Source of the DNA: a bacterium | Lineage (GTDB): Bacteria > Bacteroidota > Ignavibacteria > Kapaibacteriales > UBA2268 | Length of the DNA stretch: 46,566 bases | Direction: 5' to 3' | Assembly (NCBI GenBank): GCA_030431515.1 | Contig: JAUIIX010000020.1 | Span: 1-46,566 of the forward strand | Position numbers and translations under genes: made by a program | Shown here: positions 1 through 46,566 of the stretch, piece by piece | Layout: each line of letters starts with the position of its first letter | How positions within the stretch are numbered: position 1 is the stretch's first letter | The notes under the pieces: generated by a model | Database searches by the model: none | Told to the model about the DNA's origin: nothing | What the model saw: the letters and a program-made list of their open reading frames with translations, nothing else

Positions 1-464
<464 letters not shown>

Positions 465-605
465 TTTAAAAATTTAATTTCAATTTCATGTTTTTGTTGT
501 CTCAAAGCTAATTGACCTTAAAGTACATTCTCTATTTTTATATGTTAACTTTTCAAAGAACTTTTTTTTAAAAACTTTTTTCCGTTTCCGTTTTGGAATG
601 GGTTA

Positions 606-638
606 CAAAATTACGAAAATTTTGTAATACAAACCAAA
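606..638 (-). promoter_or_regulatory. rRNA promoter P1 (proximal repeat unit)
   Basis: On the minus strand a -7 element TAATTTTG (606-613) follows a -33 candidate TTTG at 630-633 (16-nt gap) or 635-638 (21-nt gap). This matches the Bacteroidota consensus TTTG / TAnnTTTG in sequence; the spacing brackets the 19 nt seen at other promoters in this window. The expected start, near 600, gives a leader of roughly 135 nt before the 16S gene. Confidence 0.65.
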
Positions 639-721
639 TTTTATTTTCAAAAATCTAAAATTATTTTTTCTAAGAACAATTTTGAAAAATTACTTTTTCG
701 CTTTCGTTTTAAAAAGGATTG

Positions 722-754
722 CAAAACTAAGAAACTTTTGTAATACAAACCAAA
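722..754 (-). promoter_or_regulatory. rRNA promoter P2 (middle repeat unit)
   Basis: Minus-strand -7 element TAGTTTTG (722-729) with TTTG at 746-749 or 751-754, the same geometry as P1, 116 bp further upstream. Its conservation across the repeat supports function, but recent duplication alone could also explain it. Confidence 0.6.
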
Positions 755-836
755 TTTTATTTTCAAAAATCTAAAATTATTTTTTCTAAGAACATTTTGA
801 AAAATCACTTTTTCGTTTTCGTTTTAAAAAGGAATG

Positions 837-868
837 CAAAATTAAGGAAATTAATAATACAAACCAAA
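837..868 (-). promoter_or_regulatory. rRNA promoter P3 (distal repeat unit)
   Basis: Minus-strand -7 element TAATTTTG (837-844) with TTTG at 860-863 or 865-868, gaps of 15 or 20 nt. This is the outermost of the three tandem boxes. Confidence 0.55.
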
Positions 869-1048
869 TTTTATTTTTTAGAAACTTCTTTTTATTTTTA
901 AGAACTATTTTCGTTTGTGAACGAGTTAGAATACAATATTACGGCAAAGAAAATTAACTTCCAAATTATTTTTCAAAGTTTTTTTAATTTATCTTTGTCA
1001 AAAATCATTACTCAAAACTTATCTTTTTTATATCCAATATTTAAGCGT

Positions 1049-1093
1049 AAAAAAACAGCGTCTAGGAATTTTAAACTTTTTTGCTGTTTTTTT
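1049..1093 (-). terminator. Possible bidirectional terminator hairpin
   Basis: Inverted arms AAAAAAACAGC (1049-1059) and GCTGTTTTTTT (1083-1093) enclose a 23-nt loop. Because the arms themselves supply A and T tracts, the structure could act on either strand. It lies about 120 nt past the end of the transglutaminase-like gene on the minus strand and would insulate that unit from the rRNA promoters. The long loop lowers confidence. Confidence 0.45.
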
Positions 1094-1211
1094 AAATTTT
1101 CTAATTTTGTCATATTTCATTTTTTCATTTATCTAAATTTTGATTTATTTTACAATTCATATTTCATTATTTTTCTTATTAAATTATATTTCAATTTCTT
1201 TTTACTTACAT

Positions 1212-1796
1212 TTATTTCAATTTTTCTTCTAATTTTCTAATACATTTCTCCCTTTGTTTCCAAATTTCTTCAAAATATAATTTCATATTTTCTTTTTCTA
1301 TCCAATTTTTTAAATAATTTTTATGAAATTCTACCTTAAATTCTCCAACATCATCAGCATTAATTTCAATTTTTTTTATTACATCATCTTTTATTTTTTC
1401 AAAATTTGATTCATTTATAGTCAAATCGAGTACTATATTTTCAATTTTTAAATAACAATGTGCCTCTGGTATATATTCTAATCCTACTTTGCTAAGAGTA
1501 TTTTCTATTTTTGGGGTATTATTTTCACTCATTTTATAAATTCCCAATATCAATTTTATATTTTCTATTCCATTTCTATCTGCTATTTCTTTTAAGAAAG
1601 CATGTTTTGAACTACAAGTCCCCCTCAATTCTTTCATCACTAAACCCAAATCTTCACGATTTGTATTCCTTCCGTAAGGTAAATCTCTAATAAATATTAG
1701 TAAATCTTCCCAATATTCTATATCTTTTTCCCTAACAAGTAATGTTAACTTATCATTTGACTCCAATTTTACTCTGTTTTCTATATTTTTTTTCAT
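1212..1796 (-). CDS. Transglutaminase-like domain protein
   Basis: A 194-residue protein without signal peptide or membrane segments. It shows the order of a transglutaminase/cysteine-protease-like catalytic triad: Cys in RGTCSSKHAFL (about residue 60), His in PEAHCYL (about 113) and Asp in IVLDLT (about 125). The GxCxxK/RH arrangement around the Cys is typical of the papain-like transglutaminase core. The C-terminal ~60 residues are charged and probably helical. It starts 4 nt after the end of the broken alkD gene upstream, so the two are probably co-transcribed. The substrate cannot be inferred. The triad assignment rests on motif order only, with no alignment. Confidence 0.65.
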   Translation of the reverse strand: MKKNIENRVKLESNDKLTLLVREKDIEYWEDLLIFIRDLPYGRNTNREDLGLVMKELRGTCSSKHAFLKEIADRNGIENIKLILGIYKMSENNTPKIENTLSKVGLEYIPEAHCYLKIENIVLDLTINESNFEKIKDDVIKKIEINADDVGEFKVEFHKNYLKNWIEKENMKLYFEEIWKQREKCIRKLEEKLK

Positions 1797-1800
1797 AATC

Positions 1801-2515
1801 TTATGCTCTATAAATGTGTCTGGGGTAGTCAGAACACCTCACATTTTCCTCATTCAATTCTTTTAGAGCATCATTTGCAATCCAATTTCCACTTTTGTTA
1901 TTAAGTTTTAATATTTCATTAGCACAATTAATAGCAGATTCTTTCAAATCTTTGTTTCTTTTTCCAATATTTCTTAATGCCCAATTGATTGCTTTCTTAA
2001 CATAAAGTCTTTCATCAGTCGCATTCTTGTATATAATAGTCAAAAACTGCTTAAAAAGCCCATTTTCTGCATATTTATCAGCCATACAGAGTGCAGCCAT
2101 AATCGAAAAAGCCGCTCTTTTCTCAAATTCAGCACTTCTATCCGATAATTTGACCGCCATAAAGCTCGCGTACGGCGTTTTTGCGAACAAAGCCATACAG
2201 AAAGGTGTCGCAGATTTCCCAGTTCTCAAAGGTCCTTATCCACTTTTCCATCAACTCTTCAGTAAGATTTTTAGGATTATATAACATACTACAAAGTATT
2301 TTTGCTTCATATATATTCGATTCAAATAACTGAATTGCTAATTCATCACTCTTTTTTAATTGTTTTGCAAAAGCTTTTAGGTCTTTGTGATATATGCCAA
2401 GAGCATTATTAGATACTATACCAAACTTCTTTTCTTTGAATTTGACATTCTCTTCATTAGCTAATAGATTCAGTTCATCGATTATTTCGTGATAGGTCAT
2501 ATTTAGTAATTCCAT
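1801..2515 (-). pseudogene. DNA alkylation repair protein (AlkD-like), frameshifted
   Basis: Two overlapping minus-strand frames together make one AlkD/HEAT-repeat DNA alkylation repair protein. The first (from ATG at 2515) reads through ...NWEICDTF at codon 105, then changes to unrelated sequence and stops at 2138. The other frame continues with CMALFAKTPYA...KRAAF..MAALCMADK and KKAINWALRNIGKRN...NWIANDALKEL down to 1801. One extra base (a C on the minus strand, at about 2200) explains the break. The joined product would be about 237 residues, normal for the family. AlkD proteins excise bulky alkylated bases using helical repeats. A sequencing or assembly error is as likely as a true lesion; no classic slippery site for programmed frameshifting is evident. 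Confidence 0.8.
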
Positions 2516-2602
2516 TATTAATATACATCATTAATACATTCATATATATATGAGTGAAATGACGTATTTATTAATTACTTAATATAAGAGGAATGATTTA
2601 TT

Positions 2603-2893
2603 TTATCTCTTCAAATCTTGCTTGAAGAATTTTCGAGTGTAGTTTAATTCAAATGGTATGTATAATATATAGGCAACAAAGAGAGCAATGTAAAAAAACT
2701 CTTTATCTAAAGTAGTACTTTGTTGTATAAAATAGATTACTAATGCAAATATCAGAAGGTTTTTAGTAGTGATTAACATAAAATATCTGAATATAGAAGT
2801 TTTAGTATGCTTATTTGGAAGTGTTTTAATTATCACTACTGAGATAATAAATTTAATAGTTATAATGACAAATGCTAAAGAAATTTCAATCAT
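2603..2893 (-). CDS. Small membrane protein of unknown function
   Basis: A 96-residue hydrophobic protein with about three predicted membrane segments (residues ~5-23, ~37-58, ~66-84) and a basic C-terminus (RKFFKQDLKR). I do not recognise the family. It begins 9 nt after the end of the upstream FtsX-like permease and is therefore probably the last gene of the efflux operon. No soluble domain or catalytic motif is visible. Confidence 0.6.
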   Translation of the reverse strand: MIEISLAFVIITIKFIISVVIIKTLPNKHTKTSIFRYFMLITTKNLLIFALVIYFIQQSTTLDKEFFYIALFVAYILYIPFELNYTRKFFKQDLKR

Positions 2894-2902
2894 CTTATTT
2901 TC

Positions 2903-4132
2903 CTATTCATATCTTAATGCTTCGATTGGATCAAGTTTAGATGCCTTATATGCTGGGTAAAACCCAGATACTAATCCTAATACTGTTGCTATTATAATTG
3001 AAATTGATATCCAATCTATTGGTATTATCAAAGTCATACCAGTAAATATAGTAGCAATCCAAACAACTAAAAGACCAATTAATATTCCAATCACCCCACC
3101 AACTTGACAAATTGTTATAGTTTCTATTATAAATTGAAGCAAAATCCATTTTCTTTTAGCACCAACAGCCATTCTAAGTCCAATTTCCTTCGTACGTTCT
3201 TTTACAGTAATTAACATAATATTAGTGATACCAATACCAGCAGCAACTAATGTAAATATACCAATCAACATACCAAATACAGTTAGAAAACTTGTTAATC
3301 CACTAAATTGTTCACTTATAGTATCATTAGTTTCGAGTTCAAAATCATTATCTTCCCAAGGTTTCAGATTTCTAATGATCCTCATAGCACCAATTGTTTG
3401 GTCAATTGTTTTATCCAAATTCACTTTATCAGATGCTTTTATAGTTACATTTAATGATAATCTCCAATCAGCATAATACTTCAGATACAAGTTAATAGGT
3501 ATAATAACTTGGTTATCTTGGCTATTACCCAAAACGGCACCTTTCTCTTTTAATATCCCAATTATTTCAAATTGTTGATTCTTAATAGTTATCGTTTCAC
3601 CAATTACATTTAAGTTAGGGAAAATTTTCTTAATTACATCAGTTCCAACTACAGCCACATTCCTTTTATATTCAATATCAGCAGAAGAAATAGCCCTACC
3701 ATCTTGCAAATCATAATTATAATTAACAAAATAAATATCATCAGCCCCAACTAAAGATACATTTGGATCAGAACTAATATACCTTGACTTAATAATTTCT
3801 CCACCACCTTCAGCAGAAGTACTAATAAAGGGAGTAAGATTTACTCTTTGTTTTAATTCTTCAACTTGCTTAAAATTAATTCGTGGTCTTCGCCAATACT
3901 TTCTTCTTGACATTCTTCCCATCTGAATAGAAGGCATTCTTTTTATCTGAAAAGTATTATCTCCAAGAGCAGACATTTCATTTTGGACAGTATTATCAAT
4001 AGCGGTTACAAAAGTTCCAGCACCAAAAATAGCAAAAACACCTATAGAAATACTCAATAAAATAAGAAAAGAACGTAATTTATGTTCTCTAATCGAACCA
4101 AATGCCATTAAAACTGATTCAAATATATTCAT
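2903..4132 (-). CDS. ABC transporter permease, MacB/FtsX type (second permease)
   Basis: A 409-residue permease with the MacB topology: an N-terminal membrane helix (about residues 20-42), a large periplasmic MacB-core domain (~50-260), then three C-terminal helices with the FtsX coupling segment (TKEIGLRMAVGAKRKWILLQ). The periplasmic part contains the usual VVGTDVIKKIFPN...IGETITIKNQQFEIIGIL pattern. It has no ATPase domain; the separate ATPase at 5406-6113 would energise it. Its start overlaps the stop of the upstream paralogous permease by 1 nt, indicating translational coupling. The two permeases probably form a heterodimer. The exported substrate is unknown. Confidence 0.92.
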   Translation of the reverse strand: MNIFESVLMAFGSIREHKLRSFLILLSISIGVFAIFGAGTFVTAIDNTVQNEMSALGDNTFQIKRMPSIQMGRMSRRKYWRRPRINFKQVEELKQRVNLTPFISTSAEGGGEIIKSRYISSDPNVSLVGADDIYFVNYNYDLQDGRAISSADIEYKRNVAVVGTDVIKKIFPNLNVIGETITIKNQQFEIIGILKEKGAVLGNSQDNQVIIPINLYLKYYADWRLSLNVTIKASDKVNLDKTIDQTIGAMRIIRNLKPWEDNDFELETNDTISEQFSGLTSFLTVFGMLIGIFTLVAAGIGITNIMLITVKERTKEIGLRMAVGAKRKWILLQFIIETITICQVGGVIGILIGLLVVWIATIFTGMTLIIPIDWISISIIIATVLGLVSGFYPAYKASKLDPIEALRYE

Positions 4133-5400
4133 TAATCAGCCCTCAAAGCATTTACTGGGTCAAGATTTGATGCACGAATTGCAGGAATTAAACCAGCAAA
4201 TATACCTAAAACAATAGAAACTGAAGATGCTATTATAACTAATTGTAAAGATAAATAAGGAGGGAAATACTCCACAACTTCGCTTATATCTGGGAAAAAT
4301 TTAATTACTGCAATTCTTGCCACATAAATTAATCCACTACAAACAACAATAGAAATCAAAGCACCACCAAAAGTTAACGCCGAAGACTCAAATAAAAACT
4401 GTGACCAGATACTTCGTTTCTTTGCTCCCATCGATTTTCTAATTCCAATTTCTTTTGTACGTTCGGTTACAGATACAAACATTATATTCATAATACCAAT
4501 AATACCAACTACAAAAGATAACATTGTAAGCCCTATTCCTGCTAACCAAATAATACTTCTAATTTTTGCAATAGATTCTTCAAAAACTTTAGTTTCATTT
4601 ATAGAAAAATCATTTTCTGCTTCAGGTTTTACATTTCTAATTGTTCGCATCAACCCAATAGTCTCAGTCCTAACTTCATCTAATTTCTCTTTAGAACCAG
4701 CTTTCACACCAATATTAACACTTCTTGATTTATTTCCATATACCTTTATAAAATTATTTATTGGTATAAATACTTGATTATCAATAAAGTCAAACATAAA
4801 AGTACCACGTTTTCTAACAACACCGATAATTTCATACTTCCTATTATTCATTTTAACAATTTCACCGACAGCTTTACCATTAGGAAAAAGTGCTTTATAT
4901 ACATTATAACCAATAACTAAAACTTGTTCAGCTTGATTATCTTCAAATTCAGTATAATATCGTCCTTCAATCAAATCACCTGCAGGAGTATGTTGATTCT
5001 CAGATGGAGCACCAACTACACTTATTCCTTCAATTGTTTCCTTCTCAAATTGAACTGTCCCGCCCCATTGATTAAAATTAGGAATAACTCTTTCAGCAGA
5101 AGTATGATTTTCTTTCAATTTTAACGCTTGTTCTAAAGTTAAATTCTTTCTATTTCTTAATAATTTCCAAGATTTACCACCTGTCCAATCCCATTTATCA
5201 ACGTAAATCATATCTGCACCGATGATTTCAAAAGTCTTTTGAAAAGAATTATCTAAACCATCTAGCAACCAGCCCATTAAAATCACTATAGAGATACCTA
5301 CCATTACACCTAAAGATGCCAAGAACGATCGCAAAGGACTTGCAATAATTGATTCAAATGACATTTTTAAATTTTCAAATATCTCAAAAAGTATTTTCAT
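4132..5400 (-). CDS. ABC transporter permease, MacB/FtsX type (first permease)
   Basis: A 422-residue paralogue of the next gene with the same layout: N-terminal helix (~20-42), periplasmic MacB-core domain, and three C-terminal helices flanking the coupling motif TKEIGIRKSMGAKKRSIWSQ. The periplasmic domain holds the characteristic VLVIGYNVYKALFPNGKAVGE segment. It follows the ATPase gene after 5 nt. MacB proteins usually fuse ATPase and permease in one chain and act as homodimers. Here the functions are split and two different permeases are encoded, so a heterodimeric inner-membrane pump is the simplest reading. Substrate class (macrolide-like, lipid or peptide) is not determinable. Confidence 0.92.
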   Translation of the reverse strand: MKILFEIFENLKMSFESIIASPLRSFLASLGVMVGISIVILMGWLLDGLDNSFQKTFEIIGADMIYVDKWDWTGGKSWKLLRNRKNLTLEQALKLKENHTSAERVIPNFNQWGGTVQFEKETIEGISVVGAPSENQHTPAGDLIEGRYYTEFEDNQAEQVLVIGYNVYKALFPNGKAVGEIVKMNNRKYEIIGVVRKRGTFMFDFIDNQVFIPINNFIKVYGNKSRSVNIGVKAGSKEKLDEVRTETIGLMRTIRNVKPEAENDFSINETKVFEESIAKIRSIIWLAGIGLTMLSFVVGIIGIMNIMFVSVTERTKEIGIRKSMGAKKRSIWSQFLFESSALTFGGALISIVVCSGLIYVARIAVIKFFPDISEVVEYFPPYLSLQLVIIASSVSIVLGIFAGLIPAIRASNLDPVNALRAD

Positions 5401-5405
5401 TAAAT

Positions 5406-6113
5406 TTATTTTACTTTAAAGTGTGGGTTTTCAGTATCAGACTCTATCAATCCATCTCTCATTCTAATTATTCGTTTAGCATGCATTGCTACTTCTTCTT
5501 CGTGGGTTACAAGAATAATAGTATTTCCATTTTGCCATAATTTATTAAACAAAATCATAATTTCATCACCAGTCTTCGTATCCAAATTCCCAGTTGGTTC
5601 ATCGGCTAATATTATTGCAGGATTAGTTACTAAAGCACGAGCAATTGCCACTCTTTGTCTTTGACCACCAGATAATTCATTTGGTTTATGATCCATTCTA
5701 TCGCCAAGTCCTACATTTATTAGAGTTTGCTCAGCCAACTCTTCTCTTTTCGATGGCGACATACCAGAATAAACTAAAGGTAATTCTACATTTTTAACAG
5801 CATTTGCCCTTGGTAATAAATTAAATGTCTGAAACACAAAGCCGATTTCTCTATTCCTGATTTCAGCCAAATCATTATCAGTCATTTCTTTTACATTTTC
5901 ATCTTTAAACAAATATTTCCCATCTGTTGGAGTATCCAAACATCCAAGTATATTCATCAAAGTTGATTTCCCAGAACCAGATGGTCCCATCAAAGCAACA
6001 TATTCATTTTCACCTATTTTCAAACTCACATCTCTCAAGGCAAAAACTTGTTGAGTCCCCATTTCATATATTTTAGAAATGTTCTCTATATCAATTACGG
6101 TTTTACTTTCCAT
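5406..6113 (-). CDS. ABC transporter ATP-binding protein (MacB/LolD cluster)
   Basis: A 235-residue stand-alone ABC ATPase. All motifs are visible: Walker [10 protein letters not shown] (about residues 43-51), Q-loop [21 protein letters not shown], signature [15 protein letters not shown], Walker [13 protein letters not shown] and switch His in LVTHEEEVA. The Q-loop neighbourhood with [14 protein letters not shown] is typical of the MacB/LolD/FtsE group, which drives mechanotransmission permeases rather than classical import. It abuts the adaptor gene directly (stop at 6114, start at 6113) and precedes the two permeases. Confidence 0.96.
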
Positions 6114-7406
6114 TTATCTATTACCTCTTTTGCCTTTTCCATTCCCTCTACCTTTACCTTCTTCACCTTCAATTCTTATTCTTGATGAATCACTCAATTC
6201 TTTTGAAACTGCAGTATAATTCCCAGAAATAATTTCTTGTCCTTCTTCCAATCCACTCAATACTTCAATAAAACCATTATCACTAATTCCAACTTCAACA
6301 GAATTTAATTTAGCAAAATTTCCATCTTTAATAAATACAACTGGTTTAGCTTTATTAGAAGCTCTACCTTTTTCTTCTACTTTTCTAATACCACGTTTTG
6401 ATTCATCTGGACTTTCTATATTTGTTCTAACAGTAACTGCTTGAAGAGGAACTGCTAATACATCTTTCCTAATCTCAGTTTCTATCTTAACTTCACAACT
6501 CATTCCTGGTCTAATCTTACTATCATAATCTAATAATCTCAATTTTACTTGAAAATTTGTTACCTGATCCTGACTACCAGTATTCGATAAAATCGCAGAA
6601 TGTCCTATTTCTAAAACATAAGCATTAAATATTTTATTCGGGAAAGCATCAATTTCTACTCTTGCACTATCACCTTTCTCGAGTAAAACAATATCATTTT
6701 CATCAACTTCTACAATAGCATTAATAACATTTAAGTCCGCTACTTTCATAATTTCAGTTCCTTGAAACTGAGCAGTACCAAGTATTTTCTCACCCATCTC
6801 AACAAGTAAACTCGTTACTACTCCATCAATAGGAGAGTAAATTGTAGTTCTGTCAGCACTTCTTTTTATCTGACTTAACGAAGCTTGAGATTGTGCAAAC
6901 CTTGCTAATGCTGATTGATATTGCGATTGTGCTTTGTCATAATTTGCCTTAGCATTCTCTAAATCTTGTCTTGAAGAAAACTCTTTTTCAAACAATTCTT
7001 TAGTTCTTTTAAAAATTGCTTTTGTTTGTTCAACATTCGCTTCTTGAAACTCAATATCCATCTTCGCACCATCTAAAGCCGCTTCTTGTTGTTTCAACTG
7101 AGTTTCAATAATATCAGGTTTTACACGAGCAAGTATTTGACCAACGCTCACAGTATCACCTTCTTTCACACCAAGGTAAATTAACTCTCCAGAAGTTTCC
7201 GAAGATATCTTCACTTCAGTTTCTGGTTTAATACTACCCACTGCAGAAACTTTTTGAATAATTGTTTTTCTCGAAACTTTCGATGTAGTTACTAATATAG
7301 AGTCATCTTGCTTCATAAATACTTTCAAATAAGCAAATGAAACTCCCAATATTATCACTAAAGCTAAAATAATCCACATCAATTTCGATTTTTTCTTCTT
7401 AGCCAT
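6114..7406 (-). CDS. Efflux periplasmic adaptor (MacA/HlyD family)
   Basis: A 430-residue membrane-fusion protein. One N-terminal helix (about residues 10-28) anchors it in the inner membrane. It is followed by a split lipoyl domain (SGELIYLGVKEGDTVSVGQILARV, about 70-93; matching half STIYSPIDGVVTSLLVEMGEKI-like around 185-207), an alpha-hairpin coiled coil (~95-180) and beta-barrel/membrane-proximal domains. The last ~18 residues are a Gly/Arg/Lys-rich tail (EEGKGRGNGKGKRGNR) of unclear role. In this operon it should bridge the MacB-like permeases and the TolC-like channel encoded at 8055-9425. Confidence 0.94.
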   Translation of the reverse strand: MAKKKKSKLMWIILALVIILGVSFAYLKVFMKQDDSILVTTSKVSRKTIIQKVSAVGSIKPETEVKISSETSGELIYLGVKEGDTVSVGQILARVKPDIIETQLKQQEAALDGAKMDIEFQEANVEQTKAIFKRTKELFEKEFSSRQDLENAKANYDKAQSQYQSALARFAQSQASLSQIKRSADRTTIYSPIDGVVTSLLVEMGEKILGTAQFQGTEIMKVADLNVINAIVEVDENDIVLLEKGDSARVEIDAFPNKIFNAYVLEIGHSAILSNTGSQDQVTNFQVKLRLLDYDSKIRPGMSCEVKIETEIRKDVLAVPLQAVTVRTNIESPDESKRGIRKVEEKGRASNKAKPVVFIKDGNFAKLNSVEVGISDNGFIEVLSGLEEGQEIISGNYTAVSKELSDSSRIRIEGEEGKGRGNGKGKRGNR

Positions 7407-7425
7407 TTTTTAAATCCATTATTTT

Positions 7426-8046
7426 TTAATTTTTAATTGCGTCTTTACTAAAAACTGCAGTTTTAGCAGCATAATCATGTAATGCTTGTCTTTCTCTTCT
7501 TAATACCATCAAGAAACCAAACAATATAACATATCCAATAATATTTGTAGCCGAATTTAATACACTTATACTTGTTATTACAAATATCAAATATAGTACA
7601 GTATCTGCATGTTTTATAAAATATCTTTTTAATAACTGAACCAAATCTGCTTTTTGTCTATCTTCACTACCAATTTCTAATCCCATTATCATTTTACCAA
7701 CTGATTTTGCCATAAATATTTCAGTAGCAAAGTAGAAAAATCTAACTAACATGATGATAGGTACTACTTCCAAACTAACTTGTGCAAATTGATCTTGCAA
7801 TTTTGGATCTAAAATATCAACATCTCCACCCGAAAATCTTGTCATCATTTCATTAAAGCTATCATTATTAAAAAAAGCTATCATTCCAGCAATAGTTATA
7901 AAAATCATATCTATCACATGAGATCCTACTCTTTTCCAAAAACCAACTCGATAACCTAATTCAAAATCATCTCCATAATATTGTTTCATCATTTCAATAT
8001 ATTCTGGACTTCCTTCTTCAGGCATATTGTTATTATTAAAATCCAT
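7426..8046 (-). CDS. RDD family membrane protein
   Basis: A 206-residue membrane protein with the RDD-family pattern: GFWKRVGSHVIDMIFITIAG near residue 35 (the Arg and Asp that name the family, with His before Ile-Asp) and KSVGKMIMGLEI near 115. About three to four hydrophobic segments are visible. An unusual acidic, Asn-rich N-terminus (DFNNNNMPEEGSPEY) precedes the domain. RDD proteins are poorly characterised; some are linked to ion or solute homeostasis. Its position between the outer-membrane channel gene (8 nt upstream) and the adaptor gene (19 nt downstream) makes it part of the efflux operon. Confidence 0.85.
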   Translation of the reverse strand: MDFNNNNMPEEGSPEYIEMMKQYYGDDFELGYRVGFWKRVGSHVIDMIFITIAGMIAFFNNDSFNEMMTRFSGGDVDILDPKLQDQFAQVSLEVVPIIMLVRFFYFATEIFMAKSVGKMIMGLEIGSEDRQKADLVQLLKRYFIKHADTVLYLIFVITSISVLNSATNIIGYVILFGFLMVLRRERQALHDYAAKTAVFSKDAIKN

Positions 8047-8054
8047 AAATTCCT

Positions 8055-9425
8055 TTATTCTAAATTTCCAATACCATATAATAACTCTTTCTGAGCCAAG
8101 ACATAATTATAAACACTATTTATTCTGTTAATTTGAGTACTAATATATTGAGTATTAGCAGCAGTAAGTTCTACTATATTAGCTACTCCTAATTCAAATC
8201 TTTCTTTAGTGCTTTGATAATTTAATTCTGAACTCTTTAGTGTTCTATTAGTTATTTCTAATTGTTTTTCAGCTGCTTGTAAATTCAAAAAAGAAGTTTT
8301 TAATTGAGTCTTCAAACTCTGTTCAAATTTTAATAATTGATTCCGAGTTTGCTCAAACTGAAGAGTACTTTGCTGAACTTGATTATTAATAGAAAAATTC
8401 TGAAAAATCGGCATATTCAAAGATAAACCAAAATTTATCCTACCATTTCTATTAAAATTACTAATTTCTTGATTAGCCCAATTCCATCCAGCATTCGCAG
8501 ATACAGTTGGATAATAACTACCTTTTGCTCTATTTATTCCTTCTTCAGACATTTCTAATTGCAAATTAACAGATTCATAATCTGCTCTATTTTTCTTTGC
8601 TTCCTCTATTATATTATCCAAAGAACCTAATTCCTGCATAAATGCTTTTAATTCCACATCTTCAATATTGCTTGGTAAAGAAGATTCTAAAAACTCTCCC
8701 TCACTATTTGGGTCAAGTCCCATAACATTAAATAGATTTGCTTTTGCAATAGCCAAATCATTTTCTGACTGAATTAAAGCAATTTCTCTATTACCTAATT
8801 CAGCTTCTTGAGCATAAACATCTCCCTTTTGAGTTGCTCCTGCCTCAAATTGGGCATTAATTCTTTCAAGTAGTTTTTTACCTTCTTGCAAGTTTTGTTT
8901 TCTGATTTTTACAACTTGATATTTATTAACTACATCAATATAATTCCTATAAACATCTAATATTACGTTACTTATTGTTTGTTCAGTATCTAAAAAAGAA
9001 GCATCTAATCTTTTACTTGCTTGGTTATAATTTGCTTCTCTCGAAAATCCATCAAAAATAGTATAATTAGCATTAAAACCTAAATTATAAGTAGAAGCAT
9101 CTACAAATTCCCACGATAATTGGGTCTTTGGAAATCCAGTAACTGGATCTATAGCAATTTGATTTGTTATCGGATCTATTACAGGAGTTGATCTTTGTGT
9201 TTGGAAACTTGATTGACTAAATCCACTATTTAATCTAATTGAAGGTAAATAATTTCCAAATGCATTAGTTAGGTTTGCACTTGCTGCATTAATATTTGAT
9301 TTAGTTAAAATTATATCAAAATTTTGTTTCTTTGCAATATTTATACAATCTTCAAGACTTAAAGCTTTATTATCAGCGACTTGAGAAAAGGAAAGATTGG
9401 CAAATAGAATCAGTAAAAAGAGCAT
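8055..9425 (-). CDS. TolC-like outer membrane efflux protein
   Basis: A 456-residue TolC-family protein. A short signal peptide (residues ~1-14, ending ...ANLSFSQ) leads into LSLEDCINIAKKQNFDIILTKSNI, the usual opening of the first helical repeat. Two repeats rich in long amphipathic, Gln/Asn-rich helices follow. The second starts near MSEEGINRAKGSYYPTVSANAGW, and the end carries LGVANIVELTAANTQYISTQ, the conserved second-repeat motif. It would form the trimeric channel for the adaptor/ABC pump downstream. An AGGA ribosome-binding site about 7 nt before the ATG supports this start. Confidence 0.93.
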   Translation of the reverse strand: MLFLLILFANLSFSQVADNKALSLEDCINIAKKQNFDIILTKSNINAASANLTNAFGNYLPSIRLNSGFSQSSFQTQRSTPVIDPITNQIAIDPVTGFPKTQLSWEFVDASTYNLGFNANYTIFDGFSREANYNQASKRLDASFLDTEQTISNVILDVYRNYIDVVNKYQVVKIRKQNLQEGKKLLERINAQFEAGATQKGDVYAQEAELGNREIALIQSENDLAIAKANLFNVMGLDPNSEGEFLESSLPSNIEDVELKAFMQELGSLDNIIEEAKKNRADYESVNLQLEMSEEGINRAKGSYYPTVSANAGWNWANQEISNFNRNGRINFGLSLNMPIFQNFSINNQVQQSTLQFEQTRNQLLKFEQSLKTQLKTSFLNLQAAEKQLEITNRTLKSSELNYQSTKERFELGVANIVELTAANTQYISTQINRINSVYNYVLAQKELLYGIGNLE

Positions 9426-9545
9426 TGATATTCCTGCTTATATTAAATGTTGCTAATGAAAACATTACGTTATTATCTTCATTAAGTTCCAATAAAATAG
9501 ATAAGACTATATTTTTCGCTAAAAGTTTAATTAAAATAAATAAAA

Positions 9546-10385
9546 TTATATAACCATATCGCAAATACTTGTAAAATAATTTGAGAAATTTACTTCTGCT
9601 TTTTTAGCATCTTTCGTATTTTTATAAATACCAAACATAGTCGAACCACTACCTGACATCAAAGCGAATACAGCTCCACTATCATAAAGTTTACTTTTAA
9701 TCTCACTAAGTTCGGGATGTATATTAAAAATTACTTTCTCAAAATCATTGATAATAAATTCTCTCCATATAACAGGATTATCCAATCCACGATAAAATAA
9801 ATTTTGAAAATCAAGCACTTTGGTCATCTCACCATCTCTTTTCAAACTCTTATATGCCTCTGGAGTTGATATATTTATATTAGGATTTACAATTAATATC
9901 TTATATGGAAAAATCGCACGAAAGTATTTAAGTAATTCCCCCCTACTCTGCCCAATAGCAATCCCAGGTTTCAAGAAAAAAGGAACATCACTACCTATCT
10001 TCTGAGCTATTATTGATAATGATTTATAATCATCCTCTACCTTGTACATTTTAGCAAGTGAATCCAAAATTGTAGCCGCATTTGAACTGCCACCTCCAAG
10101 ACCACCACCGATAGGTATTCTCTTATTAATTGTTATTTTAAAATTATCTGCGATATTAAATTTCTTTTTAAAAGCTACAATCACCTTATATACTAAATTA
10201 TCTTCAAGAGGAATATTAATATCATTAGTAAATCGAATCTCATTTTTTTCACTTTCTTCTATATACATCAAGTCTTTTAAAGATATTCTTGCGAATAAAC
10301 TATTAATATTATGAAAATTGTCAGCCCTTTTATTTAAGACCTGCAAACCAAAGTTAATTTTTGCATAAGAATTTATTGAAATCAT
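9546..10385 (-). CDS. ispE: 4-diphosphocytidyl-2-C-methyl-D-erythritol kinase
   Basis: A 279-residue GHMP-family kinase. The ATP-binding loop PIGGGLGGGSSNAATIL (residues 91-107), the N-terminal SYAKINFGLQVL segment with the conserved Lys, the catalytic Asp in KIGSDVPFFL (~134) and the C-terminal ALMSGSGSTMFGIY motif identify IspE. It phosphorylates CDP-ME at the 2-hydroxyl in the non-mevalonate isoprenoid pathway, in the cytoplasm. It lies 1 nt after the end of the upstream propeller-like gene; the TolC-like gene follows after 120 nt. Confidence 0.96.
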   Translation of the reverse strand: MISINSYAKINFGLQVLNKRADNFHNINSLFARISLKDLMYIEESEKNEIRFTNDINIPLEDNLVYKVIVAFKKKFNIADNFKITINKRIPIGGGLGGGSSNAATILDSLAKMYKVEDDYKSLSIIAQKIGSDVPFFLKPGIAIGQSRGELLKYFRAIFPYKILIVNPNINISTPEAYKSLKRDGEMTKVLDFQNLFYRGLDNPVIWREFIINDFEKVIFNIHPELSEIKSKLYDSGAVFALMSGSGSTMFGIYKNTKDAKKAEVNFSNYFTSICDMVI

Positions 10386-10386
10386 T

Positions 10387-11619
10387 TTAATCTCTACAAG
10401 TTAATAAATACAATCTATTATTAATTACACCAAGTGTTTCATATCTATCTTCGAATCTGTTATATCTTGGATTTATTGTTTCATTTGTCATCAATCCAGA
10501 TCTCATATCACCATCAGACAAATATCTAACAACTAATGAAGACCCAGTATTATATGCAAAAGTATCAGAATTCGGTTTTCGAGCATAATATTTATCTACC
10601 GGTAAAGATACCTGAGTATTAGTATTCTGTCCATTTACCGAGAAAAAACAATTAATTCTACAACCGAGAAAATACAATTCTTCACCATTCCAAGTAAATT
10701 CAGGAATAGTATTATATTCACCAGAAAAATATTCAGTCAAATTCATATTGATAGTAAATGCATTATAAAGTACTGCCGAGTAAGCCATTATTGCTTCTGT
10801 TGGGTGCAAAGTTAGATTAGTAACATTGTCATATCTTTCAGATATTATTGCTTCATTATAGTCATCACTTACTAACTTAGCCACATACCTTTCATTCATC
10901 ATTCGAGCAATATAAGCAAGTACATTACCTCTCCTATTCAATTTAATTTCAGGTATATTAGAATAAGTATCAGATATTGCATCTTTACCTTTATACACTT
11001 GAAAATATCCACCAAACATACCAACATAAATTATATCACCATCTTCCCAAAAACCAACAGGATAAACCTTGTCAAATGAATTAATCTGTTCGCCGTTCAC
11101 TTTCAAGACTTCTTGATTAGCATTCTGAATAATATAAGCTACTTTATCACCACTATGGTCCAACCACAAACCTTTCTTCTTTCTATAATCGCTAAACTGC
11201 TTATCTCCAAGTTTAATAATCTCTAAATTTGTCTCAAAGTACGAATAAGCAACTACTTCTGAATTTTCTGAAAAAGCAATATCTCCAACATTAGTCGCAT
11301 TAAAAGTATAAACATCACTTTCAGTAAACAGCATCCAGCCACTATTATCTTCAGCAAATGAAGCCCATCTTTTTCCATCTTGACTAAAAATAGGAATAGT
11401 TACATTTAACATTGCTTCAATCTCTTCCCCATTAACGACTAATCTATATCTATTTTGAAATGGTTCAGTAATTGCATACCAATTATTAGTAGTGTCCATT
11501 CCATAAGTGAGTATTGGCTCAGCTCCATCTAAAAGTAGAAAATCAAAACACTTCTGCTCTTGTGAACTTGAACTATAAACAAATAAAACAAACAAATATG
11601 ATAAAATCTTTAAATACAT
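10387..11619 (-). CDS. Exported beta-propeller-like protein, unknown function
   Basis: A 410-residue protein with a signal peptide (MYLKILSYLFVLFVYSSSSQ). The rest is a run of short beta-rich blades of the WD40/PD40 style, for example IPIFSQDGKRWASFAEDN, IAFSENSEVVAYSYF, LWLDHSGDKVAYIIQN, IKLNRRGNVLAYIAR and LTLHPTEAIMAYSA. Each has the 'S.DG..AY' turn typical of WD40-like beta-propeller repeats. No enzyme motif is evident. The gene ends 1 nt before ispE, so it may be co-transcribed with it, but no functional link is apparent. Confidence 0.7.
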   Translation of the reverse strand: MYLKILSYLFVLFVYSSSSQEQKCFDFLLLDGAEPILTYGMDTTNNWYAITEPFQNRYRLVVNGEEIEAMLNVTIPIFSQDGKRWASFAEDNSGWMLFTESDVYTFNATNVGDIAFSENSEVVAYSYFETNLEIIKLGDKQFSDYRKKKGLWLDHSGDKVAYIIQNANQEVLKVNGEQINSFDKVYPVGFWEDGDIIYVGMFGGYFQVYKGKDAISDTYSNIPEIKLNRRGNVLAYIARMMNERYVAKLVSDDYNEAIISERYDNVTNLTLHPTEAIMAYSAVLYNAFTINMNLTEYFSGEYNTIPEFTWNGEELYFLGCRINCFFSVNGQNTNTQVSLPVDKYYARKPNSDTFAYNTGSSLVVRYLSDGDMRSGLMTNETINPRYNRFEDRYETLGVINNRLYLLTCRD

Positions 11620-11672
11620 TATCTTTTTTTTAAATAATTGAATATATAAATTATATACTCAAAATTCCTAAT

Positions 11673-13115
11673 TTAGTTACCATTACTTGCTTTAACTTTT
11701 GTAGCAACTATCTTTATATTCTTAACATTAAGTCTTAGACCTAACCAAGTTTTGAACTTCGCTTCAGGAATATCTTTAGTATTCCATTCAGTAATTGCAG
11801 TTGGAATAGTATCTGTTTTCATACTTTCTACATTAGCAATAATTACGTTTGAAAGCGAAATTGATTTTAATTCTGGGAAAACTATCCTTATTTCACCCAA
11901 TAAAGCCCTAATAGGATAATCATTCTTTTTATATTTCTCAAGTTCATATTCCAAAAATTTTATCTTAGAATCTTTATCTTTTACAATAGCTTCATTATTC
12001 TTATAAAGGTTTTCCAAAATACCAACTTTCAAATCTTTATTAAGCTCTTCTTTGATTTTTCCGAGATTATCTTTCTGTTGGTAAATTATTAATTTAGTAT
12101 TCTCTAAATCATAAAATTTTAATTTCTTATTCAATTCACTAATTCTATTATCGCTAACGACATCTCCAATTATCGTAATTTCAATTTTTGAAGTATCAGA
12201 ATTAAAAATCAAATCCCTATTAATAACCCTCGAACCGATAAATTCCATATTCTCATTTATAAACCTATAAGCATTTTGTTTAAAATAAGACTCTCTAACA
12301 ACTCGTGACCCAATTATTATACTCGGTATTATTGTCAAAATAACAAACACAGTTATATAAACCTTGGTTTTTTTTTCTCTTTCATCATCCACAAAACCTT
12401 TTCGCTTAAATTTCATTATCCTAACAATTAGCAAAGTAGAAAGTGCAATAAACACAGAGTTTATAAAGAACAAATAAAATGCACCAATAAAATATTGGAA
12501 ATTCATAGTAGCAAGACCATATCCAGCAGTACAAAGAGGAGGCATCAATGCTGTTGCAATAGCAACTCCAGGAACTACATTTCCTTTTAATTTTCTCGAA
12601 GTACCTACAATACCTGCCAAACCACCAAATAATGCAATAAACACATCAAATATTGTTGGAGTTGTCCTCGACAACAATTCAGATTGTGCATCAGAAAGTG
12701 GTGAAATAGCAAAATATAAAGTAGAAGTAATAACAGATATAGTAACTGCAATCAATAAATTCTTAACAGATTTCATCAAGGTATCAAAATCATTAATACC
12801 CACTGCAAGACCAATACCTAATATCGGACCCATCAGCGGACTAATTAACATCGCACCAATTACTACTGCTGTTGAGTTAACATTTAACCCAATACTCGCA
12901 ATAAAAATTGAGAAAGCTAAAATCCATAAATTAGCACCTTTAAATTCTATATTATTTAGAATTTCCTCTTTGGCTAATTCTTCATCACTCCCATGGCTTA
13001 AATCAAGAAGTCCTTTTAAATAATGTAATATTCCACCTAAAGTGAAATTATTTATCTTTTTTAATCTATTTCTTAATGAACTAGCATCATTTTTGCCACT
13101 ATTTTCACTTTCCAT
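11673..13115 (-). CDS. DUF389 domain membrane protein
   Basis: A 480-residue protein. Residues ~60-260 hold the six-helix DUF389 core, with signatures NSTAVVIGAMLISPLMGPILGIG-like near 80 and NVVPGVAIATALMPPLCTAG-like near 175. A long, charged, coiled-coil-prone C-terminal region follows one further membrane segment (~250-275) and is probably extracytoplasmic. DUF389 function is not settled. The gene is transcribed divergently from the amino-acid ABC importer; the 131-bp gap between them holds both promoters. Confidence 0.9.
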   Translation of the reverse strand: MESENSGKNDASSLRNRLKKINNFTLGGILHYLKGLLDLSHGSDEELAKEEILNNIEFKGANLWILAFSIFIASIGLNVNSTAVVIGAMLISPLMGPILGIGLAVGINDFDTLMKSVKNLLIAVTISVITSTLYFAISPLSDAQSELLSRTTPTIFDVFIALFGGLAGIVGTSRKLKGNVVPGVAIATALMPPLCTAGYGLATMNFQYFIGAFYLFFINSVFIALSTLLIVRIMKFKRKGFVDDEREKKTKVYITVFVILTIIPSIIIGSRVVRESYFKQNAYRFINENMEFIGSRVINRDLIFNSDTSKIEITIIGDVVSDNRISELNKKLKFYDLENTKLIIYQQKDNLGKIKEELNKDLKVGILENLYKNNEAIVKDKDSKIKFLEYELEKYKKNDYPIRALLGEIRIVFPELKSISLSNVIIANVESMKTDTIPTAITEWNTKDIPEAKFKTWLGLRLNVKNIKIVATKVKASNGN

Positions 13116-13246
13116 AGCAATTTTTTCCTAATAATTTATTAATTTATGTTTTTTTAAAATGTAAATTAAAAATTTATTTTGGAAATCAATTGATTTACTT
13201 TTTAGGATTTCTATAAATTAGCAAACTGTATTATTAATTTTAAAGT

Positions 13247-14107
13247 ATGATAGATAACTTAGAGAAGATTATTGAAGTTAAAAATTTACATAAGTACTAT
13301 GGTAGTAACCACATACTTAGAGGAGTAAATTTTGAAGTTGAGCAAGGAAAGTTAGTTTCAATTATTGGAAGGTCAGGTTGTGGTAAGACAACTTTCTTAA
13401 GATGTCTTAATAGTTTAGAAATTTTAGACCAAGGCAGTATCAAAATTGCAGGGATTTCAATTAACAGAAATGAAGGAAGTTTACAAAAAGCTCAAGAAAT
13501 TGCTGAAAATGTTGCAAAAATTAGAACAAGCGTAAGTATGCCTTTCCAAGGGTATGAAAGAGTGCCTGGTATTGATGAAGATTTTCAAATTAAAGCTCAT
13601 GCTCTAAGATCTCGAGTTGGAATGTTATTCCAAAGTTTTAATCTTTTTCCTCACATGAATGTACTTGATAATGTATCAATTGCACCTGTGATTGTAAAAA
13701 AAGGGAACAAAGAAGAAGCAAGAATTTCTGCTTTAAACAACTTAGAAAAAGTTGGAATGGCAAAATATGCAGATAGAATGCCTTATGAATTATCTGGTGG
13801 TCAAGCTCAAAGGGTTGCGATTGCTCGTGCTTTAGCTCTAAACCCTCAAGTAATGTTATATGATGAGCCAACTTCAGCTTTAGACCCCGAATTAGTTGAC
13901 GAAGTAGCCGAAGTTATGAGAACTTTAAATAAAGAAGGAATGACACAAATAGTTGTTACTCACTCAATGCACTTTGCTAAAACTGCATCTGATTACATTG
14001 TTTATATGCACGAAGGGGAAATATTAGAAATGGCAACTCCAGAAGAGATATTTACAAAAGCCAAAAACCCACATACTCGTGAGTATTTAAAAATATTTGT
14101 TGATTAA
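13247..14107 (+). CDS. Amino-acid ABC transporter ATP-binding protein (GlnQ/HisP type)
   Basis: A 286-residue ATPase of the polar amino-acid uptake group. Walker A is GRSGCGKTT (about residues 42-50), the Q-loop MLFQSFNLFPHMNVLDNVSIAP, the signature [16 protein letters not shown], Walker B VMLYDEPTSALDP and the switch His VVTHSMHFA. Family members are usually ~240-255 residues; the extra length lies between Walker A and the Q-loop (about residues 75-120), where an insertion with a coiled segment and SVSMPFQGYERVPGIDEDF appears. The partner gene 4 nt downstream encodes a binding-protein/permease fusion, so the three parts of an importer are in two genes. Confidence 0.95.
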   Translation: MIDNLEKIIEVKNLHKYYGSNHILRGVNFEVEQGKLVSIIGRSGCGKTTFLRCLNSLEILDQGSIKIAGISINRNEGSLQKAQEIAENVAKIRTSVSMPFQGYERVPGIDEDFQIKAHALRSRVGMLFQSFNLFPHMNVLDNVSIAPVIVKKGNKEEARISALNNLEKVGMAKYADRMPYELSGGQAQRVAIARALALNPQVMLYDEPTSALDPELVDEVAEVMRTLNKEGMTQIVVTHSMHFAKTASDYIVYMHEGEILEMATPEEIFTKAKNPHTREYLKIFVD

Positions 14108-14111
14108 ATTT

Positions 14112-15614
14112 ATGAAAAATACATTAATTAGTTTACTTTTAATTTTAATTTTTACTTTTTCACTTTCTGCTCAGAAAAAAGTTCTGAGATGGGCTGCTGA
14201 TGCCGAAAGTGGAGCTCCTTTTGTATTTCAAGACCCTCGATTACCTTCTAAAATGATTGGTTTTGAAGTAGATATTATCACCGCCATCGCAGAAGAGCTT
14301 GGCTATGACGAACTTCAATTCGTACAAAACTCATGGGACGGTCTAATACCAGGGCTTGAAAGAGAAGATTACGACCTTGCAATCAATGGTCTAGAAATAA
14401 CACCTGACAGAGCTCAAGTAGTAAACTTTTCTGAAGCATACTTTATCACTTATGAAGTCTTAGCAGTTAGAGCTAACGATGATAGAATTACTGATTTACC
14501 TGACTTAAAAAATCGAAAAGCTGGAACTCTAAAAGGTAGTTTAGCTGAAAGAATACTAAGAGATGAAGGTGGAATAGAAGTAAAAACTTATGAATCTGAA
14601 GCAAACTCTTATGCTGATTTAAGAATAAAAAGAATAGATGGTGTTTTAATTGACCAACCAGTTGCATTATATTACGCAAGTTGGAACCCTGACATAAAAC
14701 TGCTTGATAAAAAGTTTGGAGAAGTTATCTATGGTATTGCTGCTAAAAAAGACAGAAAAGATTTAATAAAAGAAGTAAATTCTGCAATATCAAAATTAGC
14801 AACAACAGGTAAGTTAAGAGAAATATACGACAAATGGAATATCTGGAATGACGATATGGCTCGTCACTTCAATGATTATTCTAAAACTAAAACAGATGCA
14901 AGTGGATTCAATTCATTTCTAAAATTCCAAGAAAGAGAAATCACTTGGAGAGAAAAATTTGAACGTTACTTAGTATCAATGCCTGACTTAGCAGCAGGTG
15001 CTGTTACTACCTTGTATTTAAGTATAATGGCAATGATATTAGCAGTTCTTTTGGGTCTAATACTTGCTCTGATGAAAGTATATGGTAGCAGTGCACTATC
15101 ACTGTTAGCTAAAACATATATTGAAGTAGTAAGAGGAACACCACTACTAATCCAACTTTATCTAATTTACTATGGACTTCCCCAAATCGGTATAAACATA
15201 TCGCCTCTCATTGCTGGTGTATTAGGGCTTGGACTAAATTATGCGGCTTATGAAGCAGAAAATTATCGTGCTGGATTATATTCCGTTCCAAGAGGTCAGT
15301 TAGAAGCTGCCATATCACTTGGTATGACTAAATATCAAGCACTAAGACATATAATTGTGCCTCAAGCTGTAAGATTAGTAATTCCTCCTGTAACTAATGA
15401 TTTTATTTCATTATTAAAAGACTCTTCTTTAGTTTCAGTTATTACAATGGTAGAATTAACAAAAGAATATAGTAGATTAGCTTCAACTTATTACGATCAT
15501 ATTGGATTAGGTATTCTTGTGGCTATCATCTATTTACTTTTAGGGTTCCCATTCGTAAAACTTTCTAAATACGTTGAAAATAAATTTTCTCTTAACAAAA
15601 AGAAAAGTAAATGA
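14112..15614 (+). CDS. Amino-acid ABC transporter, substrate-binding protein/permease fusion
   Basis: A 500-residue fusion. After a signal peptide (MKNTLISLLLILIFTFSLSAQ) comes a family-3 solute-binding domain (~25-245), including GFEVDIITAIAEELGYDE and DLAINGLEITPDRAQVVNFSEAY-type motifs. A linker follows, then a HisM/GlnP-type permease (~300-495) with the EAA coupling loop GQLEAAISLGMTKYQALRHI. I chose the ATG at 14112; a TTG at 14097 overlapping the ATPase gene would add five residues before the signal peptide. Tethering the binding domain to the permease fixes it at the transporter entrance. It works with the ATPase upstream. The specific amino acid is unknown. Confidence 0.94.
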   Translation: MKNTLISLLLILIFTFSLSAQKKVLRWAADAESGAPFVFQDPRLPSKMIGFEVDIITAIAEELGYDELQFVQNSWDGLIPGLEREDYDLAINGLEITPDRAQVVNFSEAYFITYEVLAVRANDDRITDLPDLKNRKAGTLKGSLAERILRDEGGIEVKTYESEANSYADLRIKRIDGVLIDQPVALYYASWNPDIKLLDKKFGEVIYGIAAKKDRKDLIKEVNSAISKLATTGKLREIYDKWNIWNDDMARHFNDYSKTKTDASGFNSFLKFQEREITWREKFERYLVSMPDLAAGAVTTLYLSIMAMILAVLLGLILALMKVYGSSALSLLAKTYIEVVRGTPLLIQLYLIYYGLPQIGINISPLIAGVLGLGLNYAAYEAENYRAGLYSVPRGQLEAAISLGMTKYQALRHIIVPQAVRLVIPPVTNDFISLLKDSSLVSVITMVELTKEYSRLASTYYDHIGLGILVAIIYLLLGFPFVKLSKYVENKFSLNKKKSK

Positions 15615-16891
15615 TGCTTCTATTTTTTTTAATTTCCCTTGTATTCGCAGATAATATTTACGATGTCAATAAGTCTTTAACTAATGTTAAAGAATTTGAT
15701 AAGATTATTGAGTATTCTCTTAAAAATAAAGATATTGACTCTATTTATGGAACATTTGATAAATTTAAAAACTTGAAAGTTATTAATCTTTCAGGTAATA
15801 ATCTTAATAGCTTTGATATAAACTTATCTTCTTTAGATAGTTTAGTCGAAATTGATTTGTCTAAAAATAAATTCTCATCAATTCCTGAAGTAATTTTTAA
15901 TTGTAAAAATCTAAAAACACTAAACCTCTCTAAAAATGAAATTAATTACCTTGACCCAAGAGTTTTCAATATATCTTCTTTAGAAAAATTAATTATCTCC
16001 AACAATCATATAATAGAAATTAACAATGACTTTGGAAATAATACTAATTTAAAACATCTTAATTTATCTAATAATTCAATAAACTACTTTAATATTAATT
16101 TAACAAAACTTGTTAGTCTAACATATTTAGATATTTCAAATAATAAAATATCGACTATACCAGGGAGCATTGTTAAACTAAATCAACTAAATGAACTTAA
16201 CCTTTCAGAAAATGACATCTATGAACTGCCAGATGGATTCTGTTATCTCGAAAAACTTGAGAAATTGGACTTATCCAACAATAATTTAAAAGAAATTCCA
16301 GATAATTTTGGTAATTTATTTAGATTAAAGTCTTTGAACCTAAATGATAATAATTTAGAAAAACTTCCAAGTTCATTCAATAAATTAATAAAATTAAACG
16401 CTTTATTCCTTTCTAACTTAGGGACTAATTCGTTAAAATCTAATATAGGATTATTCAAAGAAGTTATAAATTTAGATTTATCTAATAATAAATTTGAATC
16501 AATACCAGACTTCTTTGCTAATTACACTAATCTCAAATACCTAATAATGCGAAATAATGAATTAAAATCAATAGATTCTAATATTTGTTATTTATCATCA
16601 TTAGAAAGTATAGACTTAGCTAAAAACCAAATTGACTCGATTTCTCAAAACATCACATGTCTTTCACAACTTAGAATTATTAATCTGAATGAAAATAAAT
16701 TAAAAGTTTTACCAGATTACTTATTCAACTTAAACTCATTAACTTCAGTATCCCTTAATAGTAATCTAATTGAAGAAGTACCTGATATTCAGTTCTCGAA
16801 TATAAAAATTTTACAATTAAGAAATAATTTCCTTACTGAAACTACTATACTAAAATTAAAAGAACTAAATAATTTAAAAGTTTATTATTAA
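15611..16891 (+). CDS. Exported leucine-rich repeat protein
   Basis: A 426-residue protein made almost entirely of leucine-rich repeats with a ~23-residue period (LxxLxLSxNxLxxIPxxFxxL), about 16 copies from residue ~50 to the end. The N-terminus MMLLFFLISLVFADN looks like a short signal peptide. No enzymatic domain, membrane anchor or sorting signal is visible after the repeats. The start overlaps the importer stop in an ATGA arrangement, and polyphosphate kinase starts 1 nt after its end, so it is inside an operon. LRR proteins bind other proteins; the partner is unknown. Confidence 0.88.
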   Translation: MMLLFFLISLVFADNIYDVNKSLTNVKEFDKIIEYSLKNKDIDSIYGTFDKFKNLKVINLSGNNLNSFDINLSSLDSLVEIDLSKNKFSSIPEVIFNCKNLKTLNLSKNEINYLDPRVFNISSLEKLIISNNHIIEINNDFGNNTNLKHLNLSNNSINYFNINLTKLVSLTYLDISNNKISTIPGSIVKLNQLNELNLSENDIYELPDGFCYLEKLEKLDLSNNNLKEIPDNFGNLFRLKSLNLNDNNLEKLPSSFNKLIKLNALFLSNLGTNSLKSNIGLFKEVINLDLSNNKFESIPDFFANYTNLKYLIMRNNELKSIDSNICYLSSLESIDLAKNQIDSISQNITCLSQLRIINLNENKLKVLPDYLFNLNSLTSVSLNSNLIEEVPDIQFSNIKILQLRNNFLTETTILKLKELNNLKVYY

Positions 16892-16892
16892 A

Positions 16893-18965
16893 ATGAAAAC
16901 AATAGAAACTGAAAAATATGAATATTACTTAAACAGGGAAACCAGCTTAATAGAATTTAACAAAAGAGTTCTATCAGAAGCCGAAGGTAACAAACATCCT
17001 TTGTTAGAAAGATTAAAATTCATCAGTATTCTAAGTTCAAACTTAGATGAATTTTTTATGATTAGAGTGGCTGGACTTAAAACCCAAATAGCCGCAGGCA
17101 TAGAAGATTTATCTTACGATGGGAAAACCCCACAACAGCAACTAACAGAAATACGTGAAAAACTACTCCCTATTTACGAACATCAAGGTAACTTGTGGAA
17201 CGAACAAATTGTTCCAGAATTAAATAAGGAAGGAATTTTTATTCACAGATTTGATTCCTTAACTAAAAAAGAAATCAGATACTTGAGAGAATATTTCATT
17301 ACTCAAGTACTACCAGTTTTAACACCATTAATTTTAGATAGTACACATCCTTTTCCTCGATTAATAGAACGAAGTCTAAACATTGCCTTCATAATAAATG
17401 ATGAGTCGTTAAAATTCTCAGAAAAGAACGTTGCCTTTCTTCAAATCCCTACACTATTCGATAGATTTATTAAAATCAAGCGAGATAAGGGCTATCATTT
17501 TGTACTTTTAGAAAATTTAATCCGAGAGAACGCCGATCTACTTTTCCCTGGCTTAAATGTAGAAGCAGCAAATACTTTCAGAGTAACCCGTGATGCTGAT
17601 ATTGAAATCTCAGCAGATGAAGCAGAAGACTTATTATCTGAAATTGAAGAACAACTAAAACAAAGAAAATTCGGTAGAGCCGCAATCAGATTAGAAGTAA
17701 ACGCTAATATGCCCGAAGAGCTTGTCAATCTATTAATGGGCTATCTCGATCTTGAAGACGAAGATGTCTATGTTTTAAATAGACCTCTAAAGATGCCAGA
17801 TTTTATGAATTTAACAAAATTAGATTTAGCACATTTAAAAGATAAATTATTTTACTCTCGAATACCACCAGAGCTAAAATACTCAAGTATATTCGATGCA
17901 ATTAGAAAAAATGATGTATTCTTACATCATCCATTTGATTCATTCTCTAATTCTACTCTTAGATTCATTACAGAATCTGCTAAAGACAAAAATGTAATGG
18001 CAATTAAAATCACTCTCTACAGAGTTGGTTCTAGCCCATTAATTGTAAAAGCACTTAAAGACGCTGCAGAAAATGGAAAAGATGTTACTGCCTTTGTTGA
18101 ATTAAAAGCAAGGTTTGATGAAGAAAACAATATCATTTGGTCAAGAGACCTTGAGCAATCTGGAGTTAAAGTAATATATGGAGTCGTTGGCTTAAAAACT
18201 CATTGCAAAATTGCCTTAGTAATAAGAAAAGAAGCAAATAATTTAAAATCTTACGTCCATATTGGAACTGGTAATTATAATCACATAACATCTCGATTAT
18301 ATACCGACCTATCTATCCTTAGCGATGATGAAGAGTTAGGCAACGATTCAATTCATTTATTCAACTATCTAACTGGAATTTCAAAATATAATAGTTGGAA
18401 AAAATTAGTCATTGCACCAAATAACTTACTCAAATCTCTTCTAAGCAAAATAGAAAATGAGATAGAAAAATCGACCCCAGAAAACCCAGGCTTGATAATA
18501 GCAAAAATGAACCAACTCGCACAAAGAGAAGTAATTCAAGCACTTTACAAAGCGTCTATTGCTGGAGTAAAAATAAAACTATTAGTGAGAGGTGTTTGCT
18601 GCTTAAGACCGAACATACCAGGTATTAGTGAAAATATTGAAGTCCGAAGTGTAATCGGTAGATTCTTAGAACATAGCCGAATCTTCTATTTTAAAAACGA
18701 CGAGAATCAGTATTATATATCAAGTGCTGACTGGATGACTCGTAACCTGAGCAAAAGAGTTGAAGTAATGACGCCTATAAACTCTAAAAAAATTCAAAAA
18801 AAATTATCTAATTTATTAGATATATATTGGAAAGACAATACAAAATCTTGGCTATTGCAAAATGATGGAACATATCTTAAAAGAGAAGTTGAAAATCAAG
18901 ATCAGCAATTTAGTGCCCAAGACTATTTACTTAGTAAAAATAATCAAAAGAAGAATGACCTGTAA
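16893..18965 (+). CDS. ppk1: Polyphosphate kinase 1
   Basis: A 690-residue PPK1, the usual length. The opening YYLNRETSLIEFNKRVLSEA and SSNLDEFFMIRVAGLK blocks are family signatures. The two active-site histidines are visible: His437 in LKTHCKIALV, the expected autophosphorylated residue, and His594 in FLEHSRIFYF. The VHIGTGNYNHITSRLYTDL block follows the first. It transfers the ATP gamma-phosphate to growing polyphosphate, reversibly, at the inner membrane face. It lies in the middle of a packed operon; the methyltransferase start lies inside its 3' end. Confidence 0.97.
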   Translation: MKTIETEKYEYYLNRETSLIEFNKRVLSEAEGNKHPLLERLKFISILSSNLDEFFMIRVAGLKTQIAAGIEDLSYDGKTPQQQLTEIREKLLPIYEHQGNLWNEQIVPELNKEGIFIHRFDSLTKKEIRYLREYFITQVLPVLTPLILDSTHPFPRLIERSLNIAFIINDESLKFSEKNVAFLQIPTLFDRFIKIKRDKGYHFVLLENLIRENADLLFPGLNVEAANTFRVTRDADIEISADEAEDLLSEIEEQLKQRKFGRAAIRLEVNANMPEELVNLLMGYLDLEDEDVYVLNRPLKMPDFMNLTKLDLAHLKDKLFYSRIPPELKYSSIFDAIRKNDVFLHHPFDSFSNSTLRFITESAKDKNVMAIKITLYRVGSSPLIVKALKDAAENGKDVTAFVELKARFDEENNIIWSRDLEQSGVKVIYGVVGLKTHCKIALVIRKEANNLKSYVHIGTGNYNHITSRLYTDLSILSDDEELGNDSIHLFNYLTGISKYNSWKKLVIAPNNLLKSLLSKIENEIEKSTPENPGLIIAKMNQLAQREVIQALYKASIAGVKIKLLVRGVCCLRPNIPGISENIEVRSVIGRFLEHSRIFYFKNDENQYYISSADWMTRNLSKRVEVMTPINSKKIQKKLSNLLDIYWKDNTKSWLLQNDGTYLKREVENQDQQFSAQDYLLSKNNQKKNDL

Positions 18966-19797
18966 AATTTGTGATTCATCATTATTAGAAGACTTTAAAC
19001 ATGGAAAAGTTCACTTATATTCTTGCAAAAATTGCAAAGTAGTATTTAATTATGAATTTCCTGAACAAAATGAAATTGATACATACTACCAAAATGAATA
19101 TAAAATATCATTAAACGATACATACAATGATGAAAGAAGAAGATATTTCCGATTCTCAGAAAACATATCATTAATAAAAGATATGATGCAATATTCAAAA
19201 CCACCTTCGTCTTTATTAGATATTGGTTGCGACAAAGGATATTACATAGACGAAGCACGAAGATACGGCTACAATGTATTTGGGACTGAATTATCCAAAT
19301 CAGCAAATTTATACACAAAGAAATTGAAACTTGATGTAAGACAAGATATTAGCGATTTTGACCAGAAATTTGACAACATTACGTTATGGCATGTGTTAGA
19401 GCATATCCCTGACCCAGTCACATTTCTTACCAATATCAAATCACAATTAAATAGACCGGGTTACTTATATATAAGAGTACCTGCTTTTGATTCCTATTGG
19501 AGTCAAATACTTAAAGACAAATGGGATTGGCTTCAACCAGAAAATCATTTATTCCATTATAGTTTAGAATCATTAGAATATTTATTGAAAAGTATTGGCT
19601 TTGATATAGAAAAAATATCTCATAACAAACCAAACAACGTTCTTACAAAAAGAGCATTCAAATTGTCAAACGAAGTATTTTACCAATATTTTGACAATAG
19701 ATTGCTCACAAAAAAGAAAATAGCACGTAAGATACAAGACCTAATACACACAGAAATATATGTAATTGCAAAACTGCCTTATAAAAAGGAAATTTAA
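18955..19797 (+). CDS. Zinc-ribbon class I SAM-dependent methyltransferase
   Basis: A 280-residue protein. An N-terminal CxxC...CxxC zinc ribbon (CKICDSS and SCKNCK, residues ~3-27) precedes a Methyltransf_23-type domain: SAM motif I LLDIGCDKGYYIDEA (~86-100), motif II acidic FGTELSKS, and post-motif LWHVLEHIPDP (~146-156). The start at 18955 begins right at the ribbon and has a purine-rich AAAGAAG upstream. A longer version from 18862 would add 31 residues that are only ppk1 out-of-frame sequence. It overlaps ppk1 by 11 nt. Such proteins often modify sugars or small metabolites; the substrate is unknown. Confidence 0.88.
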   Translation: MTCKICDSSLLEDFKHGKVHLYSCKNCKVVFNYEFPEQNEIDTYYQNEYKISLNDTYNDERRRYFRFSENISLIKDMMQYSKPPSSLLDIGCDKGYYIDEARRYGYNVFGTELSKSANLYTKKLKLDVRQDISDFDQKFDNITLWHVLEHIPDPVTFLTNIKSQLNRPGYLYIRVPAFDSYWSQILKDKWDWLQPENHLFHYSLESLEYLLKSIGFDIEKISHNKPNNVLTKRAFKLSNEVFYQYFDNRLLTKKKIARKIQDLIHTEIYVIAKLPYKKEI

Positions 19798-20096
19798 TGA
19801 ATTTATTGAAAATATTTAGAATTATTGCATTTTTAGAAGGGGTTTCATATCTATTATTATTCGTAGTTAGTATGCCTCTTAAATACTTATACGATATGCC
19901 AGAACCTAATCAAGTAATAGGAATGTTCCATGGAGTATTATTTATAGCATATTGTATTCTTAGTATAATCATTTATAAAGAATATTCGTGGTCAAAAAAG
20001 ACCTTAGCATTAGTATTATTAGCATCATTATTACCATTTGCTACCTTTATAGCAGAATACAAACTATTCAATAAAATGGAAAAAAATGATAAATAA
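19797..20096 (+). CDS. DUF3817 domain integral membrane protein
   Basis: A 99-residue membrane protein matching the DUF3817 pattern: LKIFRIIAFLEGVSYLLLF at the start, MPLKYLYDMPEPNQVIGMFHGVLF in the middle and LPFATFIAEYKLF near the end, with three membrane segments. Its start overlaps the methyltransferase stop by 1 nt and is preceded by AAAAGGA. The biochemical role of the family is not known to me. Confidence 0.85.
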   Translation: MNLLKIFRIIAFLEGVSYLLLFVVSMPLKYLYDMPEPNQVIGMFHGVLFIAYCILSIIIYKEYSWSKKTLALVLLASLLPFATFIAEYKLFNKMEKNDK

Positions 20097-20448
20097 AATA
20101 AATATTAAAAAAAAAGCTGAGAATATCAGTGAACATTGGTCTCCCAAAATAATTGGAGAACTCAACAATCAACATGTCAAATTAGCAAAAATAAAAGGCG
20201 AATTTATTTGGCACAAACACGACAATGAAGACGAACTTTTTTATGTCATAGATGGTTCATTTGAAATGCACTTAAGAGATAGAATTATTGAAATTCATAA
20301 AGGTGAAATGATTATAATACCAAAAGGAATAGAACATAAGCCAGTAGCACATTCAGAAGCAACAATAATGTTATTCGAACCTAATACCACAGTGAACACA
20401 GGCAATCAAATTAACGACTTCACTAAATTTGATTTAGATATAGTGTAA
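20086..20448 (+). CDS. Small cupin-domain protein
   Basis: A 120-residue single-domain cupin. The metal-site motifs are visible: FIWHKHDNEDELFYVIDG (His, His and Glu, about residues 42-60) and GEMIIIPKGIEHKP (distal His, ~84-97). It overlaps the DUF3817 gene by 11 nt and is the last gene of the run that starts at 13247. Such small cupins are often sugar isomerase-like or ligand-binding proteins; no specific function can be given. Confidence 0.88.
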   Translation: MINKINIKKKAENISEHWSPKIIGELNNQHVKLAKIKGEFIWHKHDNEDELFYVIDGSFEMHLRDRIIEIHKGEMIIIPKGIEHKPVAHSEATIMLFEPNTTVNTGNQINDFTKFDLDIV

Positions 20449-20509
20449 CTTTTTATCAGAAATTCAGTTATATAGTATGTAATTCAGTAAAAATATAAAA
20501 TATAAAATT

Positions 20510-21811
20510 ATGAAAACAAACATATTTATTATACTATTACTTATTTTATACTCATGTGGTACAGAGAAAACAATAATTATAGAAGAAGAAAATGAAAAAG
20601 ATTTATTCGGAAGTATAGAAGGTACTATCATTGATGGAATTACTAAAGAACCATTAGAGAATGTCATCGTAAGTACATACCCACCTTCCACAACTACATT
20701 AAGCGATGAAGAAGGATACTTTCTTTTAGAAAACATTAAAAGTGGACAGTTTAAATTAATTACAGAAAAAAATAATTATTACAATAAATCTATTTACATT
20801 TCTGTTAACGAAAACAAAACTAGCAAAGCATACATTTCATTATATGATTTAAACTCTCAAAATGAAGCACCCAACAAACCAAATATATTAAAACCTATCA
20901 ATGAAGAACTATTTGCAAATTATTTAAATTTAAATATAGAATGGCTTGGAACAGATCCAGACAATAATAGCTTAACTTACGATGTCTATTTAGACACATT
21001 AAATACTAATATGAATTTATTATTTAAAGATACAACATCTAACTCTATCGTACTAAAAGATACATTATTACAAGATAAGATCTATTATTTGAAAATTGTA
21101 TCACGTGATATTTTTGGGGAAGAAGCTCAAAGTGATCTAATTAGTTTTAAAACTATTTCATTGCTTAACGATCTATTATTAAGTGAATATGTGAATTTTA
21201 AACTTGATAAAGATGAAATAGTTAAACCAAAAGAAAACATTCAACCAACAATAATTAATAGTAAAGCCGTTTTTGAAAAAAATAGATTTGACGAAGTTGA
21301 TAAATCTGCATTTTTTAATGGAGGAAGCTACATACAGGTCGATGATCTTTATAAATTAAATGATGTTAGTTCCTTTAGTGTTTCAATGTGGATAAAACTA
21401 AACTCCCAATCAATTGGAGTTCTTCAAAACGGACATACAGACTTATTTGGAAAATTTGGAGGAACAGGTACTGGAAAATCATCTTGGGGAATTATACTTA
21501 ACTCTCAAAGAAAAGTTGGATTTGCTGCTTATGATGGAAAGAATTTTACATATAATTATGCAGAGTCAATTATACCTACAAATGAATGGACAAATATCAT
21601 AGTTGTTTATTCAAAAGGAGAAGTAAAAATATACCAAAATGGAATTTTAAGCATTACTGGCATTTGCTCAATACCTCAAGCATCATCTAACCCAATATTA
21701 ATTGGAGCAAGATTTTCTACTCCATCTTATTTCCTTGGTTATATTGATGATATACTATTTTATGATAGAGTACTTAGTCTAGAAGAAATATTTATTCTTA
21801 GGAATAATTAA
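20510..21811 (+). CDS. Lipoprotein with carboxypeptidase-regulatory-like and LamG-type domains (copy 1)
   Basis: A 433-residue lipoprotein: signal MKTNIFIILLLILYSC with lipobox Cys16. An acidic linker (IIIEEENEKD) precedes a carboxypeptidase-regulatory-like beta-sandwich (GSIEGTIIDGITKEPLENV onward, ~35-110). A fibronectin-III-like segment follows (PNKPNILKPINEEL..., ~120-215). The C-terminus is a concanavalin/LamG-like domain (~245-430) with SAFFNGGSYIQVD, FSVSMWIKLNSQ and FLGYIDDILFYDRVLSLEEI. This is a typical surface-exposed glycan- or protein-binding layout. It is followed 1 nt later by a paralogue of the same architecture. Confidence 0.88.
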   Translation: MKTNIFIILLLILYSCGTEKTIIIEEENEKDLFGSIEGTIIDGITKEPLENVIVSTYPPSTTTLSDEEGYFLLENIKSGQFKLITEKNNYYNKSIYISVNENKTSKAYISLYDLNSQNEAPNKPNILKPINEELFANYLNLNIEWLGTDPDNNSLTYDVYLDTLNTNMNLLFKDTTSNSIVLKDTLLQDKIYYLKIVSRDIFGEEAQSDLISFKTISLLNDLLLSEYVNFKLDKDEIVKPKENIQPTIINSKAVFEKNRFDEVDKSAFFNGGSYIQVDDLYKLNDVSSFSVSMWIKLNSQSIGVLQNGHTDLFGKFGGTGTGKSSWGIILNSQRKVGFAAYDGKNFTYNYAESIIPTNEWTNIIVVYSKGEVKIYQNGILSITGICSIPQASSNPILIGARFSTPSYFLGYIDDILFYDRVLSLEEIFILRNN

Positions 21812-21812
21812 T

Positions 21813-23105
21813 ATGAAAATTAATTTAATTTTTCTCTTATCAATTGCCTTTTTAATCTCTTGCGGAGATAAAGAAACAATAATTTATTCTGAAAACAAAG
21901 ACAATACTGTTGAATTAAGTGGAATAATTCTCAATAAAGTGACAAATGAAGTTATACCAAATGCTATTGTCAGTACAATCCCATATTCTGAAATTATTTT
22001 ATCTGACAAAGAAGGTAAATTTACTTTTCCTTCTTTAGAAAAAAAAGATTATCTAATTATAGTGGAAGCTGATAATTTCTATGACTCTTACATTTCAATT
22101 GATGCTGAAAAAGACAATGTAAATGCTATTTTAACGTTAAACCCTGTTGTTAAAAATAACAAAATTCCTACAAAACCTTTTTTATATAATATATTAAATT
22201 TAAAATCTGAAAATACATATAAAACACAGATAAACTGGAATTCAATTGATCCTGAAGAGAATTTTGTAATTTTTGATGTATTAGTTGATACACAGAATCC
22301 TCCAGTCAAAATAATTGCAAAAGATATTGTTGAACCCAAAATTACATTTGATAAAATTAACTCTAACAAATTGTATATTCAAATTATTGCAAAAGATAGA
22401 CAAGGTGCGATTAACAAAAGCCATATTGTTGAATTTGATAATACAAAACTTGTTGATTATGATTTAAGATTTAATGAAATTTTTAGTTTCCCTTTAGATA
22501 AAGATTTATTTTATTTCAATTTACTTGATGATAAATTTTACGGTTTAGATTCTACTTTAATTTTTGCAACTAATAGATTTAATAAAAAGGATAAAGCATT
22601 AAAAATCCAAGACTCTATTCCAACAACATATTTTATACCTTATGTACTAACAAATGATTTAGAATACACAATATCTTTTTGGCTAAAAGCAAATACTAAT
22701 TACTTTGGAGATTCTGAAAATGATTTAGTTACGTTGATTACTTTAACAAACCTTGCTAAAAATCCTAATTCTATTTCATTCAAGTTAAAAAGTAATGGAG
22801 AACTCTATTTTAATTTATCACAACCTTTTCCAGAAAACTCATTATTACTAAAGACTTCAATTTCAATCAATAATAATTTATGGAATCATGTATGTGTAGT
22901 AAAGAATGGTAATATTTATATGCTATATTTAAATGGTATTCTTGAGATGGAATCTACATTAGAGAACTTTGATTTACCAGCTTCGAATATATATTTTGGG
23001 GCTAACCCTTTTAACAAGTCTTTATTCTATGGATATTTAGATGATTTTATTTATTTTGATAAAGCATTTAAAAGAAGTGAAATTTTGGACCTTTTTAATA
23101 ATTAA
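21813..23105 (+). CDS. Lipoprotein with carboxypeptidase-regulatory-like and LamG-type domains (copy 2)
   Basis: A 430-residue paralogue of the preceding gene. The signal is MKINLIFLLSIAFLISC with lipobox Cys17, then a carboxypeptidase-regulatory-like domain (VELSGIILNKVTNEVIPNAI...). A middle beta domain with NWNSIDPEENFVIFDVLVDTQ parallels the EWLGTDPDNNSLTYDVYLDT of copy 1. The C-terminal LamG-like domain has EYTISFWLKANTNYFGD and FYGYLDDFIYFDKAFKRSEI. Divergence is substantial, so the duplication is old. The gene ends 2 nt before the convergent histidine kinase gene, without a visible terminator. Confidence 0.86.
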   Translation: MKINLIFLLSIAFLISCGDKETIIYSENKDNTVELSGIILNKVTNEVIPNAIVSTIPYSEIILSDKEGKFTFPSLEKKDYLIIVEADNFYDSYISIDAEKDNVNAILTLNPVVKNNKIPTKPFLYNILNLKSENTYKTQINWNSIDPEENFVIFDVLVDTQNPPVKIIAKDIVEPKITFDKINSNKLYIQIIAKDRQGAINKSHIVEFDNTKLVDYDLRFNEIFSFPLDKDLFYFNLLDDKFYGLDSTLIFATNRFNKKDKALKIQDSIPTTYFIPYVLTNDLEYTISFWLKANTNYFGDSENDLVTLITLTNLAKNPNSISFKLKSNGELYFNLSQPFPENSLLLKTSISINNNLWNHVCVVKNGNIYMLYLNGILEMESTLENFDLPASNIYFGANPFNKSLFYGYLDDFIYFDKAFKRSEILDLFNN

Positions 23106-23107
23106 AT

Positions 23108-25186
23108 TTATTTACTCTTTTTCAATTTAATTATTACTTCAGTACCAACGTTTTCAGTTGATTTTACTTCTATGCCAGCATCTAAATATTGAACTAATTC
23201 ATTCACAATAATTAAACCAAGGCCAGTTCCTTGCTCTTTGTTAGTACCTAATTTTGATATTTTATGCTCAATTCTAAATAGTTTACTCAGTTGTACTTCA
23301 CTCATTCCGGTACCTTCATCTCTAATCGATATTAAAGTATTCGATTCATCTTCTTTAATATTAAAATAAATACTTCCGCCTTCTTTGGTAAACTTAATAG
23401 CATTAGAAAATATATTTCTCAAAATTGTATTTAGCATATCAGAGTCAGAATTTACATAAAACTCTTTGCCAAATTCATTTATAATATTAATCTTTTTATT
23501 ACTCAATAATTGAGAATTATTTTCAATCAACTTACTAATCAATCCATTCAAACTAAACTTAGTAATATGTAACTTAAATTCTCCATTACTGGTTTTCGCC
23601 CAAGTCAAAAGATTTTCTAATAATTTTAATATATTATTAACTTCTTTATTAGATTCAGATATTAATGATTTCTTCTCTTCAATACTAAAGACATCAAATT
23701 TATTTTCCAACTCATCTAATATCATTTTAAAAGTACCAATAGGACTTCTTAAATCATGAGATATTATAGAAAAGAACCTAACAATAGTATTATTAGAAGT
23801 ATTCAACTGCGAATTTAATTTTGCTATCTTTTGATTTTGAAAATAAATAAAAACAATCATAACTAACAATACCAAAACAAATAAAATCAACATTAAAATA
23901 AAATTATTACTTTGTTTTAGTTTTTCTTTATTCAAATCATTTTGATACTGCAATTTCAACATTTCATTTTTATTTTCCGTCAACTGTTTATTGGCAGTAA
24001 GATCTGCTATTTGTATTTGTAATATATTTTCATTTAAAAGCGATTGTACACTATCTAAAGCTAACTGAAAATAATATGCATCTTTATAATTATTAGATAA
24101 TCTTGCAATCTTAATTTTAGCTTCTAAATAATTCTCTCGTAATTTTAAATTAGGCTTACTCTGCAAAGAATCTTCAACAACTTTAAAATATTTATTATAA
24201 TCTTTATTACCAAAGTTATACTCAATAAATCCTAAATTAATATTATTATAACCCCAAAATTCTATTGAATTTATATTCATATTTAAAACATCTAAAGCAT
24301 ATTTTTTAGCCAATTTATAGTCTTCCAATTCAGTATATAAATCTGCCAAACCATATTTTACCTTTGCTATCCCAAATAAAAACTTTCTATCTTCTCCTAT
24401 TTTCAAAGCTTTTTTAAAATATTTCTCAGCTTTTTCATAATCTAATTTAGAATAATATGCTAATGCAATATTATAATTTGCAATTATCATCTTCGTTGAT
24501 GTAGAATCAATTTTATAATTATGATCTCTATATTCATAAAAATATTTTAATGCTTCATCTTCTTTTTTCATTTCTAGCAAAATAAGAGCTATATTTATAT
24601 TATTATCAATTAATTCTGTTTTTGCATTTAACTGTTCTTTTAAATCATTAGATTTTCTTAAATACTCAAGTGCTTTTATATTATAACCAGAATAATAATA
24701 AAGTAATCCAATATCATTATAGTTAAACGACATCAAAAGAGTATCTTTTAATTTTTCTCTTAATCCATTAGACTTAAAGTAATAATAAAGAGCTTTTTCA
24801 TAATTTGCTTGACTAGTATAAAGTGATGCTTTAGAAGAATATAGTATTGACTTAAATCTATCATCATCTTTAAAGCTAATATTAATTGCATAATCAATAT
24901 AAGCAAATCCACTATCAGCTAAATTCAGAGAATTAAATACCTTTGCCATAATAAAATAGACTTTGGCACTATCAACTGAACTTTTTACTACAGAATTTTT
25001 GAATAATCTTTTTAAACGTGGAATGGTAGAATCTTTTTCTTTATAATTGTCATAAAGAGAATCTATTTCTTGAAGTTTTACACTTAAATCTTTAGATAAA
25101 TCCGATATATCTACATTTTTAATTTCTATAGCATTTACTTTTAGAAAAAAAATATTTAAACTTAATATTATTAAAAGTAATTTCAT
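23108..25186 (-). CDS. TPR-containing sensor histidine kinase
   Basis: A 692-residue two-component sensor. A signal peptide (to about residue 19) leads to a periplasmic region with about six to eight TPR motifs (for example ANYEKALYYYFKSNGL, LDYEKAEKYFKKALKIGE, EDYKLAKKYALDVLNM). A membrane helix of ~20 residues (FILMLILFVLVLLVMIVFIY) follows, then HisKA with H-box FFSIISHDLRSP and an HATPase domain with N-box NIFSNAIKF, G1 RDEGTGMS and G2 GTGLGLIIV. This architecture is common in Bacteroidota. No response regulator lies beside it, so the partner is encoded elsewhere. It converges with the lipoprotein pair. Confidence 0.93.
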   Translation of the reverse strand: MKLLLIILSLNIFFLKVNAIEIKNVDISDLSKDLSVKLQEIDSLYDNYKEKDSTIPRLKRLFKNSVVKSSVDSAKVYFIMAKVFNSLNLADSGFAYIDYAINISFKDDDRFKSILYSSKASLYTSQANYEKALYYYFKSNGLREKLKDTLLMSFNYNDIGLLYYYSGYNIKALEYLRKSNDLKEQLNAKTELIDNNINIALILLEMKKEDEALKYFYEYRDHNYKIDSTSTKMIIANYNIALAYYSKLDYEKAEKYFKKALKIGEDRKFLFGIAKVKYGLADLYTELEDYKLAKKYALDVLNMNINSIEFWGYNNINLGFIEYNFGNKDYNKYFKVVEDSLQSKPNLKLRENYLEAKIKIARLSNNYKDAYYFQLALDSVQSLLNENILQIQIADLTANKQLTENKNEMLKLQYQNDLNKEKLKQSNNFILMLILFVLVLLVMIVFIYFQNQKIAKLNSQLNTSNNTIVRFFSIISHDLRSPIGTFKMILDELENKFDVFSIEEKKSLISESNKEVNNILKLLENLLTWAKTSNGEFKLHITKFSLNGLISKLIENNSQLLSNKKINIINEFGKEFYVNSDSDMLNTILRNIFSNAIKFTKEGGSIYFNIKEDESNTLISIRDEGTGMSEVQLSKLFRIEHKISKLGTNKEQGTGLGLIIVNELVQYLDAGIEVKSTENVGTEVIIKLKKSK

Positions 25187-25243
25187 GCTAAATTTTTAAA
25201 TGTATAATTTACTAAAGTTAATTATATTATTTTAATGAATAAT

Positions 25244-26692
25244 TTACCTACTCAGTGCGTGTTTTAGTGACATAATTCCTATAGTCCCAAACCCAATTAG
25301 GAACATAAGTTGAAAAGGTATAGCCGCAATTTCTAAATAAAATATTGAAACAGAAATCCCAAATACAAAGTACAATGCTAAAGCCAATTCAAAAAACACA
25401 ACTGGAGAAATCTTTCTTTGTCTATATTTCAATGCACTCAATTTTTGCTTCTCAGTATCACCTTGCTTAGGTGTTCTCGCAAACTCAGATTTCTTACCAA
25501 TCAAGCCCTCAAAAACCGCCTTAGTATTAGTAACTGCAAACCCCATAGACCCAGCTAAAAACACAGGAAACAACATCAATCTACGTTGCCAATCCCAGTG
25601 TATAGCTTTCTGCCCAAAAGTATAAAATAAAAAAGTTGAAACTGACGCCAAAACAAATATCGACATCAAAGAATAATAAACATCAACACCAGCTACAGTA
25701 TTCTTAATAATAACCAAAGGCACATTAAGAAGAGCAACTAAAATAATAAAAGGGAAAACTATATTACTTGTTAAGTGAATAAAACATTCAAACTTAACAC
25801 TAAAAGATAAGTCTGCCTTCAAAACTCTTGGTAATAATTTAACTGCAGTCTCAACCGCTCCTTTCGTCCATCTAAACTGTTGTGTCTTAAGAGCATTAAT
25901 ATCAGCCGGTAATTCAGCAGGAGAAGTTACATCATTCAAAAACTTAAACTTCCATCCTTTCAATTGAGCTCTATAAGACAAGTCCAAATCTTCAGTCAGT
26001 GTATCACTTTGCCAATTTCCAGCATCTTCAATACATGATTTTCTCCAAATCCCTGCAGTTCCATTAAAATTAATAAAGAAACCAGCTTTATTCCTTACTT
26101 GCTGTTCAATCACGAAGTGACCATCAAGAGCAAGAGCTTGAGCTTTAGTTAAATACGATTCATCTTCATTCAAATGTTCCCATCTTGTTTGTACCATTCC
26201 AATATTTTCATCTTGGAAATGAGGAACTGTTTTCATTAAAAATTCAGACTTAGGCACAAAGTCAGCATCAAAAATAGCAACAAATTCACCTTTTGCAACT
26301 ACAAGTCCTTCTTTCAAAGCTCCAGCTTTATAGCCCTGCCTATTAGTCCTATGTATATAAGTAATATCATAGCCAAGTGCTTTATACTCTTCAACAATAT
26401 TCTTGCAAATTTCTTGCGTTTCATCCGTCGAATCATCCAAAACCTGCACTTCAAAAAGTTCTTTAGGATAATCAATATTGCAAACAGACTTTACAAGTCG
26501 CTCTACAACATACATCTCATTAAAAACTGGCAATTGCACAGTCACCATTGGCAATTTCTCAGGCATAGCTACTTCACTATGCTGAATTTTAGATGTTTTA
26601 TGGTAATAGTACAATAATACTAAACCATGTATCCCAAATCCGAAAAGGATGCTAAGGGATAAGAAATATAATAAGAGAATAAAATTTTCCAT
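25244..26692 (-). CDS. Membrane glycosyltransferase family 2 (cellulose synthase-like)
   Basis: A 482-residue processive-type glycosyltransferase. One N-terminal helix (~4-26) precedes the GT-A domain with the D,D,D,QxxRW set: LDDSTDE (~87), IFDADFVPK (~140), LTEDLDLSY (~232) and QQFRWTKG (~270). Four or so C-terminal helices follow, including the final ~50 residues. The set resembles cellulose-synthase-like or ceramide-glucosyltransferase-like enzymes that use UDP-sugars at the cytoplasmic face. The ATG at 26692 is preferred over a TTG one codon earlier. No cyclic-di-GMP (PilZ) domain or partner subunits are adjacent. Confidence 0.92.
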   Translation of the reverse strand: MENFILLLYFLSLSILFGFGIHGLVLLYYYHKTSKIQHSEVAMPEKLPMVTVQLPVFNEMYVVERLVKSVCNIDYPKELFEVQVLDDSTDETQEICKNIVEEYKALGYDITYIHRTNRQGYKAGALKEGLVVAKGEFVAIFDADFVPKSEFLMKTVPHFQDENIGMVQTRWEHLNEDESYLTKAQALALDGHFVIEQQVRNKAGFFINFNGTAGIWRKSCIEDAGNWQSDTLTEDLDLSYRAQLKGWKFKFLNDVTSPAELPADINALKTQQFRWTKGAVETAVKLLPRVLKADLSFSVKFECFIHLTSNIVFPFIILVALLNVPLVIIKNTVAGVDVYYSLMSIFVLASVSTFLFYTFGQKAIHWDWQRRLMLFPVFLAGSMGFAVTNTKAVFEGLIGKKSEFARTPKQGDTEKQKLSALKYRQRKISPVVFFELALALYFVFGISVSIFYLEIAAIPFQLMFLIGFGTIGIMSLKHALSR

Positions 26693-26739
26693 CAAACTTA
26701 TCTTTTGTTCGATTATTAAACTACAAACTTAAAAAAAAA

Positions 26740-27243
26740 TCACCAACCACTAACTACAGCTATCAAAATATCATTAGAAAGTTGCTCAACAACAATGCTT
26801 CCTGCATTATCTCTATTTACTTGTGGATTGCTTATATCATAACTTTGATACTTTGAAAATGTTTTATTCCATATCTCAACATCTTTCACATTATCATAAT
26901 AAACAGCTTTCACACTTATAGTTAGTCGTCTTTCACTTTCTAACTCACCTTGTTGTATCGATACAGTTTGGTCGCTAATAGAAGTAATCACTACTTCTAA
27001 TTTTGCATCACCACCATAATTTGCAAGGGTAAAAGAGTTGTCATTCCTAAATACATCTAATATCTTATCATTCATTTCATTTCTAAATCGTGGATATCCA
27101 TATCCAGAATTATCCTCAACCGACAAAATAAACAATGACTTTAAATGTGGAGGTATAGCACCACCAGTAAAAGAATAACATGAACTTAATATCAACGTTA
27201 TCGTTAAAAATAAAATATAATTATACTGTTTCAAACTAAACAT
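26740..27243 (-). CDS. lptE: LPS-assembly lipoprotein LptE-like
   Basis: A 167-residue lipoprotein with signal MFSLKQYNYILFLTITLILSSC and the following YSFTGGAIPPHLKSLFILSVEDN. This matches the Bacteroidota LptE pattern, where CYSFTG(A)SIP and an early beta strand are conserved. The remainder fits the LptE alpha/beta sandwich, with ERRLTISVKAVYYD in the central strand. LptE plugs the LptD barrel that inserts lipopolysaccharide into the outer membrane. I chose the ATG at 27243; the longer frame uses a TTG at 27273 that would add ten basic residues. Confidence 0.85.
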   Translation of the reverse strand: MFSLKQYNYILFLTITLILSSCYSFTGGAIPPHLKSLFILSVEDNSGYGYPRFRNEMNDKILDVFRNDNSFTLANYGGDAKLEVVITSISDQTVSIQQGELESERRLTISVKAVYYDNVKDVEIWNKTFSKYQSYDISNPQVNRDNAGSIVVEQLSNDILIAVVSGW

Positions 27244-27347
27244 TTTTTTAAATTTAACGTAATACAAATGCAAAATTCAGAAAAAAAACTTAATAAAAAA
27301 ATTTATTTTAAAATTAGTTCCTTTTTTGAATATTTTTATCTGCTTAT

Positions 27348-27384
27348 AAAAAAGAAAATAGGTTAACGATTCATCATTAACCTA
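27348..27384 (-). terminator. Intrinsic terminator downstream of the thiolase gene
   Basis: On the minus strand an 8-bp perfect stem TAGGTTAA (27377-27384) and TTAACCTA (27359-27366) with a 10-nt loop is followed by TTTTCTTTTT. It lies 22 nt after the thiolase stop codon. Confidence 0.85.
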
Positions 27385-27405
27385 CTCATTAATATTTCAA
27401 CTTAT

Positions 27406-28578
27406 TTAGATTAATTCTACAATCATAGCATTAGCTTCACCGCCACCGATACATAAAGTAACTAATCCATACTTACCACCAGTTCTCTTCAAAGCACTAA
27501 GCAAAGTAATAAGTAATCTTGCACCTGAAGCTCCAATTGGATGACCAATAGCAATAGCACCACCATGAACATTCACTTTATTCCTATCAATTCCTAACTC
27601 CTTAATAGAGTGCATAGGTACAACAGCAAAAGCTTCATTAATCTCAAATAAATCAATTTGATCTAAAGTCATATTCGCTTTCTTCAATACTTTCTGAATC
27701 GCTGCTGTAGGAGCAGTAGTAAACCATTCAGGAGTATGAGCATGAGAACAATGAGCCACAATTTTAGCAATTGGCTTAATACCGTTAGCAGCAGCCCACT
27801 CTTCAGAAGAAACAGTCAAAGCAGCTCCTCCATCATTAAGATTAGAAGCATTAGCAGCAGTAACAGTTCCATCCTTTTTAAAAACAGGACGCAAAGAAGA
27901 AATCTTATCAAAATTTACTTTCCCAGGGTCTTCATCTTCAGAAACCGTAACATCACCTTTTCTCGTAGAATATGTAACAGGAGCAATTTCATCATCAAAA
28001 TACCCATTCTTTTGAGCTTCCAATGCAAATTTATATGATTGTTCAGCATATACATCTTGGTCTTCCCTTGTAAAATTATGTTCCGAAGCACATAACTCAC
28101 CAGCATTACCCATGTGGAAATTATTATAAACGTCCCAAAGCCCATCATGAATCATCAAGTCAACCAAATTTTGATTACCCATCTTATAGCCATTTCTTGC
28201 ACCAAACAAAGCGTGAGGAGCATTGCTCATAGACTCTTGTCCACCAGCCACTATCAGCTCAGCATCACCATTATTCAAAATCTGGTCCGCCATCATAACA
28301 GCTTTCAATCCAGAACCACAAACCTTATTAATAGTCATACATTCAACAGATTTAGGTAATCCAGCATAAATAGCCGCTTGTCTGGCAGGAGCTTGACCAA
28401 CCCCACCTTGAAGAACATTACCCATAATCACTTCATTAATTTTCTCAACTGGAATACCAGCTTTTTCAACAGCACTTTTAATAGCTACCGCACCAAGTTG
28501 CGGAGCAGTTTGGCTTGATAAAGAACCCATAAATCCACCAACAGGAGTTCTAGCACCTGATAAAATTACATTAGCCAT
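27406..28578 (-). CDS. Acetyl-CoA C-acetyltransferase (thiolase)
   Basis: A 390-residue thiolase II. The nucleophile is Cys87 in NKVCGSGLKAV, the catalytic His346 lies in IGHPIGASGAR and the second Cys376 in CIGGGEANAMI. Length and motifs are those of biosynthetic acetoacetyl-CoA thiolases (AtoB/PhaA type), which condense or cleave acetyl units. The active-site region GGQESMSNAPHAL also matches. It is a stand-alone gene with its own promoter box and terminator, so the pathway (fatty-acid, ketone-body or PHB metabolism) cannot be read from context. Confidence 0.95.
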   Translation of the reverse strand: MANVILSGARTPVGGFMGSLSSQTAPQLGAVAIKSAVEKAGIPVEKINEVIMGNVLQGGVGQAPARQAAIYAGLPKSVECMTINKVCGSGLKAVMMADQILNNGDAELIVAGGQESMSNAPHALFGARNGYKMGNQNLVDLMIHDGLWDVYNNFHMGNAGELCASEHNFTREDQDVYAEQSYKFALEAQKNGYFDDEIAPVTYSTRKGDVTVSEDEDPGKVNFDKISSLRPVFKKDGTVTAANASNLNDGGAALTVSSEEWAAANGIKPIAKIVAHCSHAHTPEWFTTAPTAAIQKVLKKANMTLDQIDLFEINEAFAVVPMHSIKELGIDRNKVNVHGGAIAIGHPIGASGARLLITLLSALKRTGGKYGLVTLCIGGGEANAMIVELI

Positions 28579-28609
28579 TTTTTTTCCAAAATTTAATTAA
28601 ACTAAAACA

Positions 28610-28617
28610 CAAATATA
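28610..28617 (-). promoter_or_regulatory. Thiolase promoter -7 element
   Basis: Minus-strand TATATTTG (TAnnTTTG consensus) 31 nt before the thiolase ATG. No convincing TTG is found at the usual 19-nt spacing, so only the -7 box is called. Confidence 0.5.
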
Positions 28618-28706
28618 CGGATTAATCAATTTATAATAAAATTTTCAGTTAATAGTAAAAATAAATTAGGATAATAATCCTAACTTTACTAATTTTGGTA
28701 ATCAAA

Positions 28707-29003
28707 ATGAAAAATCTAAAAAACATAATACTCATATCATCAGTGGTAATACTCTTATCATTGTGGCTATATACAGGAAATTTTTTATTTTTACTTATAG
28801 AGATATTATTTACCGATATAGTCACAATAATAAATATCAAAAAAGAAGTAAACATTAAACTTCATATAATAGCATCAATATTATTATTTACACTAACAAT
28901 TTCATTAAACTTCATCTTCGATGGAAAAGAATCCTTAATTGCCATGTTTCTATTCCTAACACACTCAATATATCTATTCTACAAAGAATTCAAAAGCACC
29001 TAA
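28707..29003 (+). CDS. Small membrane protein, unknown
   Basis: A 98-residue hydrophobic protein with three or four membrane segments (IILISSVVILLSLWLYT, FLLIEILFTDIVTII, IIASILLFTLTISLNFIF and a C-terminal one ending in FYKEFKST). The ATG at 28707 is preferred to the TTG at 28695. I do not recognise the family. It sits alone between a divergently transcribed thiolase and a long noncoding stretch. The composition is coherent with a real membrane protein, but a spurious frame is not excluded. Confidence 0.55.
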   Translation: MKNLKNIILISSVVILLSLWLYTGNFLFLLIEILFTDIVTIINIKKEVNIKLHIIASILLFTLTISLNFIFDGKESLIAMFLFLTHSIYLFYKEFKST

Positions 29004-29450
29004 ACCAACCTAAATAGACTCACTAAACATAATCGAAATGCTGTCATTCTGAACATGTTTCAAAATCTCCTCAAACCCATCAGAAATGTCGAAATATTCT
29101 AAAAACCCTATCAACTTTATCACTATCATATTCTGCAAAATCCCAAAAATCTTGACAAATTCGTTTTTCGTATTTATTAAAACTCCTTGTAATTTGCTAT
29201 TTTATTATATTTTACAGCTGTACAAAATGAAATGTCTAAAAATGTGTCCAAATTTGTTGCCTATTTTTAGCTTAGGTGAAAACTTGTAAAGTTATTGAGG
29301 GTTTGGGTTTTTATCAAGTTTTTTTGATTTAGTTTCTTTTTAAAATTATTTTGAAAGTAAAATTAGAAAAACAAGGAAAACCAATAAGTTCATTGAATAA
29401 TTTAATTATAATTTTATATTTTAGTTTTTTAAATATTTAGAATTTTGAAA
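29004..29450. other. Noncoding stretch with a Bacteroidota-type intergenic repeat fragment
   Basis: No credible gene. Near 29043-29070 the sequence begins GTCATTCTGAACATGTTTCA. This resembles the GTCATTCTGA(A/G)CTTGTTTCAGAATCTC half-element known from intergenic regions of Bacteroidota/Chlorobi genomes. A matching inverted half is not evident. The small frame at 29086-29289 lacks a domain and is not called. The rest is AT-rich, including the fluC upstream region. Confidence 0.55.
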
Positions 29451-29816
29451 ATGTATAATATTATTTTAGTAGCTTTGGGTGGTGTTGTGGGTTCACTTTC
29501 GAGATATTTTATATCGAAAATGTTTTCACATTTGATAATATTTAATATTCCTATTGTGATTATACTGATTAATATAATTGGTTCTTTCTTGATGGGTATT
29601 GTATTTCAATATTCACAAGAAAATGCAAATGAAAATATTAAACACTTTGTTTCTTTAGGGGTACTTGGGTCTTTTACTACATTTTCTACTTTCTCGCTTG
29701 AAGCTTATAATTTATTTACTCAAGACAAGTTAACTGAAGCAATAATTTATATATTAGCATCTGTTGTATTGTCTTTATTAGCTTTGTATTTAGGAATTAT
29801 ATTAATTAAAAAGTAA
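29451..29816 (+). CDS. crcB: Fluoride ion channel FluC/CrcB
   Basis: A 121-residue channel subunit with four membrane helices. Family hallmarks are visible: GGVVGSLSRYF (residues ~9-19), ILINIIGSFLMGI (Asn in the pore helix, ~40-52) and LGVLGSFTTFSTFSLE (~76-91, the Phe/Thr-rich segment that coordinates fluoride and the central sodium). It forms a dual-topology dimer that exports fluoride. The ATG at 29451 starts directly before the first helix. No crcB (fluoride) riboswitch-like structure could be identified upstream by eye. It ends immediately before the convergent racemase-like gene. Confidence 0.93.
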   Translation: MYNIILVALGGVVGSLSRYFISKMFSHLIIFNIPIVIILINIIGSFLMGIVFQYSQENANENIKHFVSLGVLGSFTTFSTFSLEAYNLFTQDKLTEAIIYILASVVLSLLALYLGIILIKK

Positions 29817-30914
29817 TTATATTATTATCTTCTCAATAAATTTAGAATTCATTAATTTTGCTACTCCCATATAACTTGCAGAGTAGTCAAAAGTATCGCC
29901 TACTTTATATTGTTTTTTTCCTTTTCCTTTTGGTACTTCATATACAGTCATATCAGATGTAGTACCAACAAAATTTAGGTTTTTATCAAGAGCAGTAATA
30001 TCATTAAAGTCAACATCTAATATTCCAAAGTCAACAATAGCTTTTTGGATTTTTATTGCTTCATCCGAAGAATTAAGTGTATCAGTTTCATGAGTATGTC
30101 CAATATTACCTGGTGTAAAATTACCATCTGGAATTGTTTCTTTTTCTTCCATTTCGATTATATTCCCTTTATAAACGAAAACATCTGTATGTAAATTCAT
30201 AAATTGCTTTTCATCAAGTGGAGTTGTACCAAAAAATACTGCCTCACCAATTCTTAAGTGATTAATATTAGATGGAATTCTATTTGAATTTAACATCATT
30301 AAATTTATAGAACTTCCACCAGATACAAGTTTCATTTTCTTTTTAAATTTTGCTTCTATAAGCTCTTTGAATAATGCAAGCTGTATCAATTTATCATAAG
30401 TTGGCTCTATACCATACATACAGCCCATATTTGTGCCGATACCTATTACATCAACTCGAGTTAAATTAAAAATATATTCGTAAAACTCAACAACTTTGTC
30501 ACGCATCACACCTTCACGTAGTTCTCCCATTTCTATCATTATAATTACTTCGTGGAATTTATCTTGCTTAATACATTCATTTTCAATAGCAAGAATTGTT
30601 TCGAGTGAAGTATTTAAAGAAATATCAGAAACTGCTACAACTTCAGGTACTAAAGGAATTGCAGGTGGTTTTATATACATAGTTACTATATCAGGATTTA
30701 CATTTTTAATTGCTTGCAAGTTTGATATTCGAGAATCACCTATGGAATGTATCCCTTTTACAATATCTGGGATTAATATTCTTTCTAATACTTCTTCATT
30801 TCCACATAAAACTTTGGGAATTAGTGACCACAATCTATTCTTCGAGTCTAAAAACTCTTGTATATCACGTATATTTGAAATTATTTTTTTAGTATCAACT
30901 ACTAATTCAGCCAT
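29817..30914 (-). CDS. PLP-dependent amino-acid racemase (alanine/ornithine racemase family)
   Basis: A 365-residue fold-type III PLP enzyme. The expected Schiff-base Lys is in WSLIPKVLCGNEEVL (about residue 34). Further motifs are HSIGDSRISNLQAI, the MIEMGELREGVM strand and the phosphate-binding SGGSSINLMML region (~198-208), with HLRIGEAVFFGTTPL near 220. These fit the Orr/YhfX-like racemase branch rather than classical Alr, which is longer and has a distinct C-terminal Tyr domain. The substrate (Ala, Orn or other) is undetermined. The stop codon abuts that of fluC on the other strand. Confidence 0.85.
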   Translation of the reverse strand: MAELVVDTKKIISNIRDIQEFLDSKNRLWSLIPKVLCGNEEVLERILIPDIVKGIHSIGDSRISNLQAIKNVNPDIVTMYIKPPAIPLVPEVVAVSDISLNTSLETILAIENECIKQDKFHEVIIMIEMGELREGVMRDKVVEFYEYIFNLTRVDVIGIGTNMGCMYGIEPTYDKLIQLALFKELIEAKFKKKMKLVSGGSSINLMMLNSNRIPSNINHLRIGEAVFFGTTPLDEKQFMNLHTDVFVYKGNIIEMEEKETIPDGNFTPGNIGHTHETDTLNSSDEAIKIQKAIVDFGILDVDFNDITALDKNLNFVGTTSDMTVYEVPKGKGKKQYKVGDTFDYSASYMGVAKLMNSKFIEKIII

Positions 30915-30992
30915 TTATTAAATATATATTTATGAATAATATTAAAATCTATTAATAACTTGACGTATAAGATGATAAATATTTTAAAAATT

Positions 30993-32192
30993 CTATTTAA
31001 CACCCAATTCTTTTAGTTTTTCTTTTATTTCAAAATATAATGAATCATTATTATATTTTGTTTTATAATATAGTTCTTGTCCTTTGAATATTAGGGTGGT
31101 TGGAAAACTTTTTACTTCTAATTTAATTGCAAGTGTATCAGCTCCGAGAATATAAGGGAAGTTGATTTTCTTTTTCTTAATGTATGGCATAATTCGACTT
31201 GTATCTCTCTCCATTGCACCCCAGCCAATTACTTCTACTTTGTTGCCAAATTCATCGGATATTTTTTGAATTGATGGATATGATAAATAACAAAAGCCAC
31301 ACCATGAACCCCAGAAGTTATATACTTTTATATCTTTTTGTTTTGTTATATCGACAATTTCATTATTTACTAAATTAAATTTATCCGGTAATTTAATTTG
31401 AGATTTCTTTATTTTATCATAAATGGTTTGCTTTGCTTTTCTAACTGAATCTACATTTACTAATACTTTATATGGTCTTTCAATGTTGAAAAGTGATGTG
31501 TCTGGAGTAGTGAAATCATAAGAAAAAATATTAATTGATCTCATTGAAGAATCTCCCCTTTCTCCATTTTGATTAACGTGATATTGATCTTCATGATAAT
31601 TGATTAGATTAAATGATTTATCATATTTGAAAATAAAACGACCAACAACATTAATATAATAAGGTTGTTTTTTAAGTACTTCATATTTTAAATCTATTAT
31701 TAAAGAATCATTATCTCTATAAACTGAATCTTTTAAATATTTGTAATCTTTATTATTTAAATCTTTTAAATCATTATAAAACTTTTTTAAAATACCTAAA
31801 TCATACTTAAATTGAAGACTTCTAACATAGAAATTTTCTAAAGGGTAGAATAAAGTATGAACAGATGAATATATACTATTTAAAGCATGATATTTCACCG
31901 TATCAAGAAAAAGTGTATCATTTTGATATTTATAATGCTTGTAATCTTTTATAATACTAGTTGAATTCTCTTTTTTATTATGAGAATACAAATAAGGAAA
32001 TAATGAATCTTTCTTGTTTTCTAAAAAATATATTTTAAAATCTTCATTTAACTGAACATGGGAATTAAATAAAAACTCTAATGAAAAAGTCCTATAACTT
32101 CTCGATTGTTCAATTTGTTTGATTATTTCATCTTTATCATTCAAATCAAGATTGTTAAATTGAAATAAGATTAAAAGCAATAAAATATTCAT
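30993..32192 (-). CDS. Exported thioredoxin-domain protein (TlpA-like)
   Basis: A 399-residue protein. A signal peptide (~1-12) is followed by ~260 residues rich in Asp/Asn and Tyr that I do not recognise; they form beta strands resembling outer-membrane lipoprotein-fold sensor domains. A TlpA/thioredoxin domain follows with VYNFWGSWCGFCYLSYPS (CxxC at about 299-302) and the cis-Pro VKSFPTTLIFKG (~355). TlpA-like proteins reduce periplasmic disulfides, for instance in cytochrome c maturation. The N-terminal half is large for this family and may bind a specific partner. Confidence 0.8.
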   Translation of the reverse strand: MNILLLLILFQFNNLDLNDKDEIIKQIEQSRSYRTFSLEFLFNSHVQLNEDFKIYFLENKKDSLFPYLYSHNKKENSTSIIKDYKHYKYQNDTLFLDTVKYHALNSIYSSVHTLFYPLENFYVRSLQFKYDLGILKKFYNDLKDLNNKDYKYLKDSVYRDNDSLIIDLKYEVLKKQPYYINVVGRFIFKYDKSFNLINYHEDQYHVNQNGERGDSSMRSINIFSYDFTTPDTSLFNIERPYKVLVNVDSVRKAKQTIYDKIKKSQIKLPDKFNLVNNEIVDITKQKDIKVYNFWGSWCGFCYLSYPSIQKISDEFGNKVEVIGWGAMERDTSRIMPYIKKKKINFPYILGADTLAIKLEVKSFPTTLIFKGQELYYKTKYNNDSLYFEIKEKLKELGVK

Positions 32193-32251
32193 AAGTTCAC
32201 CATTTATTAAGTAAACAATTTCAATAATTTACAAATATATGAAAATTTATT

Positions 32252-32695
32252 TTATTTCTTAAATCTCATTTCAGCGTATTTGCTTGTGAAACCAAGTCTT
32301 TCGTATAATCTTTTTGCTGGGTTGTCGTATTCTACGTGAAGTGCGACATCTCCATCTACATTTTCAACTGCATATTGACATAGTTTTTTGCCAATTCCTT
32401 TTCCTCTTTGATTGCCATCAACTGCTACATAAACAAGTATATTAGCAGGTATATATTTTGCCATTCCTGTGTGGTTCATTATCAAGCCACCGACTACTTT
32501 TCCATCGTCTTTTACTACCAAACAAAAACCACCTAATCCACCATTCATTTTAAATGCATAATTTATACAATTATTAATGTCTTCTTTTGGGTCGCCGAAC
32601 TGCCCAAGATGTGTAAATAGGAAATCTACAAAGCCCTCTCTATCTATTCCAGAATTTACCCATTCATTATCGTTATTTACTCTAATTATTTCCAT
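32252..32695 (-). CDS. GNAT family N-acetyltransferase
   Basis: A 147-residue GNAT domain with acetyl-CoA-binding motif A (VAVDGNQRGKGIGKKLCQYA, about residues 88-107) and the C-terminal ERLGFTSKYAEMRF strand. It lies 11 nt downstream of a sodium:solute symporter gene, so the pair may be co-transcribed. The acetylated substrate is unknown. Confidence 0.88.
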   Translation of the reverse strand: MEIIRVNNDNEWVNSGIDREGFVDFLFTHLGQFGDPKEDINNCINYAFKMNGGLGGFCLVVKDDGKVVGGLIMNHTGMAKYIPANILVYVAVDGNQRGKGIGKKLCQYAVENVDGDVALHVEYDNPAKRLYERLGFTSKYAEMRFKK

Positions 32696-32706
32696 AATAT
32701 TTCTAT

Positions 32707-34125
32707 TTAATTTAACATATTTTTTTTATCAAACTTTCCTACGATTACAAAACTAATCAAAGAAATCAATATTCCCCAAAAACTTGGGTCTAATCCAAAG
32801 GCAATCTTTATTTCAAAAAAGATTAGCAGCAACGTTAAACTCCCTCCAGCTACCATTGAAACTAATGCCGCAAGCGAAGAGTTATCTTTCTTGAAGTAGG
32901 CAAACAATGTCGGAATCAATAATGCCGCAACCATAAAGGAGTAAGCATGTAAAATTATTGACAAGACCTCTTCGAAGGAGGCAGCAATTACAAAAGCAAT
33001 CAATCCAATCACAAGAGTTGTCCATTGAGAAACCACCATCAACTTTTTTGGACTCGCATTCTTATTAATATATTTCTCATAAATGTCGGAAAGAAAATTC
33101 CCAGACGACGCTATCAAACAACTATCCGCAGTGGACATTATCGCCGAAAAATAAGCCGCAATTATCAGCCCTTGAATCCCAATCGGTAAAATTTCTTTTA
33201 TCAACTTCGGCAAGCCCATCTCCGGGTCCGACTCAGGAAAATAAATCCTCGCCGCCATACCCAAGAAAACCCCACTAAATGCCATAATCGGATACTCAAA
33301 AAGTCCTGCGATATACCATGCTTTCTTTGCGTCCTTCTCATCTTTGCACGCATACATCCTTTGATATAGCGTCATCCCTATAAACCAAATTGGAATTATC
33401 GTAACAAACCAATTCACAATCTGAATAAAACTCACATTTGTCAAGCTGGAGAATTCCGGTGGCAATTGCTCAAACATCGCTCCAATTCCACCCAAATCAA
33501 TCAATACCATTGGAATTGTTACAAAAATTAAACCAACTAAGAGAATAATCCATTGAATTGTGTCCGTATAAATAACTGCTTTCAAACCACCTAAAGCAGT
33601 ATAGACTAATATAATAAGTGCAATCACAATCAAAGAAAAATACATTGGGTCAATTGGAAGTGGCATATCTGCAAAAATAGTCCCCGTCGCAAGCTTTGCA
33701 CCAGCTAAAATCTGCCCGCCAGTGAATCCCAGATACCCAATACCAGCTACAATCGCTGCAAAAAGAGCCACCTTATTATTATAACGAAATCTCAGGAAAT
33801 CAGGAAAAGTAATGAAAGAATGAAGCCTATCAAGTTTTTTTAGACGAGGAATAATCAGCACTGCCGACAGCCAAGCACCCACCAAACCCGTAAACAAAAG
33901 CCATGAACCAGACAATCCCATTACAAAACCAAGTCCACCAAGCCCAATCGAAAAGCCACCGCCAACATCAGTAGCTACTACAGATATTCCAACGTGCCAG
34001 GGGGACATTCCGCGACCACCCACGTAGTAATCTTCCTTCGTATCATTCCTCCGATAAAAATATAAACCAACTAAAAAAACAGCAACGAGATAAACAATGA
34101 TAATAACAAAATCAATAATAGGCAT
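32707..34125 (-). CDS. Sodium:solute symporter (SSS) family protein
   Basis: A 472-residue transporter with about 13 membrane segments. SSS signatures include [20 protein letters not shown] near residue 33, [20 protein letters not shown] near 54, [16 protein letters not shown] near 178 and [20 protein letters not shown] near 325, the conserved sodium-site helix. SSS members import sugars, amino acids, organic acids or vitamins; the substrate cannot be assigned. Confidence 0.93.
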
Positions 34126-34558
34126 TTAGATTTGAGTGTCTTAACTCTTGGATTCTTGATAATTCAAAAAGGTAAACGAAAAAGCACCTTTAATATTTCA
34201 AATAAGCTCATCATTCTGAAATATAGGTTTATTTTATAAAAATATTTATGATTGAACTTCATTAGTCAAAACCATTAATAACTAACATTGATTGATGGGT
34301 ATTTTATTAAAAAAATAGTTTTAAAGTGAAAATAACTCAATTTTATTTTACAAATCAAAAAATGAAGTTATAAACTTAAATAGATTTTCCATTTTTTTAG
34401 AAAAGTTTTATCTTCAACAGAGCATATAGTTAATTAATTTCACCCTCCAACTATTGATTTTACTAAGTTCATAAAATATATTTTTTTTTATTAAAAATAA
34501 TTATTTACTTTTGAATAAATGAAAAAAAAATAATTATAAATTAATGTTCGGAGATTTT
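34126..34558. other. Divergent intergenic region opening the surface-protein island
   Basis: A 433-bp AT-rich gap between the minus-strand symporter and the first IPTL-CTERM gene. A TAnnTTTG-type -7 box (TACTTTTG, 34506-34513) lies 46 nt before the gene start on the plus strand, and GGAG is placed 6 nt before the ATG at 34559. A CATCATTCTGAAAT fragment near 34210 again resembles the GTCATTCTGA intergenic repeat. No gene or structured RNA was recognised. Confidence 0.6.
34506..34513 (+). promoter_or_regulatory. Promoter -7 element of the first IPTL-CTERM gene
   Basis: TACTTTTG matches TAnnTTTG. No TTG is present at the 19-nt spacing upstream, which is only T/A-rich there, so the promoter is weakly supported. 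Confidence 0.45.
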
Positions 34559-37177
34559 ATGAAATTGCTTTACAATGTGCTAATATTAAGTTTAGTTTTA
34601 CTTGGATTAAGTTCCATTAATCTAAATTCACAAACTTTAATAGCAAATAGGTTAGCTAATAACCAACCAAGTGGTGATATTTATGGAAGTGTAATAGTTG
34701 GTGATTATATGTATGCTTATGGAGAATTTAACTTTTTTGGGGGGACTGAGGTAGGATATGGTATTGAAGTAAGTACTAACTCAGCGACAATTAATACTGC
34801 TAATTTTCCTGAGGTAGATGGTACAGTAAATGTTGCAATCCCAGATGGTTCTGGAGGATGGTATATAGGTGGTGATTTTGAAGAAGTAGGTGGTGTATCA
34901 AGGGACTATGCAGCACACATATTATCAAATGGGACAGTTGATGCTACTTGGGATCCTGTTTTTGATAGTGATGTTCACACAATGGTGTTAGATGGTGATT
35001 ATGTTTATGTAGGCGGTGAATTTGAAGATGTTGATGGAACTACAAGAAATTATTTAGCAAAGATACATAAGACTACTGGTGTATTAGATGCTACATGGAA
35101 TCCTGATGCGAACAATGATGTTGAAAAAATATTAATTGATGGTAGTGATATTTATGTAATAGGTGGATTTAATAATATTGGTGGACAGAGTTTTGAATAT
35201 ATAGCAAAGTTAAATAATTCAAATGGTAATGCTGACGCGGCTTGGAATCCAGCACCAGATTATGATGTTGAAGATATTGTATTAGATGGTAGTTATTTGT
35301 ATTTAGTAGGTGGGTTTGAAGAAGTTGATAGTGAAGAAATTTATTATTTTGCAAGAGTAAATAAAAGTGATGGTAGTCTTGACACTGGCTTTGATTTAGA
35401 AATAGACTATAGTGTTTCAAGTATAGCTATATCTGGCGATTACATTTATATTGCTGGAGAGTTTGAAGAAGTTTTAGGTGAAGAAAGGATTAGATTAGCA
35501 AAAATACATAAAACTAATAAAACACTCGATGCTACTTGGTTACCAACTTCAGATGGAACAATAAATTTAATAGTAATAGATGGTAATGATATTTACTTGG
35601 GTGGTAGTTTCTACACAATTAAAGGAACAAAAAGACAAGGATTTGCAAAAGTTAATAATACTAATGGAAATGTTGAAGCATACAATTTAAAAATAGGAAA
35701 TAGCTATGGAGGTTCTAAAGTTAATATTTATACAATTGCTATAAATGGAACAGATATGTATATTGGTGGATATTTCAATTATGGAAATGTAAAAAATGCA
35801 ACAAGATTAGCAAAAATTAGTATGGTTGATGGAACGATAGATGAAAATTGGAATTGGGATTTTAATGGGAGTCCTATTCAAGCAATTGCAACTGATGGTA
35901 CATATATTTATGTAGCTGGTAGTAGTGGAAGTATTGCACCGGGTATAAATGCAAGATTTCCAAGAATTAATATCTTAACAGGTATTCCAGATGAAGATTG
36001 GAGTGGTTATGCAAGTAATACAATTTATGGCTTACATGTTTCAGGTGATTATATATATTTAGGTGGGGGTTTTACTCATGTTCAAGGTGAAAATGGAAAT
36101 ATTGCTAGAAATAGGGTTGCAAGAATTCAATTAAGTACAGGTAATGTTGATGCATGGAATCCAAATGCTAATAATACAGTTCAATCTTTTGTAGTTGATG
36201 GAAGTGACATATATGTCGGAGGTCAATTTACAACAATAGGTGGACAGAGTAGAGATAGACTTGCAAAACTAAATAATACTACAGGTGCAGCAGATGCTAC
36301 TTGGGACCCAGGTGCAAGTTCATCAGTAATTGCAATCGATAAAGATGATGACTATGTATATGTGGGTGGATACTTTACTACCGCTGGTGGTCAAACAAGA
36401 AATAGAGTTGCACGATTAAACAAAACAAATGGAGATGCAGATGCTACTTGGAATCCAAATCCTAATGGTACTATTAGAGATATAAAAATAAATAATGGAA
36501 ACATTTATATAGCTGGTCAATTCACAGAAGTAGGAAGTTCTACTATTTCTGGTGTTGCTAGATTAAATAATACTGATGGTAGTCCAATCCCTGGTTGGGA
36601 ACTATATGACGGTTATGATCAAGTAGTTGTTTATTCCATAGATTTTGGTGGAGATAATTTTTATATTTCGGGTAATTACTATAATAATGACCCTTATTTT
36701 GGTGAATACTTTGCTTCGAAATTTTTAAACCCAATTAGTCATACTAGTGTATTTACTTTGAAACACAATCAAATAACTCAATTAGTATTTAATATTTCTT
36801 CTGCAAATTCATCTGCAGCAGATGGTTACATAATTCTTTATAAACAAGGAAGTAGTTTTACGGGAGAACCTGTTGATGGTGGTAATTACTCAGTAGGTGG
36901 TACAATAGGAGACGCAACAATCGGTGCGATTATAACAGATGCAAATGCTATTGAAGCTACTATAAGTGGTTTAACTAAAGATGTTCAATATCATATTAAA
37001 ATATATCCATTCAATTGGGATGGTAGTGATATTACTACTGCGGAATATAAAACAGATGGTGATGTTCCATCATTAACAGTTGTAACTGTTCCAACTCTTG
37101 GAGAATGGGGAATGATTGCTTTCGTTGGATTAATGGCAATTGGTGGAGTCTTTTATGTAAGGAAAAGAATAGTATAA
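34559..37177 (+). CDS. Delta-60/DUF5122 beta-propeller protein with IPTL-CTERM sorting signal
   Basis: An 872-residue secreted protein. The signal peptide (MKLLYNVLILSLVLLGLSSI to about residue 24) precedes about 13 delta-60-type repeats of ~49 residues (patterns: DIYVGGQFTTIGGQSRDRLAKLNNTTG, D.TWNP...). A fibronectin-like beta domain follows (about 715-840; GYIILYKQGSSFTGEP, HIKIYPFNWDG), then the sorting signal VPTLGEWG, a hydrophobic stretch and VRKRIV at the very end. The ATG at 34559 with GGAG upstream is preferred over one five codons earlier. It is a likely XrtH substrate displayed on the cell surface. The motif begins VPTL rather than IPTL. Confidence 0.9.
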   Translation: MKLLYNVLILSLVLLGLSSINLNSQTLIANRLANNQPSGDIYGSVIVGDYMYAYGEFNFFGGTEVGYGIEVSTNSATINTANFPEVDGTVNVAIPDGSGGWYIGGDFEEVGGVSRDYAAHILSNGTVDATWDPVFDSDVHTMVLDGDYVYVGGEFEDVDGTTRNYLAKIHKTTGVLDATWNPDANNDVEKILIDGSDIYVIGGFNNIGGQSFEYIAKLNNSNGNADAAWNPAPDYDVEDIVLDGSYLYLVGGFEEVDSEEIYYFARVNKSDGSLDTGFDLEIDYSVSSIAISGDYIYIAGEFEEVLGEERIRLAKIHKTNKTLDATWLPTSDGTINLIVIDGNDIYLGGSFYTIKGTKRQGFAKVNNTNGNVEAYNLKIGNSYGGSKVNIYTIAINGTDMYIGGYFNYGNVKNATRLAKISMVDGTIDENWNWDFNGSPIQAIATDGTYIYVAGSSGSIAPGINARFPRINILTGIPDEDWSGYASNTIYGLHVSGDYIYLGGGFTHVQGENGNIARNRVARIQLSTGNVDAWNPNANNTVQSFVVDGSDIYVGGQFTTIGGQSRDRLAKLNNTTGAADATWDPGASSSVIAIDKDDDYVYVGGYFTTAGGQTRNRVARLNKTNGDADATWNPNPNGTIRDIKINNGNIYIAGQFTEVGSSTISGVARLNNTDGSPIPGWELYDGYDQVVVYSIDFGGDNFYISGNYYNNDPYFGEYFASKFLNPISHTSVFTLKHNQITQLVFNISSANSSAADGYIILYKQGSSFTGEPVDGGNYSVGGTIGDATIGAIITDANAIEATISGLTKDVQYHIKIYPFNWDGSDITTAEYKTDGDVPSLTVVTVPTLGEWGMIAFVGLMAIGGVFYVRKRIV

Positions 37178-37252
37178 AATTATTTAAAGTATAATTTAAT
37201 GCCTATAAGTTTTTAATTAAATTTATAGGCATTTTTTTTTGTTTTATTTTTA
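36839..37252 (+). repeat. 414-bp duplicated block, copy A (C-terminal domain, sorting signal and terminator)
   Basis: Aligned without gaps to 40007-40420 (offset 3168). Positions 36905-37092 are identical over 188 bases; about 14 differences by eye lie elsewhere, mostly in the stretch encoding the membrane part of the sorting signal. The block includes the end of the CDS, the stop codon and the complete terminator. Confidence 0.92.
37198..37240 (+). terminator. Intrinsic terminator (shared 36-nt hairpin, copy 1)
   Basis: Arms AATGCCTATAA (37198-37208) and TTATAGGCATT (37223-37233) form an 11-bp perfect stem with a 14-nt loop, followed by a run of T. It lies 21 nt after the stop codon of the 872-residue gene. 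The same 36 nt recur at 40366 and 43820 and, with four changes, inside xrtH at 43944. Confidence 0.9.
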
Positions 37253-37357
37253 TTCTAAAAGTTACATTCAAATCTATTAAGTTTTGTATCAACAATGTAA
37301 AATTTAATTTCAAATAAAACTATTACATTTTACAGAATATTTATAGTTTTTTTGATT

Positions 37358-37388
37358 TTTGAGTATCTAAATTATTTACTTATATTTG
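37358..37388 (+). promoter_or_regulatory. Promoter of the second IPTL-CTERM gene
   Basis: TTTG (37358-37361), 19-nt spacer, TATATTTG (37381-37388): an exact match to the Bacteroidota TTTG-N19-TAnnTTTG form. The expected start near 37394 gives a leader of about 100 nt. AGGAA stands 6 nt before the ATG at 37496. Confidence 0.75.
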
Positions 37389-37495
37389 GCAAAGAATAAT
37401 ATTATTTAATTTAATTTATTATAAAATTATTTTTAAAATGATAGATTATTTAGCCACATTTATTAAAACAAATTTATAATTTTTAGGAATCTCTT

Positions 37496-40345
37496 ATGCG
37501 TAGTTTATATATATTTCTATTATTATTTTCAACTAATTATATTAGTTATTCTCAAAATAGTTTTGAGATAGATGTAAACACACTGATAGCGAATGAAACA
37601 GTTTTTTCTATAGTTAGTAATAACGCTTATACATATTTCGGTGGTTCATTTAAAATGCTAGGAAAATATACTGGTGGAGGTGATATTGTAACTTCTTCAT
37701 CTGGCACAACGAGTTTTGACAATTTATATATTGATGGGGAAGTTGAATGTTCTGTTTCTGATGGCTCAGGCGGTTGGTATATTGGAGGCGAGTTCTCACA
37801 AGTAGCTGGTGTAACAAGAAATAGAATAGCACATATAAATTCAGATGGAACGCTTGATTTGGATTGGAATCCAAACTCAAATAGCCGTGTTAAATGTATT
37901 GCCATAGGAGGAAATTTTATTTATGTTGGTGGTGATTTCAGCAATATAGGTGGACAAGCAAGAAATCATCTGGCTAAATTAAATAATACAAACGGAAGTG
38001 CTGATTTAAGTTGGAACCCAAATTCTAACAGAGGGATAGAAGCAATTGCAGTGAGTGGCAATGATATTTATGTTGGTGGTTGGTTTAGCCAAATTGGTGG
38101 ATTAGCTAAGAGTTATGTAGCAAAATTAAATAATACAAATGGAAATGCTGAGGCGAATTGGAGTCCAAACCCTGCTTCTGCTATAAGATGCATAGCTTTA
38201 AGCGGCAATGATGTTTATGTTGGAGGATATTTTTCAACTATAGGAGGGCAAACAAGGAATAAAATAGCTAAGTTAAATAACACAAATGGTGATGCTGATC
38301 CGAGTTGGAGCCCAACTGTAAGTACTGCAGTTCACTGTATATCTATTGATGGTAACAATATTTATATAGGTGGTGGGTTTACTAAAATAAATAATATTAC
38401 AATAAATAAAATAGCAAGACTTAATAATACGAACGGAGACTTTGACCCTACATGGAAGCCAGAAGCAAATGGAGATGTCAATAGTATCGCAATAAGCGGT
38501 GATGATATTTTTGTGGGTGGATATTTTTCAACTGTTGGAGGTCAGTCAAGGGCTAATGTAGCGAAGTTAAATAATACGAACGGGAATGCTGATATTAACT
38601 GGAATACAAGTGTAAGTAAAGATGTAAGAACTATTTCTGTAAATGAGAATGGTGTATTTTTAGGTGGTATTTTTACTATCCTTGGTGGGTTACAATTTAA
38701 TTATCTTGCTAGAATTAATAATGCTACTGGTAAGTTAGATGAGTCTTGGAAACCAAATCCAAATGATCTAATATACAGTATTGCTTTAAGTGAAGATGAT
38801 GTTTATACAGGTGGGAATTTCACTAATATCGGTGGAGAAAGTAGAAATAGGATTGCTAAACTAAACAACACAAATGGGAATGCTGATCCATCTTGGAATC
38901 CAAACGCTAACTCAAGTATTAGGTGTATAGCTGTTAGTGGAAACGATATTTATGTTGGAGGAATATTTACAACTATTGGAGGACAGACCAGAAGTAGAAT
39001 TGCTAAATTAAATAATTCAAATGGGAACGCTGATCCTTCTTGGAATCCAGATGCTAACAATTATGTTTTTGCTCTTGCTACAAGTAATAATGATGTTTAT
39101 GTTGGAGGTGAATTTACAAATATTGGTGGACAATCAAGAAATAATGTAGCAAAGTTAAACAACACTAATGGGAATGCTGATCCTTCTTGGAATCCAAATG
39201 CTGACCAAGAAATTAGATCCATGGCAATTAGTGGAGATGATATTTTTGTAGGTGGATCTTTTGAAGAAATTGGTGGACAAACAAGAACTAATATTGCTAA
39301 ACTAAATAATACAAATGGGAATGCTATATTAGACTGGAATTCAAATACAAATAATGATGTTTATAGTATTGCAGTAAGTGGAAATGATATTTATATTGGT
39401 GGTAATTTTTCAAATAGTGGTGGAGAAAGTAGAAATCGCATTGCTAAATTAAACAATACAAACGGTAATGCTGACGCGAATTGGAGTCCAGATGCAAATG
39501 GTACAGTTTGGGCTATTTCTATAAATAACAATAATATTTATTTTGGTGGAAGTTTTAAAAAAGTAGGAGGAAATAATTTAGAATATTTTGCGAAAATTAA
39601 TAATTTCCTTGCACCTTCAATTAGTAATCCTAATATTGTGAAAGTGTATGACAACTCTGCTACTCTGACAAGCCAAATAACCATTAATGGCTTAACTACC
39701 ACATACACTTATGAATACGGAACTTCATCTGGCAATTATTCTGCGACAACAACTTCTAAAGAAATTACAGCAAATGGAAGTGCAACGGTTGTATTAAGTG
39801 GATTAGATGCTGATGATGAATATTTTGTAAGGGTTAGGGCTATAAACACAATAGGGATTTCTTACTCAAGTGAAATAAGCTTTATAAATACGAATACTCC
39901 TCAAAATCATACTGCAACTTTTACCTTAGCGAGAAATGAAATTACACAACTAATATTTAATCATCAATCTGCCCAAAGTATTGGTGCCAGTGGATATATT
40001 ATTTTATATAAACAAGGAAGTAGTTTTACTGGAGTACCTGTTGATGGTGGTAATTACTCAGTAGGTGGTACGATAGGAGACGCAACAATCGGTGCGATTA
40101 TAACAGATGCAAATGCTATTGAAGCTACTATAAGTGGTTTAACTAAAGATGTTCAATATCATATTAAAATATATCCATTCAATTGGGATGGTAGTGATAT
40201 TACTACTGCGGAATATAAAACAGATGGTGATGTTCCATCATTAACAGTTGTAACTGTTCCTACTCTTGGAGAATGGGGAATGATGGCTTTTGTTGGGTTG
40301 ATGGCTTTTGGAGGAGTCTTTTTTGTTAGGAAAAGAATAGTATAA
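37496..40345 (+). CDS. Delta-60/DUF5122 repeat protein with FN3 and IPTL-CTERM sorting signal
   Basis: A 949-residue secreted protein. The signal peptide MRSLYIFLLLFSTNYISYSQ leads into ~12 near-identical delta-60 repeats of 49 residues (consensus NPNAN..IRCIAVSGNDIYV then GGIFTTIGGQTRNRIAKLNN then TNGNADPSW), filling about residues 95-705. A fibronectin-III-like domain (TYTYEYGTSSGNYSATTT, ~710-805) and a second beta domain (~815-920) precede VPTLGEWG, a hydrophobic segment and VRKRIV. The repeats are similar at DNA level, so copy number could vary by recombination. It is a likely XrtH substrate on the cell surface. The function of the propeller is unknown. Confidence 0.92.
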   Translation: MRSLYIFLLLFSTNYISYSQNSFEIDVNTLIANETVFSIVSNNAYTYFGGSFKMLGKYTGGGDIVTSSSGTTSFDNLYIDGEVECSVSDGSGGWYIGGEFSQVAGVTRNRIAHINSDGTLDLDWNPNSNSRVKCIAIGGNFIYVGGDFSNIGGQARNHLAKLNNTNGSADLSWNPNSNRGIEAIAVSGNDIYVGGWFSQIGGLAKSYVAKLNNTNGNAEANWSPNPASAIRCIALSGNDVYVGGYFSTIGGQTRNKIAKLNNTNGDADPSWSPTVSTAVHCISIDGNNIYIGGGFTKINNITINKIARLNNTNGDFDPTWKPEANGDVNSIAISGDDIFVGGYFSTVGGQSRANVAKLNNTNGNADINWNTSVSKDVRTISVNENGVFLGGIFTILGGLQFNYLARINNATGKLDESWKPNPNDLIYSIALSEDDVYTGGNFTNIGGESRNRIAKLNNTNGNADPSWNPNANSSIRCIAVSGNDIYVGGIFTTIGGQTRSRIAKLNNSNGNADPSWNPDANNYVFALATSNNDVYVGGEFTNIGGQSRNNVAKLNNTNGNADPSWNPNADQEIRSMAISGDDIFVGGSFEEIGGQTRTNIAKLNNTNGNAILDWNSNTNNDVYSIAVSGNDIYIGGNFSNSGGESRNRIAKLNNTNGNADANWSPDANGTVWAISINNNNIYFGGSFKKVGGNNLEYFAKINNFLAPSISNPNIVKVYDNSATLTSQITINGLTTTYTYEYGTSSGNYSATTTSKEITANGSATVVLSGLDADDEYFVRVRAINTIGISYSSEISFINTNTPQNHTATFTLARNEITQLIFNHQSAQSIGASGYIILYKQGSSFTGVPVDGGNYSVGGTIGDATIGAIITDANAIEATISGLTKDVQYHIKIYPFNWDGSDITTAEYKTDGDVPSLTVVTVPTLGEWGMMAFVGLMAFGGVFFVRKRIV
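37790..39600 (+). repeat. 147-bp DNA tandem repeat array inside the 949-residue gene
   Basis: The word gctgatcc/gctgat recurs at 38882, 39029 and 39176, spaced exactly 147 bp (49 codons), within long stretches of matching sequence (aaattaaataatacaaatgg). About 12 units cover most of the gene; outer units are more diverged. Limits are approximate. Confidence 0.85.
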
Positions 40346-40420
40346 AATTATTTAAAGTATAATTTAATGCCTATAAGTTTTTAATTAAATTTATAGGCAT
40401 TTTTTTTTGTTTTATTTTTA
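40007..40420 (+). repeat. 414-bp duplicated block, copy B
   Basis: Counterpart of 36839-37252. It includes the beta domain, the sorting signal, the stop codon and the terminator hairpin (40366-40401) of the 949-residue gene. Confidence 0.92.
40366..40409 (+). terminator. Intrinsic terminator (shared 36-nt hairpin, copy 2)
   Basis: Arms AATGCCTATAA (40366-40376) and TTATAGGCATT (40391-40401), 14-nt loop, then a run of T. It lies 21 nt after the stop codon of the 949-residue gene and is identical to copy 1. Confidence 0.9.
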
Positions 40421-40580
40421 AAATTTTTTATTTAGTATTAAATAAACTATTAAATTTATAATGATTTGTAATTATAAAATTATTATTATATTATTGTAAT
40501 ATATAAAATGAAATTATAAAATATTTTATTATTATAATTATTAACTTTTTAAAATAAAGAATAAAACAAGGATTTATAAA

Positions 40581-41822
40581 ATGGTTCAAATATACTTATT
40601 AGTATTAGTTTTATCTATTAATTGCTTTTCGCAAAACACATCTGGTAGTTGGACACAATTAAATCCACCAACCAAACCAAGTATTAGAGATGCAAGCATC
40701 TTAACTCAAGTATCAGATTCAGAATTAATTCTTTTTGGAGGATATGATGGTTCAAATATTGACGAAACTTGGATATTTAACAATACATCAAGCAGTTGGA
40801 CACAATTAAATCCACCAACCAAACCAAGTGCTAGGCGTGGCAGTATGATGGCAAGAATCTCTAATGATGAGGTTTTGCTTTTTGGAGGTAAAGACGCAGA
40901 TTATAATGATGAAACTTGGATTTTTAATAATAGTTCTGGTAGTTGGACTCAATTATTTCCACCTAGTTCTCCTGACGCTATACAAACTGGAATGATGTCA
41001 AGAATATCTGATGATGAGGTTTTACTTTTTGGTGGATATGATGATAATTATATTAATGAAACATGGATATTTAACAATACATCAGGAAGTTGGACTCAAT
41101 TAAGCCCACAAATTAAACCAATTGGAAGACGTAGTTGTGTAATGTCGCGAATATCAGATGATGAAGTTGTTCTTTTTGGAGGGTATGATGGCTCAACAAA
41201 TTTAGATGACACTTGGATTTTTAATAATATTTCTGGAAGTTGGACTCAATTAAGTCCTCCAAGCGAACCTAGTGCTAGAAGGGGCGCAATGATGTCTAGA
41301 ATATCCGATGATGGCATTTTGCTTTTCGGGGGATATGATGGGGCTAGAAGTAATGAAACATGGATTTTTAATATACTTGATACAGAACCAACTACACATT
41401 CAAATACATTCGCGCAAATAGGTGAATCTAATAATTCAATTACTTTTAGTTTTCAATCATTAAATGCAATTTCTGCAGATGGCTACTTAATTTTAAAATC
41501 TACATCTAATATTGAAAATCCTGTTGATGCAACTAGTTATTCTGTTGATGATAACATTGGATCTACTCTAGTCGTTGGTAAAATAACTGATGTTCAGGCA
41601 ACAAATTTTGTTTTAACTAATCAACAATTTCAAAAATCTTATACCTTTAGATTAGTTCCTTTCAATGTAGGTACTAAACCTATTACTACAAACTACTTTA
41701 ATACAAATGCACCAACTATAAATGCTTACACTATTCCAACTCTTGGAGAATGGGGAATGATGGCTTTTGTTGGTTTGATGGCATTTGCTGGAGTGTTTTA
41801 CATTAAGAATAGAATAGTGTAA
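40581..41822 (+). CDS. Kelch-like repeat protein with IPTL-CTERM sorting signal
   Basis: A 413-residue secreted protein. The signal peptide is MVQIYLLVLVLSINCFSQ. About five Kelch/galactose-oxidase-type repeats of ~48 residues follow (SARRGSMMARISNDEVLLFG, then DETWIFNN.SGSWTQLNPP; residues ~25-265). The DEVLLFGG and TWIFN motifs are the Kelch hallmarks. A beta domain (~275-385; ADGYLILKSTSNIENPVD) comes before IPTLGEWG, a hydrophobic stretch and KNRIV. The final basic tail is IKNRIV instead of VRKRIV. Unlike its neighbours it lacks the shared terminator, so transcription may read into the next gene. Confidence 0.9.
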   Translation: MVQIYLLVLVLSINCFSQNTSGSWTQLNPPTKPSIRDASILTQVSDSELILFGGYDGSNIDETWIFNNTSSSWTQLNPPTKPSARRGSMMARISNDEVLLFGGKDADYNDETWIFNNSSGSWTQLFPPSSPDAIQTGMMSRISDDEVLLFGGYDDNYINETWIFNNTSGSWTQLSPQIKPIGRRSCVMSRISDDEVVLFGGYDGSTNLDDTWIFNNISGSWTQLSPPSEPSARRGAMMSRISDDGILLFGGYDGARSNETWIFNILDTEPTTHSNTFAQIGESNNSITFSFQSLNAISADGYLILKSTSNIENPVDATSYSVDDNIGSTLVVGKITDVQATNFVLTNQQFQKSYTFRLVPFNVGTKPITTNYFNTNAPTINAYTIPTLGEWGMMAFVGLMAFAGVFYIKNRIV

Positions 41823-41876
41823 AATGAATAAAATTTAATATAACTGATAGTATTCCAATAAATTATCAAATACAAC

Positions 41877-41906
41877 TTGTTTTCTTCTTAATAAATGTTA
41901 ATTTTG
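41877..41906 (+). promoter_or_regulatory. Promoter of the third propeller gene
   Basis: TTG (41877-41879), 19-nt spacer, TAATTTTG (41899-41906). It matches the Bacteroidota promoter form and predicts a leader of about 70 nt; AGGGA lies just before the ATG at 41984. Confidence 0.7.
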
Positions 41907-41983
41907 CAAACTGGTTAAAAAAAAGACTATAGATTTCAATAAATAGTCATATTTACTTATACATAAAAAAAATTGAGGGATAA

Positions 41984-43798
41984 ATGAAAAACATATATTT
42001 TTTAATCGTGCTTTTAGTATGCCTAAGCTCTGGCTATTGTTATGAGCACGAAACAAACTTCCCAGAAACAAATGGTAGAGTAACTGCCTTTGTTCGACAG
42101 GGGGATTATATTTATCTTGGAGGAGATTTCACTGTAATTGGTGGTGAGTCCATTAATAGGTTAGCTCGGGTGAATGTCAACACGAATACAGTTGATAATA
42201 CTTGGTCACCAAATGTCAATGATGATATATTTGATCTATTTTCCGATGGGACTAATATATATTTTTTTGGAAACTTTACAAGCGTTGGTGGTACTACAAG
42301 AAATAGAGCCGCAAAGGTTGCTATCTCAGATGCTTCACTTGATGCCACATTTAATCCTAACTTAAATAATACTGTACTCGGAACAGATTTTGACGGCACA
42401 TACTTCTATATTGGAGGAAATTTTACAACTGTTGGTGGCACGTCAAGATCAAACTTAGCTAAAATTTCTACTGATGGATCTCTTCAAGCTGGAAACCCAG
42501 CACCAAATAATATAGTGAGAGCAGTTGAAGTAAGCGGAAGCGATTTATATATAGGTGGACAATTTACATCTGTAGATGGTCAGGGAAGATTGAGATTAGC
42601 TAAAATCAATGCAACATCGATGGCTTTAGATGGTACATTTAATCCTGGAGCAAATAATATAGTTTCTGCCCTTGTTATACATGATGGTGATTTGTATGTT
42701 GGAGGTGATCAAACTGAAGTTGATGGGCAAGCAAAAACTTATTTGGCAAGGGTAGATGCCTCAGATGGTAGTTTAGACAATTCTTTTGAGTCAACTGTAT
42801 CTGGAGGAATGGTTAGAGCAATGGATGTATATAACTCTAAATTAGCAATAGTTGGAGACTTTACAAGTATAGATGGTCAAGTTAGATCTTATAATGCACT
42901 TGTAGATTTTATAGATGGATCTGTCGATACAGATTTTATTTTCAATGGTGATGCAAGAAATAGAGCGGTTTATACGGATGGTAGTAATTTATATATAGGT
43001 GGTGAAATGCTTACCTTAAATGGCACTAGTTCAGATTTTGTTGCAAGAATAACAAATTCAACACCTCCTGAGGCTTATGCTCCCTTAATTAGTCAAACTA
43101 ATACAACATCAGCGTCATTTACTTCAGAAATATTTTCTAATAATGAATCTACTACAGTTACTTTTGAATATGGAACAGTAACAGGAGATTATTCTGCGAC
43201 GACTACAAATCAAACAATAAGTGGAGGAAGTACAACAACTACTGTTAGTTTTAATAATACAGGATTAGATGATAATGAACAATACTTTGTTAGAGCAAGA
43301 GCAGAGAATAGCACTAGTTTCTCCTATTCAACTGAAACATCATTTTGGACATTAACAGACGAGCCAGAGACACATACAAACTCCTTTGCACAAGTCGGAG
43401 AAGCAAACACCTCAATTTCTTTTAGTTTTCAATCATTGAATACAATCACTGCTGATGGGTATGTCTTATTAAGGTCAACAGCAAATATCGAAAACCCTGT
43501 TGATGGTAGTGGTTATTCAGTTGACGACAATTTAGGGTCAACAGTTGTAGTAGGTAAAATAACTGATGCAAACACAACAGAGTTTGTATTAAATAACCAA
43601 CAATTTCAAAAATCTTATACATTCAAATTAGTACCTTTCAATGTAGGTGATGACCCTGCAACAACTAATTATTTTATAACAGATGCACCAACTATAAATG
43701 CTTATACTATTCCTACATTAGGCGAATGGGGAATGATGGCTTTTGTTGGTTTGATGGCAATTGGTGGAGTATTTTTTGTTAGGAAAAGGATAGTATAA
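41984..43798 (+). CDS. Delta-60/DUF5122 beta-propeller protein with FN3 and IPTL-CTERM sorting signal
   Basis: A 604-residue secreted protein. The signal peptide (MKNIYFLIVLLVCLSSGYC) precedes about seven delta-60-type repeats (RVTAFVRQGDYIYLGGDFTV, SDLYIGGQFTSVDGQGRLRLAKIN, ~25-365). A fibronectin-III-like domain (TFEYGTVTGDYSATTT, ~370-460) and a terminal beta domain (~465-575) like that of the Kelch protein follow. It ends with IPTLGEWG, a hydrophobic segment and VRKRIV. It shares its C-terminal domain type with the preceding gene but its propeller type with the two genes before that, so it looks like a mosaic of island modules. xrtH follows directly. Confidence 0.91.
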   Translation: MKNIYFLIVLLVCLSSGYCYEHETNFPETNGRVTAFVRQGDYIYLGGDFTVIGGESINRLARVNVNTNTVDNTWSPNVNDDIFDLFSDGTNIYFFGNFTSVGGTTRNRAAKVAISDASLDATFNPNLNNTVLGTDFDGTYFYIGGNFTTVGGTSRSNLAKISTDGSLQAGNPAPNNIVRAVEVSGSDLYIGGQFTSVDGQGRLRLAKINATSMALDGTFNPGANNIVSALVIHDGDLYVGGDQTEVDGQAKTYLARVDASDGSLDNSFESTVSGGMVRAMDVYNSKLAIVGDFTSIDGQVRSYNALVDFIDGSVDTDFIFNGDARNRAVYTDGSNLYIGGEMLTLNGTSSDFVARITNSTPPEAYAPLISQTNTTSASFTSEIFSNNESTTVTFEYGTVTGDYSATTTNQTISGGSTTTTVSFNNTGLDDNEQYFVRARAENSTSFSYSTETSFWTLTDEPETHTNSFAQVGEANTSISFSFQSLNTITADGYVLLRSTANIENPVDGSGYSVDDNLGSTVVVGKITDANTTEFVLNNQQFQKSYTFKLVPFNVGDDPATTNYFITDAPTINAYTIPTLGEWGMMAFVGLMAIGGVFFVRKRIV

Positions 43799-43819
43799 TT
43801 TTATTTTAAAGTATAATTT

Positions 43820-43862
43820 AATGCCTATAAGTTTTTAATTAAATTTATAGGCATTTTTTTTA
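43820..43862 (+). terminator. Intrinsic terminator (shared 36-nt hairpin, copy 3)
   Basis: Arms AATGCCTATAA (43820-43830) and TTATAGGCATT (43845-43855), 14-nt loop, then T-rich sequence. It separates the 604-residue gene from xrtH. The 36 nt are identical to copies 1 and 2, although the flanking bases differ. Confidence 0.9.
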
Positions 43863-43870
43863 TTTTACTA

Positions 43871-43900
43871 TTGTGTTTTGAATGATTTTATTTATTTTTG
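43871..43900 (+). promoter_or_regulatory. Promoter of xrtH
   Basis: TTG (43871-43873), 19-nt spacer, TATTTTTG (43893-43900), directly after the terminator. The predicted leader is only about 20 nt. The sorting enzyme therefore seems to be transcribed independently of its upstream substrate. Confidence 0.65.
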
Positions 43901-43925
43901 TATAATTTAAAATAATAATTATAAT

Positions 43926-44423
43926 ATGAATCAAAAAGATAAAAATGCTTATAAGTTTTTAGTTAAGTTTATAGGTATTATTGCATTATATTATTTGATA
44001 ATAGCAGTTTTTGGAACTGATTATTTATCTCCTTATTTGAATATATCAGCTTGGATTTCAAGCGGTATATTAAGTTTGTTTACTAATAGTGCTTATAGTG
44101 TTGGACATCAAATTATTGGTGATGGAGTCTCTTTATCTCTTTCTTATGGTTGTGACGGAACAGATCAGTTTATTGTTTTTATTGCTGGAGTACTATCATT
44201 TCCTTCCTCATTAAATAAAAAATTAATTGGAATTTCTTCTGGCTTAGTTGCAATTTACTTTTTGAATTTATTTAGAATAATTGGACTATTCTTTGTTGCT
44301 AATAATGATTTCTCCTTATTTGAAACTTTCCATGTAGTAGTCTTCCCTATTATATTTATTATTATTTCATTGATATTTTGGTATATTTGGATTAAATGGG
44401 ATTATGATGAAAAAGTATCTTAA
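43926..44423 (+). CDS. xrtH: Exosortase H (IPTL-CTERM-specific sorting transpeptidase/protease)
   Basis: A 165-residue integral membrane protein with about five helices. The exosortase triad is present: Cys76 in LSYGCDGTDQFIVF, Arg117 in YFLNLFRIIGLF and His136 in FETFHVVVFP. Small size and the GC(D/N)G..-IV-F motif fit the XrtH branch, which pairs with IPTL-CTERM proteins. Four such proteins are encoded just upstream. The enzyme should cleave the C-terminal signal on the outer face of the inner membrane and hand the protein to an anchoring step. Codons 7-18 coincide with a hairpin nearly identical to the terminators of the substrate genes. The start at 43926 is the first ATG after the promoter. 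Confidence 0.9.
   Translation: MNQKDKNAYKFLVKFIGIIALYYLIIAVFGTDYLSPYLNISAWISSGILSLFTNSAYSVGHQIIGDGVSLSLSYGCDGTDQFIVFIAGVLSFPSSLNKKLIGISSGLVAIYFLNLFRIIGLFFVANNDFSLFETFHVVVFPIIFIIISLIFWYIWIKWDYDEKVS
43944..43979 (+). other. Terminator-like hairpin inside the xrtH coding sequence
   Basis: Arms AATGCTTATAA (43944-43954) and TTATAGGTATT (43969-43979) enclose a 14-nt loop. 32 of 36 bases equal the three terminators. The changed arm bases create G-U wobbles, so all 11 pairs remain possible in RNA. There is no trailing T run, so termination here is not expected. It encodes NAYKFLVKFIGI (codons 7-18). Confidence 0.9.
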
Positions 44424-44997
44424 TTATATTTATCCAGTAATCGCCTTTGTTTTATTTTTAATATTTTACTCTTTTTTAGAAAGTATTATAACTAATATTT
44501 TAATTTATACTTATCAAGTTTGGTTTGACTTTTTTATTAATTCAAATGGTCAAGAGTTACTTAGACAAGTTGATATAATTAGTAAAAATAGTGGAGAGAT
44601 TACTTTTCTAACTGCTTTTATTGACTTGAGTAATATTAATCAAAGCCCTGTAAAGAATACAGATATTGTGATTTTTAATGAAATTATTTTACCAATTATA
44701 TTTTACTTATCTTTTATTATTTTATTTATTAAAAGACATTTAAAATATATATCTATTTCCTTTTTTACATTATTATTTATACTTTGGTTTAAAGTAATAA
44801 TTACTATTTATGATAATTATTCCCACCCAGATTTTATTCTAAAAGAATTAATTTTCCCTTTTTCGCAAATCGTTTATTACACCAACTCTCTTTTATCCTA
44901 CGTTGGAACATCCTTTAGTTTGATGCTTTCAGTGATTTTTATAGTTATGTTTTTAATATTAAAAACTGATTTATTAAATAAATTGAATGTAAAGTAG
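44404..44997 (+). CDS. Probable exosortase H-associated membrane protein
   Basis: A 197-residue membrane protein. Helix 1 (~10-35), an extracytoplasmic loop of ~50 residues (SNGQELLRQVDIISKNSGE...), two or three middle helices (~95-140) and a C-terminal helix (~165-188). It overlaps the 3' end of xrtH by 20 nt and is therefore translationally coupled. XrtH genes are commonly followed by an XrtH-associated membrane protein, and topology, size and position agree. No conserved catalytic residue is visible and I could not check a family profile. It may assist signal recognition or anchoring. Confidence 0.6.
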   Translation: MMKKYLNYIYPVIAFVLFLIFYSFLESIITNILIYTYQVWFDFFINSNGQELLRQVDIISKNSGEITFLTAFIDLSNINQSPVKNTDIVIFNEIILPIIFYLSFIILFIKRHLKYISISFFTLLFILWFKVIITIYDNYSHPDFILKELIFPFSQIVYYTNSLLSYVGTSFSLMLSVIFIVMFLILKTDLLNKLNVK

Positions 44998-45106
44998 AAA
45001 ATAGAAAAAATCAATCTTACCATTATTATTCCATCATTTTAAGCATTTAAAGATTTTCACAAAATAGTCGATAATATAATTAATAGTATCATACCAAAGG
45101 ATTGGC

Positions 45107-46566
45107 TTGAAGAATATATTATATATCATATCTATACTTCTACTACACAATAATCTACATTCTCAATCAACAAAAGTTGAAAGGGAGTTTGGTACATATC
45201 TTTATAGATCCCAAATCCATGGAATTATTGATAATAACACTGACTATATTTTATCAGGTATCAGTATTGGGATGGGTGCATATCAAAATAATTTTAGAAA
45301 TAGTGATGGCTCTAATACTTCTATATTTATATCAAAATTTAATAATCAAAGTGGTTTTACGGATGGTAAATATTTAGTTTCTGAAGGAGGAGCAGAAGAT
45401 GGTGGTAGAATAGCTAAAGACAACGAAGGAAATTATTATTTAACAGGAGTAACATCATCAACAACCATAACTACAAATGGAGCTTACGATACAAGCTTTG
45501 GTGGTGGAGTTCGTGACGGTTTGATAGCCAAATATGATAAAGACTGGAACCTAAGTTGGGCTACATATTTCGGAGGTGATCAACTTGATATAATATTTTC
45601 TCAAGCAATAGATAAAGATAATAATTTAATTGCTGTTGGTTACACTTTTGGTTCAACTGCAGATATTTCTAACAATGGTCATTCAAATACTTTTGCTGGA
45701 AATAGAGATGGAATATTAGCAAAATATAATAAAGATGGAAATCAATTATGGGCAAGTTATTATGGAGGTGCAGGTCAAGATGAGATATTTGGAGTTGATG
45801 TAGATTTGGATGGCAATATTTATTTTTGTGGCTGGAGTCGAGGCAGCTCTGGCAATACAATTTCTGATAATGGTTATCAAAATTTGCCTAATTCTGCTTC
45901 AAATTTTGATGCTTTTTTAGTAAAATTTGATAAAAATGGAAATAGACTTTGGGGTACATATTTAGGTGGAAATGGTAATGACCAATTTGTTAAAGTAAAA
46001 GTATTTGGCAACAAAGTTTATTGTATAGGATATACAACTTCAACTGATGTTATCGGAAATGATGGATTTGATAATTCATATAATGGAAATGAAGATGGAT
46101 TTATTGCATCGTTTACAACATCTGGTGAATTTTTATGGAGCAGTTATTTAGGTCAAAGCGATTACGATAGACTATATGCTTTGGATATTGACCAATCTGG
46201 AAATTTATATGTTTTAGGTGAAACGAGTAGTACAACTTCGTTTGCGACTACAAATTCTTATCAAGAAAATTATGGCGGTGGTACTTACGATATTTTTATT
46301 GCTAAAATAAACAATAACATTGAATTAGAATATTTAACTTACTATGGTGGAAGTGGTAGTGATGACTTCTCTAATGTAATAAGCGAAGCTTTTGATGTTT
46401 CAGATTCAGGGAATATTTCTTTTGCTTTTAAAACTACAAGTTCAGATGGAATAGTAAGCGCAAATGGTAATCAACAAACATTGTCATCAAATTACAGTGC
46501 TTTAGTTAAATTAAAACAAAAGTATTTATTATCAACAAGTGAAGTAGTTGGAGGTTCAACCACTTT
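45107..46566 (+). CDS. Secreted SBBP-repeat beta-propeller protein (partial)
   Basis: An open frame runs from 45107 to the right edge without a stop (486 codons present). It starts with TTG, preceded by AAAGGA at ~6 nt, after an in-frame stop at 45077. The resulting N-terminus MKNILYIISILLLHNNLHSQ is a good signal peptide. The body has SBBP-type repeats, each with a GGxxxDG[LI][IL]AKY.KD motif (FGGGVRDGLIAKYDKDWNLS, GNRDGILAKYNKDGNQLW, NEDGFIASFTTSG) and WxxYxGG blades. The C-terminus is beyond the window, so a sorting signal is not visible. By location it is a probable further XrtH substrate. Confidence 0.8.
   Translation, partial: MKNILYIISILLLHNNLHSQSTKVEREFGTYLYRSQIHGIIDNNTDYILSGISIGMGAYQNNFRNSDGSNTSIFISKFNNQSGFTDGKYLVSEGGAEDGGRIAKDNEGNYYLTGVTSSTTITTNGAYDTSFGGGVRDGLIAKYDKDWNLSWATYFGGDQLDIIFSQAIDKDNNLIAVGYTFGSTADISNNGHSNTFAGNRDGILAKYNKDGNQLWASYYGGAGQDEIFGVDVDLDGNIYFCGWSRGSSGNTISDNGYQNLPNSASNFDAFLVKFDKNGNRLWGTYLGGNGNDQFVKVKVFGNKVYCIGYTTSTDVIGNDGFDNSYNGNEDGFIASFTTSGEFLWSSYLGQSDYDRLYALDIDQSGNLYVLGETSSTTSFATTNSYQENYGGGTYDIFIAKINNNIELEYLTYYGGSGSDDFSNVISEAFDVSDSGNISFAFKTTSSDGIVSANGNQQTLSSNYSALVKLKQKYLLSTSEVVGGSTT

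Follow-up and report, generated by a model that had tools for sequence, protein, structure and literature searches.

A terminator-like hairpin behind IPTL-CTERM genes that probably derives from the 5' coding end of a neighboring exosortase gene

Introduction

The origin of new intrinsic terminators is hard to trace because terminator sequences diverge fast. The window analyzed here, a 46,566-nucleotide stretch of bacterial DNA, raises the question in a compact form: a 36-nt terminator-like hairpin follows genes for presumed exosortase substrates with IPTL-CTERM tails, and a near copy of it lies in frame within the 5' coding end of the exosortase gene, xrtH. Which of the two gave rise to the other, and does the shared hairpin link the expression of the enzyme to that of its substrates? 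The probable source, a fold-prone coding segment, is still 124 bases away, and it can be compared base by base with the derived terminators.

Results

The 36-mer AATGCCTATAAGTTTTTAATTAAATTTATAGGCATT is present in identical form at 37198, 40366, and 43820, in each case past the stop codon of an IPTL-CTERM gene (Table 1), and a search of the genome revealed a fourth identical copy at G000:C19:129754, behind an orphan IPTL-CTERM tail. The segment within xrtH (43944-43979) has the same base at 32 of 36 positions, and the four differences are all transitions. Sequence comparison thus confirmed the first-pass annotation, which had described three identical stem-loops behind IPTL-CTERM genes and a near copy with four substitutions at codons 7 to 18 of xrtH. 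This reading frame is secure, since the ATG at 43926 is the only ATG, GTG, or TTG start of the xrtH open frame ahead of the segment, so that 43944 begins codon 7. Read in the xrtH frame, the terminator gives NAYKFLIKFIGI, with a single amino-acid difference, I in the terminator and V in xrtH. Genome-wide, the half-site AATGCYTATAAGTT had five exact matches and the full 36-mer pattern, with up to three mismatches, also had five; in both searches these were the four terminators and xrtH.

Table 1. Features of the window that bear on the shared hairpin
Feature	Position	Strand	Remarks
IPTL-CTERM gene with shared hairpin	34544..37177	+	TIGR04174
Terminator-like hairpin, 36 nt	37198..37233	+	behind IPTL-CTERM gene 34544-37177; seven T directly after
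IPTL-CTERM gene with shared hairpin	37496..40345	+	TIGR04174
Terminator-like hairpin, identical	40366..40401	+	behind IPTL-CTERM gene 37496-40345; seven T directly after
IPTL-CTERM gene without shared hairpin	40581..41822	+	TIGR04174; counter-example within the cluster
IPTL-CTERM gene with shared hairpin	41984..43798	+	TIGR04174; directly upstream of xrtH
Terminator-like hairpin, 36 nt	43820..43855	+	behind IPTL-CTERM gene adjoining xrtH; six T directly after
Promoter-like motif, TTG-N19-TATTTTTG	43871..43900	+	between terminator and xrtH
xrtH-like exosortase gene, 165 aa	43926..44423	+	TIGR04177 78.4 bits; TIGR04178 49.6 bits
xrtH codons 7-18, NAYKFLVKFIGI	43944..43979	+	likely origin of the terminator hairpin; folds at -8.6 kcal/mol, lacks a T tract

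The best-scoring family of the XrtH protein was exosortase H (TIGR04177), although its 78.4 bits are below the curated cut-off of 86, and the 49.6 bits obtained with the exosortase/archaeosortase family (TIGR04178) exceed the curated cut-off of 23. The four IPTL-CTERM proteins of the window matched TIGR04174 at their C-termini with 25.8 to 26.3 bits (curated cut-off, 20.5). A second exosortase of the same family is encoded on another contig (L023, G000:C42:75829-76296) and is 31% identical to the XrtH of the window.

Similarity of the xrtH segment to other DNA was assessed on both strands of 323,093 bases (28.6% G+C) out of the 3,548,371-base genome, a non-random sample that includes the window and stretches chosen around the C19, C42, and C133 loci. 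The xrtH 36-mer had four matches with four mismatches, all of them the terminators, followed by six with 11 mismatches. Four of these six were the complementary strands of the terminators and two were unrelated, the best unrelated match sharing 25 of 36 bases.

The similarity was then compared with that of the flanking DNA. Downstream of the 43820 hairpin, homology to xrtH gave no signal (786 of 2000 dinucleotide shuffles were as good), and four of 198 other genes reached the xrtH level (five of 199 when xrtH is counted). Upstream, a borderline trace was found around GTATAATTTAA, with 147 of 2000 dinucleotide shuffles as good; when the first two hairpin bases were included, 149 of 5000 and 137 of 5000 shuffles were as good. 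None of 195 other genes reached the level of this trace (one of 196 with xrtH counted), most of them being less AT-rich than the xrtH side, which has 10% G+C. At 37198 there was no upstream homology to xrtH (960 of 2000 shuffles as good). The claim that similarity stops sharply at the hairpin is therefore largely right: it holds downstream and is qualified upstream by the borderline trace. If real, this trace indicates 43820 as the founder copy, a role that is possible for this hairpin. A tandem duplication visible in the flanks was considered and rejected. As flank homology is absent downstream and borderline upstream, a duplication is hardly visible outside the hairpin; either the flanks decayed while the hairpin was kept, or the copy was little longer than 36 bases.

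The IPTL tail upstream of xrtH carries AAATGCTTATA (codons NAY) at 43696-43706, an 11-mer that is also present in xrtH, and the three NAY sites (43696-43706, 43820, and 43944) are spaced by 123 and 124 bases. The 11-mer turns up at two further, unrelated sites of the 323-kb sample, and its link to xrtH may be due to chance.

Folded with a 10-nt tail, the copies at 37198 and 43820 formed a 15-bp stem at -16.4 kcal/mol, and none of 200 shuffles was as stable. Seven, seven, and six T directly follow the stem in the window copies at 37198, 40366, and 43820, and only three in the C19 copy, which by its T tract is predicted to be a poor terminator. Copies on the IPTL-CTERM side combine a stable stem-loop, a T tract, and a position past a stop codon, the features of an intrinsic terminator, and they would be expected to terminate transcription. 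The xrtH segment alone folded into the same shape (Table 1), again with none of 200 shuffles as stable. Of its four differences, three fall in the 15-bp stem and give G-U pairs in the predicted fold and one lies in the loop. The first-pass annotation was right that the hairpin survives its substitutions by G-U pairing, and it counted two arm changes where there are three. After the stem, xrtH goes on as ATTGCATTATATT with no T tract, and the xrtH copy is therefore not a terminator.

Several results indicate that the fold within xrtH comes with the protein that it encodes. In the segment, the stretch that encodes N-A-Y-K is nearly the complement of the one that encodes F-I-G-I. When synonymous versions of the segment were drawn at random by the codon usage of the genome carrying the window, 2,846 of 20,000 folded at least as well, so that the hairpin is a consequence of the peptide and not of tuned codons. 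Codon choice is ordinary, and selection on the xrtH codons for the hairpin is not needed. With its surroundings included, the fold was also ordinary: shuffles matched its stability in 13 of 200 cases over 66 nt and in 71 of 200 over 101 nt. The xrtH hairpin is best read as a by-product of the peptide, and any function of its own would be hypothetical. Such a fold is nevertheless uncommon: four of 198 other ORFs were as stable at the same codons (xrtH left out of the null), and among 25 related segments none was equally stable (range, 0.0 to -6.6 kcal/mol). Few ORFs fold as stably, and the xrtH segment is thus suitable raw material for a terminator; hardly any gene matches xrtH at these codons, so a good hairpin must already have been present when the copy was made.

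The direction of copying was addressed with a profile of the 12 segment columns built from 24 relatives that were aligned without either exosortase of the window's genome. On this profile the terminator peptide scored 14.4 bits. Eight of the 291,715 open windows of 12 residues in the sampled DNA reached that value: xrtH, each of the four terminators, a shifted window lying in one of them, and two that are unrelated. Random hairpins with the same arm and loop composition reached the terminator score in one of 197,175 open frames. An earlier profile, from an alignment including xrtH, gave 13 of 291,715 windows and none of 56,865 random-hairpin frames. The xrtH segment itself scored 16.1 bits, within the leave-one-out range of its relatives (2.6 to 25.6 bits for the 20 of 24 that were scored, the other four being gapped). 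In the alignment including xrtH, the segment was free of gaps in all 25 homologues, and in the alignment without xrtH a two-residue gap fell within it in four of 24 relatives. At the one residue that differs, the V of xrtH, which is also present in L010 and L017, fits the family better (13.4 bits in total versus 11.75 with the terminator I), in weak agreement with a direction from xrtH to terminator. The best relative (G031) shares six of the 12 segment residues with XrtH, compared with 0.44 overall, and over the 11 best relatives the identity within the segment is 45 of 132 residues (0.34), slightly below the 0.34 to 0.44 of the whole protein.

Because the terminator frame fits the N-terminus of exosortase relatives, xrtH is most likely the donor of the copy that turned terminator; on the simplest reading of these alignments, the coding segment would be old and the terminators copies of it. 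The first-pass annotation had left the direction open between two alternatives. The fit to the relatives' profile supports a derivation of the terminators from an exosortase 5' end, with the direction itself inferred, and disfavors a gain of the segment by xrtH from a terminator, since the frame would then match exosortases by luck and the segment is no insertion relative to homologues.

The genome encodes seven IPTL-CTERM tails, one of them the orphan, and the hairpin follows four of the seven and is absent from three. The tails preceding the 37198 and 40366 hairpins are identical at 206 of 207 bases from about -300 to -93 relative to the stop but at just 83 of 93 across the final stretch of coding sequence, a mosaic that suggests a recent duplication or conversion between genes 34544-37177 and 37496-40345. 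The tails at 43820 and C19 are identical at 88 of the last 93 coding bases and at 79 of 207 further in. There are two tail types, VTVPTLGEWG and NAYTIPTLGEWG, and each has members both with and without the hairpin. As the tails are mosaic and both types occur with and without it, a spread of the hairpin by recombination among IPTL gene ends fits these data.

Other hairpins and tails of this genome deserve mention. The orphan tail, about 40 codons plus the hairpin (L053 12670-12830, G000:C19:129629-129789), follows an unrelated ORF, past stop codons. No intact gene precedes it, and it has the appearance of a gene remnant or of a recombination footprint. By eye, a hairpin at 41922-41957 of the window, after gene 40581-41822, has its T tract on the minus strand, an unexpected orientation. 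Another repeated terminator-like hairpin has six copies on the C5 contig (L043 at 5087, 8059, 9710, 15722, 16416, and 19444), one of them apparently in the opposite orientation. With this six-copy family, repeated terminator-like hairpins are not special in the window's genome.

A promoter-like motif lies between the 43820 hairpin and xrtH (Table 1), and its form presumably resembles a Bacteroidota promoter. Motifs of the type TTG-N17-21-TAnnTTTG are enriched ahead of genes in this genome: they were found within 120 bases upstream of 24 of 199 ORFs including xrtH (23 of the 198 others), inside the coding sequence for three of 199, and on the other strand of the upstream region for one of 199. 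Given the position of this motif, transcription of xrtH is probably separate from that of the upstream gene. When the terminator was cofolded with the xrtH segment, the pair gained 3.2 kcal/mol over the separate hairpins, and the self-dimers gained 2.0 and 2.4 kcal/mol. Pairing in trans between the two mRNAs was rejected on this computed gain, which points to no special affinity. The proposal that the shared arms pair between mRNAs and couple the exosortase to its substrates thus found no backing in the small cofolding gain or in the promoter-like motif of xrtH's own, and regulatory coupling is unsupported.

Of 123 genomes of the order, 23 (the window's own among them) encode relatives of XrtH, as do 20 of 391 genomes of a class sample at E ≤ 1e-15. 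The best match was 47% identical, with no closer relative among the genomes searched. Family members close to XrtH have the pattern h-K-F-h-h-h-F-h-G-h-I-A-h-Y-Y around the segment. Neither of the other two genomes in the genus, one of which is 76% complete, has the 36-mer when up to three mismatches are allowed. A degenerate pattern had no exact match in a wider genome-contig collection, which possibly does not include the window's own genome, and a protein scan of that collection for XrtH gave no relative, the scan being weak enough to miss relatives found in the other collection. One genome of the genus (G020, 76% complete) has six IPTL-CTERM matches and no match to the XrtH of the window.

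The loci of these relatives were also searched for sharing between xrtH and nearby DNA. In the 300 bases after the stop of 20 relatives' IPTL tails (from 26 of 35 IPTL matches, six having failed the motif-and-stop filter), nothing was closer to the terminator 36-mer than 15 mismatches. At 25 other xrtH loci, 24 from other genomes and one the second copy of the window's genome, setting each xrtH 5' end against as much as 1.5 kb of its own flanks left 10 to 16 of the 36 positions mismatched. Comparison of xrtH 5' ends with the IPTL loci of the same genomes gave 10 to 15 mismatches, apart from two zeros (G110 and G111) that result from an overlap of the two loci on a single contig. In these two genomes, of family f9, an IPTL gene stands beside xrtH, a different hairpin follows the IPTL stop by eye, and xrtH shares no sequence with its flanks. 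Among the relatives found, KFL-type residues thus occur without an equally stable fold, and sequence is shared neither between xrtH and its flanks nor between xrtH and IPTL loci. This argues against a general mechanism, and the event is best read, from these comparisons, as a local accident.

Discussion

We consider it probable that a copy of the 5' coding end of xrtH gave rise to the terminators, which then spread with the IPTL-CTERM tails, the xrtH hairpin being a by-product. In the proposed course of events, codons 7 to 18 of xrtH, fold-prone through their amino-acid sequence because the N-A-Y-K and F-I-G-I codons nearly complement each other, would have been duplicated, the new copy landing most likely in the gap that separates xrtH from the IPTL-CTERM gene next to it upstream. 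In the non-coding copy, the three G-U pairs would have become Watson-Crick pairs, and the hairpin with the T tract after it would have made a putative intrinsic terminator, which may then have moved to further IPTL-CTERM genes along with recombining gene tails. We infer the duplication, the order of the copies, the route of spread, and terminator activity from the sequences themselves. Several results weigh against this account: flank homology is missing downstream and borderline upstream, none of the relatives shows an intermediate and the two other genomes of the genus lack the sequence, the segment is slightly less conserved than the protein as a whole and is gapped in four of 24 relatives, the hairpin must have folded well before it was copied, and the C19 copy has a short T tract.

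The reverse direction is unlikely. A terminator copy would have been written into the xrtH 5' end by gene conversion or insertion, with its frame tolerated as an N-terminal segment. The terminator does exist in four identical copies against one in xrtH, and its perfect stem is the more refined of the two; common codons (GCT and GGT) result from two of the differences in xrtH, and the fit of a replacing terminator to an exosortase N-terminus would itself be selected. This direction nevertheless needs a lucky match to exosortase N-termini, such as two unrelated windows of 291,715 and one of 197,175 random hairpin frames achieve; the segment is no insertion relative to homologues, its identity to relatives is just slightly below that of the whole protein, and the third xrtH difference leads to a rarer codon, AAG (15%). 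Functional coupling, under which both copies of the hairpin would be retained to let the mRNAs of exosortase and substrates pair, or to give them a common RNA-binding factor or nuclease site, appears very improbable. That all three stem differences retain pairing as G-U and that the loop is identical across the four terminators would suit it, against which stand the emergence of the hairpin from the peptide with ordinary codons, the small gain of the heterodimer over the self-dimers, the ordinary fold of xrtH in its surroundings, the three of seven IPTL-CTERM tails without the hairpin, and the lack of any comparably stable fold among the 25 related segments. We give slightly less credence still to the narrower idea that the hairpin in xrtH and at substrate gene ends is one shared RNA signal, e.g., a nuclease or protein site; if true, it would tie the amount of the sorting enzyme to that of substrate mRNA.

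There is little to recommend independent landing in both places of a member of a repeat family, such as an uptake-sequence-like motif, a REP, or an RPE-like palindrome. Such families do occur in terminators and within genes, according to PMC2346458 and PMC10969869, but the half-site and full pattern each recovered the same five matches genome-wide, and the wider contig collection, which may lack the window's own genome, held no exact match to the degenerate pattern. With five matches only, a high-copy repeat family or uptake motif in the window's genome is refuted. Least credible of all is chance convergence of an AT-rich terminator and an AT-rich coding segment. The sample is indeed poor in G+C and both sequences are self-complementary, but chance is ruled out as the explanation by the four mismatches of the terminators against 11 for the best unrelated match. 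Furthermore, ORF copies within the sample were sought for 44 other entries in its list of terminator-like hairpins, some of them a single site counted on each strand; among the matches listed, a single entry agreed with an ORF, at 5 mismatches in 25.

On the best reading, in which a local accident turned coding DNA from xrtH into a terminator, this locus offers a modest worked example of a coding sequence put to new use as a regulatory element. It reveals no new control system. No published terminator traced to a coding 5' end was found among the titles and abstract openings listed for the literature searched, and that literature gave nothing on an exosortase together with IPTL-CTERM or XrtH.

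Among known systems, the closest are intrinsic (Rho-independent) terminators, which the copies on the IPTL side resemble in their perfect stem, T tract, and position just past stop codons; what differs is that the sequence here can be traced to the coding 5' end of a neighboring gene. With Rickettsia palindromic elements (RPEs) and other MITEs, too, a palindrome is present outside genes as well as in frame within a coding sequence. RPEs, however, are numerous inserted elements of about 150 bp, as given in PMC10969869, whereas the element here has 36 nt and five copies, four of them behind IPTL tails, and the gene looks like its source; insertion of such elements is recognized by an extra segment relative to homologues, and the xrtH segment is ungapped in 25 homologues. 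The DNA uptake sequences of Neisseria and Pasteurellaceae share the occurrence of a motif inside genes and in terminator-like hairpins. According to PMC2346458, they lie within genes and, as inverted pairs, in terminator-like hairpins, with a contentious role as terminators, and they number hundreds to thousands per genome, in contrast to the five copies found here. Finally, the exosortase H/IPTL-CTERM sorting system (TIGR04177 and TIGR04174) is represented here by an XrtH-like enzyme and its presumed substrates. As a protein system it is ordinary, and the finding lies in the DNA shared between the enzyme gene and the ends of the substrate genes.
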